The position numbers were made by a program, and so were the translations under genes. The notes below the pieces were generated by a model, which worked only from the letters and a program-made list of their open reading frames with translations, did no database searches and was not told the DNA's origin. Below, piece after piece: positions 1 to 64,000 of a DNA stretch of 64,000 nt. This stretch comes from Actinomycetes bacterium. GTDB lineage: Bacteria; Bacillota; Sulfobacillia; Sulfobacillales; JAIMBI01. The stretch's first letter is position 1; each line of letters starts with the position of its first letter. The stretch covers positions 62,001 to 126,000 of the forward strand of contig JAIMBI010000006.1 in assembly GCA_023565505.1 (NCBI GenBank), given 5' to 3'.

Positions 1-153
1 GGCGTCGGCGACCGGCATGAGGCGGACCAGGACCAGGCGGTTGAGGACGGCGAGCAGCGTCAGGCCGGCCGCCGGGCCGCCGTAGGCCAGCCACTGGCCG
101 GGTCCGGAGAAGGGATTGAGCTCCTGGAGGCGGGCGATCCACGGGTTCGTCAT
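1..153 (-). CDS. N-terminal fragment of a possible sensor kinase (partial)
   Basis: The window opens inside a minus-strand gene. Its ATG overlaps the TGA of the response-regulator gene (ATGA overlap), so the two are translationally coupled. The 51 visible residues start MTNPWIARLQELNPF and contain one hydrophobic stretch (roughly residues 28-45) that could be the first membrane segment. A sensor histidine kinase is the natural partner directly downstream of a NarL-type regulator, but no kinase motif is visible here, so the function is inferred from position only. Confidence 0.5.
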   Translation of the reverse strand, partial: MTNPWIARLQELNPFSGPGQWLAYGGPAAGLTLLAVLNRLVLVRLMPVADA

Positions 154-824
154 GGCCCCGCTTCGGATCCGGGGTACGTCGGTTCGCGGCGCGCCAGGTA
201 GGCGGCGGCCTCCGCCCGCCGGGTGAGTCCCAGCTTGTCGAGGATGTTGCTGACGTAGTGCTTGACGGTCTTCTCGCTCAGGAAGATCCGCGCCCCGATC
301 TCCCGGTTGGTGAGGCCCTGGGCGATGAGCGTCAGGATGCGCCGCTCCTGAGGCGTCAGCTCGTCCAGCGGATCACGGTGCGGGCGCGGCGCGCCGGCGC
401 TGCGGAGCACCTTGGAGGCCACCGCCGGGTCGAGGATGGACCCCCCGTCGGCCACCGTGCGGATGGCTTCCAGGACGGTGCGGCCCCGGGCGTTCTTGAG
501 GAGATAGCCCGCCGCCCCGGCTTCGAGGGCGGCGAAGAGGAGATCGTCGTCTCCGAACGAGGTCAGGATGATGATGTGCGTCGAGGGTTGGGTCTGGGCC
601 CACTGCCGGCAGACGTCGATGCCCGACCCGTCCGGAAGGCGGATGTCGAGCAGCAGCACGTCGACCTCAGTCGACCGGAGCAGTTCGAGGGCCTCCTGCA
701 CGCTGCCGGCCTCGCCCACCAGTCGGAAGTCCGGCTGCGCCGCCAGAAGACCGGCCAGCCCCACGCGGACCACCTCGTGGTCGTCGACCACGGCGACCCG
801 GACCACCGATCCTGCTTCCGCCAT
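150..824 (-). CDS. NarL/LuxR-family response regulator (DevR-like)
   Basis: Two-component transcriptional regulator. The receiver domain (about residues 8-125) has the acidic pair D14/D15, phospho-acceptor D60 in LLLDIRLPDGSG, and the switch Lys in LLKNA. The C-terminal LuxR-type helix-turn-helix (about 155-215) reads LTPQERRILTLIAQGLTNREIG, close to the DevR/DosR subgroup. The ATG at 824 is preferred because GGAGGT lies 7 nt upstream; an upstream in-frame GTG at 833 lies right against that site. The gene lies between a ferredoxin and the probable kinase in one operon, suggesting a redox or oxygen-responsive signal. The stimulus is unknown. Confidence 0.85.
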   Translation of the reverse strand: MAEAGSVVRVAVVDDHEVVRVGLAGLLAAQPDFRLVGEAGSVQEALELLRSTEVDVLLLDIRLPDGSGIDVCRQWAQTQPSTHIIILTSFGDDDLLFAALEAGAAGYLLKNARGRTVLEAIRTVADGGSILDPAVASKVLRSAGAPRPHRDPLDELTPQERRILTLIAQGLTNREIGARIFLSEKTVKHYVSNILDKLGLTRRAEAAAYLARREPTYPGSEAGP

Positions 825-869
825 GATGCGCACCTCCGTGCGTTGAAACCGTCCCGAGCCGGCGCCCTG

Positions 870-1127
870 TCACGAGGATTCGCGGACCTCCGTCCGCCAT
901 GCGCGGTTCTTGGCGATCCAGTCCCGGTCGAACGCCGGGACCTGCGCCTCGGGATAGATGGCGCCCACGGGGCAAACGGGTTCGCACTGCCCGCAGTCGG
1001 TGCACGCCAGCGGGTCGATGAGGCGGGTGAACCGGCCGCGCCGGATGGCGTTCGCAGGGCAGACCCGCTCGCATTCCGGCGTGAACGTCATCTCGTTGAT
1101 GCAGGCCGAGGTTACGACGTAGGCCAA
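870..1127 (-). CDS. FdxA-type ferredoxin (7Fe or 2[4Fe-4S])
   Basis: Small soluble electron carrier of 85 residues. The second cluster motif is canonical, CTDCGQCEPVCPVGAI (about residues 43-58). The first is atypical: Cys9, then Cys19 and Cys23-Pro, resembling the spaced Cys pattern of 7Fe (3Fe-4S plus 4Fe-4S) ferredoxins although the first spacing is longer than usual. Translation probably starts at TTG, with GGAGGAG about 8 nt upstream; no ATG is available. It is the first gene of the minus-strand unit leading into the response regulator and may be part of the redox circuit it senses. Confidence 0.85.
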   Translation of the reverse strand: MAYVVTSACINEMTFTPECERVCPANAIRRGRFTRLIDPLACTDCGQCEPVCPVGAIYPEAQVPAFDRDWIAKNRAWRTEVRESS

Positions 1128-1419
1128 TGTCGGCGCTCCTCCCCCGTCCGGTCGGCTTGACGGGCGCCGTGCGGACGCTCGTCGTCTTCTTCACACTGGA
1201 TCCGTCGACCGGGTTTGGTGAGGATCCAATGGCCCTGATTGAGAGGGTCGAACGACGCATCTTCCCGTCCCCGCCGTGTACGGCCGCCGGGCCCGAGGGC
1301 GGGCCGTCCGGCCTCCGGTCGTCCCGACTGAAGACCCTTCCCGACACGCGCGACAATTGCCGCAATGAGCTCAGGGAACCTGTCGGCCCCGGCGGGCACA
1401 AGATAGAGGGGAGGTACGC

Positions 1420-1869
1420 GTGATGCGGCTGGCTGACTTCAGGATCCTGCTGGCCTCCGACGACACGCCCGGGGCGCTCGTGGCGGTCGACTGGGTGCGT
1501 CGGCACTTCGAGCCGGCCCGGACGCGGGTCACCGTGGTCACCGTGCTGGTGCCGCCGCCGGCCCAGTGGGAAGCGGTCGCCGGCGCCCCCCTCTGGGCCG
1601 ACGTCGCCGAGACGGACCTCGTGCCGGAGACCAAGGCGCGGCTCGCGGCCTTCACGCCGGACGTGATTGTCCGGCGCGGAGACCCGGTCCGCGAAATCCG
1701 GGCGGCGGCGGAGAGCGTGAGACCGGACCTCATCGTCATGGGACATCGCGGCCTGAAGGGGATCGAGCGGTGGATGATGGGGAGCGTCGCCAAAGGGGTG
1801 GTGGACGCGAGCGACTGCCCGGTGCTGGTCATCCCCGAGATCCGGCCGGGTCGCGCCCGAAGCGCCTGA
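1420..1869 (+). CDS. Universal stress protein, UspA family
   Basis: Cytosolic UspA-fold protein of about 149 residues. The C-terminal nucleotide-binding signature G-2x-G-9x-G-S is intact (GHRGLKGIERWMMGSVA), which predicts the ATP-binding MJ0577-like subtype. GTG and ATG are adjacent in frame (1420 and 1423) behind GGAGG, so either may be the start. It is transcribed away from the ferredoxin operon, and the 290-nt divergent gap must hold promoters for both, though none is recognisable. A close paralogue lies at 10.3-10.8 kb. The 287 nt that follow before gerA contain no gene I can support. Confidence 0.9.
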   Translation: MMRLADFRILLASDDTPGALVAVDWVRRHFEPARTRVTVVTVLVPPPAQWEAVAGAPLWADVAETDLVPETKARLAAFTPDVIVRRGDPVREIRAAAESVRPDLIVMGHRGLKGIERWMMGSVAKGVVDASDCPVLVIPEIRPGRARSA

Positions 1870-2156
1870 CCCCGCCGAGCCGCGGCCGGCGCCGCCGGCG
1901 GCCCGGCCCGGCGCCACATTCCCGCCGTTCGCCCGCGGCCTCGCGTCGCCTCTTCTTGCTTGACCGCGGGCGCTCTGCGCCCTTCCGCGCGGGACAGGAT
2001 GGTCCCGTCCGGTGGAAGGGCGCTCTGTTTCAGCGTCGTGAACCGTCCCCGGAGTCGCCCGCCCGCTGTTTGGGCGCCGTCCCGGTCGGCCCGCCCCGGA
2101 ATAGGCACGGAGGCCGGGGGAGATGTTAACGGACGGCGTCGGCGCGAGGAGAGCGC

Positions 2157-3752
2157 ATGGAGAGACAGTCCATCCAGGAGATCCTGCAGGCGAGCCAGAA
2201 CCTGGTCCAGCGCCTCGACGGGCTGGTCCGTTCGCTCCGCGAAGCGCCGGGCGCTTCGCTGGAGGAGTACGTCCCCGACGTCGAGGCCGCCTATGCACGG
2301 CTCAAAAGCGGTCTCGGGCAGAGTCCGGACGTCGTCCTGCGCCGGCTGCGGATCCCGGCCGTGGGCCGCCAGGCGCTCGTGGCCTACGTCGACGGGATGG
2401 CCGACCCGCAGATGGTGGACCAGGATATCATCGCGCCGCTCCTGGCAACCCGCGAGCCCCCGGAGCGGTGGGCCGACGGCGTCATCAGTCCGGGCCACGT
2501 CAAGACCGCCAAGCGTTGGGAGGCCATCGAGGCGGCGCTGGTGGCGGGGAACACGCTCGTGTTCGCCGACGGGCTTGGGGAGGTCCTGGTCGCCGACACG
2601 ACCAAGTTCAAGCAGCGGAGCATCGAGCGGCCCGAGACGGAGATGAGCGTCCGGGGGCCGGCGGAGGCGTTCAACGAGGTCATCTTGACCCAGATGAACC
2701 AGATCCGGCGGCGGATTCAGACGCCTGCCCTGCGCTTCAAGCAACTCAAAGTGGGCCAGGTGCAGCAGGTCGCGGTGGTCGTCGTGTACCTGGAGGGCCT
2801 GACCAACCCGGCCCTGGTCGAGACCGTGGTGGAACGGGTCGAGCGAATCCGGGTCGACGGCATCCCGGACGCGTCGATGATCGGCGGGCTCATCCGCGAC
2901 CACCCCCGTTCCATCTTTCCCACCATCCGCGCCACCGAGCGGGTGGACGTGGCCTGCTGGCGGCTCCTGGAAGGCAAGGTGGTGATCCTCGTCGACGGCG
3001 ACCCCTCCGTGCTCATCGCGCCGGCTCCGCTGGCCGACTTCTACCGCACGGCCATGGACTACACGAGTCCGTGGTACGATGCCACGTTCGTGCGCTTCAT
3101 CCGCTGGGGCGGCTGGGCGCTCGGGGTTTACCTGCCGGCGGTCTACATCGCCCTGACCGAGGTCAACGTCAACCTCGTGCCTGCCGCGCTCCTGACTCTG
3201 GTGGCCGGGGCGCACGCCGGCCTGCCCTTCCCGCCCATCGGGGAGGCGATGCTCATGATCTTCGTCATCGAGGTGCTGCGGGAGGCGGCGCTCCGCCTGC
3301 CCAAGGTGCTGAGCACGACCATCGGCACGGTGGGCGCCATCGTGGTGGGCACGGCCGTGGTGAAGGCGGGGCTGGTGAGCCCCCAGGTCATCGTGCTCAT
3401 CACGCTCACGGCGCTGAGCTTCTACAGCGTGCCGGTCTACGAGCTGACCGGGACCTGGCGTCTGGTCAACTTCGTCATGCTCCTGGCGGCGGCCGTCTTC
3501 GGCGTGCTCGGCATCGTGCTGGTCTCGATGCTCTTGGTGGGGGAGCTGACGGCGATGAGTTCGTTCGGCGCGCCGTATTTCGAACCGTTCGCCCCGTTCC
3601 GCCGGAAGGATTTCCAGGACATGGTGTGGCGACTGCCGTATTCGTCCTACACCATCCGGGCTACGGCAGGCCGGCCGGGCCACGGGCCGGCCCGGGAACC
3701 GGCCGAGGGCTTCCCGCCGCCCCATCTCAAGCGCCACAAGCCGGGGCGCTAG
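2157..3752 (+). CDS. gerA: Spore germination receptor subunit A (GerA family)
   Basis: A subunit of a GerA-type nutrient germinant receptor in the inner spore membrane. The hydrophilic N-terminal half (residues 1-280) carries the family pattern with YVDGMADPQMVDQDII and EDG-type strands around residue 150. The C-terminal part (about 300-470) has four to five membrane segments, with the typical SPWYDATFVRFIRWGG entry. 531 residues is normal for the family. It is the first gene of an A-C-B operon and the next gene starts 2 nt after the stop. Expression would be expected in the forespore, but I could not identify a sigma-G promoter. Germinant unknown. Confidence 0.93.
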   Translation: MERQSIQEILQASQNLVQRLDGLVRSLREAPGASLEEYVPDVEAAYARLKSGLGQSPDVVLRRLRIPAVGRQALVAYVDGMADPQMVDQDIIAPLLATREPPERWADGVISPGHVKTAKRWEAIEAALVAGNTLVFADGLGEVLVADTTKFKQRSIERPETEMSVRGPAEAFNEVILTQMNQIRRRIQTPALRFKQLKVGQVQQVAVVVVYLEGLTNPALVETVVERVERIRVDGIPDASMIGGLIRDHPRSIFPTIRATERVDVACWRLLEGKVVILVDGDPSVLIAPAPLADFYRTAMDYTSPWYDATFVRFIRWGGWALGVYLPAVYIALTEVNVNLVPAALLTLVAGAHAGLPFPPIGEAMLMIFVIEVLREAALRLPKVLSTTIGTVGAIVVGTAVVKAGLVSPQVIVLITLTALSFYSVPVYELTGTWRLVNFVMLLAAAVFGVLGIVLVSMLLVGELTAMSSFGAPYFEPFAPFRRKDFQDMVWRLPYSSYTIRATAGRPGHGPAREPAEGFPPPHLKRHKPGR

Positions 3753-3754
3753 CC

Positions 3755-4867
3755 GTGCGGCGAGCGGGACGTCTCGCCCGGATCGTACTCGCCGGGCTTC
3801 TGGGACTGAGCCTGACCGGCTGCTGGGACCAGGCTCCCATCGAGAACCGCGCGGTGGTGGTGGCCATCGCGGTGGACCCCGGCCGTCGCGGCAACGAGCG
3901 CTGGACCTTTCTGTTCCCGAACGTGTCGGCGACCGCCAGCAGCCTGAGCTCGACCTCGCCGTCGGAGAACTTCTACGCCGTCGCCGTGGACGCGCCGTCC
4001 CTGGCGGCGGCCTTCACCGCCGTCCAACAACGGCTGGCGCGGGACGTCTATCCGGGTCAGCTCCAGGTCGTGCTCTGGTCGGACCGGCTCCCCACCCGGG
4101 CGGTCGCCAGCGTGGTGGCCGCCGTGGCCCAGAACGGCATCATGCCGTCGGCGGCCTGGGTGCTCGCGACCGTCGGCCAGGCCTCCCGGATCCTCACGGA
4201 GCCGAGTCCCCAATCCGTCGTCCCGTCGTACTACCTGGCCAAGTTCTTCGGCTGCCGTTCCTGCCAGCCGTTCGACCTCGGCGAGGAGTCGTGGGACTGG
4301 TGGGACCGGCACCTGACGCCCGGCATCGCTCCCATCGCGCCCGTGGCCCAGGCGGCCGGCCAGACGGTCACCATCAACCGGCTGGCCGTCTACCCCCCGG
4401 ACGGGCCGCCGGCGGTCATGCCGCCCTTGGCGACCGAGGGGTACGGTTACCTGAGCGGCCGGGTCAACAAAGCCACCCTCAGTTGGCGCTGGCGCGGCCA
4501 GTGGCTCACCCTGGCGGACATCCGCGACACGCCCCGCATCCGGGTGCATCTGGAGCGCGGCGCCGTCGTGGTCCAGGAGACCGTCAACGCGACGGGCATC
4601 CTGGCAGCCGTCTCCCAGCGGCAGCCCATGGAGGCGGCGGAGCGGGCGGCGGCGCGGCTTGCGGCCGCGGCCATCCTGGACCGCTGCCGAGCGGCCGTGC
4701 GCTTTGCCAACCGGACGCACACGGATCCGTTCGGCTACGCGCGCCTGGCCGCCTGGACCGACAACCGGGCCGCGGCGGGCATGACCCCGACGACGCTGGA
4801 CCGCCTGCCCATCCGGGCCGACCTTACGGTCCACGTCACCGTGCGGGGGGCGGGGGAGTTCCGGTGA
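3755..4867 (+). CDS. gerC: Spore germination lipoprotein (GerC family)
   Basis: C subunit of the germinant receptor, predicted to be lipid-anchored on the outer face of the inner spore membrane. The N-terminus has positive residues, a hydrophobic stretch and a lipobox LTGC with Cys23, followed by the family-typical WDQAPIENRAVVVAIAVDP. About 370 residues, as expected. The start is a GTG directly after the gerA stop, and the end overlaps the gerB start (GTGA). The central region is less conserved than the N-terminal strand that defines the family. Confidence 0.9.
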   Translation: MRRAGRLARIVLAGLLGLSLTGCWDQAPIENRAVVVAIAVDPGRRGNERWTFLFPNVSATASSLSSTSPSENFYAVAVDAPSLAAAFTAVQQRLARDVYPGQLQVVLWSDRLPTRAVASVVAAVAQNGIMPSAAWVLATVGQASRILTEPSPQSVVPSYYLAKFFGCRSCQPFDLGEESWDWWDRHLTPGIAPIAPVAQAAGQTVTINRLAVYPPDGPPAVMPPLATEGYGYLSGRVNKATLSWRWRGQWLTLADIRDTPRIRVHLERGAVVVQETVNATGILAAVSQRQPMEAAERAAARLAAAAILDRCRAAVRFANRTHTDPFGYARLAAWTDNRAAAGMTPTTLDRLPIRADLTVHVTVRGAGEFR

Positions 4868-5985
4868 CCGGACCGGTCGAACCCATCGGTCGCGGACAGT
4901 TCTTCCTGCTCGTGGCCATCTCGGTGGTGGCCGGGGGGGTGTACATCTGGCCCCAGGCGGTGCTGGCCGCGGCGGGCCAGAACGCCGTGTGGTCCCTCGT
5001 CGGGTCCGTCGCGCTGGCCGGTGCCACCACCTGGGCCCACGGCCTCTGGGGGGAGTGGGCCGGCGGTCCCCACTACCTGGCCGCCGCCGAGCGCACCTGG
5101 GGCTGGGCCCGCTGGGGTCCCTTCGCGGTCACCGTGGCCCTGTGCCTGGCGGTCGAGAGCGCGTTCGTGGCCCTCTTCGCCCAGATGCTGCACGTGCTCT
5201 TCTACGTGGCGACCCCCCTCGTGGTCCTGCGCCTCCTCATCATCCTGCTGGCCGGCTGGTTCGCCTCCAAGCCGCTCAACGGCCTGGCGCGGAACGTCCA
5301 GTTCTGGTTTCCCCTGGTCATCTTCTCCTTCCTGTTCCTGTGGGTGGCCGGCATGTTCCAGGCCCGGGACTGGCCCGCCGCGCTGCCCTCCAACGTCGTC
5401 TCGCTGGTCGACATCGCCCGGGGGATCCTGATGACCTGGTACCTCTGGATCCAGGGCGCCGTGCTGGTCACCCTGGCACCCCACGTCAGCGACACCCCGG
5501 CGCGGCGGGTCCGGCGCATCGCCGTGGCCGCCATCCTGGCCCAGGGGGTCATCCTCCTCATGATCTACGTGCTGGTCACGGCGACGCTCGGGCCGGAAGC
5601 CGCCCAGCATCTCGAGTGGCCGCTCATCTTCGTGGTGTCGAACCTCAACTTCTCGTCGGCGTTCATCAGCCGCCCCGGGGTCTTCATCCTGCTGGGATGG
5701 GTGGCCGCCCTCATCCTCCACGTGAGCGTCCATCTCTACTGCGGCGCAACCAACCTGGCGGCGGCGTTCGGCGGCCACGGCGACCAGGAGGGCCGGCGCC
5801 GCCTCCTGGTGGCCGCGTTCGCCCTGGTCCTGGCAGTGGCCTCCTCGGTGTACACTTCACCGAGCGAAACCACCGACTGGGTGCTCAAGGTCGTCGACCC
5901 CTGGGCCCTCGGCTGGTGCCTTCTGATTCTGCCGGCGTCGCTCGCCGTGATGTGGTGGCGGCGCCGCGTCCGTCCGGCGGCATGA
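4864..5985 (+). CDS. gerB: Spore germination permease-like subunit (GerB family)
   Basis: B subunit of the germinant receptor, an APC-superfamily integral membrane protein thought to bind the germinant. The 373 residues contain about ten hydrophobic segments. The first follows an ISVVAGGVYIWPQAVL motif typical of the family (GerB/YndE). GTG start in a 4-nt overlap with gerC; its TGA overlaps the ATG of the next gene, so the glutamate-synthase-like gene is translationally coupled to the germination operon, which is unusual. Confidence 0.92.
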   Translation: MTGPVEPIGRGQFFLLVAISVVAGGVYIWPQAVLAAAGQNAVWSLVGSVALAGATTWAHGLWGEWAGGPHYLAAAERTWGWARWGPFAVTVALCLAVESAFVALFAQMLHVLFYVATPLVVLRLLIILLAGWFASKPLNGLARNVQFWFPLVIFSFLFLWVAGMFQARDWPAALPSNVVSLVDIARGILMTWYLWIQGAVLVTLAPHVSDTPARRVRRIAVAAILAQGVILLMIYVLVTATLGPEAAQHLEWPLIFVVSNLNFSSAFISRPGVFILLGWVAALILHVSVHLYCGATNLAAAFGGHGDQEGRRRLLVAAFALVLAVASSVYTSPSETTDWVLKVVDPWALGWCLLILPASLAVMWWRRRVRPAA

Positions 5986-7460
5986 GCGACGGAGGCGGCT
6001 TTCTTCCGGCGCTCGGGGGGGTCCTCGCCGGCTGGCTGCTCGCGGTCGCGTTGGGGATCCTGCTCGGGCGCGCGGGCCTGCGCCGGCTGGAGACGGCGCT
6101 GGGCCAGGACCCGTCGCGGAGCTGGGCCGAGTTGTTGTTCAGCCTCCAGTCGACCTCGGTGCGGGAACTCGCGCTCACGGCGCAACGCGCGGCGACCGGC
6201 GAGCCGGCCCGCCACCCGATGGGATCACCGCACTTCGTGGCGCCCTATCTGGACCAGATCGGGTTCGATCCGGCCACGCTGGCCCCACCGTCCCTGCCCC
6301 GGGCGGTCCGGCCGCGCCTCGCCACCATCCTCGGCCCGGCGGCGGAGCGCCCGCTCCGCTTGGACCTGCCGGTCTTCGTGGCCCCGATGGGCTACGGCGT
6401 CGGTCTCAACGCGGCCACCAAACGGGCGCTGGCCGAAGGGGCGGCGCTGGCCGGGACGGCCGTCTCGAGCGGGGAAGGCCCGTTTTTCAGTGAAGAGCGC
6501 GCCGTGGCGCACCGCTGGATCCTCCAGCTGAGCCGCGGCCCGTTCAATCACCAGCCGGAGACGATCCGGCTCGCCGACATGGTGGAGATCCAGGTGGGTC
6601 AGGGATCCGAAGCCGGCACCGGGGTGGAGAAGCGGCGGTCCACGCTGCCGCGCCGGGTTCGCCGGGCTCTCGACGACCGGCCGGGCCCGCTGCGCATCCG
6701 GGGAGGACTGCCGCTGCCCCTGCCCCGGTGGGTCCGGCGGGTGCGGCGGGCCAATCCCGCGGTCCCGCTGGGCGTGAAGATTCCCGCGAGCCAGCACCTC
6801 GAGGCGGACTTGGCGCGACTGGTCGCGCTGGGCGTGGACGTGATCACCCTCGACGGCTCGGAAGGGGGCAGTGCCTCGAGCCCGGCGGTGATCAGCGACC
6901 ACTTCGGGCTGCCGGCGGCGCTGGCGACGGTCCGCGCCCGGCGCTGGCTGGACGCGCACGGCCTCGGCGACCGGGTGAGCCTGGTGGTGTCCGGCGGCGT
7001 CCGAGGGGCGGCCGACATCGCCAAGCTCATGGCGCTCGGGGCGGACGCTGTCGCCGTGGGTACGGTCATGCTGTTCGCCGCGGCGCACGGCCAAGTCACC
7101 CGACGGGGCTGGTCCCGGGGACCGGCGGCCCTGGTGCTGGCGGGCCCCCACGCGGAGCCGCTGGACGCCGACGAAGCGGCGGAACGCGTGGCCAACTGGT
7201 TCGCCGCCACCGCCCAGGAACTCGCCCTGCTGTGTCAGGCCCTGGGGGTGCGCGACCTTCGCGCCGTCGGGCGCCGGCACCTGGTGGCCTACACGCGGGA
7301 GGCGGCGCAGCTCTTCGGCTTGCCTTTCGCCGGGGACCCGGCGCCCAGCGTCCCGGATAGCGTCGCGGCCCTGGTGAGAGGCTATCGCCGGCTGAACCGG
7401 GTGCTGGCTCGCCTGGGACGGGCGGTCGCCGGCCCGGTGAAGGCGGATCGGGAGGGATGA
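5982..7460 (+). CDS. Membrane-anchored FMN glutamate-synthase-like protein (YerD type)
   Basis: Resembles the FMN-binding GltB2 domain of glutamate synthase, in the stand-alone YerD-like form. One N-terminal membrane segment (about residues 8-30) is followed by a TIM barrel with APMGYGVGLNAATKRALAEG, VKIPASQHLE, DGSEGGSASSP and VSGGVRGAADIAKLMALGAD, all flavin/phosphate-site motifs. The cysteine cluster that usually follows the last of these and binds a 3Fe-4S centre is absent; the sequence continues AVAVGTVMLFAAAHGQVTRR. It is coupled to gerB by an ATGA overlap. Its reaction is uncertain; without the Fe-S site it may not use ferredoxin or a GltD partner. Confidence 0.8.
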   Translation: MSDGGGFLPALGGVLAGWLLAVALGILLGRAGLRRLETALGQDPSRSWAELLFSLQSTSVRELALTAQRAATGEPARHPMGSPHFVAPYLDQIGFDPATLAPPSLPRAVRPRLATILGPAAERPLRLDLPVFVAPMGYGVGLNAATKRALAEGAALAGTAVSSGEGPFFSEERAVAHRWILQLSRGPFNHQPETIRLADMVEIQVGQGSEAGTGVEKRRSTLPRRVRRALDDRPGPLRIRGGLPLPLPRWVRRVRRANPAVPLGVKIPASQHLEADLARLVALGVDVITLDGSEGGSASSPAVISDHFGLPAALATVRARRWLDAHGLGDRVSLVVSGGVRGAADIAKLMALGADAVAVGTVMLFAAAHGQVTRRGWSRGPAALVLAGPHAEPLDADEAAERVANWFAATAQELALLCQALGVRDLRAVGRRHLVAYTREAAQLFGLPFAGDPAPSVPDSVAALVRGYRRLNRVLARLGRAVAGPVKADREG

Positions 7461-7475
7461 GCCATCGCGTCACAT

Positions 7476-8186
7476 GTGGCACGGACCCAGGATGCCGGGG
7501 ACGCGTACTTCGCGCGGACCTTCGACTGGATGGCGGACCGTTACGTGGAGCAGACCCGGGCCGTCTCGTGGGGCGGTTACGACCGCTGGCTGGACCACGC
7601 CGCGGACCTGGCGGCCCAGGACCGGCCGGAGGCGCTGGTGGACCTGGGATCCGGGCCGGGGCTTCTGCTCGCGAAGCTCCGGGAACGGCTCGGGGCGGTT
7701 CGGCTGGTCGCCGTCGACCTGTCGGGGGCGGTGCTCGACGCGCTGTCCGACGCGGCGGTGGAGCGGCACTGCGCCAGCGTGGCCGAGTTCGCCGCCGACT
7801 ATCCGGAACGGTTCGACGCCGCCACGGCGACGTTCGTGCTGCGGGACGTCGAGGATCCGGTCGGATTCCTGCGCGACGCCGCCCGCCTGCTCCGGCGCGG
7901 CGGCCGCCTGGTGATCCTGGAGACCCACCGGCCGGTGGGGCCGGGGGGCATCGGGTTCGACCTCTACTTCCATCACTGGCTGCCCTGGTGGGGTCGCATG
8001 CGCCTGGCGCGGGACTGGCCGGAGGGCTGGGGACCCAACCCCTACGCGTGGCTCTCCGCGAGCCAACGGCGCTGGCGGCACGGGGCGGACGTGCCGGCGT
8101 GGCTGGAGCGGGCCGGGTTCGAGCGCGTCGCCGAGCACCGTCGGCCCGACGACGTGGTGATGCTGCTGACGGCAGTCAAGGCGTGA
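7476..8186 (+). CDS. Class I SAM-dependent methyltransferase
   Basis: Rossmann-type methyltransferase of about 236 residues. Motif I is VDLGSGPGLLLAKL (about residues 48-61), followed by an acidic residue at the end of strand 2 (VAVDLSGAVL) and motif II/III regions ATFVLRDVEDP and LLRRGGRLVILE. This arrangement resembles UbiE/MenG-type and small-molecule methyltransferases. GTG start, 15 nt after the preceding stop, so it may be read with the ger operon. Its 3' end overlaps the convergent flavoprotein gene by 11 nt. Substrate unknown; menaquinone or a lipid is possible but unsupported. Confidence 0.8.
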   Translation: MARTQDAGDAYFARTFDWMADRYVEQTRAVSWGGYDRWLDHAADLAAQDRPEALVDLGSGPGLLLAKLRERLGAVRLVAVDLSGAVLDALSDAAVERHCASVAEFAADYPERFDAATATFVLRDVEDPVGFLRDAARLLRRGGRLVILETHRPVGPGGIGFDLYFHHWLPWWGRMRLARDWPEGWGPNPYAWLSASQRRWRHGADVPAWLERAGFERVAEHRRPDDVVMLLTAVKA

Positions 8187-9357
8187 ACGGGAGCCGGCCG
8201 TCGCTCCGGACGTAGAGCCAGGCGAGCAGGTCCTTGACCCAGGCGGCCCAGCGGGCGTGCACGACATGCTCCCGGGCGTCGCCGACGGGGCCGGGGCCGT
8301 AGGCGAGGAGCGCCCGCCCGTCGCCGGTGTCCAGCAGGGTGACGGAGGCGGGATGCCACGGGGCCGGCGGGCTTTGGCCCCGAACCGTGCGCACCCAGTG
8401 GTCGACCGCCGCGCGGGCCTGGGTCACGGCGGCATGCGCCGTCTTGGGCAGGCGGGCGGCCAGGTCGCCCACGGCGTAGATGTCCGGCCAGTCGCGATGG
8501 CGGCCGTGGCCGGTGGTCGGAACCCAGCCGTAGCCGTCGTCGAGGCCGCTCCGGCGGGCCAGGTCGGATCCGGCGTAAGGCGGGATCCAGATCATGCGCT
8601 CGGCCTTCAGCGCGCCGTCCGCCAGCACCAGGCGGCCGGGTTCCACCCGGACGTAGCGGGCACCGGTCACCACGCGGATCCGGCGGGTGTCGAGCAGGTC
8701 CTGGAGCCGGGCGCGCCCCCGGGGACCCAGGGCCTCGCCCACCACCCCGGCGGGGCTGACCACGACGACCTCGGTGTGGTCGCGGCGCCCGTGCCGGCGC
8801 AGCGCCTGGTCGAAGAGGAAGGCCGCCTCGTACAAGGGGCACTCGCAGGCACTCGCCGGCTGTGGCGTGGCCCGGGGATCCGCCCGGTAGGGGCCCGCCA
8901 CGAAGAGGATGCGGCCACCGGTCCACGTCGCGTTGGCGGCGGCCGCGTGGCGGGCCAGGAAGTCCTCGCACAGCCCGCCCGTGGCCGGCGACAGCCCTTC
9001 GACGACGGACCAGGCGGCATCCGCGCCGGTGGCCCAGAACAGCACGTCGTAGGGGAGCGGGCGGCGGGAGGCCAAGTGGACCAGGCGGCGGTGGGCATCG
9101 ATAGCCACCGCCCGGTCGTTGAGGAACGTGCCGGCTCGCCCCACCGCCCGGTCGAGGGGGATGCGCAGGGAGCGGACAAACACGGGCGGCCGGGCCATGG
9201 CCTCGACCAACGCGGGGCGGAACACGGCCGTGGCGCGCTGGTCGACGACGGTCAGGGTCACCCGGTCGCCCATCAGGCGGCGCAGCCGGTGCACCACCGC
9301 CAGTCCCCCGAACCGCGCCCCCAGGACCACCACGCGGAAGCGCTCCCCGCGACCCAT
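8176..9357 (-). CDS. FAD-dependent pyridine nucleotide/sulfide-quinone oxidoreductase-like protein
   Basis: Flavoprotein of the NDH-2/SQR superfamily. The N-terminal dinucleotide motif reads VVVLGARFGGL (residues 9-19), with Arg15 where Gly is usual. The central segment SACECPLYEAAFLFD matches the region around the SQR central cysteine. The C-terminal FAD motif IYAVGDLAARLPKTAHAA is well conserved. About 393 residues. The start at 9357 has GGAGG upstream. No second cysteine corresponding to the C-terminal SQR redox Cys is apparent, so a type II NADH dehydrogenase-like or non-canonical role is possible. The next gene upstream on the same strand is a TauE/SafE exporter, which favours a sulfur link. 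Confidence 0.75.
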   Translation of the reverse strand: MGRGERFRVVVLGARFGGLAVVHRLRRLMGDRVTLTVVDQRATAVFRPALVEAMARPPVFVRSLRIPLDRAVGRAGTFLNDRAVAIDAHRRLVHLASRRPLPYDVLFWATGADAAWSVVEGLSPATGGLCEDFLARHAAAANATWTGGRILFVAGPYRADPRATPQPASACECPLYEAAFLFDQALRRHGRRDHTEVVVVSPAGVVGEALGPRGRARLQDLLDTRRIRVVTGARYVRVEPGRLVLADGALKAERMIWIPPYAGSDLARRSGLDDGYGWVPTTGHGRHRDWPDIYAVGDLAARLPKTAHAAVTQARAAVDHWVRTVRGQSPPAPWHPASVTLLDTGDGRALLAYGPGPVGDAREHVVHARWAAWVKDLLAWLYVRSDGRLPFTP

Positions 9358-9414
9358 GTCTCGTCCCTCCACCGGCAACAGGGTGCGCGGGGACCGGCGG
9401 CGGCATGCGCCCGC

Positions 9415-10242
9415 TCAGCGCCACAGAACGGGGACGTTCATGGCGAGCATGTACGCCGCCACCACCGCGACGAACGCCGCGAAGAGACGGTTCAGCACGC
9501 CGCGGGCGGCCGCCAGGCGGGTGGCCCAACGCACGCCGAGCCAGCCGCCGGCCAGGCCGCCGGCCAGGTACTCGGCCATGATGGGCAGGCTCACGAGGCC
9601 GGACAGAGCGTAGTTCACGGCCGTGGTGAGACCGAAGGTGCCCACGGCGAAGAGCGAGGTGCCGACCGCCAGGATCATGGGCATCCCGGTGGCCAGGACG
9701 AGGCCGGGGACGACCAGGAAGCCGCCGCCGATGCCGAAGAACCCGGAGAGCGCGCCGACCAGGAGGCCGGTGGCTCCGGTCCGGACGAGCGCCCGAGGGG
9801 CGGCCGCCGGCAAGCGGCAAGGCCGGCCTACCTCGCCGGCGCCCGCCGGGGCCGACCGGGGTGCGGCGGCGGGGGCGCGGCGCCACATCACGACAGCCAC
9901 GACCAGCATGAGCACGGCGAAGAGGGCGAGCAGCGCCGGACCGCGCACCGCCTTGCCCAGGGACGAGCCGGCGAAGGCTCCCGCCAGACCGGGCGCGGTG
10001 AAGGCTGCGGCCTCCCGCCAGCAGACATGGCCCGCACGCCAGTGGGGGACGAGGTTGGCGAATGCGTTGAGGGCCACGGCGAGCGCGGTGGTGCCGATGA
10101 CCCGATGCGGCTGGTCCAGCCCCACGACGTAAAGCAGAAGGGGGACGGCCAGGATGGAGCCGCCCCCGCCCAACAGACCGAGAGTGAGACCGACCAACCC
10201 GCCCGACACCATGGTGAGGACCAGCTTAACCACCGCCGCCAC
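9415..10242 (-). CDS. TauE/SafE family permease (sulfite/sulfonate exporter type)
   Basis: Integral membrane protein of 275 residues with about eight hydrophobic segments in two repeats, each carrying the family glycine signature: GLTLGLLGGGGSILAVPLLL near the N-terminus and LSGFFGIGGGFLVVPGLVL in the second half. The family exports sulfite, sulfoacetate or related anions. It lies 57 nt upstream of the SQR/NDH-2-like gene and 85 nt downstream of a universal stress gene on the same strand, consistent with a small sulfur/stress unit. The exported ion cannot be told from sequence. Confidence 0.88.
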   Translation of the reverse strand: MAAVVKLVLTMVSGGLVGLTLGLLGGGGSILAVPLLLYVVGLDQPHRVIGTTALAVALNAFANLVPHWRAGHVCWREAAAFTAPGLAGAFAGSSLGKAVRGPALLALFAVLMLVVAVVMWRRAPAAAPRSAPAGAGEVGRPCRLPAAAPRALVRTGATGLLVGALSGFFGIGGGFLVVPGLVLATGMPMILAVGTSLFAVGTFGLTTAVNYALSGLVSLPIMAEYLAGGLAGGWLGVRWATRLAAARGVLNRLFAAFVAVVAAYMLAMNVPVLWR

Positions 10243-10327
10243 CTTCCTTCCGCCGTCGCGCTGTCGTAGCGGACGGCCGGGGATTCGACAGCGACAGTAT
10301 GCGCCACCGCGCGGCCGGCGCAGGGCG

Positions 10328-10771
10328 TCAGTCGCGGGCGTCCTGGGGGATGACCAGGACCGGCACGGGCGAGTAGTGGACCAGCGCCTTCGCCACGCTG
10401 CCCATGAGCATGCCAGTCAGACCGTGCAGGCCGCGGTGGCCGACGACCAGCAGGTCCGGCGCGTCCTGGCGCACCACGGCCAGGATTTCGCGGACCGGGT
10501 CTCCCTGCCGGACGGCGGACTGGACCAGGAACCCCTGCAGGTGCTTCTTGGTCTGTTCCACAGCGGCTTCCGACCAGGGCAGTTCGTGCGCCAGCGGCGC
10601 GGTGGCGTCGTAGCCCGTCACGTAGCCCGCGTAGGCGCTCCGATACATCATGTCCTCGACCGTGATCACCTTGATGACCGTGTTCTGGCGGTCGAAGTGA
10701 CGGCGCACCCAGTCGGCCGCGTGCAGCGCGCACGGACTGCCGTCCGACGCCAGCGCCAGTTCCCAGGCCAT
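10328..10771 (-). CDS. Universal stress protein, UspA family (second copy)
   Basis: UspA-fold protein of 147 residues with intact ATP motif GHRGLHGLTGMLMGSVA. The ATG at 10771 is chosen because GGAGGAGG lies about 8 nt upstream and the protein then begins MAWELALASDGSPCALHAAD, the normal start of the fold. It shares DWVRRHF and RQGDPVREI with the copy at 1.4 kb, so the two are recent paralogues. It is the first gene of the minus-strand unit leading to the TauE/SafE and flavoprotein genes. Confidence 0.9.
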   Translation of the reverse strand: MAWELALASDGSPCALHAADWVRRHFDRQNTVIKVITVEDMMYRSAYAGYVTGYDATAPLAHELPWSEAAVEQTKKHLQGFLVQSAVRQGDPVREILAVVRQDAPDLLVVGHRGLHGLTGMLMGSVAKALVHYSPVPVLVIPQDARD

Positions 10772-11174
10772 GATCTTCGCCCTCCTCCTGCCGGACGGGC
10801 GTGTGCCCGCCGGGCGCCGTTCCCTCGCCGGCCACCTCTGCTGGTCTCCATGATAGGAGCCGGGCCGGCGCGGCCAAACGGTCCATCGGCCCAACCCGGG
10901 CCTTCCGTTCGACCGCCTGCCGGTGGCTCCTCGCGGCCGGAGGGAGCCGGCGAAAACCCACATTATCGTGAAAACTTGGGTCAATGGTCCGTATCGGGAC
11001 GGTCCATCGGATCCGTGTGTCCGTCCGCCCGCCCCGCTAGCATCGGAGGTGAAGTCGCGCCACACCCGAAACCGCCCGCCCTCCGGCGGGATGGCCGTCC
11101 GCCGGACGGCGCGATCGGGTCGCGGCCCGGCCCGTCGATTTCGTCGGGGTCGCAGCAAGGAGGACGAGGACATC
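10772..11174. other. Divergent intergenic region, 403 nt
   Basis: No gene is supported here. It separates the universal stress gene (minus) from the CodY-like gene (plus) and must contain both promoters. The only clearly AT-richer patch in a GC-rich stretch is at about 10955-10980 (CATTATCGTGAAAACTT), followed by two near-copies of ATGGTCCGT/ACGGTCCAT at 10984-11009 that could be an operator. No convincing -35/-10 pair was found. Confidence 0.4.
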
Positions 11175-11690
11175 GTGACTTTGCGAGAGAAGTGGCGCAT
11201 CATCGCCCAGACGTTGACCAGCGTGCCCAACCCCGCGGAGCGGGCCGAAGAGCTGCGCCGCTTGGCGGTGAGCCTGGCCGGGCGGGTGCCCGTGGCCGTC
11301 GGCGCCGAGGACCGGGAGGCGGCCCTGGCGCTGGACGCCGAGGCGGAGATCCTGCAGGAGATGGTCGAGACGGCGCTGCTGGCGGCCACGCCGCGCCGGG
11401 CGTCCGACGACGACGCCTACCGGCAGGCCGAGATGGCGCTCCGCGCCTTGTCCCTGTCCGAACTGAGAGGGGTGCGCGAGCTCCTGCTGAGCATGAACGG
11501 GCCGGAGGCGGTCGTCGTGACCTCGGAGCTGGCCGAGCAACTCGGGATGACGCCCTCGGTCATTCCCAACGGTTTGCGCAAGCTCGCCAGCGCGGGCGTG
11601 GTCAAGACCCGCTCGATGGGGTCGAAGGGGACCTACGTGCGCATCCTCAACCGGGAGATTACCCGGTTGTTGGCCCAAACGGCCGCCTGA
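11175..11690 (+). CDS. Short regulator with CodY-type winged-helix domain
   Basis: DNA-binding protein of about 171 residues. The C-terminal 75 residues match the CodY winged helix: LSLSELRGVRELL, then TSELAEQLGMTPSVIPNGLR, then KLASAGVVKTRSMGSKGTYV. This includes the SVI.N.LRKL.SAGV recognition helix and the SMGSKGTY wing. Full-length CodY is about 259 residues with an N-terminal GAF domain for branched-chain amino acids; here only about 90 helical, Ala/Glu-rich residues precede the DNA-binding part. GTG start with AAGGAGG and GAGG upstream. It is single, not in an operon. Either a CodY homologue that has lost its metabolite sensor or a separate family sharing the domain. Confidence 0.75.
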   Translation: MTLREKWRIIAQTLTSVPNPAERAEELRRLAVSLAGRVPVAVGAEDREAALALDAEAEILQEMVETALLAATPRRASDDDAYRQAEMALRALSLSELRGVRELLLSMNGPEAVVVTSELAEQLGMTPSVIPNGLRKLASAGVVKTRSMGSKGTYVRILNREITRLLAQTAA

Positions 11691-11739
11691 TCCGCCGGCG
11701 CGGTCCGATCCCCGCCCGGACGGGGACGGTCCGGCCCGT

Positions 11740-13101
11740 TCAGGGGCCGGCCGTGTCGCGGGTACCCAGGAGCCGGGCGGTGCGGCGGGCGATCTCCGGC
11801 GCGAGTCCGAGGTAGCGGCGCGCGTCGAACACCCGCTCCCAGTCCGCCTCGCTCCAATCGGCGAACAGCGGGTCCTCGCGGAGGACGTCGCGGAACGGAC
11901 GGCCGCTTTCGACGGCCGTCATGCTGGCCTCGTAGACGCGGTCGTGGGCGGCGTCGCGCCCGATGCGGCGCCCGAGAGCCAGCATCACCGCTTCCGACAG
12001 GATGAGGCCGCCGGTGCGCCGGAGATTTCGGGCCATGGCCGCCCGGTCCACGCGCAGCCCCCGCAGCACGTCGCCGAGTTTGGCCAACGCGTTGCCCAGC
12101 AGGATGAAAGCGTGCGGGAGCCCGACCCATTCGACCTTCCACAGCCCGGAATGCCGCTCGTGCTCCTGCGCCATGGCCCCGAACACCATCGACGCCTCCG
12201 CGCGGGCCGCGCGGACACTCGTTAGGACGGCCTCGGCCAGGGCCGGGTTGCGCTTGTGCGGCATCGTCGACGAACCGACCTTGCCGTGGTGGAACGGCTC
12301 CTCGACCTCGCCGTAGTCCGTGCTGGCCAGCCGGAAGACTTCCTGCGCCACCCGCTCCGCGGTGCCGGCGGTCAGCACGACCAGGGCGGCCAGCTCCCCG
12401 ATCCGGTCCCGCGCCGCGTGCCAGCACATCTCGGGGATCCCGAGGCCCAACTTGGTCAACGCCCGCGCCTGCACGTCCTCCCCCTGGGGCCCGAAGCCGG
12501 CGAAGGTGCCCACCGCACCGGTGAGGTTGCCCACCAGCACCCGGGGTGCGGCCTCCTGCCACCGAACGCGCTGGCGCTCGAACTCCCACGCCCACCCCGC
12601 GGCCTTGAAGCCGAAGGTGATGGGCAAGGCGTGCTGGCCGTGGGTGCGTCCCGCCATCACGGTGTCGGCCTCGCGACCGGCCAGGTCCGCCGCGGCCTCC
12701 CGGAGGGCTTGCAGGAGGTCCGTGACGCGGCGGACGGCCTCCCGGAAACGGAGCATGTTGGCGGTGTCCATGATGTCCTGGGTGGTGGCGCCCCAATGCA
12801 CGTAGTGTCCGGCCGGGCCCAGCCGCCGGGCCAGGGCCCGTACCAGCGGCACGAGGAGATGGGCCGTCCGCCCGATCTCCGCCCCCAGTTCCTCCAAGGA
12901 GAAGGTCTCCTCCCGGGCCCGCCGCGCGATCTCCGCCGCGGCCTCCGCAGGGATGAGGCCGAGCTCGCCTTCGGCCTCGGCCAGGGCGGCCTCGACCGCG
13001 AGCAGACACCGGACGAGGTTCTCGTCGTCGAAGATGCGACGCATCTCGGGATCCGCGTAGGTCCCGGCGAACAGGGCGGATTCGATGAGACTGGCCGCCA
13101 T
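11740..13101 (-). CDS. Fumarase/aspartase-superfamily lyase (PurB or PcaB-like)
   Basis: Homotetrameric lyase of 453 residues. The superfamily signature GSSTMPHKRNP (about residue 275) and the catalytic His region GRTHGQHALPITFGFK (about 150) are intact, as is VHWGATTQDIMDTANML. The overall pattern fits adenylosuccinate lyase-like and 3-carboxy-cis,cis-muconate cycloisomerase-like proteins (COG0015). It stands alone on the minus strand with no purine or protocatechuate genes around it. A catabolic role is possible given the surrounding organic-acid genes, but I cannot separate the two activities from sequence. Confidence 0.8.
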   Translation of the reverse strand: MAASLIESALFAGTYADPEMRRIFDDENLVRCLLAVEAALAEAEGELGLIPAEAAAEIARRAREETFSLEELGAEIGRTAHLLVPLVRALARRLGPAGHYVHWGATTQDIMDTANMLRFREAVRRVTDLLQALREAAADLAGREADTVMAGRTHGQHALPITFGFKAAGWAWEFERQRVRWQEAAPRVLVGNLTGAVGTFAGFGPQGEDVQARALTKLGLGIPEMCWHAARDRIGELAALVVLTAGTAERVAQEVFRLASTDYGEVEEPFHHGKVGSSTMPHKRNPALAEAVLTSVRAARAEASMVFGAMAQEHERHSGLWKVEWVGLPHAFILLGNALAKLGDVLRGLRVDRAAMARNLRRTGGLILSEAVMLALGRRIGRDAAHDRVYEASMTAVESGRPFRDVLREDPLFADWSEADWERVFDARRYLGLAPEIARRTARLLGTRDTAGP

Positions 13102-13256
13102 GGCTCTCCTCTCCCCTTTTCTTTGTTAGGGTGGACCCGCCGAGCGCCGCCCGACGATGCCGGGGCGCGCGGGATGGATCAGGATTCGAACCCGGGCAGG
13201 CGACCCCTGTCGTTCCGGTGGCCGGGAGCGGTAAATCTCGTTGGCCGAGACGGGAT

Positions 13257-14390
13257 TCACGGACGTCTGGGTTCCGTCGCGCGCGGGGCGGGGGCGGCGA
13301 GGACCTGCGCCAGTTCCTCGACAATCCGGCGGCTGACCGCCATCACGCCCCCGACCGCAACGGCCGCGGCCGGCGAGAGCGCCTGGGCCTCCGGGGGATG
13401 GTGCAGACGGGTGCGGTAGGCGGCGTCGGCGTCGGCCAGACGCGCCCCGAGGTCGGCCCAGACGGTGCCCCCGGCGCTTGCGCGGCGGGCGAGTTCCTGC
13501 AGCACCCCTCCGACGACCGTCCAGAGGGCCGCCTCCGGGGCGAGGCGGTCGAGGGCGCCGGGATCGTCGCGGACGGCGTCGGCGAGGCTACGGTTGAGCC
13601 CGCGGAGCTGGATGGCGAGGTGCTCCAGCGCGGTGAGGAGCCGCTCCCAGCGGGGCAGCCGGGCCGCCTGGGGACGGGCCGCCGGATTCCACCACGCGGC
13701 CTCGCGGCAGAGTGCGATGGCCTGGCGCGCCGCGGCCACGTCCGCCTCCAGCGCGCGGGCCCGTTCCAGCCAGGCCGAGTCCAGGCGGGGGAGCTCGGAC
13801 CCCATCTCCTCCAGCAGGCGACCCAGACGGTCGGCCAGCCGTCCGAGCGCGGTGTGGACCTGGTCCAGGTACGTCGGCGGGAGGAGCAACAGGTTGACGC
13901 CGACGGCCACGGCCGCGCCGATGGCCGTGTCGACCACCCGGTCCAGCGCGTAACCCGGGCTTGACGCGCCGACGACCATCACCAGGAGGGCGCTCACCGG
14001 CACCTGGACGGCGCCGGCGGGGCTGAGCGACAACAGGCGTCCCAGCGTCAGCCCCGCCAGGACGACGAGGGCGATGCTGCCGGCGCCCACGCCCAGCCAC
14101 CGACCCAGGAAGTAGGCCACGAGCACGCCGGCCACGACCCCCAGGACCCGTTGGACCGCCCGGAGGTACGATTCGCGGACGGTGACCTGCATCACCAGGA
14201 CCACGGCCAGGGGAGCGAAGTACGGCCGGGGGTGGCCGACCGCCCACACCGCCAGCTGCCAGGCAAGGCCCGCCGCCAAGGCGGTCTTGGCGATGTAGAG
14301 GGCGGCCGTGGCCCCGCCGACGAGCCCGGTGGACAGGCCGATCCACTCGCCGCGCACCAGCGCGGCCAACCGTGTGGCGCATCCCCGCAT
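13257..14390 (-). CDS. FUSC/aromatic acid exporter-like membrane protein
   Basis: Integral membrane protein of about 377 residues. The N-terminal half (residues 20-170) has six hydrophobic segments including RPYFAPLAVVLVMQVTVRES, typical of FUSC/ArAE proteins, and the family phrase RVLGVVAGVLVAYFLGRWLG. The C-terminal half is a soluble, helical, Arg/Ala-rich domain. The ATG at 14390 is chosen because GGGAGGGG precedes it; a longer reading would add 53 low-complexity residues. These proteins are associated with efflux of aromatic acids. The neighbouring plus-strand catabolic operon starts 340 nt away, so the two are divergently arranged. Confidence 0.8.
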   Translation of the reverse strand: MRGCATRLAALVRGEWIGLSTGLVGGATAALYIAKTALAAGLAWQLAVWAVGHPRPYFAPLAVVLVMQVTVRESYLRAVQRVLGVVAGVLVAYFLGRWLGVGAGSIALVVLAGLTLGRLLSLSPAGAVQVPVSALLVMVVGASSPGYALDRVVDTAIGAAVAVGVNLLLLPPTYLDQVHTALGRLADRLGRLLEEMGSELPRLDSAWLERARALEADVAAARQAIALCREAAWWNPAARPQAARLPRWERLLTALEHLAIQLRGLNRSLADAVRDDPGALDRLAPEAALWTVVGGVLQELARRASAGGTVWADLGARLADADAAYRTRLHHPPEAQALSPAAAVAVGGVMAVSRRIVEELAQVLAAPAPRATEPRRP

Positions 14391-14730
14391 GCCCGCCCCT
14401 CCCGGTGGCCCGTGTCCCCGCCCGCGCGCGATCGGCGCGGCAACGAGGGTCGACGCAGCATTTCCCGGGCCGCGCGTCGGTTCCTGCCGGCGGCGCCGTC
14501 GGGTTCGCTCGGCGAAAAGATCGAGGCGGGGTCGGCCGGCACGGGACAACGGGGCCCTGGGCGGACGGGGCGGGTGCTACGATGAGGGCGTCGTACCTTT
14601 CTGACTCGCCATGGAATTGGAGGGTGACCGACCGGAGCAGGTCGCGCCGCCCCGGGGCGCATCCCGGGCCGCCGCCCGCCCTTCTTCCGGTCGGCCTGCG
14701 ACCGCATCCCGCGCAGAAGGAGGGGCGAGC

Positions 14731-15192
14731 ATGGAGACCTTCGACCCCGAGATCCTCGCCGCGGCGCGCCGCCTCGTCGGCATGACGGGTCCGCCCGTGA
14801 CCCAGGTGATCGAGTACGGAGCTATCCTGCGGTTCGTGGAGGCCGTGGGGGACGACCATCCCCTCTATCGCGACCCCGAGTACGCCCGGCGGACGCGGTG
14901 GGGCGGCATCATCGCGCCGCCGACGTTCCTCTGCACCATTCGGACCGAATCCCCGCAGCTTAAGGACGTCGGGGTGACGTTCGGCACAGTCAACCTCAAC
15001 GGGGGCAACACCTACGAGGCCTACGAGCCGGTCCGGCCCGGGGACGTCATCTGCGCCCAGACGCGGGTGGCCGACGTCCGCGGAGTGGTGGGCCGGTCCG
15101 GCGCGATGCTCATCATCGAGCGCGAGACCCGCTATATCAACCAGTACAACCGTCTGGTCGCTGTCGGGCGGGCGACGAGCATCCGACGATAG
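14731..15192 (+). CDS. MaoC-like dehydratase, N-terminal hot-dog type (subunit 1)
   Basis: Hot-dog fold protein of 153 residues matching the MaoC dehydratase N-terminal family: VIEYGAILRFVEAVGDDHPL, then DPEYARRTRWGGIIAPPTFL. Such proteins pair with a second MaoC protein to form heteromeric (3R)-hydroxyacyl thioester hydratases or dehydratases (HadAB, ChsH1/H2). The pair here is completed by the next gene 14 nt downstream. The start is supported by GAAGGAGGGG. It is the first gene of the first acyl-CoA operon. Confidence 0.82.
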   Translation: METFDPEILAAARRLVGMTGPPVTQVIEYGAILRFVEAVGDDHPLYRDPEYARRTRWGGIIAPPTFLCTIRTESPQLKDVGVTFGTVNLNGGNTYEAYEPVRPGDVICAQTRVADVRGVVGRSGAMLIIERETRYINQYNRLVAVGRATSIRR

Positions 15193-15206
15193 GGGGAGGA
15201 GCGGCG

Positions 15207-15635
15207 GTGCGCTACGCGGAGGACGTTCGACCCGGGGACAACCTGCCTCGGTTGGTCAAGCACCCGACGACGCGCCAGTTGGTCCAGTATGCGGGCGCGT
15301 CGGGGGACTTCTACGAGATCCACTACGACCGGCCCTACGCCGAGCGCGCGGGCCTGCCGGGGGTCATCATCCACGGGCTGCTCAAGGCCGGCTGGCTCGG
15401 GGAGCTGGTCCGGGCCTGGGCGGGCGCGGATGCCTGGATTCGCCGCCTGTCCGTCTCCTATCGGGGCATCGACGAGCCGGGCCAGCCCTACACGGTGTCG
15501 GGCACCGTGACGGCGGTGGAGCCGACCGCGGACGGAGGCCGGGTAACGCTGGAGCTGTGGGGGGAGAGCGCGGACGGCCGCCGGACCACGCTCGGCACCG
15601 CCGAGGTGGACTTGCCCGGACGCCGGCCCGCCTAG
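15207..15635 (+). CDS. MaoC-like hydratase, catalytic hot-dog subunit
   Basis: 142-residue hot-dog protein with the R-hydratase signature: the Asp and His of ASGDFYEIHYDRPYAERAG and the following GVIIHGLLKAGWL. This subunit should supply the catalytic Asp/His dyad, with subunit 1 completing the acyl pocket. GTG start. Predicted to hydrate trans-2-enoyl-CoA to (3R)-hydroxyacyl-CoA, while a crotonase is encoded 26 nt downstream; the stereochemical split is worth noting. Acyl specificity unknown. Confidence 0.83.
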   Translation: MRYAEDVRPGDNLPRLVKHPTTRQLVQYAGASGDFYEIHYDRPYAERAGLPGVIIHGLLKAGWLGELVRAWAGADAWIRRLSVSYRGIDEPGQPYTVSGTVTAVEPTADGGRVTLELWGESADGRRTTLGTAEVDLPGRRPA

Positions 15636-15661
15636 CCGCGGGACGGCGGCGGAGGGAGGCA

Positions 15662-16456
15662 ATGCGCATGACGTGGCAATTCGGGCCGCTTGGGGTCTCC
15701 GTCGCGGATCACGTGGCCGAGGTGGTGCTGGACAACCCGCCCGTCAACGCGTTGAACGAGGCGGCCTACCAGGGGTTCATCGACGCCTTCCGGCTGCTCG
15801 AAACCTTGCCCGGGGTTCGGGCGGTGGTGTTGACGGCGCGGGGGACCCGCGCGTTCGTGGCCGGTACCGACGTCCACGACTTCGCCAGCCAGCATCCGGA
15901 CGACCCCGCCTGGGCGGTCCGGCACGCCCGGTTGGTCCGGACGGCGTTCGAGGCCATTTACACCTGCCCCGTGCCGGTCATTGCGGCGGTCGCCGCTCCG
16001 GCGTTGGGGGCGGGCATCGGCGTGGTCGCTTCCTGCGACCTCATCGTGGCCGCCGAGGAAGCCGTCTTCGGCCTGCCGGAGATCGACGTGGGGGTACTGG
16101 GGGGAGCCCGGCACCTGGCCCGGCTGGTGCCGCCCCAGAAGGTGCGGAAGATGATGTACACCGGCGAGCGCGTCCCCGCGCGGCGCCTGTACGAATGGGG
16201 GACGGTGGAGGCGGTGGTGCCGCGCGACGCGGTGCTCGAGACGGCGCGCGACTTGGCGCGAACCATCGCGGCCAAGAGTCCCGTGGCCATCCGGCTGGCT
16301 AAGCGCGGACTGAACCACCTCGAGCTGGCGGATCTCTCCCTCTTCGAAGGGTACGCCTACGAGCAGACCCTGACGGAGCAGCTGGCCGGGCATCCCCACT
16401 CGCGCGAGGCCCAGCAGGCATTTTTCGAGAAACGGCCGGCCCGGTTCGAGGACTGA
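15662..16456 (+). CDS. Crotonase-family enoyl-CoA hydratase/isomerase
   Basis: 264-residue crotonase-fold protein. The oxyanion-hole segment FVAGTDVHDF (about residue 62) and the second glycine segment ALGAGIGVVASCDLIVAA are visible. Of the two hydratase glutamates, the first position (in GAGIGVV) is not Glu, while the second is present in LPEIDVGVLGG. It may therefore be an isomerase, a hydrolase or another crotonase reaction rather than a standard hydratase. C-terminus FFEKRPARFED is typical. Lies between the MaoC pair and the acyl-CoA synthetase in one operon. Confidence 0.85.
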   Translation: MRMTWQFGPLGVSVADHVAEVVLDNPPVNALNEAAYQGFIDAFRLLETLPGVRAVVLTARGTRAFVAGTDVHDFASQHPDDPAWAVRHARLVRTAFEAIYTCPVPVIAAVAAPALGAGIGVVASCDLIVAAEEAVFGLPEIDVGVLGGARHLARLVPPQKVRKMMYTGERVPARRLYEWGTVEAVVPRDAVLETARDLARTIAAKSPVAIRLAKRGLNHLELADLSLFEGYAYEQTLTEQLAGHPHSREAQQAFFEKRPARFED

Positions 16457-16510
16457 CCGGGCGGCCGTCCAGCAAGCGGACCGCCGGAGCGCGTTCCGGC
16501 GGCGGGGAGG

Positions 16511-18607
16511 ATGGGCGTGAGGGACATGGACACCATGCGGGCGCGCTGGGAGCGGTTCTTCGCCCCCCGCAGCCTTGCCGTGGTGGGCGCCAGCCAGGAT
16601 CCGAGCCGGATCGGCGGGCGGCCCATCGCGTACTCGTTGAAGGCCGGGTTCGCCGGCCGCATCTACCCAATCAACCCCAAGTACGACCGGATACAGGGGC
16701 TCAAGGCGTGGCCGAGTCTGGCCGCGGTGCCGGAGCCGGTCGACGTGGTGGTCGTGGCCGTGGGTCAAAGCCAAGTGGAGCAGGTGATCCGCGAGGGGGC
16801 CGGCAAGGTCGGGGGCTACGTGGTGTTCTCCGCCGGTTACAAGGAGACCGGGGAGGCGGGGCGGCTCGCCGAGGAACGCCTCGCCCGCCTGGTGGCCGAC
16901 CAGGGCGCGGTGTTGCTCGGCCCCAACTGTCTCGGCTTCATCGCCGCCGACGCCGGCGCCTATCCGACCTTCACCTCGGGCTTCGAGGACGTCGAGCCCG
17001 TCCGCGGCGGGGGCGTGGCCATCGTGACCCAGAGCGGCGCCTTCGGCGCGTATCTGCTGCGGCTGGCCACGGAGCGGGGGATCGGGGCGAGCAACTGGGT
17101 GTCGACGGGCAACGAGGCGGGGTTGACGGTCGCCGACCTCATCGCCTATTACGCCGAGGACCCGGGGACGCGCATCATCTGCGCCTACCTGGAGGGTGTC
17201 CGCGACGGACCGCGTTTTTTGGAGGCGCTCGAGCGGGTCGACCGGGCCGGCAAACTGCTCATCGTGGTCAAGGTGGGGCGCACCGAGCGGGGGGCGCAGG
17301 CCGCCCGGTCCCACACCGGATCGCTGGTCGGGTCGGACGCGGCGTTCGACGCGGCACTCCGCGGGCACCGGGCGGTCCGGGCCGAGTCGGTGCGGGAGAT
17401 GTTGGAACTCGCGGAGGCGGCCGCGATCGGCGGCGTGCCGCGGGGGCGACGCTACGGGATCGTCACGGTGTCCGGTGGCGCCGGCATCCTGATGGCCGAT
17501 GCGGCCCTGGCCGCCGGCCTGGAGCTCCCCGAGATGCCGCCGGCGGTCACCGAGCCGGTCCTGGCGCGGGTTCCCTTCGCCGCCCCCTACAACCCCGTGG
17601 ACATCACCGCCCAGACGATCAACGAACCGGACCTGCTCGCGTCGACGCTCCGCGCCATGGTCGAACACGTCGACCTGGACGCCCTGGCCGTGTTCCTGAG
17701 CCACGTGATCGCCGCGCCGTCGCTGGCGGACACGCTGGTCGACGCGTTCCGCGCCGTGCGGGAGCGATCGGACCTGCCCCTGCACTTGGTGGGGTTCGCC
17801 CCCGAAGCCGTGCGGCGCCGATACCGGGAACTCAACGTCCTCCTCGTCGAGGACCCCGCCGCCGCCGTGGCGCTGGTGGCCAAGCTCGCGGCCGTGGCCG
17901 ACGCGACGGGTCCCTCCGCCGCGACCACCGGCGGCGAGGATCCGGGAGCCCCGGCGACGGGGGAGGAATGGGCCGTCAAGGCGTGGCTCCGGGACCTGGG
18001 CCTCCCCGTGCCGGAGGGGCGGCGTGTCGGCCGGCCCGAGGACGCGGCGGAGGCGGCGGCGGCCGTCGGGTTCCCCGTGGCGGTCAAGCTCCAGGGGGAG
18101 GGCCTGCTGCACAAGACCGAGCACGGCGCCGTCCGTCTCGGCCTGACCGGTCCCGAGGCGGTGGCCGCGGCGGCAGAGGCGCTGTGGGCCCTGGGGGAGC
18201 GGCTGGGGCTGGAGGGCCCGTCGCTGTTGATCGAAGCGATGGCGCCGCCGGGCGAGGAGCTCCTCGTGAGTGTCCGACGCGACCCGGTGTTCGGCCCGCT
18301 GCTTATCTTCGGACTGGGCGGCATCTGGACCGAGGTCCTGCGCGACGTGCGGACGGAACTGGCGTCGGCATCGGAAAAGCGGCTGGCGGAGGGGCTCCGG
18401 GCGCTCCGGGGGGCCGGAGTCCTGCTCGGGGCGCGGGGCGGACCGTCCTACGACCTCGACGCGCTGGCCCGGTTCCTTGGGCGCGTGGGACGCGTGGGGG
18501 CCGGGCTCCTGTCCCGCGATCCCGACGCTATGGAGTTGGAGCTCAACCCGGTACGCGTCAGCGTCGACGGCATCCGCATCCTGGACGCGGTGCTGTACCG
18601 GCGCTGA
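16511..18607 (+). CDS. ADP-forming acyl-CoA synthetase, fused alpha-beta (copy 1)
   Basis: Single-chain NDP-forming acyl-CoA ligase: carboxylate + CoA + ATP to acyl-CoA + ADP + Pi. Order: N-terminal CoA-binding domain (residues 10-130, AVVGASQDPSRIGGRP), two ligase domains (130-450) with phospho-His near 268 in RSHTGSLVG, then an ATP-grasp domain (480-690) with HKTEHGAVRLGL and LLIFGLGGIWTEVLRDV. 698 residues is the normal fused length. It belongs to the first acyl-CoA operon and probably activates the operon's carboxylate. Two paralogues occur at 23.9 and 46.1 kb. Confidence 0.92.
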   Translation: MGVRDMDTMRARWERFFAPRSLAVVGASQDPSRIGGRPIAYSLKAGFAGRIYPINPKYDRIQGLKAWPSLAAVPEPVDVVVVAVGQSQVEQVIREGAGKVGGYVVFSAGYKETGEAGRLAEERLARLVADQGAVLLGPNCLGFIAADAGAYPTFTSGFEDVEPVRGGGVAIVTQSGAFGAYLLRLATERGIGASNWVSTGNEAGLTVADLIAYYAEDPGTRIICAYLEGVRDGPRFLEALERVDRAGKLLIVVKVGRTERGAQAARSHTGSLVGSDAAFDAALRGHRAVRAESVREMLELAEAAAIGGVPRGRRYGIVTVSGGAGILMADAALAAGLELPEMPPAVTEPVLARVPFAAPYNPVDITAQTINEPDLLASTLRAMVEHVDLDALAVFLSHVIAAPSLADTLVDAFRAVRERSDLPLHLVGFAPEAVRRRYRELNVLLVEDPAAAVALVAKLAAVADATGPSAATTGGEDPGAPATGEEWAVKAWLRDLGLPVPEGRRVGRPEDAAEAAAAVGFPVAVKLQGEGLLHKTEHGAVRLGLTGPEAVAAAAEALWALGERLGLEGPSLLIEAMAPPGEELLVSVRRDPVFGPLLIFGLGGIWTEVLRDVRTELASASEKRLAEGLRALRGAGVLLGARGGPSYDLDALARFLGRVGRVGAGLLSRDPDAMELELNPVRVSVDGIRILDAVLYRR

Positions 18608-18642
18608 CGCGGTCGGGCGGTTGCGAGGAAGGAGGGACCGCC

Positions 18643-19821
18643 ACGTTCGAGGAGACCGCAGCACAGCGCGAGGTGGTGGAGGCCGTCCGGGTGTTCGCCG
18701 AGCGGGAGATCCGGCCGCTCGCGGCGGCGTATGAGCGTGAAGACCGCTACCCCTTCGAGCTGGTCGAGAAGATGAAGGAGATGGGGCTGTTCGGCGCCAT
18801 CATCCCGCAGGAGTACGGCGGACTCGGGCTGGACTACGTGACCTACGCGCGGATCATCGAGGAGATCGCGCGGGTGTGGATGAGCGTCGCCGGGATTCTG
18901 AACAGCCACCTCATCATGGCCTGGGCGGTGCTGACCTACGGGACCGAGGCGCAGCGGCGCCACTACCTGCCGCGGTTCGCCACCGGTGAACGCCGGGGTG
19001 GGCTGTGCCTGACCGAGCCGGACGCGGGTTCGGACGTGCAGGGCATCCGCACGACGGCCCGGCGCGACGGCGACGGGTATCGCCTGAACGGCGCCAAGAT
19101 GTTCATCACCAACGGACGATACGGGGACACCTACCTGGTGCTCGCGCGCACGGACCCCGCGGCGACGCCCCCGCGGCGCGGCATGAGCCTGTTCGTGGTC
19201 GAGAAGGGGCCGGGTTTCGTCGTGCTGCGGGACATCCCCAAGCTCGGCTACCGGGGCGTGGAGACCTGCGAGATCCGCTTCGAGGACATGTACGTCCCGG
19301 CCGACAACCTGGTGGGCGGCGAGGAAGGGCAGGGCTTCCGCCAGGTGCTCGGCGCGCTGGAGGTGGGGCGCATCAACGTCGCCGCCCGCGGCGTGGGGCT
19401 GGCCCGGGCGGCTTTCGAGGCGGCGATTCGCTATGCCGACCAGCGGCGGGCGTTCGGCCAGCCGATCGCCGAGTTCGAGCTCATCCAGAAGAAGCTGGCG
19501 TGGATGGCGACCAAGATCGAGGCGGCCCGGCTGCTCACGCTGCGCGCGGCGGAGCGGAAGGCACGGGGCGAACGGGCCGACCTCGAGGCCGGGATGGCGA
19601 AACTCTTCGCCACCGAGACGGCCCAGGAGGCGGCCCTGGAAGCGATGCGGATCCACGGAGGCTACGGGTACACAGAGGACTTCCCCGTCGAACGCTATTA
19701 CCGCGACGCGCCGCTGCTGGTCATCGGCGAGGGGACGAACGAGATCCAGGAGACGGTCATCGCCCGTCAGCTCCTGCGGCGCCTCCGGGCGGGCGAGGAT
19801 CCGGGGGGGTGGGGCCCGTGA
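18643..19821 (+). CDS. Acyl-CoA dehydrogenase with apparent ACG start
   Basis: FAD-dependent acyl-CoA dehydrogenase of about 392 residues. Visible motifs: LCLTEPDAGSDVQGI, FITNGRYGDTYLV, RRAFGQPIAEFELIQ, and the C-terminal GEGTNEIQETVIARQLL with the catalytic-region Glu. No ATG, GTG or TTG lies at the expected start. A strong AGGAGGG is followed after 6-7 nt by ACG-TTC-GAG, and the protein then aligns with family N-termini (FEETAAQREVVEAVRVFAER). ACG is therefore the likely start, unless the base is an error for ATG. In-frame GTG codons inside the first helix lack a ribosome site. Its stop overlaps the next gene. Confidence 0.88.
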   Translation, partial: TFEETAAQREVVEAVRVFAEREIRPLAAAYEREDRYPFELVEKMKEMGLFGAIIPQEYGGLGLDYVTYARIIEEIARVWMSVAGILNSHLIMAWAVLTYGTEAQRRHYLPRFATGERRGGLCLTEPDAGSDVQGIRTTARRDGDGYRLNGAKMFITNGRYGDTYLVLARTDPAATPPRRGMSLFVVEKGPGFVVLRDIPKLGYRGVETCEIRFEDMYVPADNLVGGEEGQGFRQVLGALEVGRINVAARGVGLARAAFEAAIRYADQRRAFGQPIAEFELIQKKLAWMATKIEAARLLTLRAAERKARGERADLEAGMAKLFATETAQEAALEAMRIHGGYGYTEDFPVERYYRDAPLLVIGEGTNEIQETVIARQLLRRLRAGEDPGGWGP

Positions 19822-21182
19822 CGTTGGCCGAACAGATGGTGGACTTCGCCTGGAGGCTCCGTCCGGAGGACATCCCCGAGTCCGTGCGGGCCGCCGCCCG
19901 GCTGCACGTCGCGGACACCGTGGGCGTCGCGATGGCCGCGTCCCGCGAACCGTGGGCCGCCGCCGTCCTCGCCCTGGCCCGAAGCCGTGAGACCGCCGCC
20001 GGAGCGACGGTGTGGGTCACCGGCAGTCGGGCGGCACCCGAGACCGCGGCCCTGGTCAACGGCACCCTGGCGCACGGACTCGACTACGACGACACCCACG
20101 TGGCCGCCGTCGTCCATCCCAGCGCGGCCGTGGTCCCCGCGGCGGTGGCGGCCGCGGAGGCTGCGGGATCGGCGGGGCGCGACGTGCTCGCGGCGGTGGT
20201 GGCGGCCTACGAGACCGTGGCGCGGCTCGGCATGGCCGCGGCCGGGGCCTTTCATGCCCGGGGATTCCATCCCACCGGGGTCCTGGGCGTGTTCGGGGCC
20301 ACGTTGGCCGCGGCCCGGCTGTTCGGGTTGACGGCCGAGCAGGCGGTGGCGGCGTTGGGGGTGGCGGGCAGCCAGGGAGCGGGCCTCCTGGAGTTCCTGG
20401 CCAACGGTTCGGGGACCAAGCGTCTGCATCCGGGGTGGGCGGCCCACGGGGGAATCCTGGCGGCGCTGTTGGCGGCGGAGGGTTTCACGGGGCCGGCCAC
20501 GGTGTTGGAGGGACGATACGGACTCTTCCCCACCCACCTGGGGGACGGGTGGGCACCGCCGGCCGACGTCTTCGCGGATCTCGGCACCGTGTGGGAGACC
20601 GAGCGGATTGCGTGCAAGGCGTACCCGTCCTGCCACTTCACGCACGCCTTCGTGGACGCCGCGCTCCAACTGCGCGAGGAGGTCGACCCCGCCGCGATCG
20701 TCGCCATCACGCTCAGGGCGGCCGCGGGCATCGTACCGGTCGTGCTCGAACCGTGGGAGGGGAAGCTTCGGCCCGACACCCCCTACGCGGCCAAGTTCAG
20801 CCTCCCCTATTGCGTCGCCGCGGCGTTCCGGGACGGGCACCTCGGTCTCGGCCAGTTCGACCCCGCGGCCATCCGCCGGCCCGACGTGCTGGCGCTGGCG
20901 GCACGGTGCCGGTACGCGTTCGATCCGGAGGCGGACTATCCCCGCACCTTTGCGGGCTGGGTCGAGGTGGAGACGACGGACGGCCGGCGGCTCGAGCGTC
21001 GCGTGCACCAGGTGCGCGGGCTGCCGGAACGCCCGCTGACGCGCGCCGAGGTGGCGGCGAAGTTCCAGGACAATCTGGCCTATGCCGGCCGGGCCGGGGC
21101 CGCGCCCGCCCTCTGGCGCGCGCTTGAGACGCTCGACGCCGAGGATGGGATGAGCGCCGTGGTCGCCCTCTTCCGGTCCTGA
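19818..21182 (+). CDS. MmgE/PrpD family protein
   Basis: 454-residue protein of the 2-methylcitrate dehydratase/aconitate decarboxylase family. The family motif GTLAHGLDYDDTHVAAVVHP is at about residue 75; the middle has FHPTGVLGVFGATLAAARLFG and GSGTKRLHPGWAAHGG, and the lid region has CKAYPSCHFTHAF. GTG start in a 4-nt overlap with the acyl-CoA dehydrogenase. Family members dehydrate or decarboxylate tricarboxylic or related hydroxy-acids. Its placement inside a beta-oxidation operon suggests the substrate is a dicarboxylic or branched acid rather than a plain fatty acid. No methylcitrate synthase or methylisocitrate lyase is adjacent. Confidence 0.87.
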   Translation: MTLAEQMVDFAWRLRPEDIPESVRAAARLHVADTVGVAMAASREPWAAAVLALARSRETAAGATVWVTGSRAAPETAALVNGTLAHGLDYDDTHVAAVVHPSAAVVPAAVAAAEAAGSAGRDVLAAVVAAYETVARLGMAAAGAFHARGFHPTGVLGVFGATLAAARLFGLTAEQAVAALGVAGSQGAGLLEFLANGSGTKRLHPGWAAHGGILAALLAAEGFTGPATVLEGRYGLFPTHLGDGWAPPADVFADLGTVWETERIACKAYPSCHFTHAFVDAALQLREEVDPAAIVAITLRAAAGIVPVVLEPWEGKLRPDTPYAAKFSLPYCVAAAFRDGHLGLGQFDPAAIRRPDVLALAARCRYAFDPEADYPRTFAGWVEVETTDGRRLERRVHQVRGLPERPLTRAEVAAKFQDNLAYAGRAGAAPALWRALETLDAEDGMSAVVALFRS

Positions 21183-21206
21183 GGGCGGCCGGCGGCAGGA
21201 AGGGGG

Positions 21207-22001
21207 ATGAGACCGATGACCACGCTCGACGTGGCGTTTGCGGGCGACGAGGGCACCATCATGGTGGTCCGGCTGAACCGTCCCGAGGTCCTCAACGCGA
21301 TGAACACCCGCATGATGGAGGAGATGCTCGCGCTCTTCCGCGAACAGGCGTCCAACGACGCCCTGCGCGCGGCGGTCATCACGGGAGCCGGCGGGCGGGC
21401 GTTCTCCACCGGTGCCGACCTCAAAGAGCGGGACACGTTCACCGAGGCCGACTGGCGCCGACAGCACCGGCTGGCCGAGGAGAAGATGCTCGCGGTCCGG
21501 GACTTCCCGGTGCCGGTCATCGCCGCGGTGGAAGGCTACGCCTACGCCGGAGGATGCGAGCTGGCGCTCATGTGCGACTTCATCGTGGCGGGCACCTCCG
21601 CCCGGTTCGCGCTGACCGAGGTCCGGCGCGGCATCGTGCCGGGGGGCGGCGGATTGCAGAACCTGCCGCGGGCCATCGGGGTGCGCCGGGCCAAGGAGTT
21701 GGTCTACACCGGCCGGCCCCTGGACGCCGCGACCGCCTACGCCTGGGGTCTCGTCAACCGCGTCGTGCCCGACGGCGAGGCGCTGGCCACGGCCCTGGCC
21801 ATCGCGGAGGAGATCGCCGCCAGCGCGCCGCTCGCGGTGCGGATGGCCAAGGTCGCGCTGACGCTTGGCCCCGACGCCGACTTCCGCACCGGCTACGCGC
21901 TGGACATCGCGTCGCACTACGCGCTGATCGGCACGGAGGATCGCCGGGAGGGCGTCCGGGCGTTCAACGAGAAGCGGCCGCCGCGCTGGCAGAACCGCTG
22001 A
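21207..22001 (+). CDS. Enoyl-CoA hydratase (both catalytic Glu present)
   Basis: 264-residue crotonase. Oxyanion-hole segment FSTGADLKERD, first catalytic Glu in YAGGCELALMCDFIVAG, second in ALTEVRRGIVPGGGG. This is the only one of the four crotonases here with both glutamates of classical enoyl-CoA hydratase. Two ATGs (21207, 21216) follow AGGAAGGGGG; the second gives the more typical MTTLDVAFAGDEG. It closes the enzyme part of the first acyl-CoA operon. Confidence 0.9.
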   Translation: MRPMTTLDVAFAGDEGTIMVVRLNRPEVLNAMNTRMMEEMLALFREQASNDALRAAVITGAGGRAFSTGADLKERDTFTEADWRRQHRLAEEKMLAVRDFPVPVIAAVEGYAYAGGCELALMCDFIVAGTSARFALTEVRRGIVPGGGGLQNLPRAIGVRRAKELVYTGRPLDAATAYAWGLVNRVVPDGEALATALAIAEEIAASAPLAVRMAKVALTLGPDADFRTGYALDIASHYALIGTEDRREGVRAFNEKRPPRWQNR

Positions 22002-22239
22002 ATCCCGGATCCGGCGGGCGGCGTCCGCGCGGCCGCCTCGCCGGCTCGGGGTGCCGGGCGGCCTCGGCGGGGCTGCCCGACCGCCGATTTCTCCTATCGA
22101 AAAGTTAATACCATATACGACGAGGCGTAGGATTCGGACGCTTCGGTCGCGAACCGCCGTCCACCGCCGGCTGCATACGCCGCGGCCCCTCGGCGTAGGG
22201 TGCAGCGCCGGATGTCAACCCGGAAGGGGTGGAAACCGC

Positions 22240-23619
22240 ATGACCGAGAGCACCCGTGCCGCCGCGATGATCGGTGCCCGAATGGATCGGCTGCCGATGA
22301 CGCGCGCGCAACTGGGCATGTTCGTCCTTCTCGCCATCTTCTCCGTCTTTGAGCTGGGGGACCTCAACACCTTCGCGTACGCCACGCCGGGACTCATCAA
22401 GACGTGGGGCCTCACCGTGCCCGTGATCGGGCAGATCACCTCGCTGACCTTCCTCGGCCTGTTCCTGGGGGCTTGGCTCGGCGGATACCTCTCCGACGTC
22501 TTCGGGCGCCGCCGGCTGCTCATCCTCACTATCACGTGGTTCTCGGTGTTCTCCCTCCTCAACGCCGTCGTCCAGACACCCGGCCAGTTGGAGCTGACCC
22601 GGTTCCTCACCGGCATGGGCCTGGGCTCGGAGATCATCAACACGTGGACGTACATGGGGGAGATGTTCCCCAAGACGCACCGCGGCCGCTACCAGTCGCT
22701 CGTGTTCGCGCTGGGCCTGATCGGGATTCCGCTGATGGCCTGGTGGGCCCGCACCGTGGTGCCGACGGGCCCCGACGGCTGGCGGTTCGTGTTCGTGGCC
22801 GGCGCCGTCGGGATCCTCACGCTGCCCTTCATCGGGGCCAACATCCCGGAGTCGCCCCGCTGGCTCGACACGAAGGGCCGCCATGACGAGGCGGACCGGG
22901 TGCTCCGGGCCATCGAGGCGCGCGTCGAGGCAGTCACGGGGCGGCGCTTGCCGGAACCCGTCCCCGAGGCCGTGGGGGAGATTGTGCCGTCGGTGCCCGT
23001 GGCGGAGCTCTTCCAGCGCCGCCTGATCCGGCGCACCGTCGTGGTCACGCTCGGCATGATGGCGAGCATCCTCGGCTTCTACGGCTTCTCCGCCTGGGTC
23101 CCCACCCTCTTGGTGAAGTCGGGCTACACGGAGCTGCAGAGTCTCACGTACACGTCCATCATCAGCCTCGGCGCCCCCGTCGGCGCCATCCTGGCGTGGC
23201 CGGTGACCGACCGCGTCGGGCGGCGGGTGATGGTGGGCGTGGTGGCGTTCGCCATCGCGCTGTGCGTGCTCCTGTACGGCATGAAGTTCAGCGTGGCGGC
23301 GGTGTTGGTGTTCGGGTTCCTGGTGGCGCTCTTCCTGCAGACCCAGACCACGCTGTTCTACGCCTACGCGTCCGAGGTGTTCCCGACGTACGTCCGGTCC
23401 ACCGGGTGGGGCTTCGCCAACGGCATGGGCCGCCTCGCCAACGTGGCCGGCGGCGTCCTGGTGGCGGCCATCTACGGAAGCCTCGGGTACATGGCCGTGT
23501 TCATCTTCGTCGCGCTCATGTTCGTCATCGAGGGCCTGCTGGTTCTCGTCTGGGGTGAGCAGACGGCCAAGCGCTCGCTCGAGGAGATCGGGGCGACGGA
23601 GGTCACGACCGCGGGCTGA
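22240..23619 (+). CDS. MFS transporter, metabolite/aromatic acid:H+ symporter type
   Basis: 459-residue transporter with about 12 membrane segments. The MFS loop motif appears as GGYLSDVFGRRRLLIL (segments 2-3), with a second at DRVGRRVMVG. The pattern PESPRWLDTKGRHDEA in the central loop is typical of the sugar/metabolite-symporter branch. The start follows GGAAGGGGTGG. The 238-nt gap upstream includes an AT-rich patch at about 22095-22122 (AAAGTTAATACCATATACGA) that looks like a separate promoter, so the gene may be regulated apart from the upstream enzymes. Likely imports the acid degraded by the flanking operons; substrate unknown. Confidence 0.88.
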   Translation: MTESTRAAAMIGARMDRLPMTRAQLGMFVLLAIFSVFELGDLNTFAYATPGLIKTWGLTVPVIGQITSLTFLGLFLGAWLGGYLSDVFGRRRLLILTITWFSVFSLLNAVVQTPGQLELTRFLTGMGLGSEIINTWTYMGEMFPKTHRGRYQSLVFALGLIGIPLMAWWARTVVPTGPDGWRFVFVAGAVGILTLPFIGANIPESPRWLDTKGRHDEADRVLRAIEARVEAVTGRRLPEPVPEAVGEIVPSVPVAELFQRRLIRRTVVVTLGMMASILGFYGFSAWVPTLLVKSGYTELQSLTYTSIISLGAPVGAILAWPVTDRVGRRVMVGVVAFAIALCVLLYGMKFSVAAVLVFGFLVALFLQTQTTLFYAYASEVFPTYVRSTGWGFANGMGRLANVAGGVLVAAIYGSLGYMAVFIFVALMFVIEGLLVLVWGEQTAKRSLEEIGATEVTTAG

Positions 23620-23664
23620 CCGTCGATCGGTTCGGTTCCACCGGACGGAATCCCGAGGTGCGGC

Positions 23665-23707
23665 ACAGGTCGGTCGGATATCCCGTCAGGGGGTCCGGCC
23701 GACCTGT
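23665..23707 (+). terminator. Stem-loop after the MFS gene (terminator or leader structure)
   Basis: 14-bp stem ACAGGTCGGTCGGA / TCCGGCCGACCTGT with one G-U pair and a 15-nt loop, located 46 nt after the MFS stop. No long T-run follows, so it is either a GC-type terminator or a structure in the leader of the downstream synthetase operon (170 nt away). Confidence 0.55.
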
Positions 23708-23877
23708 CGTGATCGGCCAAGCCTTGTCCGTCAAGGTCTCGCGGGTCGGCCGGGACGGGTGTCCGCGGCGCGTTTTCGCTGGACGGAAAAGCGGGTGAAT
23801 CGGCAGGAAAACACCCCGCGGCGACCCGAACTTAACGGGCGGTCGCGAGGCCGAAACCAGACGGAAGCGGGGACGGC

Positions 23878-25980
23878 ATGGACAGCTTGGCACGCATCCT
23901 GCGGCCGGAGAGCGTCGCGGTCATCGGGGCGTCCCGGGACGTCGACCGCATCAGCGGGCGGCCGGTGCATCTCCTGCGGCAGCACGGGTTCGGCGGGCGG
24001 ATCTACCCCGTGAACCCCAAGTACGACGAGATCGAAGGGCTTCGGGCGTATCCCCGGATCGCCGACGTCCCGGAGCCGGTGGACCTCGCCATCGTGGTGA
24101 CGCCCGCTCGGGCGGTGGTCGACGTGGTGCGGCAGTGCGCCGAGGCCGGCGTACGAGCGGCGCTGGTGCTGAGCTCGGGATTCGGCGAGGCGGGCGAGGA
24201 CGGGCGGGTGCTGGAGGAGGAGCTGCGCGGTATCCGGCGCACCAGTGCCATGCGGATCCTCGGACCCAACAGCGAAGGGTTCTTCAACGTCACGGCCGGC
24301 ATCCCCGCGGGCTTCAGCCCGGCGATGGACTATGAACGGGGTCTGACCGTGGCACGGCGCGGTCCGGTGGGCGTGGTCGCCCAGAGCGGCGGCATGGGCT
24401 TTGCGGTCTTCAACCGGGGCCTGGACCTGGGCCTTGGCTTCAGTCAGGTCATCAGCACCGGCAACGAGGTCGACCTGACGTTGGTCGACTACCTCGAGCA
24501 CCTCGTGGCGGACCCCGACACCCGGATCATCCTGGCGTTCGTCGAGGGCCTGCGCCAGGCACCGCGCCTGAAGGCGGTCGCCGAGGCGGCGCACGCCGCC
24601 GAAAAGCCGCTCATCGTCGCCAAAGTGGGGCGCACGGAGGCCGGTCGGCGGGCGGCCCGCTCGCACACGGGATCCCTGGTGGGGCGGGACGTCGTGTACG
24701 AGGCGGCCTTCCGCCAATGGGGGGTGCTGCGGGCGGACGACCTGGACGACCTGCTCGACTGGGCGATGTTCTTCAGCATCAATCGGCGGCCGGTGCACGG
24801 GCGCCGGGTGGCGGTGCTGACAGCGTCGGGCGGGGGCGGCGTCTGGTTGTCGGATTGGCTCGTGGCGTCGGGGCTCGAGGTGCCGGAGTTGGAGCCCGCC
24901 GTCCGGGAGCGTCTGGGGACGTTCGTACCGCCCTACGGGTCCACCGTCAACCCCGTCGACCTCACCGCCCAGGCGGCGTCCGGAGGCGGCCTGGAACGGG
25001 CCCTCGAGGTGCTGGGGCAGTCGGAACGGGTCGACGCGGTGGCGATGATCATGCCGCTTGCGCCCGAAGAGCGGACGGTCGCCCGCGGACCGGGCCTGAA
25101 GGCCGCGCTCGGGGCGCACCACAAGCCGGTGGTGAACTTCTCCTACCGTCTGCCGACCCCGCGGGCGGCCGCGGTGATGGAGGAACTCGGCATCCCGTCG
25201 TTCCCGAGCCCGGCGCGGACGGCCCGCGCGCTGGCCGCGGCGGCCCGGTGGCACACGTGGCGCCCGGCCGCCGGGGTGTCGCCGGCCGCGGACGCGCCGA
25301 CCCTGCCGCCGGGGCCGTGGACCGAGGCGGTCGTCAAAGCGGCTCTGGGCCGCGCGGGCATCCCGGTGACGCGGGAGATCCTCGCCCGGTCGGCGGACGA
25401 GGCGGTCGCCGCCGCCGAGGCGCTGGGGTATCCCGTGGCGGTGAAGGTCCAGTCCTCCGCGCTCGCGCACAAGAGCGACATCGGCGGTGTCCGGCTGAGG
25501 CTGCAGGACGCCGAGGCCGTGCGGCGGGCCTGGACGGCGGTGATGGAGGCGGCGGCCAAGGCGCGTCCGGACGTCCCCCTCGACGGCGTGTTGGTCCAGG
25601 AGATGGTGCCGGACGGCGTAGAGGTCATCGTAGGCACCACTGTGGACCCCGACTTCGGGCCGGTCGTCATGGTGGGTCTGGGCGGCGTCTTCGCCGAGGC
25701 GCTGGCGGACGTGGCGGTGCGCGTCGCCCCGGTGGATGCCGCGACGGCGCGGGAGATGTTGGGTGGTCTGCGCGGCCGGGCCCTGTTGGAAGGGGCCCGG
25801 GGACGGCCGGCGGCGGACGTCGAGGCGCTGGCGGCGGTGGTGGCCCGGATCTCGGCGGTCGCGGCGGCTTGGTCCGACACCGTGGCCCAGCTCGACCTGA
25901 ATCCCGTGATGGTGCACCCGCGGGGGCAGGGTGCCGTGGTGGTGGACGCGTGGGCGGTGCCGACGGAGAAGGGAGCGTGA
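23878..25980 (+). CDS. ADP-forming acyl-CoA synthetase, fused alpha-beta (copy 2)
   Basis: Same architecture as copy 1: CoA-binding domain (VIGASRDVDRISGRPVHLL), ligase domains with phospho-His near residue 263 in RSHTGSLVGRDVVYEAAFR, and C-terminal ATP-grasp domain with HKSDIGGVRLRLQDAE and VMVGLGGVFAEALADVAVR. 700 residues. It is the first gene of the second acyl-CoA operon (synthetase, crotonase, dehydrogenase, Fe-ADH-like, IclR, CoA-transferase). The Gly-Gly after HKSD is the consensus for the family, unlike copy 3. The acid activated is unknown. Confidence 0.92.
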   Translation: MDSLARILRPESVAVIGASRDVDRISGRPVHLLRQHGFGGRIYPVNPKYDEIEGLRAYPRIADVPEPVDLAIVVTPARAVVDVVRQCAEAGVRAALVLSSGFGEAGEDGRVLEEELRGIRRTSAMRILGPNSEGFFNVTAGIPAGFSPAMDYERGLTVARRGPVGVVAQSGGMGFAVFNRGLDLGLGFSQVISTGNEVDLTLVDYLEHLVADPDTRIILAFVEGLRQAPRLKAVAEAAHAAEKPLIVAKVGRTEAGRRAARSHTGSLVGRDVVYEAAFRQWGVLRADDLDDLLDWAMFFSINRRPVHGRRVAVLTASGGGGVWLSDWLVASGLEVPELEPAVRERLGTFVPPYGSTVNPVDLTAQAASGGGLERALEVLGQSERVDAVAMIMPLAPEERTVARGPGLKAALGAHHKPVVNFSYRLPTPRAAAVMEELGIPSFPSPARTARALAAAARWHTWRPAAGVSPAADAPTLPPGPWTEAVVKAALGRAGIPVTREILARSADEAVAAAEALGYPVAVKVQSSALAHKSDIGGVRLRLQDAEAVRRAWTAVMEAAAKARPDVPLDGVLVQEMVPDGVEVIVGTTVDPDFGPVVMVGLGGVFAEALADVAVRVAPVDAATAREMLGGLRGRALLEGARGRPAADVEALAAVVARISAVAAAWSDTVAQLDLNPVMVHPRGQGAVVVDAWAVPTEKGA

Positions 25981-25984
25981 GCCG

Positions 25985-26785
25985 ATGAGCGACAGGGACG
26001 AGCTCTTGGTGGAGCGGGACGGGCACGTGCTGATCATCACGCTGAACCGCCCGGAGAAGAAGAACGCCTTCACCCCGGCGATGATCGACAAGTGGGCGGA
26101 GACACTGGTTGCCGCCCGGACAGACCCCGAGGTCCACGTCATCGTGGAGACCGGCGCCGGGGACGCGTTCTGCTCCGGCGGGGACGTCGGTCGCATGGGG
26201 GCCCGGCAGGAGGCCAAGGAAGGGCCGGTGGAGCGGAAGGATTACCTCTTCGGCCACATCCATCGCATCGCGCTCGCCTTGGAGGATCTCGACAAGCCGG
26301 TGATCGCGGCCATCAACGGGCCGGCGGTGGGAGCGGGCCTGGACCTGGCCCTGATGGCCGACATCCGCTTCATGGCGGACACGGCGCGGGTCTCCGAGGG
26401 CTACGTCAAGGTGGGGTTGGTGCCGGGCGACGGCGGCGCCTACTTCCTGCCGCGGCTGGTGGGGATCTCCAAGGCGCTGGAGCTCTTCTGGACGGGGGAC
26501 TTCATCGACGCCCAGCGGGCACTGGCACTGGGCATGGTCGACCACGTGGTGCCGCGGGACCGGCTGATGGAAGAAACGTTGGCGTTCGCCCGGCGGATCG
26601 CCGAGGGACCCCAGCTGGCCATCCGGTACACCAAGCGCGCGGTGTACCAGAGCGTGCGCACGGACCTGCGCACGGCCCTGGACCTCATCTCGAGCCACCT
26701 GGCGGTGGTGGCCAGCTCGGAGGACCACCGCGAGGGCGTCGCCGCGTTCCTCGCCAAACGCAAGCCGCATTTTGTAGGCCGGTGA
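25985..26785 (+). CDS. Crotonase-family protein (second operon)
   Basis: 266-residue crotonase. FCSGGDVGRMGARQ forms the first oxyanion segment and GPAVGAGLDLALMADIRFMA the second. The two hydratase Glu positions are Asp (in GLDLAL) and non-Glu (SEGYVKVGLVPGDGG), the latter containing an Asp further on as in isomerase-type members. Starts 4 nt after the synthetase stop. Probably an enoyl-CoA isomerase or a specialised hydratase. Confidence 0.86.
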   Translation: MSDRDELLVERDGHVLIITLNRPEKKNAFTPAMIDKWAETLVAARTDPEVHVIVETGAGDAFCSGGDVGRMGARQEAKEGPVERKDYLFGHIHRIALALEDLDKPVIAAINGPAVGAGLDLALMADIRFMADTARVSEGYVKVGLVPGDGGAYFLPRLVGISKALELFWTGDFIDAQRALALGMVDHVVPRDRLMEETLAFARRIAEGPQLAIRYTKRAVYQSVRTDLRTALDLISSHLAVVASSEDHREGVAAFLAKRKPHFVGR

Positions 26786-26814
26786 CGGCCTGACGACGAG
26801 AGGGCGGGACGGAC

Positions 26815-28020
26815 ATGGAATTTGCCCTGACCTGGGAGCAGCAGGCCTTAAAGGAGTTGGTGCGGGATTTCGTCGAGTCGGAACTGATGCCGCTCGAGCG
26901 GACGGTCATCGCCCGGGAGGCTCAACTCGGCCTCGGCGACGCGGATCTGCTGACGCCGGAGGAGATCGCGCGACTCAACAACCGGGCCCGGGAACTCGGG
27001 CTGTGGGGGCTCAACCTGCCCACCGAGTACGGCGGCCAGGGGCTGGGCATGCTGGCGCTGTGCCTCGCCGAGGAGGAGCTGGCCAAGACCATCACGCCCT
27101 ACCTGTTCCCGCCCGACGCGCCCAACCTGGACTTCCTGCTGGCCTGCGCCAACGAGGACCAGAAGGAACGCTACCTGCTCCCCTACGCGCGGGGGGAGAA
27201 GATCTCGGCGATCGCGGCGACGGAGCCGGGCGCCGGGTCGGACGTGGCGGCGATGCAGACCACGGCCGTGCGCGACGGCAACGAGTGGGTCATCAACGGC
27301 ACCAAGATCTTCATCAGCCGGGCCAAGCGCGCCGACTTCTTCATCGTCATGGCCGTGACCGACCCGGTCAAGCGGAACCGAGGGGGCATCACGGCGTTTC
27401 TGGTCGACCAGGGCACGCCGGGCCTGGTGGTCGGCCGGCCCATTCCCACCATGACGGCGGACATGCGTCCCTACGAGGTGTACCTCAACAACGTACGGGT
27501 ACCCGACAGCCAGGTGCTGGGCGAGGTGGGCGGGGGGTTCGTCCCGATGTCCAACCGCTTCGGGGTGCGCCGGCTCGAGTTCGGGGCCCGCTGCGTCGGG
27601 ATGGCGCAGCGGATGCTGGACGCCATGATCCAGCAGGCCAACACGCGTGTGACCTTCGGCCAGCCCCTGGCCGAGCGGCAGATGGTCCAGGCGATGATCG
27701 CCGACAGCGCCATGGAACTGCAGCAGGCGCGCCTCTTGGTCTACTACACGGCGTGGAAGGCGGACCAAGGCCTCGGCAATCCGCGCCTCGAGACCTCCAT
27801 GGTGAAGGTGGCGGCCACCGAGATGGCCCAGCGGGTCGCGGACCGGTGCATCCAGATCTTCGGCGGCATGGGGCTGACCAAGGACTGGCCCTGGGAGTGG
27901 ATGTACCGGAAGATCCGGGGATTCCGGATCATCGAGGGGCCGAGCGAGATCCACCGCTGGCAGATCTCGCGGTTCCTGACGCGGGGGACCGCGTCCCTCG
28001 ACCTGCCGACGAGCCGCTGA
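26815..28020 (+). CDS. Acyl-CoA dehydrogenase (second operon)
   Basis: 401-residue FAD acyl-CoA dehydrogenase: MEFALTWEQQALKELVRDF start, IAATEPGAGSDVAAMQTTAV substrate/FAD segment, INGTKIFISRAKRADFFIV, VTFGQPLAERQMVQAMI and C-terminal RIIEGPSEIHRWQISRF. The EGPSEI variant of the usual EGTxEI retains the Glu. The N-terminal loop is longer than in short-chain dehydrogenases (FPPDAPNLDFLL), as in several long or branched-acyl enzymes. ATG with GAGGGCGGGA upstream. Confidence 0.9.
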   Translation: MEFALTWEQQALKELVRDFVESELMPLERTVIAREAQLGLGDADLLTPEEIARLNNRARELGLWGLNLPTEYGGQGLGMLALCLAEEELAKTITPYLFPPDAPNLDFLLACANEDQKERYLLPYARGEKISAIAATEPGAGSDVAAMQTTAVRDGNEWVINGTKIFISRAKRADFFIVMAVTDPVKRNRGGITAFLVDQGTPGLVVGRPIPTMTADMRPYEVYLNNVRVPDSQVLGEVGGGFVPMSNRFGVRRLEFGARCVGMAQRMLDAMIQQANTRVTFGQPLAERQMVQAMIADSAMELQQARLLVYYTAWKADQGLGNPRLETSMVKVAATEMAQRVADRCIQIFGGMGLTKDWPWEWMYRKIRGFRIIEGPSEIHRWQISRFLTRGTASLDLPTSR

Positions 28021-28040
28021 GCCGCGGGGAGGAGGTCGCC

Positions 28041-29201
28041 ATGACCGCACGGTACGTGTTCCGGACGCGCAGCCGCTGGATCGTCGGCCCCGACGCCCTC
28101 GCGCAACTGGATCGGGAGTTCCGGCGGCTCGGGGCGGGCCGGGTCCTGGTGGTGGCCAGCCCGTCGGCGGCCCGGGCGGAGGTCGTGCGGGCGCTCCTCG
28201 AACCGGCATGGGCCGGCCGGACGGTCGCCTGGTTCGACGGGGTGGTGCCGGATTCCCCCCGTTCCGTGGTGGAACGGGCGCGGGACCTCGTGATGGACTT
28301 CCGGCCCGACGCGGTGCTGGCGCTTGGCGGCGGAAGCGCCATGGTCACAGCCCGGGCGGCCGTCATTCTGGCCGGCGAGGGGCGGCCGGTGGAAGATTTG
28401 GCGACGCGCTATCCCCCCGGACGGCCGCCGGAGAGTCCGCGGCTCTTGGCGCCGAAGATCCCCTTCGTCGCCGTCATGAGCACCCCCTCCGTGGCGGCCA
28501 CGGCTCCCGGAGCGGCCGTCCGGGACGATGCGACGGGACGCCGCTACGAGCTGTTCGACCCGGAGTGCCGGCCGACGGCCGTCCTGGTGGATCCGCGGGT
28601 CCTCCTGACGGCGCCGGAAGCCCGCTACCGCGCCACGGCCGTGGCCACGCTGGCCATGGCCGTGGGTCTGCTCGAGGCGCCGGCGATCCGGGTCAACGCA
28701 CCGGCCCGCGCGGACCTCGCCGAGGCGGTGCGCCTCCTGCGGGCCGGGGTGGGGCGGCCGGGACTGGACGCGGCGGATCGCGTGGCCCTCGCCGAGGCGG
28801 CGCTCCTGGTGAGTCGGGCGCGGGACGCGCAGATCGGCACCGGCGGGGGGCTGGCGATGGGCATCGCGCACCAGCTGCACAACCGGTGGGGGGTCGAGCA
28901 CACGGCGGCCGTGACCAGCCTCCTTCCGGCGAGTCTGGCCTACAACCGTCCCGTCACAGAGGTCCAGCAGGGCTTCATCGCCGAATTGTTCGGCGGGCGC
29001 CCCGGGGAGGACCCGGCGCCCTTGGTGGCCGCCGCGCTGCGGGAGGCAGGGTATGCCCGGCGCCTGGCCGATCTGGGCGTGCCGCGGGACCTGCTGCCGG
29101 CCGTGGCCGAGGCGGCGCTGGGGGACTGGTTCGTGCGGTCCAACGTCCGCCCCGTCGAGCGGATGGACGACGTCTTGAGCGTGTTGGAGGCGGCCTACTG
29201 A
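28041..29201 (+). CDS. Iron-alcohol-dehydrogenase-like protein lacking metal ligands
   Basis: 386-residue protein of the Fe-dependent alcohol dehydrogenase/maleylacetate reductase fold. The NAD-binding GGGSAM motif (about residues 97-102) and late helical-domain phrase GVEHTAAVTSLLPASLAYNR are present. The metal-site helix that normally reads G-x-D-A-x-x-H is here AVATLAMAVG (residues about 200-209), so Asp is Ala202 and His is Met206. The His of VHGMAH-type segments is also replaced; only His287 clearly corresponds to a ligand. It may use another mechanism, as metal-free maleylacetate reductases do, or be non-catalytic. Start supported by GGGGAGGAGG. Confidence 0.78.
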   Translation: MTARYVFRTRSRWIVGPDALAQLDREFRRLGAGRVLVVASPSAARAEVVRALLEPAWAGRTVAWFDGVVPDSPRSVVERARDLVMDFRPDAVLALGGGSAMVTARAAVILAGEGRPVEDLATRYPPGRPPESPRLLAPKIPFVAVMSTPSVAATAPGAAVRDDATGRRYELFDPECRPTAVLVDPRVLLTAPEARYRATAVATLAMAVGLLEAPAIRVNAPARADLAEAVRLLRAGVGRPGLDAADRVALAEAALLVSRARDAQIGTGGGLAMGIAHQLHNRWGVEHTAAVTSLLPASLAYNRPVTEVQQGFIAELFGGRPGEDPAPLVAAALREAGYARRLADLGVPRDLLPAVAEAALGDWFVRSNVRPVERMDDVLSVLEAAY

Positions 29202-29253
29202 GCCCCGGGCCCCGGGGGGTTTCCGGGGGCACGAGCGAAAGAAGGGAGTGGCC

Positions 29254-30093
29254 ATGCCGCTGACGGCGGAAGAGCGCCTGGTGAAGGGATCGTCGCGGGT
29301 CATCGCCCAGGACGCGCAACTCTTGGCCCGCGTGCTGGAGATCATGGACTGCCTGGAGGGGGACAAACTCCTCACCCTGACGGAGTTGAGCGAGCGCACC
29401 GGCATTCCCAAACCGACGTGCCACCGCATGCTGCAGGCCATGCAGCGCCACCGCCTGGTGCGCCGCGAAGGCAACCGCTACGGCATCGGGAGCCGCGTCT
29501 TCCGCTACGTGTACGCGCACGTGATGTCGCAGTCCACCAGCCAGATTGCGCGCCCCACGCTGGTGCGCCTGCGCGACGCTACCAACCTCACGTCCGGCCT
29601 GTGCATCCGCCAAGGTCCGTTCCGGGTGGTCATCGCGTTCGAAGAGGCCGACCAGGGGTCGGAGCGGTACATCGACATCGGCCAGGTGGCCGTCATCTAC
29701 GCGGGGTCCGCCAGCAAGGTGCTGATGGCCTGGCTGCCGCAGCAGGAACGCGACGCGATCCTGGCCGACATCGAGTGGGTCCGGCTCACCGACAAGACCC
29801 CGCCCAACCGGTTGGCGTTCGAACAGGAGTGCCAGCGCGTGCGGCAGCAGGGCTGGGCGTTGAGCCTGGGGGAGCGGGAGCCCCTGGCCTTCTCGCTGAG
29901 CGTGCCGGTGATGGACGGTGTCCACGGCGTGGTCGCCGCCCTGATGCTGACCGGGCCGCTGACGTGCTACCAGGAGGAGGCGTCCGCGGCCTGGGTGAAG
30001 GTGTTGCTCGACGCCGGCGGGGAGTTGTCCCGCAAGCTGGGCTACCTCGGACCGTATCCCCGCTGGGAGCGGTCCCCGGTTTCGGTCGGCTGA
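29254..30093 (+). CDS. IclR-family transcriptional regulator
   Basis: 279-residue regulator. N-terminal winged helix (about residues 25-85): ARVLEIMDCLEGDKLLTLTE, then LSERTGIPKPTCHRMLQAMQ. C-terminal GAF-like effector domain (about 100-265) with IGQVAVIYAGSASKVLMAWL and SLSVPVMDGVHGVVAALML. ATG at 29254 is favoured because GAAGGGAG ends just before it and too close to the upstream GTG. IclR proteins usually control adjacent aromatic or organic acid operons. Being inside the second acyl-CoA operon, between Fe-ADH-like and CoA-transferase genes, it probably autoregulates this unit. Confidence 0.9.
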   Translation: MPLTAEERLVKGSSRVIAQDAQLLARVLEIMDCLEGDKLLTLTELSERTGIPKPTCHRMLQAMQRHRLVRREGNRYGIGSRVFRYVYAHVMSQSTSQIARPTLVRLRDATNLTSGLCIRQGPFRVVIAFEEADQGSERYIDIGQVAVIYAGSASKVLMAWLPQQERDAILADIEWVRLTDKTPPNRLAFEQECQRVRQQGWALSLGEREPLAFSLSVPVMDGVHGVVAALMLTGPLTCYQEEASAAWVKVLLDAGGELSRKLGYLGPYPRWERSPVSVG

Positions 30094-30120
30094 GAGGCGG
30101 GGGCTAGGCAAGACGGGGGG

Positions 30121-31332
30121 ATGAGAGCCGTGCACGAGCCGTTGGCCGGCGTTCGGGTCCTGGCCGTGTCCCAGTACGGAGCCGGGCCTTACGCCACCCA
30201 GATCCTGAGGGACCTCGGGGCGGAGATCATCAAAGTGGAAAGCCCGCGCGATCGGGGCGATATCGGGCGCCGGGTGCCGGCGCTGTTTGCCGAGAACAAC
30301 TCGAGCCTGTTCTTCGAGGCCCACAACCGGGGCAAGCGCTCGGTGGCGCTGGACCTGGCCCGTCCCGAGGGGCGGGAGGCCTTCCGCCGTCTGGCCGCGC
30401 AGGTCGACGTGGTGTTCCACAACCTCCGCGGGGACGTGGCCCGGCGGCTCGGGTTGACCTACGCCGACCTCCGCGACGTCAACCCGCGGCTCGTGTGCAC
30501 GGCGTTGACCGGGTACGGCCTCGAAGGACCCGACAGCGAGCTGCCCGGTTTCGACTATCTGTTCCAGGGCAAGGCCGGCTGGATGAGCCTCACGGGGACC
30601 CCCGACAGCTACCCGGTGAAATCGGGGCTGTCTCTGGTGGACTTCTCGGCCGCGATGATGGCGGCGCTCGGGACGGTGGCCGGCGTGGTGCGCGCCCGGG
30701 CCACGGGCGAAGGCGGCGACGTCGACGTGTCCCTGTACGACACGGCGCTGTCGCTGCTGGGCTACGTGGGCACCTGGAACATGAGCCGGGGCTGGCAGCC
30801 CAAGCGGCTGCCCCATTCGGCCCATCCGGACGTCGTCCCGTTCCAGGAGTTCCCCACGGCCGACGGGCACATCGTCGTCGCTTGCGTCAAGGACAAGTTC
30901 TTCGTGGCCCTGTGCGACGTGCTGGGCGTGCCCGACCTGGCCGAGCGCTTCCCGACGGCCCGGTCCCGCTCGGAGCACCGCGAGGCCGTGCTCGAGGTCC
31001 TCGAGGCCCGCTTCCGGACGGCGCCCACGGCCCATTGGGTGGAGCGCCTCCGGGGCCGCGTGCCCTGCGAACCGGTGAACACCGTGGCCGAAGCGCTCGC
31101 GGACGGCGCGGTCCCCCGCGAGCGGGGGCTTCTGGCGGAATACTCGCATCCCGTGCTGGGCCTGGTCCGCACCTTGACCACCCCGATCAAGGGGACGGGG
31201 ATCCGGCCGCCCGCGGAACGGGCGCCCTTCTTCGGGGAGCACACGGAGGCGGTCCTGCGGGAGTTAGCGGGCTTCGGCGAGGAGGAGATCCGGCGGCTTC
31301 GGGAGCAGGGGGCCATCCCGCCGGACGACTGA
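30121..31332 (+). CDS. Class III (CaiB/BaiF) CoA-transferase
   Basis: 403-residue family III CoA-transferase. GADLIKVE-type start is seen as DLGAEIIKVESPRDRGDIGR, followed by FFEAHNRGKRSVALDLARPEG, and the catalytic Asp lies in SGLSLVDFSAAMMAALGTVA (about residue 178). It forms interlocked homodimers and moves CoA between carboxylates. In this operon it could activate the substrate acid with a downstream product CoA as donor, an alternative to the ADP-forming synthetase. A GC-rich terminator follows, so this is the last gene of the operon. Confidence 0.9.
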   Translation: MRAVHEPLAGVRVLAVSQYGAGPYATQILRDLGAEIIKVESPRDRGDIGRRVPALFAENNSSLFFEAHNRGKRSVALDLARPEGREAFRRLAAQVDVVFHNLRGDVARRLGLTYADLRDVNPRLVCTALTGYGLEGPDSELPGFDYLFQGKAGWMSLTGTPDSYPVKSGLSLVDFSAAMMAALGTVAGVVRARATGEGGDVDVSLYDTALSLLGYVGTWNMSRGWQPKRLPHSAHPDVVPFQEFPTADGHIVVACVKDKFFVALCDVLGVPDLAERFPTARSRSEHREAVLEVLEARFRTAPTAHWVERLRGRVPCEPVNTVAEALADGAVPRERGLLAEYSHPVLGLVRTLTTPIKGTGIRPPAERAPFFGEHTEAVLRELAGFGEEEIRRLREQGAIPPDD

Positions 31333-31367
31333 GAAGCGGCCGTCCTCGGCGCCCTGCCCGTTCACCG

Positions 31368-31402
31368 GCCCGCCGACGCGGCGAACCGCGCCGGCGGGCT
31401 TT
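31368..31402 (+). terminator. Rho-independent terminator after the CoA-transferase
   Basis: Stem GCCCGCCG / CGGCGGGC enclosing a second stem CGCGG-CGAA-CCGCG, followed directly by TTT. It ends the second acyl-CoA operon and marks the edge of the conserved metabolic region before the decay zone. Confidence 0.75.
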
Positions 31403-31555
31403 GGCGTCGGCACTCGCTGGTGCCCTGTCCGGACTGTCCGGACCCGGACTCGACGGGCCTGAGGCCGCCGACGGGACGCGGCCCCGGGCTCCTGCGGACC
31501 GGACGGCCAGCTCGTCGTCAGAACTTAACACGCGCTTCATGGGAGCTTCCTCGCT

Positions 31556-31577
31556 CCCTAACGGGGACGAGTTAGGG
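31556..31577 (+). repeat. Subterminal hairpin, left end of a degenerate IS200/IS605-type element
   Basis: CCCTAAC-8 nt-GTTAGGG perfect hairpin, immediately after a second one (GGGAGC-TTCCTC-GCTCCC). These lie 40-60 nt upstream of the truncated tnpB and resemble the subterminal hairpins recognised by Y1 transposases. No matching right end is seen. Confidence 0.45.
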
Positions 31578-31618
31578 TTCCCAACTGCTGCGAGTTTTCT
31601 AGAGGGACATACCGTTTT

Positions 31619-32083
31619 GTGGCCTCGCGTCCCCGGAAGCCCCTCGACCCGTCCCCCTGTGCCGCGCGGGCGCTGGCCTCCCACGTCGGGGCCCGCCGCT
31701 TCGCTTTCAACTGGGGGTTGGCCCTGGTGAAGGCGCGCCTCGACGCGCGGGCGCGGGGCGAAGACGTCGAGGTGCCGTGGACGCTCCCCGCTCTGCGTCG
31801 GGAATGGAACAGGGCCAAGGAAGTCGTGGCCCCCTGGTGGCGGGAGAACTCCAAGGAGGCGTACGCGTCCGGGCTGGCGGGCCTGGCCGACGCCCTCCGG
31901 AACTGGTCCGACAGCAAGCGGGGCAGGCGCCGGGGCCGTCGGATGGGCTTCCCCCGCTTCCGGAAGAAGGGGCGGGGCCGGGAGTCGGTGGGGTTCACGA
32001 CCGGCGCGATCCGGGTGGACGACCAGAGCCCCGGGCGACCGCCCCGGCTGCAACAACCATACCTACAAACTCGAGCCCGGTAG
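31619..32083 (+). pseudogene. Truncated tnpB (IS200/IS605 OrfB), N-terminal part only
   Basis: About 130 residues match the TnpB N-terminal helix-turn-helix domain: SHVGARRFAFNWGLALVKAR, WTLPALRREWNRAKEVVAPW, then a basic stretch KRGRRRGRRMGFPRFRKKGR and ESVGFTTGAIRVDD. After that the similarity ends; the RuvC nuclease domain and zinc finger are missing. GTG start. The last 20 codons overlap the remnant antitoxin on the other strand, so a deletion joined the two. Not expected to be functional. Confidence 0.8.
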
Positions 32084-32300
32084 ACTGCGCGCAGAGGTTA
32101 TCCATAACGCGCCGAGTTCGGCGAGCCGCCGATCCCGCTCCTGCCACCACGCGAGGTCTTGGGCGCTGACCACCGCGACAACGGGCACGCTACTTTTCCA
32201 CCATCACGCGGATGTGCTCGCGGGAGACCTCGTTGACGACGGCACGCCCGTGCTGACGGACGTCATGCGCCTTGCGCACTTTATCAGTGCTGATGGCGAC
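32063..32300 (-). pseudogene. Remnant Phd/YefM-type antitoxin, frameshifted
   Basis: Two adjacent frames on the minus strand together read as a Phd antitoxin. First ISTDKVRKAHDV...VVNEVSREHIRVMVEK, ending at a TAG, then in a shifted frame VPVVAVVSAQDLAWWQERDR. The first piece is the N-terminal DNA-binding region, the second the beta-strand and helix of the family. No start codon is obvious (ATC/GTC at the expected place) and a toxin gene does not follow. It is not a near copy of the intact antitoxin at 33.0-33.3 kb. Confidence 0.6.
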
Positions 32301-32593
32301 CCCCTTCCCGCCATCTGTACAAAGTTGTAGAGGCCTACGGTCTGTGGCCCACGGTCTTCTCGTTGCCGCCGCGCGTCGTTTATCCCGGGTGGGATTCCTG
32401 CGAGCGCGCGGAGCCGGACCAGGATGCCGACCGTACTCTGCGCCCTGCGAGACAAAGCGTCCAGCACGTGCTGGCCCAGTTGGCCAGCCGGATCCCGGAC
32501 ACCCTTCACGACGCGAGCGCACGCACTACTTCGGCAATGACCGAGAGCGTCCCCCTAGATCCAGCCAGCGGGGAAGCGGCTCCTCGCCAGCCG

Positions 32594-33028
32594 TTAAGGA
32601 TCTGCGCCGACCACCAGCAGGCCGGCAGCCTGCGCGCCGGTGGCCAACCGCCGATCCCACACGGCGAACCTGACCCGGTCCTCGTGTTGCCGGTCGAGCC
32701 ACAGGGCCGACGCCAAGTGGAGGGCCTCCATGCCGCGCAGCCCGTACAGCTCGCTCAGATCGCCGGCAGTTCGAGCGATGTCGTCCCGGACCGGGATGAC
32801 CCAAAAGGCCCCCCAGTCTGCTGCCAACCCCGCCTTGATGCGGAGCGCGTGGTCGGCGGTCAACGCGCCCTCCCGCAGGCGGCGCGCCACGGCCGCACGC
32901 GCTTCTGGATACGCGATAAGACTCGTTGCCACCACCGACGCCTGCTGCACCAGCGTGTGGACCTGGTCAGACCCGGGTTCGTTGACGTAGAGCTTGACTA
33001 ACGCGCTGCTGTCCAGGTACAGTAGCAT
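32594..33028 (-). CDS. vapC: VapC-type PIN-domain toxin
   Basis: 144-residue PIN-domain RNase toxin. N-terminal MLLYLDSSALVKLYVNEPGS holds the first catalytic Asp (D6); the conserved Glu is in IAYPEARAAVARR and further acids in YGLRGMEALHLASAL and AVWDRRLA, completing the metal site. ATG starts 2 nt after the antitoxin stop, so the module is an operon with the antitoxin first. It appears intact although surrounded by pseudogenes. Such toxins cleave tRNA or rRNA; the target is unknown. Confidence 0.9.
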   Translation of the reverse strand: MLLYLDSSALVKLYVNEPGSDQVHTLVQQASVVATSLIAYPEARAAVARRLREGALTADHALRIKAGLAADWGAFWVIPVRDDIARTAGDLSELYGLRGMEALHLASALWLDRQHEDRVRFAVWDRRLATGAQAAGLLVVGADP

Positions 33029-33030
33029 CC

Positions 33031-33303
33031 CTACCGGTCTTCCTCGACGGCGCGCGCCAAGGTCTGGTCCGGGCGGAGGACCGGCGCGGCGTCCAGCGGG
33101 ATCCCGCGGGGCTTCCCGCCCTGCCACGCCACCCCCCACTGTGCGGCCCGCTCCCGCCAGGCGGCCGTGTCAGCGGGATCCAGCGGCTCGAGCCGAGCGA
33201 CAGGCTTCCCGCGGTCGGTCACCACGACCACTTCGCCCCGTCTGGTGCGGTTGACGTACTCACTGAGCCGGCTCTTCAGCAGGCGGATACCCACGGTGGT
33301 CAT
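33031..33303 (-). CDS. vapB: Phd/YefM-family antitoxin of the vapC module
   Basis: 90-residue antitoxin: N-terminal MTTVGIRLLKSRLSEYVNRT and GEVVVVTDRGKPVARLEPLD form the DNA-binding Phd fold, with an acidic C-terminus that would wrap the toxin. Start fixed by an ideal GAGGAGGTG 4 nt before the ATG. Preceded by a TATAAT promoter element. Likely represses its own operon together with VapC. Confidence 0.9.
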   Translation of the reverse strand: MTTVGIRLLKSRLSEYVNRTRRGEVVVVTDRGKPVARLEPLDPADTAAWRERAAQWGVAWQGGKPRGIPLDAAPVLRPDQTLARAVEEDR

Positions 33304-33327
33304 GGCGCACCTCCTCGTTGTAGACTC

Positions 33328-33358
33328 ATTATACCCGCTACGTGCCCACATGCTGCAA
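33328..33358 (-). promoter_or_regulatory. Promoter of the vapBC module
   Basis: On the minus strand a perfect TATAAT (33333-33328) lies 24 nt upstream of the antitoxin ATG. The best -35 is TTGCAG (33358-33353) with a long 19-nt spacer. One of the few consensus -10 elements in the window. Confidence 0.6.
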
Positions 33359-34020
33359 AACCTAGGCCATCTGATTGGCGATGCCAAGGTATGTTTGCGG
33401 CGGGCGAGACGAGGTTAAGGTGGGGTTCGCCGGCGGCCCTGGTGGCCCGTCTCACCGGCGACTCCGGACGGTTTATGCGCCTGGACCGACGGCAGACACT
33501 TCTGCACGTTCGGAACGCCTCGCATCTCCGTGCATCGGGGCCCTTCCGGCTGTTCGTCAATGTCGAGCCTGTGCCGGCGCCGTCTTGCGCCGGCGGGGAT
33601 GCCGGTTGGCGCTGGCCGACTGGGACGGTTCCCCCGTCGGTTGGGAATGGGTCGACGCGTTGCGGCCCGACTAGGTGAAAATTGACCAGGCTGTCACTCG
33701 AAGCCTAAGCGCTCAGCCGGCACCGCCTTCGGGTCCGGCGGCGGGCGAGGCTCGTCATCGCCCCGACGTAGCAGATCCGGTTACGCGGAGCGCCGAGGGA
33801 TGGCGGTGCCACGTGGACGCCCTCAGCAGGCGCTTCGTCACGTGCATCGCGGAAGTGATTGAGACCCCGGAAGCCGTGTCCGCTGGATCGGGCTGGGTGT
33901 CCGCCTCGGGCAGGATTTCTGGTTGGGGCCGCCGGCCCTCGTCGCTTCCTAGGGCGATGGGCGAGGACGGTTCGATGCGTAGGACGACGCCTCGGTGCTT
34001 CGCCCGCTCGACGAGCGCCG
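33359..34020. other. About 660 nt without a recognisable gene
   Basis: Several overlapping open frames occur on both strands but none has a good ribosome site or a recognisable motif, and base composition is patchy. It lies between the intact vapBC module and a frameshifted transporter and is best read as decayed sequence. Confidence 0.5.
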
Positions 34021-34023
34021 GTC

Positions 34024-34865
34024 ACGCGGTACCCCCTGGCGATCATCCTGACGACGGGGACCGGGTTCTTCACGGATGCCGACGCTCTTGGTCATCGGGA
34101 TCGTTACCGTGTTGGTCCAGCCTGTGGCATCTGTCCGATTGGCAGTTGGCGGCGCTGAGCAGCGTCTCCTGAACAAGTGTCTCTTTGGTGACCACCGCCG
34201 TGGGCGCGGTCGTATTCGGGGAGTTCAGGGCTCACTTCGGGCGCCGGGTCATGTACGGCGTCGAGGCCGCGCTAGTCGTGGTCGAGGCCTTGGTGCCGGC
34301 GAGGGCGCCCGGCTATGCGGCGCTTTTCGCCGGCGGCTGCTTGTGCGCCTCGGCGTCGGCGGCTACCCCGTCGAGTGCGGTCATCGTCAGCAAATTTTCC
34401 CATCGCTCCCTCGGGGCCGGCTCGTGACCACGGTGGTCGCGATGCAGGTGCTGGGTCTGGTCATGGGGCCGCTGGCCGCCCTAGGGACCCTTTGGGCGGG
34501 CGTGCCGCCGGCCTGGGCTTGGCGCTTGCTGTTGTCCTGGGGGACGATTCCGGCGGCTCTAGCTTTTCATCTCCGGCGGCAGATGGCCGAAACCCTGCGC
34601 TTTACCCTCCCTGTCCAGCGCGGCGCGCGGCCACGATCGGCCGGGTGGTGACGGGCCGGCCCGTTCGGGTGGCTCAGCTGCTCCAGCCGCCGAGGGAAGG
34701 GCTCCGCACCACGTTGGCCGATCCCCTCTCGCCATCTTCGTGAGAGCGGCCCTTTAGGGCTGCCTCGTGGCGGCGTGGCTGACGGACGAATGGGGTAGGC
34801 GCCGCCTTTAGGCCACCCGCTTTGCGTTCATGGCCGGGAGCTACGCCTTCATCGCGGGATTCGGC
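34024..34865 (+). pseudogene. MFS transporter remnant (phosphate/metabolite symporter type), multiple frameshifts
   Basis: Successive frames spell an MFS N-terminal half: PLAIILTTGTGFFTDA, LLVIGIVTVLVQPV, WHLSDWQLAALSS, then AVVFGEFRAHFGRRVMYGVE (segment 2-3 loop motif), SAVIVSKFSH, RGRLVTTVVAMQVLGLVMGP, PPAWAWRLLLSWGTIPAALA. Near 34766-34860 comes VAAWLTDEWGRRRL followed by a stop and ATRFAFMAGSYAFIAGF, the C-terminal half motif. At least four frameshifts and internal stops, and the middle of the gene is missing. Clearly dead. Confidence 0.75.
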
Positions 34866-34884
34866 GACATGTGCGGACCCAAAC

Positions 34885-35029
34885 CGGGGAGGCAGCGTTC
34901 GAAGCCGTCGCCTGCGTCCTCATCCAGTAGACGGGGGGCTTGGACATCGTGGACGGCGACAAATTCGTGCTCTGGCTCACCTGGGCACCGTGCGTCGACA
35001 AGGTGGTGTCAACAGTGGCCCGATTGGCT
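34885..35029 (+). pseudogene. GGDEF-domain gene fragment, upstream part
   Basis: The frame reads EAAFEAVACVLIQ, a stop, then GLDIVDGDKFVLWL and VDKVVSTVARLA. DGDKFVLWL occupies the position of the GGDEF signature (GGDEFVLLL) of diguanylate cyclases, but is degenerate. The frame stops exactly at the left inverted repeat of the IS607-type element; the rest of the domain resumes beyond the element at 37424. Already degraded (internal TAG) besides the insertion. Confidence 0.6.
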
Positions 35030-35047
35030 TGACAAATCCGGACACCC
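35028..35047 (+). repeat. Terminal inverted repeat, tnpB-side end
   Basis: CTTGACAAATCCGGACACCC, matching the opposite end in inverted orientation at 17 of 20 positions. IS607 elements usually have only short end repeats, so this may be the recombinase binding site. Confidence 0.55.
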
Positions 35048-35300
35048 GTTGTTCGTGCCGCCCCTACGAGGGGGTTGACCCGCTTTCCGGCGCGTGAGGG
35101 AGGCGGGTCACCCGCAGGGAACCGTCTTGCGGCTCTCGGCCCATGGGGCCTGCGCCACTCCCGCAAGACCAGCACCAGCGCCACCACCGGGACCGGCCGC
35201 TTGCGCCGGCCCCAAGCGCCTTGGGCCGCCGGGGCGTCCCGCTTTCCGGTTAGCCCCGCGAAGTGGCCTTATCCGGTCCTCGGCAGCCCTTTCGGCTGCG
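35048..35300 (-). ncRNA. Putative TnpB guide RNA (omega/reRNA) region
   Basis: By analogy with characterised TnpB systems, the RNA that guides the nuclease arises from the 3' end of tnpB and the adjacent element end. This stretch is non-coding beyond the tnpB stop, GC-rich and foldable. It includes a perfect CCCCT-CGT-AGGGG hairpin (35061-35073) close to the end and two copies of CCGGAAAGCGGG. The guide would be the flanking 15-20 nt just outside the element. Inferred, not seen directly. Confidence 0.35.
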
Positions 35301-36765
35301 CGGCTGCGCCACCCTTTCGGGCGCGTCGGAGTTCGGCGGCCTTCCGTTCTTCTTGCGTAGGGTATCGGAACGACCGGTCCCACTTCTTTTTGAGATTGAA
35401 AGCCGCCACGACATTCGCATCGCCCGTCCAGCCACAAGGCCCACAGCGGAAACGGCTGGGATAGCCGCGCCCATTGGGCGAGAACCTCTCCCCCAAACGG
35501 CTGCACCGTGGACAGACTTGACTGGTCCAGGCGGGGTTTCGCTCCACGACGAGAATGCCTTCCCGCAAGGCCAGATCGCGCACATGTCGCAGGACCTGTC
35601 CTCGCAACCAGTAGGCCCGTTTTCGGTTGGTCTGGCGGCTCCAGGAAAGTCCCCGGCCCGGCCGGTAGGGGCGCAAATACTCAAACACCAGCACCGAAAG
35701 CCCGGCCGCCATCGCCCAGGCCACAATGGTCGCCGCCACCTGCCAGGCCACCGTGCCGTCCAGGTTGCGGATGTAGCTCCATAACAGCCGGTTGCTGTGC
35801 TCGCCCTTGACCGGTTTGCCGGAACGCCATTGTTTGCGGGTCACCTTCTGCAAAGCTTTCTCCCGCTTGGCGTTTTCCCGCGTATGCCAAACCGTTTTCA
35901 CGCCCATGCACTGTTTACCTTCCCATGCCGCGGCCACCGCGGAATCTGCATTCAAATCGATGGTGCCCACGCGCAGGGAGGGATTTTGGGTGCGTTGCTC
36001 GTCGGCTTTCCCGGCCACAAAGACCCATTTCTCAAACGGCACGTGCAGCCAGAAGCCATCCGGCTTATGAACAAGGACAGGTGACTGCGCGACCCAACCA
36101 CGCGGTCGCAGGGCTTCTTTTTCTTCCTTCGTTCGTTTCTTGCGGCCCTCCGCCCGCATTCGTTCGTTCTGTTCCTGGCGGATTTGGCGGATTCGTTCCT
36201 TTTCTGCCGCAGAGGCGGCAAAAAGGTCCGCCGCATAAGGCGGCGCGGAAACCGGAAGATTGAACCACTGCCACCGGCGGCCGTCAAAGAGTTTGAGCCG
36301 CAGGAATCCCTGCTGAAAATCCGCCATGTCCACCCGGTACAAACCGGTGTAGAACGTGGGGTGGGGCTTCTGACGCGGCGGTTTCGGCGCCTGCCCCCGT
36401 TTGGGGTCCGCCGCTTCCCACCGCTTCAGGTTGGACGCGTAAGAACGCACGGCCCCGATGGTGGAGTTAATGGCCGCCCGGCGGAACACCACCGGCACCC
36501 CCGGGACAGATTGCTCGATATCCCATCCGGGCAGGGGCGTGGGATGGTCCGGGGTGGAAACAGTATGGGTTTCCGCCCAGGTCAGCAGCTCCAGGCTTTT
36601 CGGGATTTCCGCCAAGATGCCCAGGTGCGCCAGGAAAAATCCGAGGTAAAAGGCGACCGCACGATCCCACAACGTCCACGTGGCCTCCAGGGCGGCTTGT
36701 TTTCCTGGGTTGGCCTCAGGACGAACCTTCAGACGAACGGTGCGGGAGACCCTCACCGGTTTCAA
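35269..36765 (-). CDS. tnpB: TnpB RNA-guided nuclease of IS607-type element
   Basis: 498 residues, longer than the compact 400-residue TnpBs. RuvC-like catalytic residues are in place: Asp270 (VGTIDLNADSAVAAAW), Glu362 (LVFEYLRPYRPGRG), Asp449 (GWTGDANVVAAFNL). The zinc finger has Cys418/421 (CPRCSRLGERF) and Cys441/444 (CGPCGWTGD). N-terminal WED/REC part includes WDRAVAFYLGFFLAH. All catalytic features are intact, so it should still be an active nuclease even though its partner tnpA is broken. Overlaps the 3' end of tnpA by 50 nt. Confidence 0.9.
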   Translation of the reverse strand: MKPVRVSRTVRLKVRPEANPGKQAALEATWTLWDRAVAFYLGFFLAHLGILAEIPKSLELLTWAETHTVSTPDHPTPLPGWDIEQSVPGVPVVFRRAAINSTIGAVRSYASNLKRWEAADPKRGQAPKPPRQKPHPTFYTGLYRVDMADFQQGFLRLKLFDGRRWQWFNLPVSAPPYAADLFAASAAEKERIRQIRQEQNERMRAEGRKKRTKEEKEALRPRGWVAQSPVLVHKPDGFWLHVPFEKWVFVAGKADEQRTQNPSLRVGTIDLNADSAVAAAWEGKQCMGVKTVWHTRENAKREKALQKVTRKQWRSGKPVKGEHSNRLLWSYIRNLDGTVAWQVAATIVAWAMAAGLSVLVFEYLRPYRPGRGLSWSRQTNRKRAYWLRGQVLRHVRDLALREGILVVERNPAWTSQVCPRCSRLGERFSPNGRGYPSRFRCGPCGWTGDANVVAAFNLKKKWDRSFRYPTQEERKAAELRRARKGGAAAQPKGLPRTG

Positions 36766-37422
36766 GCGTTTCCACCTCCTTCATCGCCGCTTTCACTTTT
36801 CGGCGGAATCTCTGGGATCGTGCCCCATACAGCCGTGCGGCGAACACCGCGACAATCGCCAGCATGTCTTGGACCAGTTCCTGCGCGGCGTCCATGGCCA
36901 CCGGGCCGTCCAGCACTTCCACCCGGACACCATAAGCGGCCAGGGCTTCTTCGATGTAGGCAAAGCCAAATCGGGCCAGCCGGTCCTTGTATTCGACCAG
37001 CACCACATCCGCCTGGCTCTCCTGCGCCAGACGGAAGAGCCGCCGGAGGCCCCGGCGTTTTTCATTGAGGCCAGAGGCTTGTTCGGGATGGCGGTTACGA
37101 CTTCATATCCGCGCATCTGTGCCGCTTCCAGTAGCCGCTCCTTCTGCCGATTCAGATTGCCGGTTTCAGCTTGCTTTGCAGAGGACACGCGGGCATAAAG
37201 GATGCAGCGCGGCGTGTCTTTCCGCCGCTTGCGGAGCAGCGCGTCGATTTCCCGTTGGAAGAACCGGCGCTGGCCATTCGGAAGCCGGATGGGATGCAAA
37301 AGGCTGGCTTTTTCCCAACGGTAGATGGTGCGGACGTTCACGCCCAAACGACGAGCTGCTTGGCCTGTGGAGAAGATTTGTTCCTGGTTCACATTTCCAT
37401 TGGGGATGTCAGGAATTGTCAA
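36716..37422 (-). pseudogene. tnpA: IS607-type serine recombinase tnpA, disrupted by one frameshift
   Basis: The N-terminal frame has a MerR-like HTH (FSTGQAARRLGVNVRTIYRW) and the catalytic start CILYARVSSAKQAETGNLNR with the nucleophile Ser. After ...VVTAIPNK the sense switches frame near 37085: the -1 partner frame continues SGLNEKRRGLRRLFRLAQES, DVVLVEYKDRLARFGFAYIE and MDAAQELVQDMLAIVAVFAA to the C-terminus. One missing base in AACAAG(G)CCTCTGG accounts for this. The TTG at 37422 lies inside the terminal repeat; a GTG at 37392 is another possible start. Programmed frameshifting is unlikely as no slippery run is present. Confidence 0.8.
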
Positions 37423-37423
37423 G
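37404..37423 (-). repeat. Terminal inverted repeat, tnpA-side end
   Basis: On the minus strand CTTGACAATTCCTGACATCC, the inverted partner of 35028-35047. It overlaps the first codons of the open tnpA frame and sits directly against the resumed GGDEF coding sequence. Confidence 0.55.
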
Positions 37424-37633
37424 CGAAGAATGAAGCTCCGTTTTCACCTGCAGGACCTTGGGCACCGGTTACCGCTCCAGGATTACCGGTTGGAGGTTGG
37501 TGCGGGCGTCAGCTTCTACCCGGCTGACAGCGCGTCGTACCAGGACCTGTACCGGGTCGCGGACCGCCGGCTGTGCGAGGCCAAGCGGCGCGGTCAGGGC
37601 CGCATCGTCACGGACGGTGGCGACGACAGCTGA
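37424..37633 (+). pseudogene. GGDEF-domain gene fragment, downstream part
   Basis: The frame begins RRMKLRFHLQDLGHRLPLQD and continues DYRLEVGAGVSFYPAD, YQDLYRVADRRLCEAKRRGQ, the C-terminal third of a GGDEF domain, ending at a TGA. It has no start or ribosome site of its own. Joined to 34885-35029 it restores a continuous domain (STVARLA + RRMKLRFHL), showing that the IS element sits inside a former diguanylate cyclase gene. The following 285 nt to the peptidase gene hold no feature I can support. Confidence 0.7.
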
Positions 37634-37918
37634 CGCGATCGGCACCCCTCCAGAGACAGGTTTTCGCATCGCAGAGGCGCCAAGCCTTCCCGGCCACCCC
37701 CGCTCCCCCACTCCCTGGGCCCCACGCTGGAGGTCTTCCCCGGCTCTGGCTCGGCACATCCCCGCCGCCCCGGCGGGCCGGGGCCCGGACGTATGCCCGC
37801 GCATACACCGGAGTAACCGCGGGACAGCCGGGCAAGCGGCCCGTTCCCGCGGGGGCGGGGCGCCGCCGGTGTGCCGGCCGCCGACGTCCCGACCTCGGCC
37901 GTGGAGGAGGAGTTCACC

Positions 37919-38671
37919 GTGCAGCGTGCCTATCCGCTCCGGGCGGACCGTCCGGCCGTCTTCGATTTGCGCTGGCGCGACGGCCACCCGGTGCCGCCGC
38001 TCAACCGGATCCCCCCGACCGTCTCGCTCCGGGATCACTTCGGACCGGTCCGGGACCAGGGCGCGGAGGGATCGTGTTCTGCCCAGTCCGGCGTCGCCGT
38101 GGTGGAAGCGCTTTGGCACCAGGCCCACGGGGAGCGGGTGGTGCTATCGCCGGCTTTCCTGTACCAGATCGAGCGAATGCTGCAGGGCGACGTGCAGGAC
38201 GACACCGGCGCCCGACTCCGGATCACGCAGGCCGCCTTGATGGCTTACGGGGTGTGCCCCGAAGCCGACGACCCGTACACGCCCGCCGACTTCATCGTGC
38301 CCCTCACCGCACGCCTGATCGCCGATGCGCGCCCCTACCGCATCGCGCGAGGGTGGTGGGCGCCCACGCTGGAGGAAATCTGCGCGGCCTTGGCGGCGGG
38401 CTTTCCGGTGCAGATCGGCCTCATCGTCACCCGGACCTTCGAGTCGGAGGCCGTGGCGCGCACAGGGCAGGTGCCGCTGCCGCCGCCGGGTGATCCGATC
38501 CTGGGCGGGCACGCGATGGCGGCCTACGGCTACGACCGCCCGGCCGCCGTCGTCTGGGCGCGCAACTCGTGGGGGCCGCAGTGGGGGAAGGGTGGGGACT
38601 GCGCCATCCCGTTCGCCTACTTCCGCGATCCGCGCCTGTTCCTGTCGGCCCGTGTCTACAGCTTGACGTAG
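37919..38671 (+). CDS. Papain-like cysteine peptidase (family C1)
   Basis: About 250 residues. The catalytic Cys is in GPVRDQGAEGSCSAQSGVAV (papain-type GSCxA, with the usual Trp replaced by Ser), the His in GDPILGGHAMAAYGYD, and Asn in VVWARNSWGPQWGKGG. No signal peptide or inhibitory pro-domain is seen, so it would be made active and cytosolic unless exported otherwise. GTG at 37919 is chosen for its GGAGGAGG; an earlier in-frame GTG (37871) has no site. No operon partner is evident. C1 peptidases are uncommon in bacteria; substrate unknown. Confidence 0.82.
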   Translation: MQRAYPLRADRPAVFDLRWRDGHPVPPLNRIPPTVSLRDHFGPVRDQGAEGSCSAQSGVAVVEALWHQAHGERVVLSPAFLYQIERMLQGDVQDDTGARLRITQAALMAYGVCPEADDPYTPADFIVPLTARLIADARPYRIARGWWAPTLEEICAALAAGFPVQIGLIVTRTFESEAVARTGQVPLPPPGDPILGGHAMAAYGYDRPAAVVWARNSWGPQWGKGGDCAIPFAYFRDPRLFLSARVYSLT

Positions 38672-38751
38672 GCGTCGCGGCGGATCCGCAACCCGAAAGG
38701 CGGGCCAGCGGGCGACGTCACGAGACGCGGGGCAGAGAAATAGATTCTGAC

Positions 38752-38782
38752 GATGCCTTGCATCGGAAATATATATTTTTCC
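38752..38782 (+). promoter_or_regulatory. AT-rich promoter-like patch with small palindrome
   Basis: GATGC-CTT-GCATC palindrome (38752-38764) followed by GGAAATATATATTTTT, the most AT-rich spot in this part of the window. It lies 100 nt upstream of the small membrane protein. No clean -35/-10 pair; tentative. Confidence 0.3.
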
Positions 38783-38878
38783 TTTGCGGCCGCCCCGCTT
38801 ATCCTGGAAATGGAAGAGGGAACCCACCAGGCCGTTCAGGAGACCGGATGGGATCCGAACCAGGAAAGCGAGGGAGTC

Positions 38879-39058
38879 ATGATGTTCGGTTACTCGCCGG
38901 CGGTGAGTCAGGCTCTCCTGGCCCCCGCAGCCGTCCACGCGGACCTGATCACGGCCCTGGTCATGCTCGGCGCCGTGGCGGTGTTCGCGCTGGGCGTCTA
39001 CGTGGGATCGCAGGACACGCGGACTTCGCATTCGACGTCGGCCAAGAAGTCCGCCTGA
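38879..39058 (+). CDS. Small single-pass membrane protein, unknown
   Basis: About 59 residues: MMFGYSPAVSQALLAPAAVH, one membrane segment (about 22-44, LITALVMLGAVAVFALGVYV) and a short polar tail ending TSAKKSA. AGGGAG precedes two adjacent ATGs; the second has better spacing. A perfect terminator follows, so it is probably a real stand-alone gene. I do not recognise the family. The membrane-plus-short-tail form resembles small respiratory or transporter accessory peptides, but nothing supports a specific role. Confidence 0.55.
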   Translation: MMFGYSPAVSQALLAPAAVHADLITALVMLGAVAVFALGVYVGSQDTRTSHSTSAKKSA

Positions 39059-39083
39059 CAGCCAGGCCAGCCACCGAGGACAC

Positions 39084-39120
39084 CGGGCGAGAAGGATGGC
39101 TTCTCGCCCGCGTGGTTTTT
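39084..39120 (+). terminator. Bidirectional terminator
   Basis: Perfect 11-bp stem CGGGCGAGAAG / CTTCTCGCCCG with loop GATGG, then CGTGGTTTTT on the plus strand. It lies between the small membrane gene and the convergent sucB and can serve both. Confidence 0.8.
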
Positions 39121-39136
39121 GCGCCGCTGCCCGGGG

Positions 39137-40345
39137 TCAGGCCTCGAGCAGGAGCGCCTCCGGGTCCTCCAGCATGCGCTTGACGGTGGCCAGGAACTGC
39201 ACCGCCTCGGCCCCGTCGACGATGCGGTGATCGTAGGACAGGGCGACGTACATCATCGGGCGCACCACCACCTGCCCGTCGACCGCCACGGGCCGGTCCT
39301 GGACCTTGTGCATGCCGAGGATGCCGACCTGGGGGTAGTTCAGGATGGGCGTGGAGAACAGCGACCCGAACACGCCTCCGTTGGTGATGGTGAACGTGCC
39401 GCCCCGCAGGTCGTCCACGGTCAACGTGCCCTCCCGGGCGCGGCGGGCCAAGTCGGCCACCGCCCGCTCGATGGCCGCCAGCGAGAGCCGGTCGGCGTCG
39501 CGGATGACCGGCACCACGAGCCCGGCGTCCGTCGCCACGGCGATGCCGATGTCGTAGTAGTGCTTGAGCACCATGGTGTCGCCCCGGATCTCGGCGTTGA
39601 GCCGGGGAAACTGCTTCAGCGCGCCCACGGTCGCCCGCACGAAGAAGGACATGAAGCCCAGCCGGACCCCGTAGCGCTTTTCGAACCCCTCCCGGTGGCG
39701 GGCGCGCACGGCGAGCACGGCGCTCATGTCTATCTCGTTGAAGGTGGTGAGCATGGCGGCCGTGTGTTGCGCCTCCACCAGCCGCCGGGCGATGGTCCGC
39801 CGCCGCATGCTCAGAGGAACGGTCTCCTCCCGCCGGGCCTCGGTGGGCTCGCCGGCGGGGCCGGCCGGGGCGGTCTCCGTGGCGGGGACCGCCGGGATCG
39901 TCGGCCGAGGGGCGGCCTGGCCCACCACGTCCTGGCGGCGGACGCGGCCGTGGGGACCGGTCCCCTCGACCTGCGTCAGGTCGACGCCCATGGACTCGGC
40001 GAGTCGCCGGACGGCCGGCGTGGCCCGCGGGGCTGCGGCAGGTTCGGGAGAGGGCGGTGCGGCGGCCGGCGCCGGCGCGGGGGCCCCCCCGGCCGGGGCC
40101 GGGGCCTCGGCGGCCGCGCCGACGACCGCCAGGACGTCCCCGACGTGCACCGTCTCGCCCGCCTGATGCCGCACCTCTTGGAGGACCCCGTCCGCCTCCG
40201 CCGTGACCTCGAGGCTGACTTTATCGGTCTCCAGCTCGACGACCGCCTCGCCCGCCCGGACCGGCTCGCCCGGCTGCTTGAGCCACCGGCCGACGACGGC
40301 CTCGACGATTGACTCGCCCAGTTCCGGCACCCGGATTTCCCTCAT
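39137..40345 (-). CDS. sucB: 2-oxoglutarate dehydrogenase E2, dihydrolipoamide succinyltransferase
   Basis: TCA-cycle E2 of 402 residues: N-terminal lipoyl domain with the lipoyl Lys in [12 protein letters not shown] (about residue 43), an Ala/Pro linker, a peripheral-subunit binding domain ([20 protein letters not shown], about 125-160), and the catalytic core with [22 protein letters not shown] and the active-site [18 protein letters not shown] at 40345 gives the standard [12 protein letters not shown] start. It follows sucA; the sucA frame runs 125 nt into this gene. E3 is not in the window. Confidence 0.95.
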
Positions 40346-43163
40346 GCGCTCCGTCCACTCCTTCCTGCGTCGGTGCCGCCGGCCCGGCCGCCCCGGCATG
40401 GCCGAGACCCAGCGCCAGATGGACGATCCGCTGCTGTGCGGGCACGAACAACTCCGAGAATCCTTCCGCCGGGGCGGGTGACGGGGGCCGGGCCACGTGG
40501 GCCAGCGTCAGGCGTCCGCCGGCGGCCTGTTCGAGGTGGGCGCGGATCCAGGTCCAGGCGCCCATGTTCTCCGGCTCTTCCTGGGCCCAGACGAGTTCTT
40601 GCGCCGCTTTGGCCGCGGCCAACAGGGCCGCGACCTCGTCCGCGGGGAAAGGATAGAGCTGCTCCAGGCGGACGAGTCCGACCCGCCGGGCGGCTTCGGC
40701 GTCTCGTTCCCGGGCTTCGGCCAGCTCGACGCCGAGCTTGCCGCTGGTCAGCACGATTCGCGCCTTGTCGGCGAGCGCTTCCGGCGGATCTCCCAGGAGC
40801 GGGCGGAAGCCGCCGGTCTCGAGGTCGGCCCCGCCGGACTCGGCCAAGGGGTGCCGGAGAAGGCTCTTGGGAGTCAGGACCACCAACGGCCGGCGTCCGA
40901 ACCGCCCCAGGCCCTGCTCCCGGAGCAGGTGGTAGTACTGCGCCGCCGTGGTCGGCTGGGCCACGGTCCAGTTCTCCGCCGCGGCCAGCTGCAGGAAGCG
41001 CTCGAGTCGGGCGCTCGAATGTTCCGGCCCCTGCCCTTCGTAGCCGTGCGGCAGCAGGAGCACCAGGGCGGCGTCCTGCTGCCACTTGGCGCCGCCGGCG
41101 GCGACGAACTGGTCGAGGAGCACCTGCCCGGCGTTGGCGAAGTCGCCGTACTGGGCCTCCCAGAGCACGAGGGCGTCGGCGGCCTCGACGGCGTAGCCGT
41201 ACTCGAAGCCGATGCAGGCGGCCTCCGACAGGGGGCTGTTTTGGACGACAAACGATGCGGCACGGCCGGGGATCCGGTCGAGCGGGCGGGCGGTCGCCTC
41301 GGTCCGCACGTCGTGCCAGACGAGATGCCGCTGCCCGAAGGTTCCCCGCTCGGTGTCCTGCCCGGTGAGGCGGACGGCGACGCCGGCCCGCAGCAGGGTC
41401 GCGAAGGCGAGCGCCTCCGCCGTGCCCCAGTCCACCCGCCGCGCCTGCTCCCACAGCTCGCGGCGCCGTTCCCACAGGCGGACGACGCGGGCATGGGGCG
41501 TGACGTCCGAGGGCGGCGCCAACAGGGCCCGGACCAGCTCGTCGACCGGGGGCGGGGGCTCCGGCGGCCGGGGTCCGGGTCGCGGTCGCGGCGCCGGCAG
41601 CCCCGACCGGCTCCGGGCGGCTTCGTACGCGGCCTTGAGCCGATCTTCCGCGGCCGTGCGCCAGTTCTCCACCTCCGCCGGGGACACCAGGCCCGCCGCC
41701 AGGAGACGGTCCCGGTACAGGTCCTCCACCGGCGGGTGGGTCCGAATCCGCTCGTACAGCGTCGGCTGCGTGGGGGCCGGATCGTCGCCCTCGTTGTGAC
41801 CCCAGCGCCGATAACCCACCAGGTCGACGACCACGTCGCGGTGGAATCGCTGGCGGTAGCGGAAGGCGAGCCGGATCGCCCACAGACAACGGTCGGGATC
41901 ATCCGCCGACACGTGGATGACCGGCACGTGGAAGCCGAGCGCGAGATCGCTGGCGTAGCGGGTGGAGCGCCCTTCCTCGGGCGGCGTCGTGAACCCGATC
42001 TGGTTGTTCAGTATGACGTGCACGGTGCCCCCGGTATCGTAACCGGGCAGGCGGGCGAGGTTCAGGGTTTCGGCGGCGATGCCCTCGCCCGCGAAGGCGG
42101 CGTCGCCGTGTACCAGGACCGGCAGGGCCCGGTCGGGCCGGTGCTCCGGCCGGCCGGGGCGCCGGCGGTCGTCCTGGGCGGCCCGGGCGATGCCCTCCAC
42201 CACGGGGTCCACGAACTCGAGGTGGCTGGGGTTGTTGGCCAGCACGACGCGGATGGTGGCCTCCGGCTCCTCCACCAGGGCGCTGGCGCCGAGATGGTAC
42301 TTGACGTCGCCCGTCCACCCGAAACTGATGCCCGGCGAACCCTCGGACGGCGCCAGCCCCGGGTCGTGTGCGGTGTGGAACTCGGCCAGGATGTCGGCCA
42401 ACGGTTTGCCCAGGACATGGGCCAGGACCGCCAACCGGCCCCGGTGGGCCATGCCCAGCGCCACGGTGCCGAAGCCGGCGCGGGCGGCCTGGTGGATGAG
42501 GTCGTCGAGCATGGGCACGAGCACGTCGGTGCCTTCCACCGAGAAGCGTTTCTGCCCCGGGAAGGTCCGGTGCAGGAAACGTTCGAAAGTGCCCACCTCG
42601 ATGAGGCGGCGGAGGGTCCTCCGGCGGATGTCGGCTTCGAGGGCCGCCACGGGGTCGCCTGCGGTCTCGACCTGTTCGATCCACCAGGCGCGCTCGGCCT
42701 CCGAGAGGACGGCGTCGATCTCGTAGCCGATCTGGTCGGCCCAGGCGGCGCAGAGCCGTTCGAGGCGACCCCGGACCGTCTCGTCGCCGGTGTCCTCGTC
42801 TGGCCAGACCACCCGCGCGGACAGCGCCGCGACGGCGGGATCCAGGTCGGCCAGGGGATCTTCGGGCGGCGAGGGGGCGAGGGGATTGAAGCGCGCCCAG
42901 CGATGGCCTTCGGACCGGAGCCGACGGGCCAGGTCGCGCGCGCGGTAAAGCTTCGGGAGGTCGGCCGCCGCGGACGGCGCCGGCGCCTGTGGCCCGCCGT
43001 CGAGCCAGGCGCGGAGCTCCGGACCCAGGGCGGCGAGCACGCTCCGGGTCCGCGGATCCAGGGTCTCCGGATGCTCCCGGTAGCGCTCGAGCTGATCGGC
43101 CAACCAGCCCAGGTTCCACGTTCCGAAGGCCGCCGACGGATCTGTTTGGGCCTCGGTGGACAT
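40221..43163 (-). CDS. sucA: 2-oxoglutarate dehydrogenase E1 component
   Basis: TPP-dependent E1 of 980 residues: decarboxylates 2-oxoglutarate and passes succinyl to E2. N-terminal [63 protein letters not shown] motif [20 protein letters not shown] and LNNQIGFTT, late [20 protein letters not shown]. The frame does not stop after the usual C-terminus (around [15 protein letters not shown]) but continues about 60 residues through the start of sucB in another reading frame. This is either a real extension or a sign of an indel near 40350-40400. Start has GAGGAGGGA. Confidence 0.94.
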
Positions 43164-43280
43164 GTCGGCCGTCCCTCCTCTTCTCCGGGGCTTGGCGGTC
43201 AGGCCCGGGCCCCGTACGGGCGTGCCCCGCCGGACGAGCCCGGCGCGCCGCGCGCCGCACCCCTACGGGCTATCCCCAGT

Positions 43281-44273
43281 TTAACCCAGTACCGGGCGGG
43301 CCATTGCGGATCCCGGGGGTGCGGGGGCGACCTGCACCGGCGTCCCTTCCCACGCGACCCAGCACGGCCCACCCCGGCCAGCGTCGCAGGACGGCGTGGT
43401 CGAGGGCCCCTTCCGCGTCCCCCGTGGCCGCGGCGGAGACCCGAGGGCGGCGGCCACGACGGCGTAGAGCAGGCTGGAACCGATGTCCGTCGACCCGGGT
43501 CCGTACGGGCCGCCGAATCCTTCGGCGGTGATGCAGGTGCCCACGCGGAGCCCGGCGGACAGGAGGTCGGCGACCTTGCGCGCCAGGCCGAGGATGAACA
43601 GGACCGCGAGCCCGGTCTCGGTCACCGCGGTGAGGACGGCCCAAAAGTGCGGGGCAACCGACACCAGCCGCACCCAGAAGGCGAACCAGGGGGCGAGCCA
43701 GCCCGGTTGCCCGACCGCCGCGGCGGAGAAGTACCGCTCCAGGTGGTCGAGGAAGGCCGGCTGCCACTTCAGGTAAGCGTCGACGCCCCAGATGACGCCG
43801 AACAGCACCCGGACACCGGTCAGCGTGCGTCCCGGCGCGGCGCCCATCATGCCACCCCCCCCGCGGGCTTCGGCCGCCCGCGCCTCGGCCTGCGGGGCGG
43901 CCACCGGCTGGAGCGGGTGGTAGTAGCCGTGGCCGTCGCCGCGGGCGACGGGCAGGGTCTGTTCCAGCAACCGGCGCAGCCGGGCGATGTCCGCCGGCGA
44001 CCACCCGGCGGTGTGTCTGTGGTGGACGACGTAGGCGTAGACCTGCCGCAGGTTGACCAACAGCCCGCCCGGCGGCAGCGATCCCTTGTGGAGGTGGCGC
44101 CGGACCAGGGCGACGACCACCTCGGCCAAGTCGGCGCGCCGTTCGGCATCGGAGAGCGGGCCCAGGTAGGTCAGCGTGACAGGGTAGCGTGGGCGCCGCA
44201 CGACCCCGTGCCGGATGTCCACCAGCGCCTCCCAGACCCGCCCGTTCCAGCGGAGCGAGACCAACGTGACCAT
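43281..44273 (-). CDS. Unknown N-terminal domain fused to DoxX-like membrane protein
   Basis: 330 residues. N-terminal 130 (MVTLVSLRWNGRVWEALVDI, VTLTYLGPLSDAERRADLAE, LRQVYAYVVHHRH) belong to no family I recognise. From Met-Met (about residue 142) a DoxX-like protein begins: TLTGVRVLFGVIWGVDAYLK, then three further membrane segments and GPGSTDIGSSLLYAVVAAAL. The halves are joined across a run of eight G; one base fewer or more would end the first at a TGA overlapping the ATGATG of the second. The last 50 residues look out of frame: a +1 shift near 43433 gives ATGDAEGALDHAVLRRWPGW ending at 43270, the normal DoxX tail. Start has GGAGGT. Confidence 0.6.
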   Translation of the reverse strand: MVTLVSLRWNGRVWEALVDIRHGVVRRPRYPVTLTYLGPLSDAERRADLAEVVVALVRRHLHKGSLPPGGLLVNLRQVYAYVVHHRHTAGWSPADIARLRRLLEQTLPVARGDGHGYYHPLQPVAAPQAEARAAEARGGGGMMGAAPGRTLTGVRVLFGVIWGVDAYLKWQPAFLDHLERYFSAAAVGQPGWLAPWFAFWVRLVSVAPHFWAVLTAVTETGLAVLFILGLARKVADLLSAGLRVGTCITAEGFGGPYGPGSTDIGSSLLYAVVAAALGSPPRPRGTRKGPSTTPSCDAGRGGPCWVAWEGTPVQVAPAPPGSAMARPVLG

Positions 44274-44504
44274 CGGGCGAACACCTCCGCGCCCCCGGAG
44301 GGGACGTTTGTCTGCCCTCAACGTGCGTGCCCCCGGGCCGGGGGGCTGTGCGGCGGATCACAATCCCGGGCGGTGGGGTGGCGGCAGGTGTTCGGAAGAT
44401 TCTCGGCCATCGAAACGGCAGGGGCAGGAATCCCCCGGGCCCGACGATAAGCCTTGGACAGCACGCCCGACCTGGGCGAGGTCGGGACCGGAAGGGGGAG
44501 ACCT

Positions 44505-45665
44505 ATGCCGGACGCTGCCATCGTCGGTGTGGGAGACGTGGAGTTGGAGTCGGGGTTCGTCCGGGAAGGGCGTACGGCCTTGGAGATCCAGGCGATCGCC
44601 GCCAAGCGGGCCCTCGAGGACGCCGGCCTCACCAAGGACGACGTCGACGGGCTGTTCGTGGCCGGCATGTGGGGGGTGCCGGGACCGGGCATCATGCCCA
44701 CCCTGGCCCTGGGGGAGTATCTGGGCATCCATCCGCGCTACGCCGACGGGACCAACATCGGAGGGTCCTCGTTCGAGGCCCACGTGGGCCACGCCCTGGC
44801 CGCCATCCGGGCGGGCTTGTGCGAAGTCGCCCTGATCACCTACGGCAGCACCCAGAAGACGGACCGGTCGCGGAGCCTGGGCGGCCGTCCGCCCGTGTTC
44901 CAGCAGCAGTTCGAGACGCCGTTCGGGTTGCCCACGCCGGTGGGCGCGTATGCGATGGCGGCCACGCGCCACATGCACCAGTACGGCACCCGGCCGGAGG
45001 ATTTGGCGCAGATTGCCGTGAACACGCGGCGCTGGGCCCAGCTGAACCCGGCGGCCACCATGCGGGGGCCGCTGACGGTGGACGACGTGCTCGCGTCGCC
45101 GATGATCGCCTACCCGCTCCATCTGCTCGACTGTTGCCTGGTGACGGACGGCGGCGGCGCCGTGGTCGTGGCCGCGGCGCATCGGGCGCGGGGCCTCCGC
45201 CATCCGCCCGCCTGGATCCTGGGCTACGGCGAGGCCCACGACCACGCCAACATCCTCGGGATGCCGGACGTGACGCGGCCGCCCTCTTACGAGTCGGGGC
45301 GCCGGGCGTTCGCGATGGCGGGGCTGACGCCCCAGGAAATGGACTTCGCCGAGATCTACGACTCGTTCACCATCACCGTCCTGTTGACCGTGGAAGCGCT
45401 CGGGCTCGCACCGCCGGGGGAGGGTGCCGCCTTCTTCGCCAACGGCCGCACGGCACCCGGCGGGGCGTTTCCGGTCAACACCAACGGCGGCGGCCTGTCG
45501 TACGCGCATCCGGGGATGTACGGCATCTTCCTGTTGATCGAGGCGGCCCGCCAGCTGTGGGGCGTGTGCGGCGAGCGGCAGGTGCCGAAGAACCGCCTCT
45601 GCGTGGTCAACGGGACGGGCGGGACTCTGTCCTCCGCCGCGACGGTCATCCTGGGGAGGGATTGA
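44505..45665 (+). CDS. Thiolase-superfamily protein without nucleophilic Cys (SCP-X/Ltp2-like)
   Basis: 386-residue thiolase fold in the lipid-transfer/SCP-X branch. The position of the N-terminal catalytic Cys (usually in a CGSG-type motif) reads DGTNIGGSSFEAHVGH, so the nucleophile is missing. FAEIYDSFTITVLLTVEALG and NTNGGGLSYAHPGMYG are conserved, with Tyr residues in both. Cys-less members that pair with DUF35 proteins (Ltp2 type) act as retro-aldolases on beta-hydroxyacyl-CoAs. A DUF35 gene follows by 1 nt, which fits that reading. Exact reaction unproven. Confidence 0.8.
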   Translation: MPDAAIVGVGDVELESGFVREGRTALEIQAIAAKRALEDAGLTKDDVDGLFVAGMWGVPGPGIMPTLALGEYLGIHPRYADGTNIGGSSFEAHVGHALAAIRAGLCEVALITYGSTQKTDRSRSLGGRPPVFQQQFETPFGLPTPVGAYAMAATRHMHQYGTRPEDLAQIAVNTRRWAQLNPAATMRGPLTVDDVLASPMIAYPLHLLDCCLVTDGGGAVVVAAAHRARGLRHPPAWILGYGEAHDHANILGMPDVTRPPSYESGRRAFAMAGLTPQEMDFAEIYDSFTITVLLTVEALGLAPPGEGAAFFANGRTAPGGAFPVNTNGGGLSYAHPGMYGIFLLIEAARQLWGVCGERQVPKNRLCVVNGTGGTLSSAATVILGRD

Positions 45666-45666
45666 C

Positions 45667-46065
45667 GTGAGCGTCCGGCCCAAGCCGGTGGTCGATCACG
45701 ACACCAAGCCGTTCTGGGACGCCGTGGCGCAGCACCGCCTGCTGTTGCGCCACTGCGAGGATTGTGGACGGTACATCTTCTACCCGCGGGCGGTCTGCCC
45801 GCACTGCTTCTCGGATCGCCTCACCTGGCGGGAGGCGTCGGGACGGGGGACCATCTACACGTATACCGTGAGCCACCGGGCGGTGGCCCCGTACTGGGAG
45901 GGGAAGACGCCCTACGTGGTGGCCCTCATCGACCTGGAGGAAGGGCCCCGGATGCTGTCCAACGTGCTTGCGCCGCCCGAGGCCGTCCACGTCGGCCAGA
46001 AGGTGCGCGTCGTGTTCACGACGGTGGACGACTGGACCTATCCCGAGTTCGTCCCGGCGGAGTAA
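45667..46065 (+). CDS. DUF35 zinc-ribbon/OB-fold protein
   Basis: 132-residue partner of the thiolase-like protein. Rubredoxin-like zinc ribbon HCEDCGRYIFYPRAVCPHCF (two CxxC pairs, about residues 29-48) followed by an OB fold with GRGTIYTYTVSHRAVAPYW. DUF35 proteins bind acyl-CoA and shape the active site of thiolase or aldolase partners. GTG start, essentially contiguous with the upstream gene; the acyl-CoA synthetase follows after 10 nt, so the three form one operon. Confidence 0.9.
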   Translation: MSVRPKPVVDHDTKPFWDAVAQHRLLLRHCEDCGRYIFYPRAVCPHCFSDRLTWREASGRGTIYTYTVSHRAVAPYWEGKTPYVVALIDLEEGPRMLSNVLAPPEAVHVGQKVRVVFTTVDDWTYPEFVPAE

Positions 46066-46075
46066 GGGTCCGACC

Positions 46076-48220
46076 ATGGAGGACACGGGATTCGGGAACC
46101 TGGAGGCCTTCTTCTGGCCCCGGAGCGTTGCGGTCGTGGGCGCCACGGCGGAGCCGGCGCGCATCGGGGGCCGCCCGCTGTGGTACCTGCGCGAGCTCGG
46201 CTATGCCGGTCGCCTGTATCCGGTCAATCCCCGGCACGAACGGGTGCAGGGGCTGACCGCCTATCCCTCGGTGGAAGCCTTGCCGGAACCGGTGGACTTG
46301 GCTCTCGTCGCGGTGCCGCCGGAGCCGGCGCGCGAAGCGATCCGGCAATGCGTCCGCCGGGGGGTGCGGGCTGCCGTGGTGCTGAGCGCCGGCTACGCCG
46401 AGGTGGACGCCGCTGGTCGAGCCGTGCAGGAGACCATGGCGGCGGAGGCCCGGGCGGGGGGGCTCAGGCTGCTCGGCCCCAACTGCCTCGGCCTGCTCAA
46501 CGCCAAGAACAGGCTGATGGCCACGTTTGCCGCGGGGTTCGAAAGCGGCTTCCCGCCCGACGGCCCGGTGGCCCTGGTGACCCAGAGCGGGGCCTTCGGC
46601 TCCTACGTGTTGTCCGTGGCGCGACAGACGGACATCCCCGTCGGTTACTGGATCGCCACGGGCAACGAGGCGGACGTCGACGTGGCCGAGGCAATCCGGT
46701 ATTTCGCCGACCGACCTGACGTGCGGGTCATCGGCGTCTACCTGGAAGGGACGGCGCGCGGTGACCGGCTGCGCTCCGCCCTGGGGGAGGCCCGGGCCAG
46801 GGGCCGGTCGGTGGTGGTCGTCAAGGCGGGGCGCTCGGACGTGGGCCGCCGGGCGGTCGGGACGCACACCGCGGCGCTGGTGGGCGACGACGCCGTGTAC
46901 GAGGCCGTGTTCCGGGAGGCGGGCGCCTTTCGCGCGCGGACGGTACGGGAGTTCGTGGACGTGCTGGACGCGCTGGCCCGCGACGTGCCCCTCCCTGCCG
47001 GACCCCGCACCGCCGTGGTGACCGTGTCCGGGGGCGTGGGGATCTTGATGGCCGACCAGTGCCGGGAGGCGGGGCTCGACCTGGCGCCGCCGTCGGAGCC
47101 GGCCCAGGAGGCCATGCGTCGGCTCCTGCCCTTCGCGGCCACGGGCAATCCGCTTGACGTCACCGCGCAGGTTTCAAACCGTCCGGAACTCCTGGGGGAG
47201 TTCCTCGCGTTGGCGGGGAACGAGGAGTACGAGCAGTTCCTGGTGTTCCTGGGATCCCGGGGTCTACGGGAAACCGTGGCCGACGCGGTCGACACGCTCG
47301 CCCGGTTCCGGGAAAGCCATCCCGAGGCGGCCGTGCTGGTCTCAACGCTCGTGACCGACGCGACCCGACGGTTGTTCCATGCCCGGAGCCTTCCGGTGTT
47401 CGAGGAGCCGAGCCAAGCGGTGGCCGTCGCCCGGGCCTTGGCCGGTCTCGGGGCGATGCGGCGCCGGAAGCCGCCCGGTCCGGTCCCGTCCGCCCGGGGA
47501 CCCCTGTTCGGCGAAGCGTGGCCGGGTGCCGTCTTGGGGGAGGCCGAGGCGGCCGACCAGCTGGAAGCGGCGGGCATTCCCTGGGTCCGCAGGCGCCGCG
47601 TGTTGGACCCGGAAGCGGCCCGGGCGGCGGCCGCGGGCTTTCCGGGGCCGGTGGTGTTGAAGGGGATCGTCCCGGGCCTGCTGCACAAGACGGAGGCCCG
47701 GCTGGTGCGTACGGGCGTCCCGCCGGCGGAGGCGGGACGGGTGTACCGGGAACTGGAGGCCGCCGCCCGGGAAGCCGGTCTCGAGTGGCGCGGGGCGCTG
47801 GTGGAGGAGACCGCGGGCGGACGCGAGCTGTTCGTCGGGATCCGGCGCGACCCGGTGTTCGGTCCCACGGTGGCCGTTGGATTCGGCGGCATCCTGGTGG
47901 AGGTGTGGGCCGACGTGGCCGTCCGGCTCGCGCCGGTGACGGAGGCGGAGGCGCGCGCCATGGTGACCGACCTTCGGGGGGCGGCGGCCCTCGGTCCCGT
48001 CCGAGGCGGGCCGGCGGCCGACGTCGATGCCTTCGCCCGGCTGGTGGCGCGGGCCAGCCGCTTGCCGTTCGAGCATCCGGACATCGCCGAGCTGGAGCTG
48101 AACCCCGTGTTCGTCGGGCCGGAGGGAGCCCTGGCCGCCGACGCCGTGGTGCGGCTTCAGGGGAACGGTGACGCCCCGCCGCCACGGGGAAGGTGTTCGG
48201 GATCGCCGCGGCCAGCTTGA
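46076..48220 (+). CDS. ADP-forming acyl-CoA synthetase, fused alpha-beta (copy 3, divergent ATP-grasp)
   Basis: 714 residues with the same domain order as copies 1 and 2: CoA-binding (AVVGATAEPARIGGRPLWYL), ligase domains with phospho-His near 264 in GTHTAALVGDDAVYEAVF, C-terminal ATP-grasp. Here the ATP-grasp strand reads HKTEARLVRTGV instead of HK(T/S)(D/E)xGxVRLGL, losing the Gly, and the linker before it is longer. It still has VAVGFGGILVEVWADVAVRL. Probably a different acid from copies 1 and 2. Third gene of the thiolase/DUF35 unit; convergent SDR follows. Confidence 0.9.
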   Translation: MEDTGFGNLEAFFWPRSVAVVGATAEPARIGGRPLWYLRELGYAGRLYPVNPRHERVQGLTAYPSVEALPEPVDLALVAVPPEPAREAIRQCVRRGVRAAVVLSAGYAEVDAAGRAVQETMAAEARAGGLRLLGPNCLGLLNAKNRLMATFAAGFESGFPPDGPVALVTQSGAFGSYVLSVARQTDIPVGYWIATGNEADVDVAEAIRYFADRPDVRVIGVYLEGTARGDRLRSALGEARARGRSVVVVKAGRSDVGRRAVGTHTAALVGDDAVYEAVFREAGAFRARTVREFVDVLDALARDVPLPAGPRTAVVTVSGGVGILMADQCREAGLDLAPPSEPAQEAMRRLLPFAATGNPLDVTAQVSNRPELLGEFLALAGNEEYEQFLVFLGSRGLRETVADAVDTLARFRESHPEAAVLVSTLVTDATRRLFHARSLPVFEEPSQAVAVARALAGLGAMRRRKPPGPVPSARGPLFGEAWPGAVLGEAEAADQLEAAGIPWVRRRRVLDPEAARAAAAGFPGPVVLKGIVPGLLHKTEARLVRTGVPPAEAGRVYRELEAAAREAGLEWRGALVEETAGGRELFVGIRRDPVFGPTVAVGFGGILVEVWADVAVRLAPVTEAEARAMVTDLRGAAALGPVRGGPAADVDAFARLVARASRLPFEHPDIAELELNPVFVGPEGALAADAVVRLQGNGDAPPPRGRCSGSPRPA

Positions 48221-48280
48221 GGGGACGGACGGAGCGGGAGTACCGCGCGGCGTCGGGGCGGGCCCGGGACCGGGGGAAAC

Positions 48281-48308
48281 ACCGGCCCGGCTTTCGCGCC
48301 GGGCCGGT
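48281..48308 (+). terminator. Stem-loop between convergent synthetase and SDR genes
   Basis: Perfect 10-bp stem ACCGGCCCGG / CCGGGCCGGT with loop CTTTCGCG, placed midway between two converging stops. No T-run; likely a shared GC-type terminator. Confidence 0.6.
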
Positions 48309-48326
48309 GGGCGGACACACCGCCCG

Positions 48327-49196
48327 TCACATCTGGCTGTACCCGCTGCCGGGGCGGTCGACGCCCAGTCCCTGGGCTTGGTCGAGCCAGCCGAACTCCT
48401 GAAGCAGGAGTTGGCTGTACGTCACCCGGCCGACGACGCGCTCCGCCGGCGCCGAGGCCAGCAGCAGGACCGCGCGGGCCATGTAGTCCACCGGCTCCGC
48501 GTTGGGATCGTCGAAGCTCTGGACGAGGTGATGGTAGACGGTACCCGCCGTCGCCACGACCTTGGAGGGCGACACCGCGGCCACCACGATCCCCTGCGGC
48601 CACACCTCCTCCGCCAGGCCCTGGGTGAACCGCTCGATCGCCGCCTTCTCCGCGCCGTACATGGTGGCCCCCCAGCGTCGTGACGGCCCGGTGTAGGGCC
48701 CGCGGCCGGGGCCGACGGCCGCCCCGGAGGAGATGTTGACGATCCGGCCCGACCCGCGCGGCAGCATGTCCTGCAGCACCAACTTGCTCAAAATGAACGG
48801 GGCGTGCACGTTGACGTCGAAGGACCGCTTCCACTTGTTGGTGGGGAACTCGGCGATCGGCAGGAAGTACGTGAGAGCGGCGTTGTTGACCAGGATGTCG
48901 CACGGTCCGTAGATGCGCCGGGTCTCCGCCACGAGGCGCTCGCATTCGGCCTCCTCGGCGATGTTGCAGGGCACGGCCGTCGCTTCGCCGCCGTGCTCGC
49001 GAATTTGGGCCACCGTTCCTTCCAGCGATCCGGCCAACGGATGGTCGCCCTCCCGCAGCGTGCGGGCCGCGCAGACGACGCGGGCGCCCTCGGCGGCGAA
49101 CACCGAGGCGATGGCCTGGCCGATGCCGCGGCTCGCCCCCGTCACGATGGCCACCTTGTCCTTCAGGCGGCCTTCCGGACGGTAGTCGTAGGCCAT
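48327..49196 (-). CDS. Short-chain dehydrogenase/reductase
   Basis: 289-residue classical SDR. NAD(P) motif VAIVTGASRGIGQAIASVFA (about residues 15-34), NNAAL motif (ILVNNAALTYFLPI), catalytic Ser in IVNISSGAAVG, and Tyr/Lys in MYGAEKAAIERFTQGLAEEV. An insertion GPGRGPYTGPSRRWG precedes the Tyr, longer than typical. Probably oxidises a 3-hydroxyacyl-CoA or alcohol intermediate of the surrounding pathway; no other 3-hydroxyacyl-CoA dehydrogenase gene is in this part. Transcribed against the synthetase. Confidence 0.87.
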   Translation of the reverse strand: MAYDYRPEGRLKDKVAIVTGASRGIGQAIASVFAAEGARVVCAARTLREGDHPLAGSLEGTVAQIREHGGEATAVPCNIAEEAECERLVAETRRIYGPCDILVNNAALTYFLPIAEFPTNKWKRSFDVNVHAPFILSKLVLQDMLPRGSGRIVNISSGAAVGPGRGPYTGPSRRWGATMYGAEKAAIERFTQGLAEEVWPQGIVVAAVSPSKVVATAGTVYHHLVQSFDDPNAEPVDYMARAVLLLASAPAERVVGRVTYSQLLLQEFGWLDQAQGLGVDRPGSGYSQM

Positions 49197-49470
49197 GCTG
49201 ACTCCCTCCCCTCAGGATCCCCGTTCCTCGGCTGGTCGATATTGTCGTACGCCGGGGATGGGACCACAAGGCCGCACCGGCTGTCGTCGCGCGATTGTCT
49301 CTCCTCGCGAGACGACGGCGAGAAGGAAATGTCCCGCGACCCGTGAAATGGCAGCCTCGCCTGACAATTGGCAAACCCCGCGTGATCGGCTTGGGGACCG
49401 AGCCGGGGTTGACCGGCGCCGAGGCTGTCCCGAAGGGACGTTGTAGGTTCCGACAGAGGGGAGTGAGACC

Positions 49471-50865
49471 GTGAGTACGTCCTATGCCGTCCGCACCACG
49501 GGGCGGGTCGCGGCCCGCATCGACCGCCTGCCGCTCACCTGGGCGCAGTGGCGGCTCGCGCTCATCAGTCAGGTCTTCTGGGGCGTCATCATCGCGGCCG
49601 ACGGCATCCCCGCGAAGCTTTATCCCTACGTCTGGGGGCCGGAGCACGCGTTCGGGGTGGGGGCGTTCTCGCTGCTCCTGGCCGTGCAGTTCGGGGTGGG
49701 CATCCTGGTCGGGGAGTACGTCATCGGGTTCATCTCCGACCGGTATGGACGCCGGTTCGCGTTGCTGCTCTCGTCGCTCGCCACGGCGCTCCTCCTCTGG
49801 CCGACGGCTCTGACGAACAACTTCGCCCTGCTGCTCCTGTTCTTCGGGTTGTCGTCCGTCGGCATGGGCGGGGTGCTGTCCACCAACGCCGTCTACATGG
49901 GGGAGATCGTCCCGCCGGCCCAGCGCGGGCGGGTCATGCTGGCCGCCCAGGTGCTGGCCGTGGTCATCTTCGGCCTCCTGGGCAACGTTCCCGGCCTGCT
50001 CTGGGTTCCGGCCCACTACGACTGGTTCATCTACACGTTTTCCATCGCCTGCGTCGTCGTCCTCGTCCCTCTGGCGCTGTGGGCCATGCCCGAGTCTCCC
50101 CGTTGGCTCGAGGCCCACGGTCGGCACGACGAGGCCGAGGCGGTGATCGCCCGGCTGGAAGCCGAATGCCTGCGGCGCAGCGGACTCGACCGGCTGCCGG
50201 AACCGGACTACGCCGCCTACGAGATCACGGAGACCCGGCACGTGCCCGTCGGGGAACTTTTGCGCGGCGAGTACGGCCGACGGACCATCCTGCTCCTCGT
50301 CAGCTGGATCCTCGGCTACGGCGGGATCGTCTACGGGTTCGCAGGATACGAGCCGAGCATCCTGAGCGCCTACGGCCTCACGTCGGGCGAGACCTTCGCC
50401 GTGTTGCTGCTGTCCTCGGTGGTGGGAGGCGGGCTCGGACTGGCGATCTGCTCCCTGTTGGGCGAGTCGGTGGAACGCCGGAAGACCATCCTCGCCGCCG
50501 GCGTCATCAACGTCGTCGCGCTCTGGATTCTCTACGCCGTCCACACCGTGGTCGCGGCCTTCATCCTGGTCTCGATCGCATGGGGCGCCGAGACCGTGTG
50601 GCTGTTCAACATGTACAACTACACGCTGGCCAGCTACCCCACGCGGCTCAGGGCGACCGGGACCGGGCTCACCGACGGGGTGGGGCACCTCGGCTCCGTC
50701 TACGGCCCCATCGTGGCCGGCAGTCTCTATGCGGCGACGGCCGCCGCCGGCCACGTGGGCTGGTTCGCGTACATCACGATCCCCGGGGCTATCATCCCCG
50801 CCCTGCTCATCGGGCTCTTCGGCATCAACCAGCGACGGGCCATCCTGGAGCAGATCGCGCGGTGA
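49471..50865 (+). CDS. MFS transporter, metabolite:H+ symporter type (second)
   Basis: 464 residues, about 12 membrane segments. MFS motifs FISDRYGRRFALLLSSLATA and GGVLSTNAVYMGEIVPPAQR, central-loop PESPRWLEAHGRHDEAEAVI as in the carrier at 22.2 kb, with which it shares the IDRLPLTWAQW-type N-terminus. So the two are paralogues serving separate catabolic sets. Start after GAGGGGAG. It is transcribed divergently from the SDR across a 274-nt gap; a perfect terminator follows directly. Substrate probably an organic acid. Confidence 0.88.
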   Translation: MSTSYAVRTTGRVAARIDRLPLTWAQWRLALISQVFWGVIIAADGIPAKLYPYVWGPEHAFGVGAFSLLLAVQFGVGILVGEYVIGFISDRYGRRFALLLSSLATALLLWPTALTNNFALLLLFFGLSSVGMGGVLSTNAVYMGEIVPPAQRGRVMLAAQVLAVVIFGLLGNVPGLLWVPAHYDWFIYTFSIACVVVLVPLALWAMPESPRWLEAHGRHDEAEAVIARLEAECLRRSGLDRLPEPDYAAYEITETRHVPVGELLRGEYGRRTILLLVSWILGYGGIVYGFAGYEPSILSAYGLTSGETFAVLLLSSVVGGGLGLAICSLLGESVERRKTILAAGVINVVALWILYAVHTVVAAFILVSIAWGAETVWLFNMYNYTLASYPTRLRATGTGLTDGVGHLGSVYGPIVAGSLYAATAAAGHVGWFAYITIPGAIIPALLIGLFGINQRRAILEQIAR

Positions 50866-50866
50866 G

Positions 50867-50904
50867 GCCGGGCGGGGCGGGAGCTTGCTCCCGCCCCGCC
50901 CGGC
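50867..50904 (+). terminator. Strong bidirectional terminator between MFS and crotonase genes
   Basis: Perfect 16-bp stem GCCGGGCGGGGCGGGA / TCCCGCCCCGCCCGGC around GCTTGC. It fills the whole gap between the two converging stop codons and reads as a hairpin in both transcripts. Confidence 0.75.
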
Positions 50905-51696
50905 TCAGCGGCCGGAGAACCGCGCGGGTCGCTTCTCGAGGAACGCGTACACGGCTTCCCGGTAGTCCTCCGTCCCCTGTAGGCGCGCCTGGCCTTCGGC
51001 CTCCAGATCGAGGGCCGCGGCCAGGGCGTGGCGCCGGGTCCAGGTCAGCGCGGCCTTGGTGGCCTGGACGGCCAGCGGCGCGTTGGCGGCGATGGCGTCG
51101 GCGACGGCACGGGCCTGCCCGAGGAGGTCGGCGTCGTCCACCACGCGGTTGACGAGGCCGAGGGCCCGGGCCTCCTCGCTGTCGATGATCCGCCCGGTCA
51201 AGGCCAGCTCCATGGCCGCGGCGTGACCGACCGTCTCCGGCAGGAGATAGGTGCCGCCGAAGTCGGGCATGAGTCCGCGCCGCACGAAGACCTGGCCGAA
51301 CGTGGCCGAGCGGGCGGCGATGCGGATGTCGGCGAGCAGCACCAGGTTGCAGCCCGCCCCGACGGCCGCTCCGTTGACCGCGGCGATGAGCGGCTTCCTC
51401 AAGGCCGCGAGGTTCTCCACCAGACGCGCGGAGCCGTGGAGATAGTGGTCCCGCCGCCGGCCCAGGCCCCAGCCTTCGTCGAGGCGCCGCCGCATGTCGG
51501 CGATGTCCCCGCCGGCGCAGAAGGCCCGGCCCGCTCCGGTGAGGATCGCCACGCGGACGGCGTCCGTCTCGTCCACCGTCCGGATGGCCTCCTGTAACGC
51601 CTCCCTGAGACCGGCATCCAACGCGTTCAACTGCTCCGGTCGGTTCAAGGTGATGGTGGCGACGTGGCCGTCGACGTCGAGGAGCACGGAACTCAT
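50905..51696 (-). CDS. Crotonase-family enoyl-CoA hydratase/isomerase
   Basis: 263-residue crotonase. FCAGGDIADMRRRLDEGWG is the first oxyanion segment; GAAVGAGCNLVLLADIRIAA the second, with Asn where hydratases have Glu. The second Glu position reads GQVFVRRGLMPDFGG, so neither hydratase Glu is present but the Asp of isomerase-type crotonases (PDFGG) is. This favours an isomerase similar to PaaG-type proteins. Divergent from the acyl-CoA dehydrogenase pair, sharing a 230-nt promoter region with a palindrome. Confidence 0.87.
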   Translation of the reverse strand: MSSVLLDVDGHVATITLNRPEQLNALDAGLREALQEAIRTVDETDAVRVAILTGAGRAFCAGGDIADMRRRLDEGWGLGRRRDHYLHGSARLVENLAALRKPLIAAVNGAAVGAGCNLVLLADIRIAARSATFGQVFVRRGLMPDFGGTYLLPETVGHAAAMELALTGRIIDSEEARALGLVNRVVDDADLLGQARAVADAIAANAPLAVQATKAALTWTRRHALAAALDLEAEGQARLQGTEDYREAVYAFLEKRPARFSGR

Positions 51697-51718
51697 GGCC
51701 CCACCTCCCGAAAAGTGT

Positions 51719-51734
51719 GAACCGTTCGCGGTTC
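51719..51734. promoter_or_regulatory. Palindrome in divergent promoter region
   Basis: GAACCG-TTCG-CGGTTC, a perfect 6-bp inverted repeat with a 4-nt spacer, 23 nt upstream of the crotonase start codon and 190 nt from the divergent dehydrogenase start. It could be a repressor operator for one or both transcripts, or form a short hairpin. No regulator gene is adjacent. Confidence 0.4.
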
Positions 51735-51926
51735 GGATTCGACCGGGACTGGGCCCGAATCCTGCGCGGCCTGGGTCCGCCGGCCGCGTCCCGGGTTCCG
51801 TGCTACGAGAAAAACGCCCGGACCGGGCGCGGCGGCGAAGGGAATCCTTCCCGCGGGACCGAAAGTCGAACGGTCAGGCATCTCGGTGCGGCCCCGTGCG
51901 GGAGCCGCCGGAGAGGGGGATCGCCC

Positions 51927-52946
51927 ATGCAGTTTCGGTACACGGCGGACGAAGTCGCCATCCTGGAGGAGGCGGCCCGCACGTTCCGGAAGGCGTTTCC
52001 GGTGGAGCGTCTGGGACGCGGCGAACCTTCGACGGCCGGGTGGGCGGAAGCGGGGCGGGCCGGGTGGTTGCACGCGGGATTGGACGAGGCCCACGGCGGG
52101 TCCGGCCTGCCCCTGTACATGGTGGCCGGGTTGGCCCGGGAAGCCGGCCGGCAGCTGGCGGTGGAGGGATTCGTGAACAACGCCGTGGTGCTGCCGCGCC
52201 TGCTGAGGTTCGCGACGGACGGCGGGGCGGCGTTGGCGCGCCAGACGGAGCGCCCCGGCTTTCTCCTGGTGGACGGGCGAGGCGAGCGCCTGTTCGAGGA
52301 TCCGGCTCCCGTCGTGCCGTGGGTCTTCGGGGTCGAGGGCGGTATGGACCCGTGGCGGCTCGAGCGGATGGGCTCGGAGTTCCGGCTGACGCGTTGGGGC
52401 GAGGGGGCTGTGCGGTCGCGCCCGGTGGGCGACTTGGCCCTGGACGTGGCGGACGTGGAGATCGTCGGCGAGCCCGTGGCGACGGTGCGTCTGGAGGCCT
52501 CGGCCCACGACGTGGAACGGATCGCCGCGGAGGCGGCGGTGGTCCAGGCAGCAGCCCTGGTGGGCGTCGGCGAGGCGGCCGTGCGCGAGACCGTAGCCTA
52601 CCTCGGCATCCGTCAGCAGTTCGGTCGTCCCGTGGGCCAGTTCCAGGCCCTGAAGCATCTGTTGGCGGATGCCCACGCCCGGCTGGAGGTGGCCTTCCAC
52701 GCGGTTCTGCACGCGGCCCTCGAGACCGAGCCGCTGCGCCTGGCCGTGGCGCGGGCCCAGGCAGGGCAGGCGGCGTTCTCCGCCACCAAGCTCATGATCC
52801 AGCTGCATGGGGGGATCGGCTACACGTGGGACCACCCCGCCCACTACTACCTCAAGACGGCCATGTACGGCGCCATGCGCTTCGGGGGCGTAGACCGGCA
52901 GGTCCAGCGTCTCGGCGAGGCTCTGGTGCGGGCCGTGGCTCCGTAG
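51927..52946 (+). CDS. Short acyl-CoA dehydrogenase-like subunit
   Basis: 339 residues, below the usual 380. N-terminal helical part MQFRYTADEVAILEEAARTF and C-terminal domain IRQQFGRPVGQFQALKHLLA, IQLHGGIGYTWDHPAHYYLK are recognisable, but the middle beta-domain is divergent with no EPxAGSD motif. The C-terminal EGTxEI segment is replaced by GVDRQVQRLGEALV, so the usual FAD and Glu features are lost. Such shortened members form alpha2-beta2 enzymes with a neighbouring complete subunit (for example mycobacterial ChsE). The next gene, 13 nt downstream, is the likely partner. Confidence 0.82.
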   Translation: MQFRYTADEVAILEEAARTFRKAFPVERLGRGEPSTAGWAEAGRAGWLHAGLDEAHGGSGLPLYMVAGLAREAGRQLAVEGFVNNAVVLPRLLRFATDGGAALARQTERPGFLLVDGRGERLFEDPAPVVPWVFGVEGGMDPWRLERMGSEFRLTRWGEGAVRSRPVGDLALDVADVEIVGEPVATVRLEASAHDVERIAAEAAVVQAAALVGVGEAAVRETVAYLGIRQQFGRPVGQFQALKHLLADAHARLEVAFHAVLHAALETEPLRLAVARAQAGQAAFSATKLMIQLHGGIGYTWDHPAHYYLKTAMYGAMRFGGVDRQVQRLGEALVRAVAP

Positions 52947-52959
52947 GGAGGCGACGGGC

Positions 52960-54096
52960 ATGACGCTGACCGAAACCGCGGAAGAGCGTACCTTCCGGCG
53001 GGAACTCCGGACGTGGCTGGAGGCGAATATCCCGGAGCGGCTCCGGGGGAGCGAGGCGTTCGAGGACCGCCGCGAGGTGGACCGGATCCTCGCCCGCGAA
53101 GGGTACATCGGCTACACCTGGCCCACGGAGTACGGCGGACGGGGAGCCGACCCCGTCCACGCGATGATCCTGGACGAGGAGCTGGGGCGGCTGAACGTCC
53201 CCCAGTCGCGCTCGCCCTCGCGCTTCGGGGTGTCGCTGGTGGGGCCGGCGCTCATCCGGCACGGGACGCCGGAGCAGAAGGCGCGCTTTCTGCCGCGGAT
53301 TCTGGCGGTCGAAGACATCTGGTGCCAGGGGTTCTCGGAGCCCAACGCGGGGTCGGACCTGGCCAACGTCCAGACCACGGCGGAAGACCGGGGGGACCAC
53401 TTGGTCCTGAACGGGGGCAAGATCTGGACCACCCAGGCCCAGTACGCGGACTGGATCTTCGTGCTGGCGCGCACGGATCCGACGGCGCCGCGGCACAAGA
53501 ACCTCTCCTACCTGCTCGTGCCGATGCGCCAGGAGGGGATCGAGGTGCGGCCGCTGGTGCAGCTCACGCGCGAGAGCGAATTCAACCAGGTCTTCTTCCG
53601 CGACGTGCGGGTGCCCAAGGAGAACGTGCTGGGGGGCCTGGGCAACGGCTGGGCCGTGGCCATGACGACGTTGGCCTCGGAGCGATCCTACGGCCAGACC
53701 AGCCGCTACCGGGTCTACCAGGAGCAGCTTCGGCGGCTCGCGGCCCTGGTGGCGCGGACGCCGGATCCGGGCCTCAAGGCCGCGTGGACGGCGGAGCTGG
53801 GCCAGTTGTACGCAGACGTGGAGGGCATCGGCGATCTCGGCTACAAGGTCGTGTCCATCGCCCAGGCCGGGGAGGACGTCGGCTTTTTGCCCTCGGTCAC
53901 CAAACTGTGGTGGAGTGAGACGCATCAGCGGCTGGCGGAGCTGGGGTACCGGGTGGCCAGCGTGGTGGGTGACCGGGCGGACCAGGACTACTGGACGCTG
54001 TTGTTCCTTCAGACCCGGGCTGAGACCATCTATGCCGGCACCTCGCAGATTCAACGCAACATCATCGCCGAGCGTATCCTGGGATTGCCGCGTTGA
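52960..54096 (+). CDS. Acyl-CoA dehydrogenase, partner subunit
   Basis: 378 residues: TWPTEYGGRGADPVHAMILD, CQGFSEPNAGSDLANVQTTA and LNGGKIWTTQAQYADWIFVL are strong matches to FadE-type dehydrogenases. The C-terminus reads IYAGTSQIQRNIIAERILGL, with Ala in place of the usual Glu of EGT. With the short upstream subunit it probably makes a heteromeric dehydrogenase acting on a bulky or branched acyl-CoA. An MBL hydrolase follows after 38 nt. Confidence 0.88.
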   Translation: MTLTETAEERTFRRELRTWLEANIPERLRGSEAFEDRREVDRILAREGYIGYTWPTEYGGRGADPVHAMILDEELGRLNVPQSRSPSRFGVSLVGPALIRHGTPEQKARFLPRILAVEDIWCQGFSEPNAGSDLANVQTTAEDRGDHLVLNGGKIWTTQAQYADWIFVLARTDPTAPRHKNLSYLLVPMRQEGIEVRPLVQLTRESEFNQVFFRDVRVPKENVLGGLGNGWAVAMTTLASERSYGQTSRYRVYQEQLRRLAALVARTPDPGLKAAWTAELGQLYADVEGIGDLGYKVVSIAQAGEDVGFLPSVTKLWWSETHQRLAELGYRVASVVGDRADQDYWTLLFLQTRAETIYAGTSQIQRNIIAERILGLPR

Positions 54097-54134
54097 CCGG
54101 TGGGGGTTCCGGGGCGCCGTACAGGAGGTCATCC

Positions 54135-55199
54135 GTGGAGACAACGGCCATCGAGCTCAGGGAGGAGCTGTTCCAGGTCCAGGTCGCGATGCCGTTCCCC
54201 GAGCGGTTCACGAACGCCTACGTGAGTCGGCGCTGGGCCGACGGGGCGGTGCGGTGGCAGATTCTCGACCCGGGTTTCTATGACGACCAGACCGAGGCGA
54301 CGTGGCGGGCCGCCCTGGACGAGTTGGGGATCGGGCGGGGCCAGGTGGAGGCCATCTACGTCACGCATTTCCACACCGACCACCTCGCGGCGGCCGGTTG
54401 GCTGCAACAGGAGACCGGCGCGCCGGTGTACATCCTGGACCACGAGGTCGCCTTCGCGGAGGCGTCGGTGGCCGGCCAGGTCTTCGGCGGCCGCGGCGAC
54501 GGCCTCCGCCGGCGGTGGTTCGAGGCCCTGGGCGTGCCGCTCGACAACCGCGAGGCGGAGCGGGAGGTCCTGTCCTTCCGGTCCTACCTGCGCTACGCTC
54601 CGGTGACGCTCACGCCGCTGGCGCCCCAAAGCCGCGTGCCCTTCGGGGACGAGGAGGCCGAGGTGCTGTGGGCGCCGGGGCACACCAACGGGCAGCTGGT
54701 CCTGTACCTGCCCCGGCGGCGGGAGCTGTTGGCGGGAGACCACATCCTGCCCAAGATCACGCCGAACACCAGCCGGATGCCGTACGGGCTCCTGGATCCC
54801 TTGGGCGCGTACATGCGGCACCTCGAGACGCTGATGCAGCTGCCGATCGCCCGGATCTGGCCGGCGCACGGGGTCCCGCTGGACGACGGAATCCGCCGCA
54901 TCGTGGAGATCTACGACCACCACGTCGAGCGGGCGGAACAGGCGTGGCGGCTGACGGCCGGGGACCGGTCGGTGTTCGAGGTGTGCCTGGACCTGTTCGC
55001 GTATCGGCATCTGTCCAAGGCGGACTGGCGGCTGGCGCTGGGGGAGACGCTGGCGCACCTGGAGTATCTGGTGGGGTTGGGCTGGGCCGACCGGTTGGTC
55101 GACGGCCGGCGGACGTTTCCCCAGGCGCGGCTGGAACGGTTCCTGGAGGCGACCGACGGGCCGGCCCCGCGGATCACCTACGAGCCGCGGCGGCGGTGA
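54135..55199 (+). CDS. Metallo-beta-lactamase-fold hydrolase
   Basis: 354 residues. Metal motif THFHTDHLAAAGWLQQETGA (HxHxDH, about residues 76-81), later His in APGHTNGQLVLY, Asp in LAGDHILPKITPN, and a final His in IWPAHGVPLDDG. A helical C-terminal region of about 100 residues (YDHHVERAEQAW) resembles the DNA-binding-like helper domain found in many MBL hydrolases of acyl-CoA clusters. Start at GTG 54135 is supported by AGGAGGT 6 nt upstream. Possibly a thioesterase or lactone hydrolase for pathway intermediates; not shown. Confidence 0.87.
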   Translation: METTAIELREELFQVQVAMPFPERFTNAYVSRRWADGAVRWQILDPGFYDDQTEATWRAALDELGIGRGQVEAIYVTHFHTDHLAAAGWLQQETGAPVYILDHEVAFAEASVAGQVFGGRGDGLRRRWFEALGVPLDNREAEREVLSFRSYLRYAPVTLTPLAPQSRVPFGDEEAEVLWAPGHTNGQLVLYLPRRRELLAGDHILPKITPNTSRMPYGLLDPLGAYMRHLETLMQLPIARIWPAHGVPLDDGIRRIVEIYDHHVERAEQAWRLTAGDRSVFEVCLDLFAYRHLSKADWRLALGETLAHLEYLVGLGWADRLVDGRRTFPQARLERFLEATDGPAPRITYEPRRR

Positions 55200-55433
55200 G
55201 AGGGCCCGCGACGGCACGGCGCCGGGGGGGAACGGGTCCGGCCCGGCCCGCCGGAGACGGCGATCCGGGGCGGTGGACCGTCCCGGCGCGCCGACGCCCC
55301 GGGGATCCGCCGTCACCCCGACCGCCGGCTCGGCGCACCGAGGGTTGTGCGACGACGCCGGCTGTTCTTTATTGGTGGAAGAACGAGGCGCCGGGGATGC
55401 CGCTTGGCGGGGACGGCGTCGGGCGAAGGGGGA

Positions 55434-57230
55434 ATGGGCGTGGCGCGCCTGAAAGGGGCCGAGGTCATCGTCGAGTACTTGGCCCGGGAAGGCGTCCCGT
55501 ATGTATTCGGGCTGTGCGGCCACGGGATCCTGGGGCTGTTGGACGCGCTGTACGACGCACGGGATCGCATCCGTACGGTCTCCGTCCACCACGAGTCGAC
55601 GGCGGCCTTCATGGCCGACGCGTATTTCCGGGTCACCGGCCGGCCGGTGGCGACGTACACCTCTTGCGGGCCGGGATCCCTCAACCTGCCGGTCGGCCTG
55701 GCCTCGGCCTTCATGGACTCGTCGGCCTTCCTGGCCATCACGGGCAACGTGCCCACGTCCCAGTGGAACCGGGGGCCGTTCCAGGAGACGGGGCGATACT
55801 TCCAGGGGGACTTCGTCAACGTCGTGCGGCCATACGTCAAGCGCAGCTGGCAGCCGACGCGGGTGGACATGCTGCCCCTCGCGCTCCGGCAAGCATTCGC
55901 GGTCATGCTCACCGGCCGCCCGGGCCCGGTCCACCTTGACGTGCCACTGAACGTGTTCGTGGAAACCGACGACGTCGAGGTGCCCGACCCGGCGGCATGG
56001 CGGCACGGCATCAGCTCACGGGCCGGTGCCGACCCCGAGACCTTGGCCCGGGCCGCCGCCCTGCTGGCCGCCGCCGAACGCCCGGTCATCGTGGTCGGGC
56101 ACGGCGTGGAACTGGCCGGGGCATCGGCCGAGGTGATGGCCCTGGCGGAGCGCCTGGGCATCCCCGTGGTCACGTCGCCGCTCGGCAAGGGGGCGCTGGA
56201 CCTCGGGCACCCGTTGGTGCTGGGGGCGACGGGGCGCAACGGTCCCTACCCGGCCAACGCGGCGACCCGGAACGCGGACGTGGTGCTGGCGCTCGGCACC
56301 CGTTTCGACGACCGCTCCACCAGCGCGTGGCTCCCCGGGTATACCTACAGCATCCCGCCGACCCGGCTCATCCACGTCGACATCGACCCGGCGGAGATCG
56401 GCCGGAACTATCCCGCGACCGTGGGCGTGGTGGCCGACGTGCGGACCTTCCTGCGCCAACTGTTGGACCGGTTCGCCGACGACCCCGGGGCGACCCCGAC
56501 GCGGACGGCCGCCTGGCGGGAGAAGGTCCAGACGTGGCGGGCGCGCTGGGAAGAGGCCCTGGCGGAGGCCCGGGACTCGGAGGCGGTGCCCATCCATCCC
56601 GCGCGGCTCCTCAAGGAACTCCGGGCGGCGTTGCCGGAGGACGGCATCCTGCTGTCCGACGTGGGCGTCCACCACAACTGGATCGTGACCGACTGGCGCA
56701 ACACCCGGCCGGGCGGTCTGTTGCAGACGTGGGGCTTCGCGTCGATGGGCTTCGGCCTGGCCGGGGCGCTCGGGGCGAAGCTGGCGGCGCCGGACCGGCC
56801 CGTGGTGGCCGTGGTCGGCGACGGCGGGATGCTCATGTTCCCCGGGGTCGTGGCGACCGCCGTGGAGTACGACATCCCCGTCACGTGGGTGGTGTGGAAC
56901 AACCAGGGGTTCTGCTCCATCCGGGACCAGCAGCTGGGCTACTTCGGGAGCGGTCGAGAGTTGGCGACCAGCTTCACCCGGCAGGCCGACGGGACGCTCT
57001 ACAGTCCCCGGTTTGCGGATCTGGCGCGGGCGATGGGGGCCGACGGCGTCACCGTGGAACGGCCCGACGGGCTGTACGCCGCCCTGCGGGCGGCGGTGGA
57101 GTCCGGCCGGCCCACGGTCATCGACGTCCGGGTCGACCGGGAGGCCCGCCCGCCGGCCTCCGGGAGTTGGGACCTGCCCCCGCTGCCGGCGCCGCCGCCC
57201 AACTTCGGCTGGGGCGAGGACGACGTGTAG
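55434..57230 (+). CDS. Thiamine-pyrophosphate-dependent enzyme (acetolactate synthase-like)
   Basis: 598-residue TPP enzyme. N-terminal PYR domain has the catalytic Glu in VHHESTAAFMADAYFR (about residue 50), then a central domain, and C-terminal TPP-binding motif GDGGMLMFPGVVATAVEYDI followed by VVWNNQGFCSIRDQQ. Family members include acetolactate synthase, glyoxylate carboligase, sulfoacetaldehyde acetyltransferase and 2-oxoacid decarboxylases; I cannot choose. The start follows GAAGGGGGA. It leads a set with a cupin and an SDR (36 and 16 nt gaps), just upstream of the Liv importer. Confidence 0.88.
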   Translation: MGVARLKGAEVIVEYLAREGVPYVFGLCGHGILGLLDALYDARDRIRTVSVHHESTAAFMADAYFRVTGRPVATYTSCGPGSLNLPVGLASAFMDSSAFLAITGNVPTSQWNRGPFQETGRYFQGDFVNVVRPYVKRSWQPTRVDMLPLALRQAFAVMLTGRPGPVHLDVPLNVFVETDDVEVPDPAAWRHGISSRAGADPETLARAAALLAAAERPVIVVGHGVELAGASAEVMALAERLGIPVVTSPLGKGALDLGHPLVLGATGRNGPYPANAATRNADVVLALGTRFDDRSTSAWLPGYTYSIPPTRLIHVDIDPAEIGRNYPATVGVVADVRTFLRQLLDRFADDPGATPTRTAAWREKVQTWRARWEEALAEARDSEAVPIHPARLLKELRAALPEDGILLSDVGVHHNWIVTDWRNTRPGGLLQTWGFASMGFGLAGALGAKLAAPDRPVVAVVGDGGMLMFPGVVATAVEYDIPVTWVVWNNQGFCSIRDQQLGYFGSGRELATSFTRQADGTLYSPRFADLARAMGADGVTVERPDGLYAALRAAVESGRPTVIDVRVDREARPPASGSWDLPPLPAPPPNFGWGEDDV

Positions 57231-57265
57231 CCTGACGGACGGCGACGCGAAGGGAGGGACGACGA

Positions 57266-57640
57266 ATGGCGCGGGCCGCGGTGATCTCGGCCGAACGGGT
57301 GCCCTGGTCGCAGCCTCCGGGGCATTTCGAAGCGTATTCCAAGTATCTCGTGGATCCGGACCGGACCGACAGCCGGCACTTCGACTTCCGGGTCTCCATC
57401 TATCAACCGCGCGGGTACGCGGCGGTCCACCGCCACGAGGCGGCCGAACAGATCTACTACATCCTGCGCGGGACCGCCCTCGTGACCCTCGACGGGGAAC
57501 CGCACGTGCTCCATCCCCACGATTTGGTGTTCATCCCGCCCGGGGTGGACCACGGAATCAGCAACTCGGGGTTCGAGGACTTGGTGTTCATCGTCGTGAC
57601 GTCGCCGCCGGAGACCGGGTCCCGCGGTGACGGCGCCTGA
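57266..57640 (+). CDS. Single-domain cupin protein
   Basis: 124-residue cupin. Motif 1 is YAAVHRHEAAEQIYYILRG (metal ligands His-x-His and Glu, followed by Gly) and motif 2 is PHDLVFIPPGVDHGISNSG with the fourth His. Small metal-dependent cupins act as isomerases, dioxygenases or storage-like binding proteins. Transcribed with the TPP enzyme and SDR, so it probably processes or isomerises the same small carbonyl compound. Start after GAAGGGAGGGA. Confidence 0.85.
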   Translation: MARAAVISAERVPWSQPPGHFEAYSKYLVDPDRTDSRHFDFRVSIYQPRGYAAVHRHEAAEQIYYILRGTALVTLDGEPHVLHPHDLVFIPPGVDHGISNSGFEDLVFIVVTSPPETGSRGDGA

Positions 57641-57656
57641 GGGGAGGCGGTCGGGG

Positions 57657-58412
57657 ATGGCCGGACGGCTTCAGGACCGGGTGGCGGTCGTGACGGGGGC
57701 GGCCCGGGGCAACGGCCGGGCTATCGCGGAGGCATACGCGCGGGAAGGCGCGGTCGTGGTGGTGGCGGATCGGGACGGACCGGGGGCCCGCGACGCGGCG
57801 GAGGCCATCGTCGCCGCGGGCGGGCGGGCGGAGGCGGCCACGCTCGACGTCACGCAGGCCGCCGAGATCGAGGCGGTTCTGGACGCGGTGACCGGGCGCC
57901 ACGGGCGGCTGGACATCCTGGTCAACAACGCGGGCGTCATTGGGCGCTTCCCGTTCCTGGAGATCACGGAGGCCGAGTGGGACCGCGTGCTCGACATCAA
58001 CCTCAAGGGGACGTTCCTCTGCGGGCAGGCGGCCGCGCGACGCATGGTGGGTCAGGGCCGGGGGGTCATCCTGAACATCGCGTCCGTCAACGCCGAAAGC
58101 GTCAACCCGACGACGGTGCACTACTGCGCCTCCAAGGGAGCGGTAAGGACCCTCACCAAGGGGATGGCCCTGGCGCTGGCGCCGTACGGCATCCGGGTCA
58201 ACGCCATCGGGCCGGGGCCTATCTACACGGACTTGAGCCGGGACCGGCTCGACGATCCCGCGTCGTTGGCGGCCACACTGGCCCATATCCCCATGGGCCG
58301 GGTGGGCCAACCCGCGGATCTGGCCGGGGCGGCGATCTTCCTCGCTTCCGACGAGGCGAGTTACGTGACCGGCATCACCCTGTACGTGGACGGCGGCTGG
58401 CTCACCATGTGA
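57657..58412 (+). CDS. Short-chain dehydrogenase/reductase (second)
   Basis: 251-residue classical SDR: VAVVTGAARGNGRAIAEAYA (with Asn in the place of Ile in GxG), ILVNNAGVIGRFPFLEITEA, catalytic Ser in ILNIASVNAES, Tyr/Lys in HYCASKGAVRTLTKGMALAL, and C-terminal YVTGITLYVDGGWLTM. Start at 57657 is supported by GGGGAGG. It ends the TPP enzyme-cupin set. A reduction or oxidation of a hydroxy-carbonyl intermediate is likely. Confidence 0.9.
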   Translation: MAGRLQDRVAVVTGAARGNGRAIAEAYAREGAVVVVADRDGPGARDAAEAIVAAGGRAEAATLDVTQAAEIEAVLDAVTGRHGRLDILVNNAGVIGRFPFLEITEAEWDRVLDINLKGTFLCGQAAARRMVGQGRGVILNIASVNAESVNPTTVHYCASKGAVRTLTKGMALALAPYGIRVNAIGPGPIYTDLSRDRLDDPASLAATLAHIPMGRVGQPADLAGAAIFLASDEASYVTGITLYVDGGWLTM

Positions 58413-58451
58413 GCGGGCCGCCGGTCCGAGGGGCGGAGTGGCGCGCCGCGG

Positions 58452-58520
58452 GGGCGTCCGGGGCGACGACGGGAGCCGGGGGATCCCGGGCGGGTGGTCG
58501 GGACGTCCGCCCCGACGCCC
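58452..58520 (+). terminator. Long GC-rich stem after the SDR gene
   Basis: GGGCGTC-C-GGGGCG pairs with CGCCCCGACGCCC (58508-58520) as a 13-bp stem with one bulge and a 42-nt loop, 40 nt after the SDR stop. No T-run. It probably ends the TPP enzyme-cupin-SDR transcript before the liv leader. Confidence 0.4.
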
Positions 58521-58571
58521 TCGTCGCGGTTCGACACGAACCCGGAAAATTTGCGGCGGCGGGCAGGAAAT

Positions 58572-58706
58572 CAGACAGGGCAAGCCGAAAAGAATCGCGG
58601 AACACGGCTGAGCTTGCTTGGTTGCCAACCAATGGCCCAGCCCCGTGACCGGCTAGCTGGTAGCACAGCACGCTTCGGGTCCGACGAGAAGTGTGCTGTG
58701 CTTTTT
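58572..58706 (+). promoter_or_regulatory. Structured leader with terminator upstream of liv operon (candidate attenuator)
   Basis: A less GC-rich block just upstream of livM folds into a series of hairpins: GCAAGC (58580-85)/GCTTGC (58612-17); TTGGTT-GCC-AACCAA (58618-32); CCAGC (58637-41)/GCTGG (58656-60). It ends in a 15-bp terminator stem AGCACAGCACGCTTC / GAAGTGTGCTGTGCT followed by TTTT (58703-06). TGGT at 58658-61 overlaps the base of the terminator, as in T-box leaders, but I find no full T-box sequence or stem I. Best read as a transcription attenuator of unknown ligand for the ABC operon. Confidence 0.55.
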
Positions 58707-58743
58707 GCTGTGTCCGGGCACACGTGCGAGGACGGAGGGCGGT

Positions 58744-59718
58744 ATGAGGGAGTCACGATGGGTGTGGATCGGGCTTGTGGCCATCGGCGTGATCGTGCCG
58801 TTCGTGACGACCCAGACGACGACCTACGTGGCTTCGCTGGTCGTGATCACGGCCATCGCGGTGCTGGGGTTGAACTACATCATCCGCAACACCGGGCAGG
58901 TCTCCATCGGGCATGCCGCCGTGCAGGCCTTCGGGAGCTACTGCGCCGGGATCGTGGCCTCGGCCCTGCATGCCGACTTCGTGGTGGCGCTCGTCGCCGG
59001 CACGTTGGGGGCGGCGATCCTGGGGCTCATCCTGGCCGTGCCGTCCGTGCGGGTCACCGGTCCGTACTTCGCGGTGCTGACGCTCGTGCTCGGCTGGGCG
59101 GTCAACGAGGCGATCCTCCTGTACCCCCAGGTCACGGGGGGCTACACCGGCTTGTTCGTGCAGCCGTTCAGCCTCTTCGCCTCCTCCACGGTGACCATGT
59201 ACTACCTGTCGCTGGCGGCGCTGGTGGCGGCGATGGCGCTGGTCCACAACGTGCACCGCTCCAAGTTCGGGCAGGTCCTCCTGGTCATGAAGCGGAGCCG
59301 GGCGGCGGCCACCACGTTAGGGGTGAACATCAGGTGGTTCATGGTGCTGGCCATCAGCATCGGCAACATGCTGGCGGGACTCAGCGGCGTGCTGTACCTC
59401 TACACGGTCAGCGACATCACGCCCAGCGCCTTCAGCCTGTCCCAGTCGGCGTACTTCCTGGTCGCCAGCGTGGTCGGCGGCGTCGGATCGGTGTTCGGCG
59501 CAATCCTCGGCAGCGCGGTGATCGTCTTGATCCCGCAGGCCCTGTCCAACTTGGAATGGTACGCCAACATCATTCTGGGAGCCATCCTGATCGCCGTCCT
59601 GCTCTGGCGGCCCGGCGGGCTGTGGCCGAGCCGGGCCCGCCGGGCCGGTCCGCCGGCGGCCGCCGCCGGGGTGGCCCCGGCCGAGCGGGGTGAGGTCTCG
59701 CGTGCTACTCAGGGTTGA
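58744..59718 (+). CDS. livM: Branched-chain amino acid-type ABC permease (LivM family)
   Basis: 324-residue inner-membrane permease with about ten hydrophobic segments. Family motifs: LNYIIRNTGQVSIGHAAVQA, VRVTGPYFAVLTLVLGWAVN, KFGQVLLVMKRSRAAATTLG (the EAA-like ABC contact loop), and SVVGGVGSVFGAILGSAVIV. First gene of livM-livG-livF-binding protein-livH. It imports branched-chain amino acids or, equally common in this family, aromatic or short organic acids, which fits the catabolic setting better. The upstream terminator suggests attenuation control. Confidence 0.9.
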   Translation: MRESRWVWIGLVAIGVIVPFVTTQTTTYVASLVVITAIAVLGLNYIIRNTGQVSIGHAAVQAFGSYCAGIVASALHADFVVALVAGTLGAAILGLILAVPSVRVTGPYFAVLTLVLGWAVNEAILLYPQVTGGYTGLFVQPFSLFASSTVTMYYLSLAALVAAMALVHNVHRSKFGQVLLVMKRSRAAATTLGVNIRWFMVLAISIGNMLAGLSGVLYLYTVSDITPSAFSLSQSAYFLVASVVGGVGSVFGAILGSAVIVLIPQALSNLEWYANIILGAILIAVLLWRPGGLWPSRARRAGPPAAAAGVAPAERGEVSRATQG

Positions 59719-60481
59719 GGACCTCGTGGTCCGCTTCGGCGGACTGACCGCCGTCGACCACATGGCGCTGGCGGTGCAGGAGGGCGAGATCATCGGCTTG
59801 ATCGGCCCCAACGGGGCGGGCAAGTCGACGTTGCTCAACGCCGTGAGCCGGCTCGTGCCGGCCGAGGGCCACGTCACCCTGCATCGCCGGGACCGGGACC
59901 CCGTGGACCTGCTGACGGTTCCGCCCTGGACGGTCGTGCGCCACGGTGTCGCCCGGACCTTCCAGCATCCGCAGCTGGCGCCGGACCTGACCGTCGCGGC
60001 CAACATGGGCCTGGGTCTGTTCGCCCGGAGCCGGACGAGCTGGCTGGCCGCCGGGCTCAGGCTGCCGAGCGTCCGCGCGGAGGAACGCCGGGTCCAGGAA
60101 GACGTGGTGCGGACGGCCGAGTTCTTGGGCGTCGCGCAGTGGCTGGACCAACTGCCCGGCTCGTTGCCGTACGGGATTCAGAAGTTGGTCGAGTTGGGTC
60201 GGGCCATCCTGGCCCATCCGGTCCTTCTGCTCCTCGACGAGCCGGCCGCGGGTCTGAACAGCGCGGAGAAGGCCGTCATGCAGCGGCTGTTGCTCGAGGT
60301 GCGCCAAGCCTACGGCCTGTCGATGATTGTGGTGGACCACGACATGGAATTCATCTTCGGATTGTCGGATCGCATCTATGCCATGAACTTCGGGACGTTG
60401 CTCGCGTCCGGCACGCCCGACGCAATCCGCGGCAACGCGGCGGTTCAAGAGGCGTACCTGGGGCAGGAAGACGACCGGTGA
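59702..60481 (+). CDS. livG: ABC transporter ATPase (LivG family)
   Basis: About 259-residue ATPase: Walker A IGPNGAGKSTLLNAVSRL, Q-loop region GVARTFQHPQLAPDLTVAAN, signature LPYGIQKLVELGRAI (degenerate LSGGQ), Walker B VLLLLDEPAAGLN, switch His in VDHDMEF. GTG at 59702 follows GGTGAGGT; another GTG (59690) is possible. Overlaps the end of livM, so the two are coupled. Pairs with LivF to power the importer. Confidence 0.92.
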   Translation: MLLRVEDLVVRFGGLTAVDHMALAVQEGEIIGLIGPNGAGKSTLLNAVSRLVPAEGHVTLHRRDRDPVDLLTVPPWTVVRHGVARTFQHPQLAPDLTVAANMGLGLFARSRTSWLAAGLRLPSVRAEERRVQEDVVRTAEFLGVAQWLDQLPGSLPYGIQKLVELGRAILAHPVLLLLDEPAAGLNSAEKAVMQRLLLEVRQAYGLSMIVVDHDMEFIFGLSDRIYAMNFGTLLASGTPDAIRGNAAVQEAYLGQEDDR

Positions 60482-60572
60482 GGCGGCTTCGGGCGAGGGC
60501 CGGGGCGGCCGGAACGCTCGCGCGTCGGCGCCTCGCGCCCGCGCGCTCCCGGGTGGCGAGGGGGGGAGCCTG

Positions 60573-61289
60573 ATGGCGGTGCTGCTGAAGGTGGAGCATC
60601 TTTCCGTCCGCTACGGTCCCGTGCTGGCCTTGGACGACGTGTCGCTCGCCGTGGAGCGCGGGAGCATCTTCGCGGTGCTCGGTCCCAACGGCGCGGGGAA
60701 GACCTCCCTGCTCAGGGCCATCGCCGGGGTCGTCCGGCCGGCGGGGGGCGACATCTGGTTCGAGGGCACGCTCGTCACGCCGGTGGCGCCGCACCTGCGC
60801 GCGCGCATGGGCCTCGTGTACCAGCCGGAGACCCGGGAGTTGTTCGGGGGCCTGACCGTGGCGAGGAACATCGCGTTGGGGGCGGAGGGGCAGGGACGGT
60901 CCTTGGATCCGGCGCGGTTGAAGGAGATCCTGAGCTACTTCCCGGGGTTGGAGGGCAAGCTGGAACGCCGGCCCAACACCATGAGCGGCGGCGAGCAACA
61001 GATGGTCGCGTTGGCGCGTTCGATGGCCGCCGAACCCAAGTTGCTGGCGATTGACGAGCCGTCCCTGGGGCTCTCGCCGCAGTTGGTGAGCCGCCTGTTC
61101 GGCGTGCTGCGCGACATCGCCCGCAAGGCCGGCCTGACGATCCTTCTGGCCGAGCAGAACGCGCGCATGGCCATGAAGATCGCGGACGAGGCGCTGTTCC
61201 TGCGCACCGGACGGACGGCGCTGGCGGGACCGGTCGCCGCGCTGCAAAGCCGTGACCTTTCGAGCTATTACCTTGGAGCTTCCGGCTGA
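60573..61289 (+). CDS. livF: ABC transporter ATPase (LivF family)
   Basis: 238 residues: Walker A LGPNGAGKTSLLRAIAG, signature TMSGGEQQMVALARSMAAEP, Walker B LLAIDEPSLGLSP, H-loop region replaced by LLAEQNARMAMKI (usual for LivF). Good GGGGGGAG site before ATG. The 91-nt gap after livG is GC-rich with no feature that I can support. Second ATPase of the liv importer. Confidence 0.93.
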   Translation: MAVLLKVEHLSVRYGPVLALDDVSLAVERGSIFAVLGPNGAGKTSLLRAIAGVVRPAGGDIWFEGTLVTPVAPHLRARMGLVYQPETRELFGGLTVARNIALGAEGQGRSLDPARLKEILSYFPGLEGKLERRPNTMSGGEQQMVALARSMAAEPKLLAIDEPSLGLSPQLVSRLFGVLRDIARKAGLTILLAEQNARMAMKIADEALFLRTGRTALAGPVAALQSRDLSSYYLGASG

Positions 61290-61346
61290 GGGAGCCGGGA
61301 AGTTCCGTTTTCCCAAGGATCTGACAAGGTCGTGCAGGAGGGAGAC

Positions 61347-62606
61347 ATGTTGCGGAAATCGGTTCGGCCTTTCTGGTTGGGGGCCACGACGATGCTCCTC
61401 GCAGGCGCTCTGGCGGGGTGTTCCTCGGCGGTCAGCACCGGCTCGACGGCCACCCCCGCGGCGGCTCCGGGAGTCGACGCGAAGACCAAGACCATCACGG
61501 TCGGCGCGTCCACGCCGTTTACCGGGCCGGCGACGGTTTATTCGGAGATCAACATGGGGGCCGCGGCCTATTTCAAGGCTGTCGACGCGAAGGGCGGCAT
61601 CGACGGCTGGAAGATCAACTATACCCTGCTGGACGACGGGTACAATCCGGCCAAGAATCTGGCCAACGTCCAGACGCTGGTCAAGCAGGACCACGTCTTC
61701 GCGATCGTGGTCAACCAGGGGACGCCCACCAACGTGGCCGCGGCGCACTTCCTGGCCAACACCAACGTCCCCGTCGTGGGACCCGCGGAAGGCGCCCCGG
61801 CGTTGTCGCACTACCCCAACTACTTCGTGCTGATGCCGAACTACGCCTGGGAGGCCGGCCTGGCGGCCCAATACGCGGTCCAGAAGCTGGGCGCCACCAA
61901 GGTCGGCATCCTGTACGAGAACGACGACCTGGGGATCCCGGCGAAGACCGGGGCGGAGGCCGAACTCAAGGCGCTGGGGCTCAGCCCCGTCGCGGCGATT
62001 CCGTTCGAGGTGACGACCACCGACTTCTCGCCGTACGTGGGCGAGCTGGCCAGCAAAGGCGCCCAGGCGGTCCTGCTGTGGGGGGCCAACCCCAACGCGG
62101 CGGCGGCGCTCCGGGCGGCGAACCAGATCGGGTTCCACCCAAAGTGGCTGATGGCGTTCTGGATCGCCGACCCGTCCACGTACAAGCTGGCCGGCTCGCT
62201 GCTTGACGGGGTGTACTTCCCGATGTGGTTCCAGCCGCTCGGCAGCCGGTCGCCGGCCATGGAGGCCTACAAGGCGGCCATGCGCACCTACGAGCCGTCC
62301 ACCCCGATCGGCTCCCTCGCCGAGAACGGCTACACCGAGGCCAGTCTGTTCGGCTATGCGCTCAAGGAGCTGTTGGACCAGCACAAGGCCATCACCCAGG
62401 CCAACCTCATCCAGGTGCTGGACTCCCTGCACAACGCCGACATCGGGACCGCCCAAGGCGTGAGCTTCTCGGCCGCCGACCACACGAGCGGCATCCACAG
62501 CGAACGCATCGTGCAGGCGCAGAACGGACAGTTCGTCGCCATCACGGGCCTGCTGCCGTTCCCGCCGGCCGCGGTGCAGGCGGTCGGATCGGGGTCGGGC
62601 CAGTAA
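61347..62606 (+). CDS. livJ: Substrate-binding lipoprotein of Liv-type ABC importer
   Basis: 419 residues. Lipobox LAGC with Cys25 follows a 15-residue hydrophobic segment, then a Ser/Thr/Ala-rich linker and the periplasmic-binding fold (TITVGASTPFTGPATVYSEI; INYTLLDDGYNPAKNLANVQ; FAIVVNQGTPTNVAAAHF; NTNVPVVGPAEGAPALS). In this Gram-positive-type cell it would be anchored outside the membrane. ATG after AGGAGG. The family binds amino acids, aromatic acids or amides; residues around the ligand site do not decide it. Located between livF and livH. Confidence 0.92.
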   Translation: MLRKSVRPFWLGATTMLLAGALAGCSSAVSTGSTATPAAAPGVDAKTKTITVGASTPFTGPATVYSEINMGAAAYFKAVDAKGGIDGWKINYTLLDDGYNPAKNLANVQTLVKQDHVFAIVVNQGTPTNVAAAHFLANTNVPVVGPAEGAPALSHYPNYFVLMPNYAWEAGLAAQYAVQKLGATKVGILYENDDLGIPAKTGAEAELKALGLSPVAAIPFEVTTTDFSPYVGELASKGAQAVLLWGANPNAAAALRAANQIGFHPKWLMAFWIADPSTYKLAGSLLDGVYFPMWFQPLGSRSPAMEAYKAAMRTYEPSTPIGSLAENGYTEASLFGYALKELLDQHKAITQANLIQVLDSLHNADIGTAQGVSFSAADHTSGIHSERIVQAQNGQFVAITGLLPFPPAAVQAVGSGSGQ

Positions 62607-62624
62607 GGCGGCGACGCGATCGGT

Positions 62625-62650
62625 GCGGGCAGCCGCTGGCGGCTGCCCGC
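62625..62650 (+). terminator. Intra-operon hairpin between binding protein and livH
   Basis: Perfect 11-bp stem GCGGGCAGCCG / CGGCTGCCCGC with loop CTGG, without a T-run, 18 nt after the binding protein stop. Such hairpins often protect the upstream mRNA or partly stop transcription so that the binding protein exceeds the permease. Confidence 0.5.
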
Positions 62651-62663
62651 GAAAGGGGGGGCC

Positions 62664-63587
62664 ATGGGCAACTTCCTTACCGTGGTCGTGTCCGGCCTGA
62701 GCACCGGGATGCTGTACGGGCTCATCGGTCTCGGCCTGGTGCTCGTCTACCGGGCCTCCAAGGTGCTGAACTTCGCCTACGGGGACATGGTGACCGTCCT
62801 GGCCTACCTGGCGTATACCCTGGCCGGCGTGTTCCACCTCCCGTGGCCGGTCCTGCTGGGATGCACCGTGTGCCTGGGGGCGCTTCTGGGCATCGTGGTG
62901 AAGGCGGGCCTCGTGGACCCCCTGGGGCGGCAGGCCGACGCGACGTGGCGGCTTTACGGGCTGTACGACGAGTCCACGTTGCTGAACCTGGTCATCGGGA
63001 CCATGGGGTTGTCCCTCGTCCTGGAGGGCGCCGAGGCTGCCGTCTGGGGAACGTCGGTGACGAGCCTGCCGTCGGTGGCCGGGAATCTCACGTGGACCGT
63101 CGGAACGTTCCACGTGGCCGTCAACGCGGTCGTCACGATCCTGGCCGGGGCCGCGGTCACCGGCGGACTGGCCCTGCTGCTGGAGCGGACGCGGATCGGG
63201 CGGCAGATCCAGGCGACCTACGAGAATCCCTTCGGGGCCACCCTGGTCGGCGTGGACGTCCGGCGCGTGTATACGGCGGTCTGGATCATAAGCCTGGTGG
63301 CGGCGGCCGTGGCGGCCATCTTCGCCACCCCGGTCACGTATCTCAGTTCCACGAGCCTCGTCTCCTTCTCGTTCATCGGCTTCGTCGCGATCATCGTCGG
63401 CGGCTTGACCAACGTGTGGGGAGCGGTCCTCGGGGGCATCGTCCTGGGGGTCATCCAGAACCTCGTCGCAGGATATGTCTCCTCGGGCTTGGAACAGATC
63501 GTCATCTTCCTGTTCGTGTTGGCCGTGCTGCTCGTGCGGCCCTACGGATTGTTCGCGAATCCGCGTCAGTACACCGAGCGGGTCTGA
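62664..63587 (+). CDS. livH: Branched-chain amino acid-type ABC permease (LivH family)
   Basis: 307-residue permease with about eight to nine membrane segments. Motifs LIGLGLVLVYRASKVLNFAY, GDMVTVLAYLAYTLAGVFHL, TRIGRQIQATYENPFGATLV (ABC contact loop), GFVAIIVGGLTNVWGAVLGG. Completes the importer as the partner of LivM. AAGGGGGGGG precedes the ATG. An extra segment around residues 90-105 (GRQADATWRLYGLYDESTLL) is more polar than usual for the family. Confidence 0.92.
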   Translation: MGNFLTVVVSGLSTGMLYGLIGLGLVLVYRASKVLNFAYGDMVTVLAYLAYTLAGVFHLPWPVLLGCTVCLGALLGIVVKAGLVDPLGRQADATWRLYGLYDESTLLNLVIGTMGLSLVLEGAEAAVWGTSVTSLPSVAGNLTWTVGTFHVAVNAVVTILAGAAVTGGLALLLERTRIGRQIQATYENPFGATLVGVDVRRVYTAVWIISLVAAAVAAIFATPVTYLSSTSLVSFSFIGFVAIIVGGLTNVWGAVLGGIVLGVIQNLVAGYVSSGLEQIVIFLFVLAVLLVRPYGLFANPRQYTERV

Positions 63588-63691
63588 CGGACCGCGGCCG
63601 AGGGCGGATCCCCCCGCCGGCGCGGGGTCGGTCGGGGCAGCCGGCTGCATCGTTCGGATGTGGGAGGTTCCATCAGCGATAGGAGGATCCC

Positions 63692-64000
63692 ATGGCGGGC
63701 AAAGTCGGGTTCATCGGGTTGGGCAACATGGGGTTCGGGATGGCGGCCAACGTGCTCAAGCGCTATCCGGTGATCGCCTACGACATCAACCCGGAGCCGG
63801 TCCGGGCCCTGGCGGCGCAGGGGGCCGAGGCGGCATCGTCCCTGGCCTACGTCGCGGCCGAGGCCGATACGGTGATCACCATGCTGCCGGGCGGCACCCA
63901 GGTGGAACAGGTGTACCTGGACGCGGGCGGGCTGGCCGAGGCGGCGCGGCCGGACCAGATCTTCATCGACATGAGCACCTGCCACCCGGGCACCACCCGG
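63692..64000 (+). CDS. 3-hydroxyisobutyrate dehydrogenase-like protein (5' part)
   Basis: The gene runs off the window after 103 codons. MAGKVGFIGLGNMGFGMAAN is the NAD(P)-binding start of the beta-hydroxyacid dehydrogenase family, followed by VITMLPGGTQVEQVYL and IFIDMSTCHPGTT, which is the conserved substrate-binding region. AGGAGG lies 5-6 nt upstream. It could be 3-hydroxyisobutyrate dehydrogenase (valine catabolism), tartronate semialdehyde reductase or a related enzyme. Being downstream of the liv set, and with a possible carboligase-like TPP enzyme nearby, either is plausible. Confidence 0.85.
   Translation, partial: MAGKVGFIGLGNMGFGMAANVLKRYPVIAYDINPEPVRALAAQGAEAASSLAYVAAEADTVITMLPGGTQVEQVYLDAGGLAEAARPDQIFIDMSTCHPGTTR

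Follow-up and report, generated by a model that had tools for sequence, protein, structure and literature searches.

A strong predicted intrinsic terminator shortly before livM in a GC-rich bacterial genome

Is the sequence in front of a Liv-type transporter operon a regulatory leader, or is it the end of the preceding transcription unit? This question is raised by the gap between an SDR gene and livM in the window, by which we mean the whole 64,000-nucleotide stretch of DNA that was analyzed. Upstream of this gap is a cluster predicted to encode an acyl-CoA dehydrogenase, a metallo-beta-lactamase-fold protein, a TPP-dependent enzyme related to acetolactate synthase, a cupin, and the SDR, for which an alternative ATG start at 57657 is possible. 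Downstream are livM, livG, livF, a periplasmic-binding-protein gene (livK-like), and livH; in this operon (58744-63587) a permease gene comes first and the binding-protein gene fourth. Genes were called with a simple codon model built in this analysis, and GGAGGGCGGT precedes the livM start codon. The gap is longer than approximately 93% of co-directional gaps. The first-pass annotation had described positions 58572-58706 as a structured leader of three hairpins that was less GC-rich than its surroundings. The difference in composition was confirmed, since the GC content of this block is 59.3% compared with 70.3% in the part of the genome that we sampled as background (429,789 bases, about 430 kb), placing it at the 4th percentile of 135-nt stretches.

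Table 1. Predicted features in the SDR-livM gap and its flanks, in window positions.
Feature	Position	Strand	Description
SDR gene, upstream	57627-58412	+	Pfam adh_short_C2, E 2.5e-69
SDR-livM gap	58413-58743	+	331 nt; no coding potential by a gene caller trained on this genome
Imperfect hairpin containing TTGGTTGCCAACCAA	58596-58647	+	Possible fold; z -2.07 for 58595-58647
15-bp DNA palindrome TTGGTTGCCAACCAA	58618-58632	.	Perfect; possible operator
Small hairpin ACCGG-CTAG-CTGGT	58648-58661	+	-4.0 kcal/mol; holds the TGGT of the first-pass annotation; without T-box sequence
Intrinsic terminator	58662-58706	+	15-bp stem, 11-nt apex, TTTTT; -26.8 kcal/mol
Shine-Dalgarno-like GGAGG and livM ATG (58744)	58735-58746	+	Sequence
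livM-like permease gene	58744-59718	+	Pfam BPD_transp_2, E 3.9e-35

The stop signal before livM is real as a predicted intrinsic terminator and is unusually strong. Its sequence, strand, predicted strength, and rarity are shown here. A stable stem-loop, AGCACAGCACGCTTC-GGGTCCGACGA-GAAGTGTGCTGTGCT, occupies positions 58662-58702 and is directly followed by a T-run at 58702-58706. The pairs of the stem are consecutive, one of them being G-U, and this unbroken stem is the longest among 47 stringent hairpin-plus-T-run candidates in the sampled bases of the same genome. By energy, calculated for RNA alone at 37 C, it is eighth of these 47, and its fold was better than all of 500 dinucleotide shuffles (z -5.5). 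The stem and T-run had also been seen in the first-pass annotation, which placed them 38 nt from livM; we measured 37 nt from the T-run to the livM ATG and about 250 nt from the SDR stop codon to the terminator. A simple terminator scanner missed this hairpin, probably because its loop limit is 8 nt. The 15-pair stem with an immediate TTTTT on the coding strand of an intergenic gap is like that of other Rho-independent terminators. It is unlike typical ones in the length of its unbroken stem, in its 11-nt apex, and in its placement, with a long stretch separating it from the upstream stop and a short one from the next start. Other intrinsic-terminator-like hairpins in this genome are found 3' of same-strand genes and tRNAs. 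The window itself contains a second such hairpin at 55325-55370 (-23.8 kcal/mol, T-rich tail), which precedes the TPP-enzyme gene of the cluster by 71 nt and has no notable sequence in common with the region before livM. By energy, the top-ranked hairpin of the sample is at window positions 1978-2024, within a gap (1870-2156) that separates two same-strand genes; its value is -36.8 kcal/mol, and it has a 12-bp outer stem and a TCTGTTTC tail.

On balance, we think it likely that this is an ordinary intrinsic terminator that closes, or partly terminates, the TPP-enzyme/cupin/SDR unit. We infer that the terminator acts and that the transcript it would end is that of the SDR gene. RNA polymerase arriving from the TPP-enzyme, cupin, and SDR genes would transcribe the hairpin and T-run, most transcripts would be released at about 58706, and livM-livG-livF-livK-livH would then owe their transcription to read-through or to a promoter that was not recognized here. 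In this reading, the hairpins on the 5' side of the terminator would belong to GC-rich 3' untranslated RNA and would have no separate function. The high quality of the terminator argues for this reading, as does the failure of our searches to find a sigma-A-like promoter, an antiterminator, a homologue, or an Rfam family. The distance from the SDR stop codon is a counterpoint, as it is somewhat large for a simple 3' end. The spacing is nonetheless not without parallel: the genome also has a terminator on the minus strand at L113 (near 9472) that follows a stop codon by 297 nt and precedes the next same-strand gene by 49 nt. It has a TTTTTTTGT tail and does not match the T-box model, and may be another leader. 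At our locus the distance to livM is too short for a normal promoter and leader, so livM needs either read-through, fixed or regulated, or an unseen promoter. An attenuator would look the same. For this reason we keep alive, as possible but doubtful, a regulated attenuator or riboswitch-like leader, in which transcription would start inside the gap and the RNA of 58590-58661, or a protein bound to it, would choose between termination and read-through to control the transporter.

The location of the terminator, shortly before livM and well after the upstream stop, is consistent with an attenuator, as are the low GC content of the block and the slight excess of structure at 58595-58647 (z -2.1). 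The spacing is also similar to that of a T-box terminator elsewhere in the genome (L127:8454). Like terminating riboswitch and attenuator leaders in general, the region has hairpins and then a terminator just ahead of an operon; unlike them, it yielded no aptamer family, antiterminator, promoter, or relatives. In the stretch from the SDR stop to the terminator, the best sigma-A-like site scored 3.2, compared with a median of 3.1 for random 331-nt stretches. These scores use E. coli-like weights, and both sigma-70-like and sigma-54 types were scanned; with the same scoring, seven of ten host T-box leaders reached 7.9-15.8 (e.g. TTGACA-17-TATATT). The sigma-54 scan of the gap gave nothing above random. 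The best upstream pairing with the 5' arm of the terminator, a candidate antiterminator, had an energy of -15.4 kcal/mol against a shuffled mean of -16.4, and 68% of shuffles were as good or better. No leader-peptide ORF with coding-like composition was found in 58413-58661 when ORFs of at least 20 codons were scored. Nor was a comparable terminator present directly ahead of livM at any of the seven permease genes in the host's other Liv-type clusters or at any of 29 loci in relatives; the hairpins at those other Liv loci were weaker and mostly lay inside upstream genes or had poor T-runs.

Folding of the region upstream of the terminator was only weakly better than that of shuffled sequence, and a structured leader was not confirmed in these predictions. 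The 58595-58647 hairpin was equaled by 17 of 500 shuffles and the 58572-58661 fold by 30 of 500 (z -1.66). Extension to 58540-58661 gave z +0.53, with other pairings in place of the TTGGTT hairpin, which was also missing from the minimum-energy folds of 58540-58706 and 58413-58706. It was retained in that of 58540-58760 (z -0.74).

A search with covariance models from Rfam, including the T-box, had been suggested in the first-pass annotation, which recognized no known riboswitch class and compared the TGGT at the base of the terminator to T-boxes. We ran this search with the 4227 models of Rfam 15 and likewise found no family at gathering score in the window, and a known riboswitch was rejected on this basis. 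At E values up to 10, the sole match in 58300-58900 was SNORA49 (E 8.3), on the other strand and due to chance. The resemblance to T-boxes did not hold up. Like a T-box leader (RF00230), the locus has TGGT at the base of a terminator before a possibly amino-acid-related gene; unlike one, it has no Stem I match, no cmscan match at E up to 10, and no GGTGGTACCGCG-like sequence, the site of this conserved antiterminator element reading AGCTGGTAGCACAGC. T-boxes of the same genome served as a positive control. The model had ten matches there, eight of them at E < 1e-11 and mostly with GGTGGTACCGCG or a close variant, so the test is sensitive here and the locus does not pass it. Only one of these ten host T-boxes (L088-L097) passes the Rfam gathering score of 93 bits and seven others, at 59-74 bits, look canonical, suggesting that T-boxes of this GC-rich lineage are undercounted at that cut-off.

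Our homologue searches suggest that the leader has no believable counterpart in its own genome or in 154 genomes of the class, and that livM itself lacks a close relative. BLASTN with the leader found only itself in its own genome and, in 100 relatives, short, scattered matches mostly at chance level. The best of these (E 3.5e-5, L009) pointed to a conserved block around GGGCAGGAAATCAGACAGGG (58561-58580). We treated this as chance because the match falls at the 3' terminus of a coding region that looks DedA-like by eye, the following matches lie elsewhere and do not share a context, and the genome has the motif in a single copy. A covariance model built from the single sequence and the proposed three-hairpin structure had no other match in the genome; its sole match across the class (154 genomes, E 0.019 per genome) was rejected, as it falls within an ABC-transporter-like gene and many of the stem pairs are broken in it. 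Phage matches to 58486-58531 were short, GC-rich, and attributable to chance, and plasmids gave no match to the leader region. Comparison with the sequence before the TPP-enzyme gene (55200-55433) and with two other terminator-bearing gaps revealed just GC-rich words of 9-12 bases at no common position. The livM product is at best about 35-37% identical to other permeases of relatives. At E < 1e-50, no livM relative was found in the 154 genomes of the class or in 398 genomes of the phylum, and no close one among GTDB contigs scanned with short peptide patterns. We found nothing specific in the literature on RNA control of Liv operons. These results do not favor the new attenuator or ligand-sensing RNA first proposed. 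One form of it, an orphan lineage-specific RNA (58590-58706) that would sense a substrate of the cluster, such as an organic or amino acid, and gate read-through into the transporter, seems to us quite improbable.

The perfect TTGGTT-GCC-AACCAA repeat noted in the first-pass annotation is exactly as described. As DNA it is a 7-1-7 palindrome, which raises the unlikely alternative that a local regulator binds TTGGTTGCCAACCAA as an operator and that the terminator merely insulates livM from upstream transcription. In favor are its perfection over 15 bp in a GC-rich gap and the rarity of such arms: perfect 6-3-6 palindromes with equally AT-rich arms occur three times in 430 kb, or about 0.002 expected per 331 nt. 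Against this, 7-1-7 palindromes of any composition are expected at 0.1 per 331 nt, the genome has one exact copy of TTGGTTGCCAACCAA and no excess of near copies, and no adjoining promoter was recognized. It is very unlikely that a small non-coding RNA is encoded between SDR and livM and has its 3' end at the terminator: the terminator does follow approximately 100 nt of lower-GC, partly structured sequence, and host tRNA genes end at similar hairpins, but no promoter, conservation, or Rfam family was found for it.

If a true attenuator were present at this site, Liv-type transporters, for which few RNA regulators are known, would gain a new one. If the hairpin is only a terminator, as we favor, it matters little beyond indicating where a transcript probably ends in a GC-rich genome of an uncommon kind.
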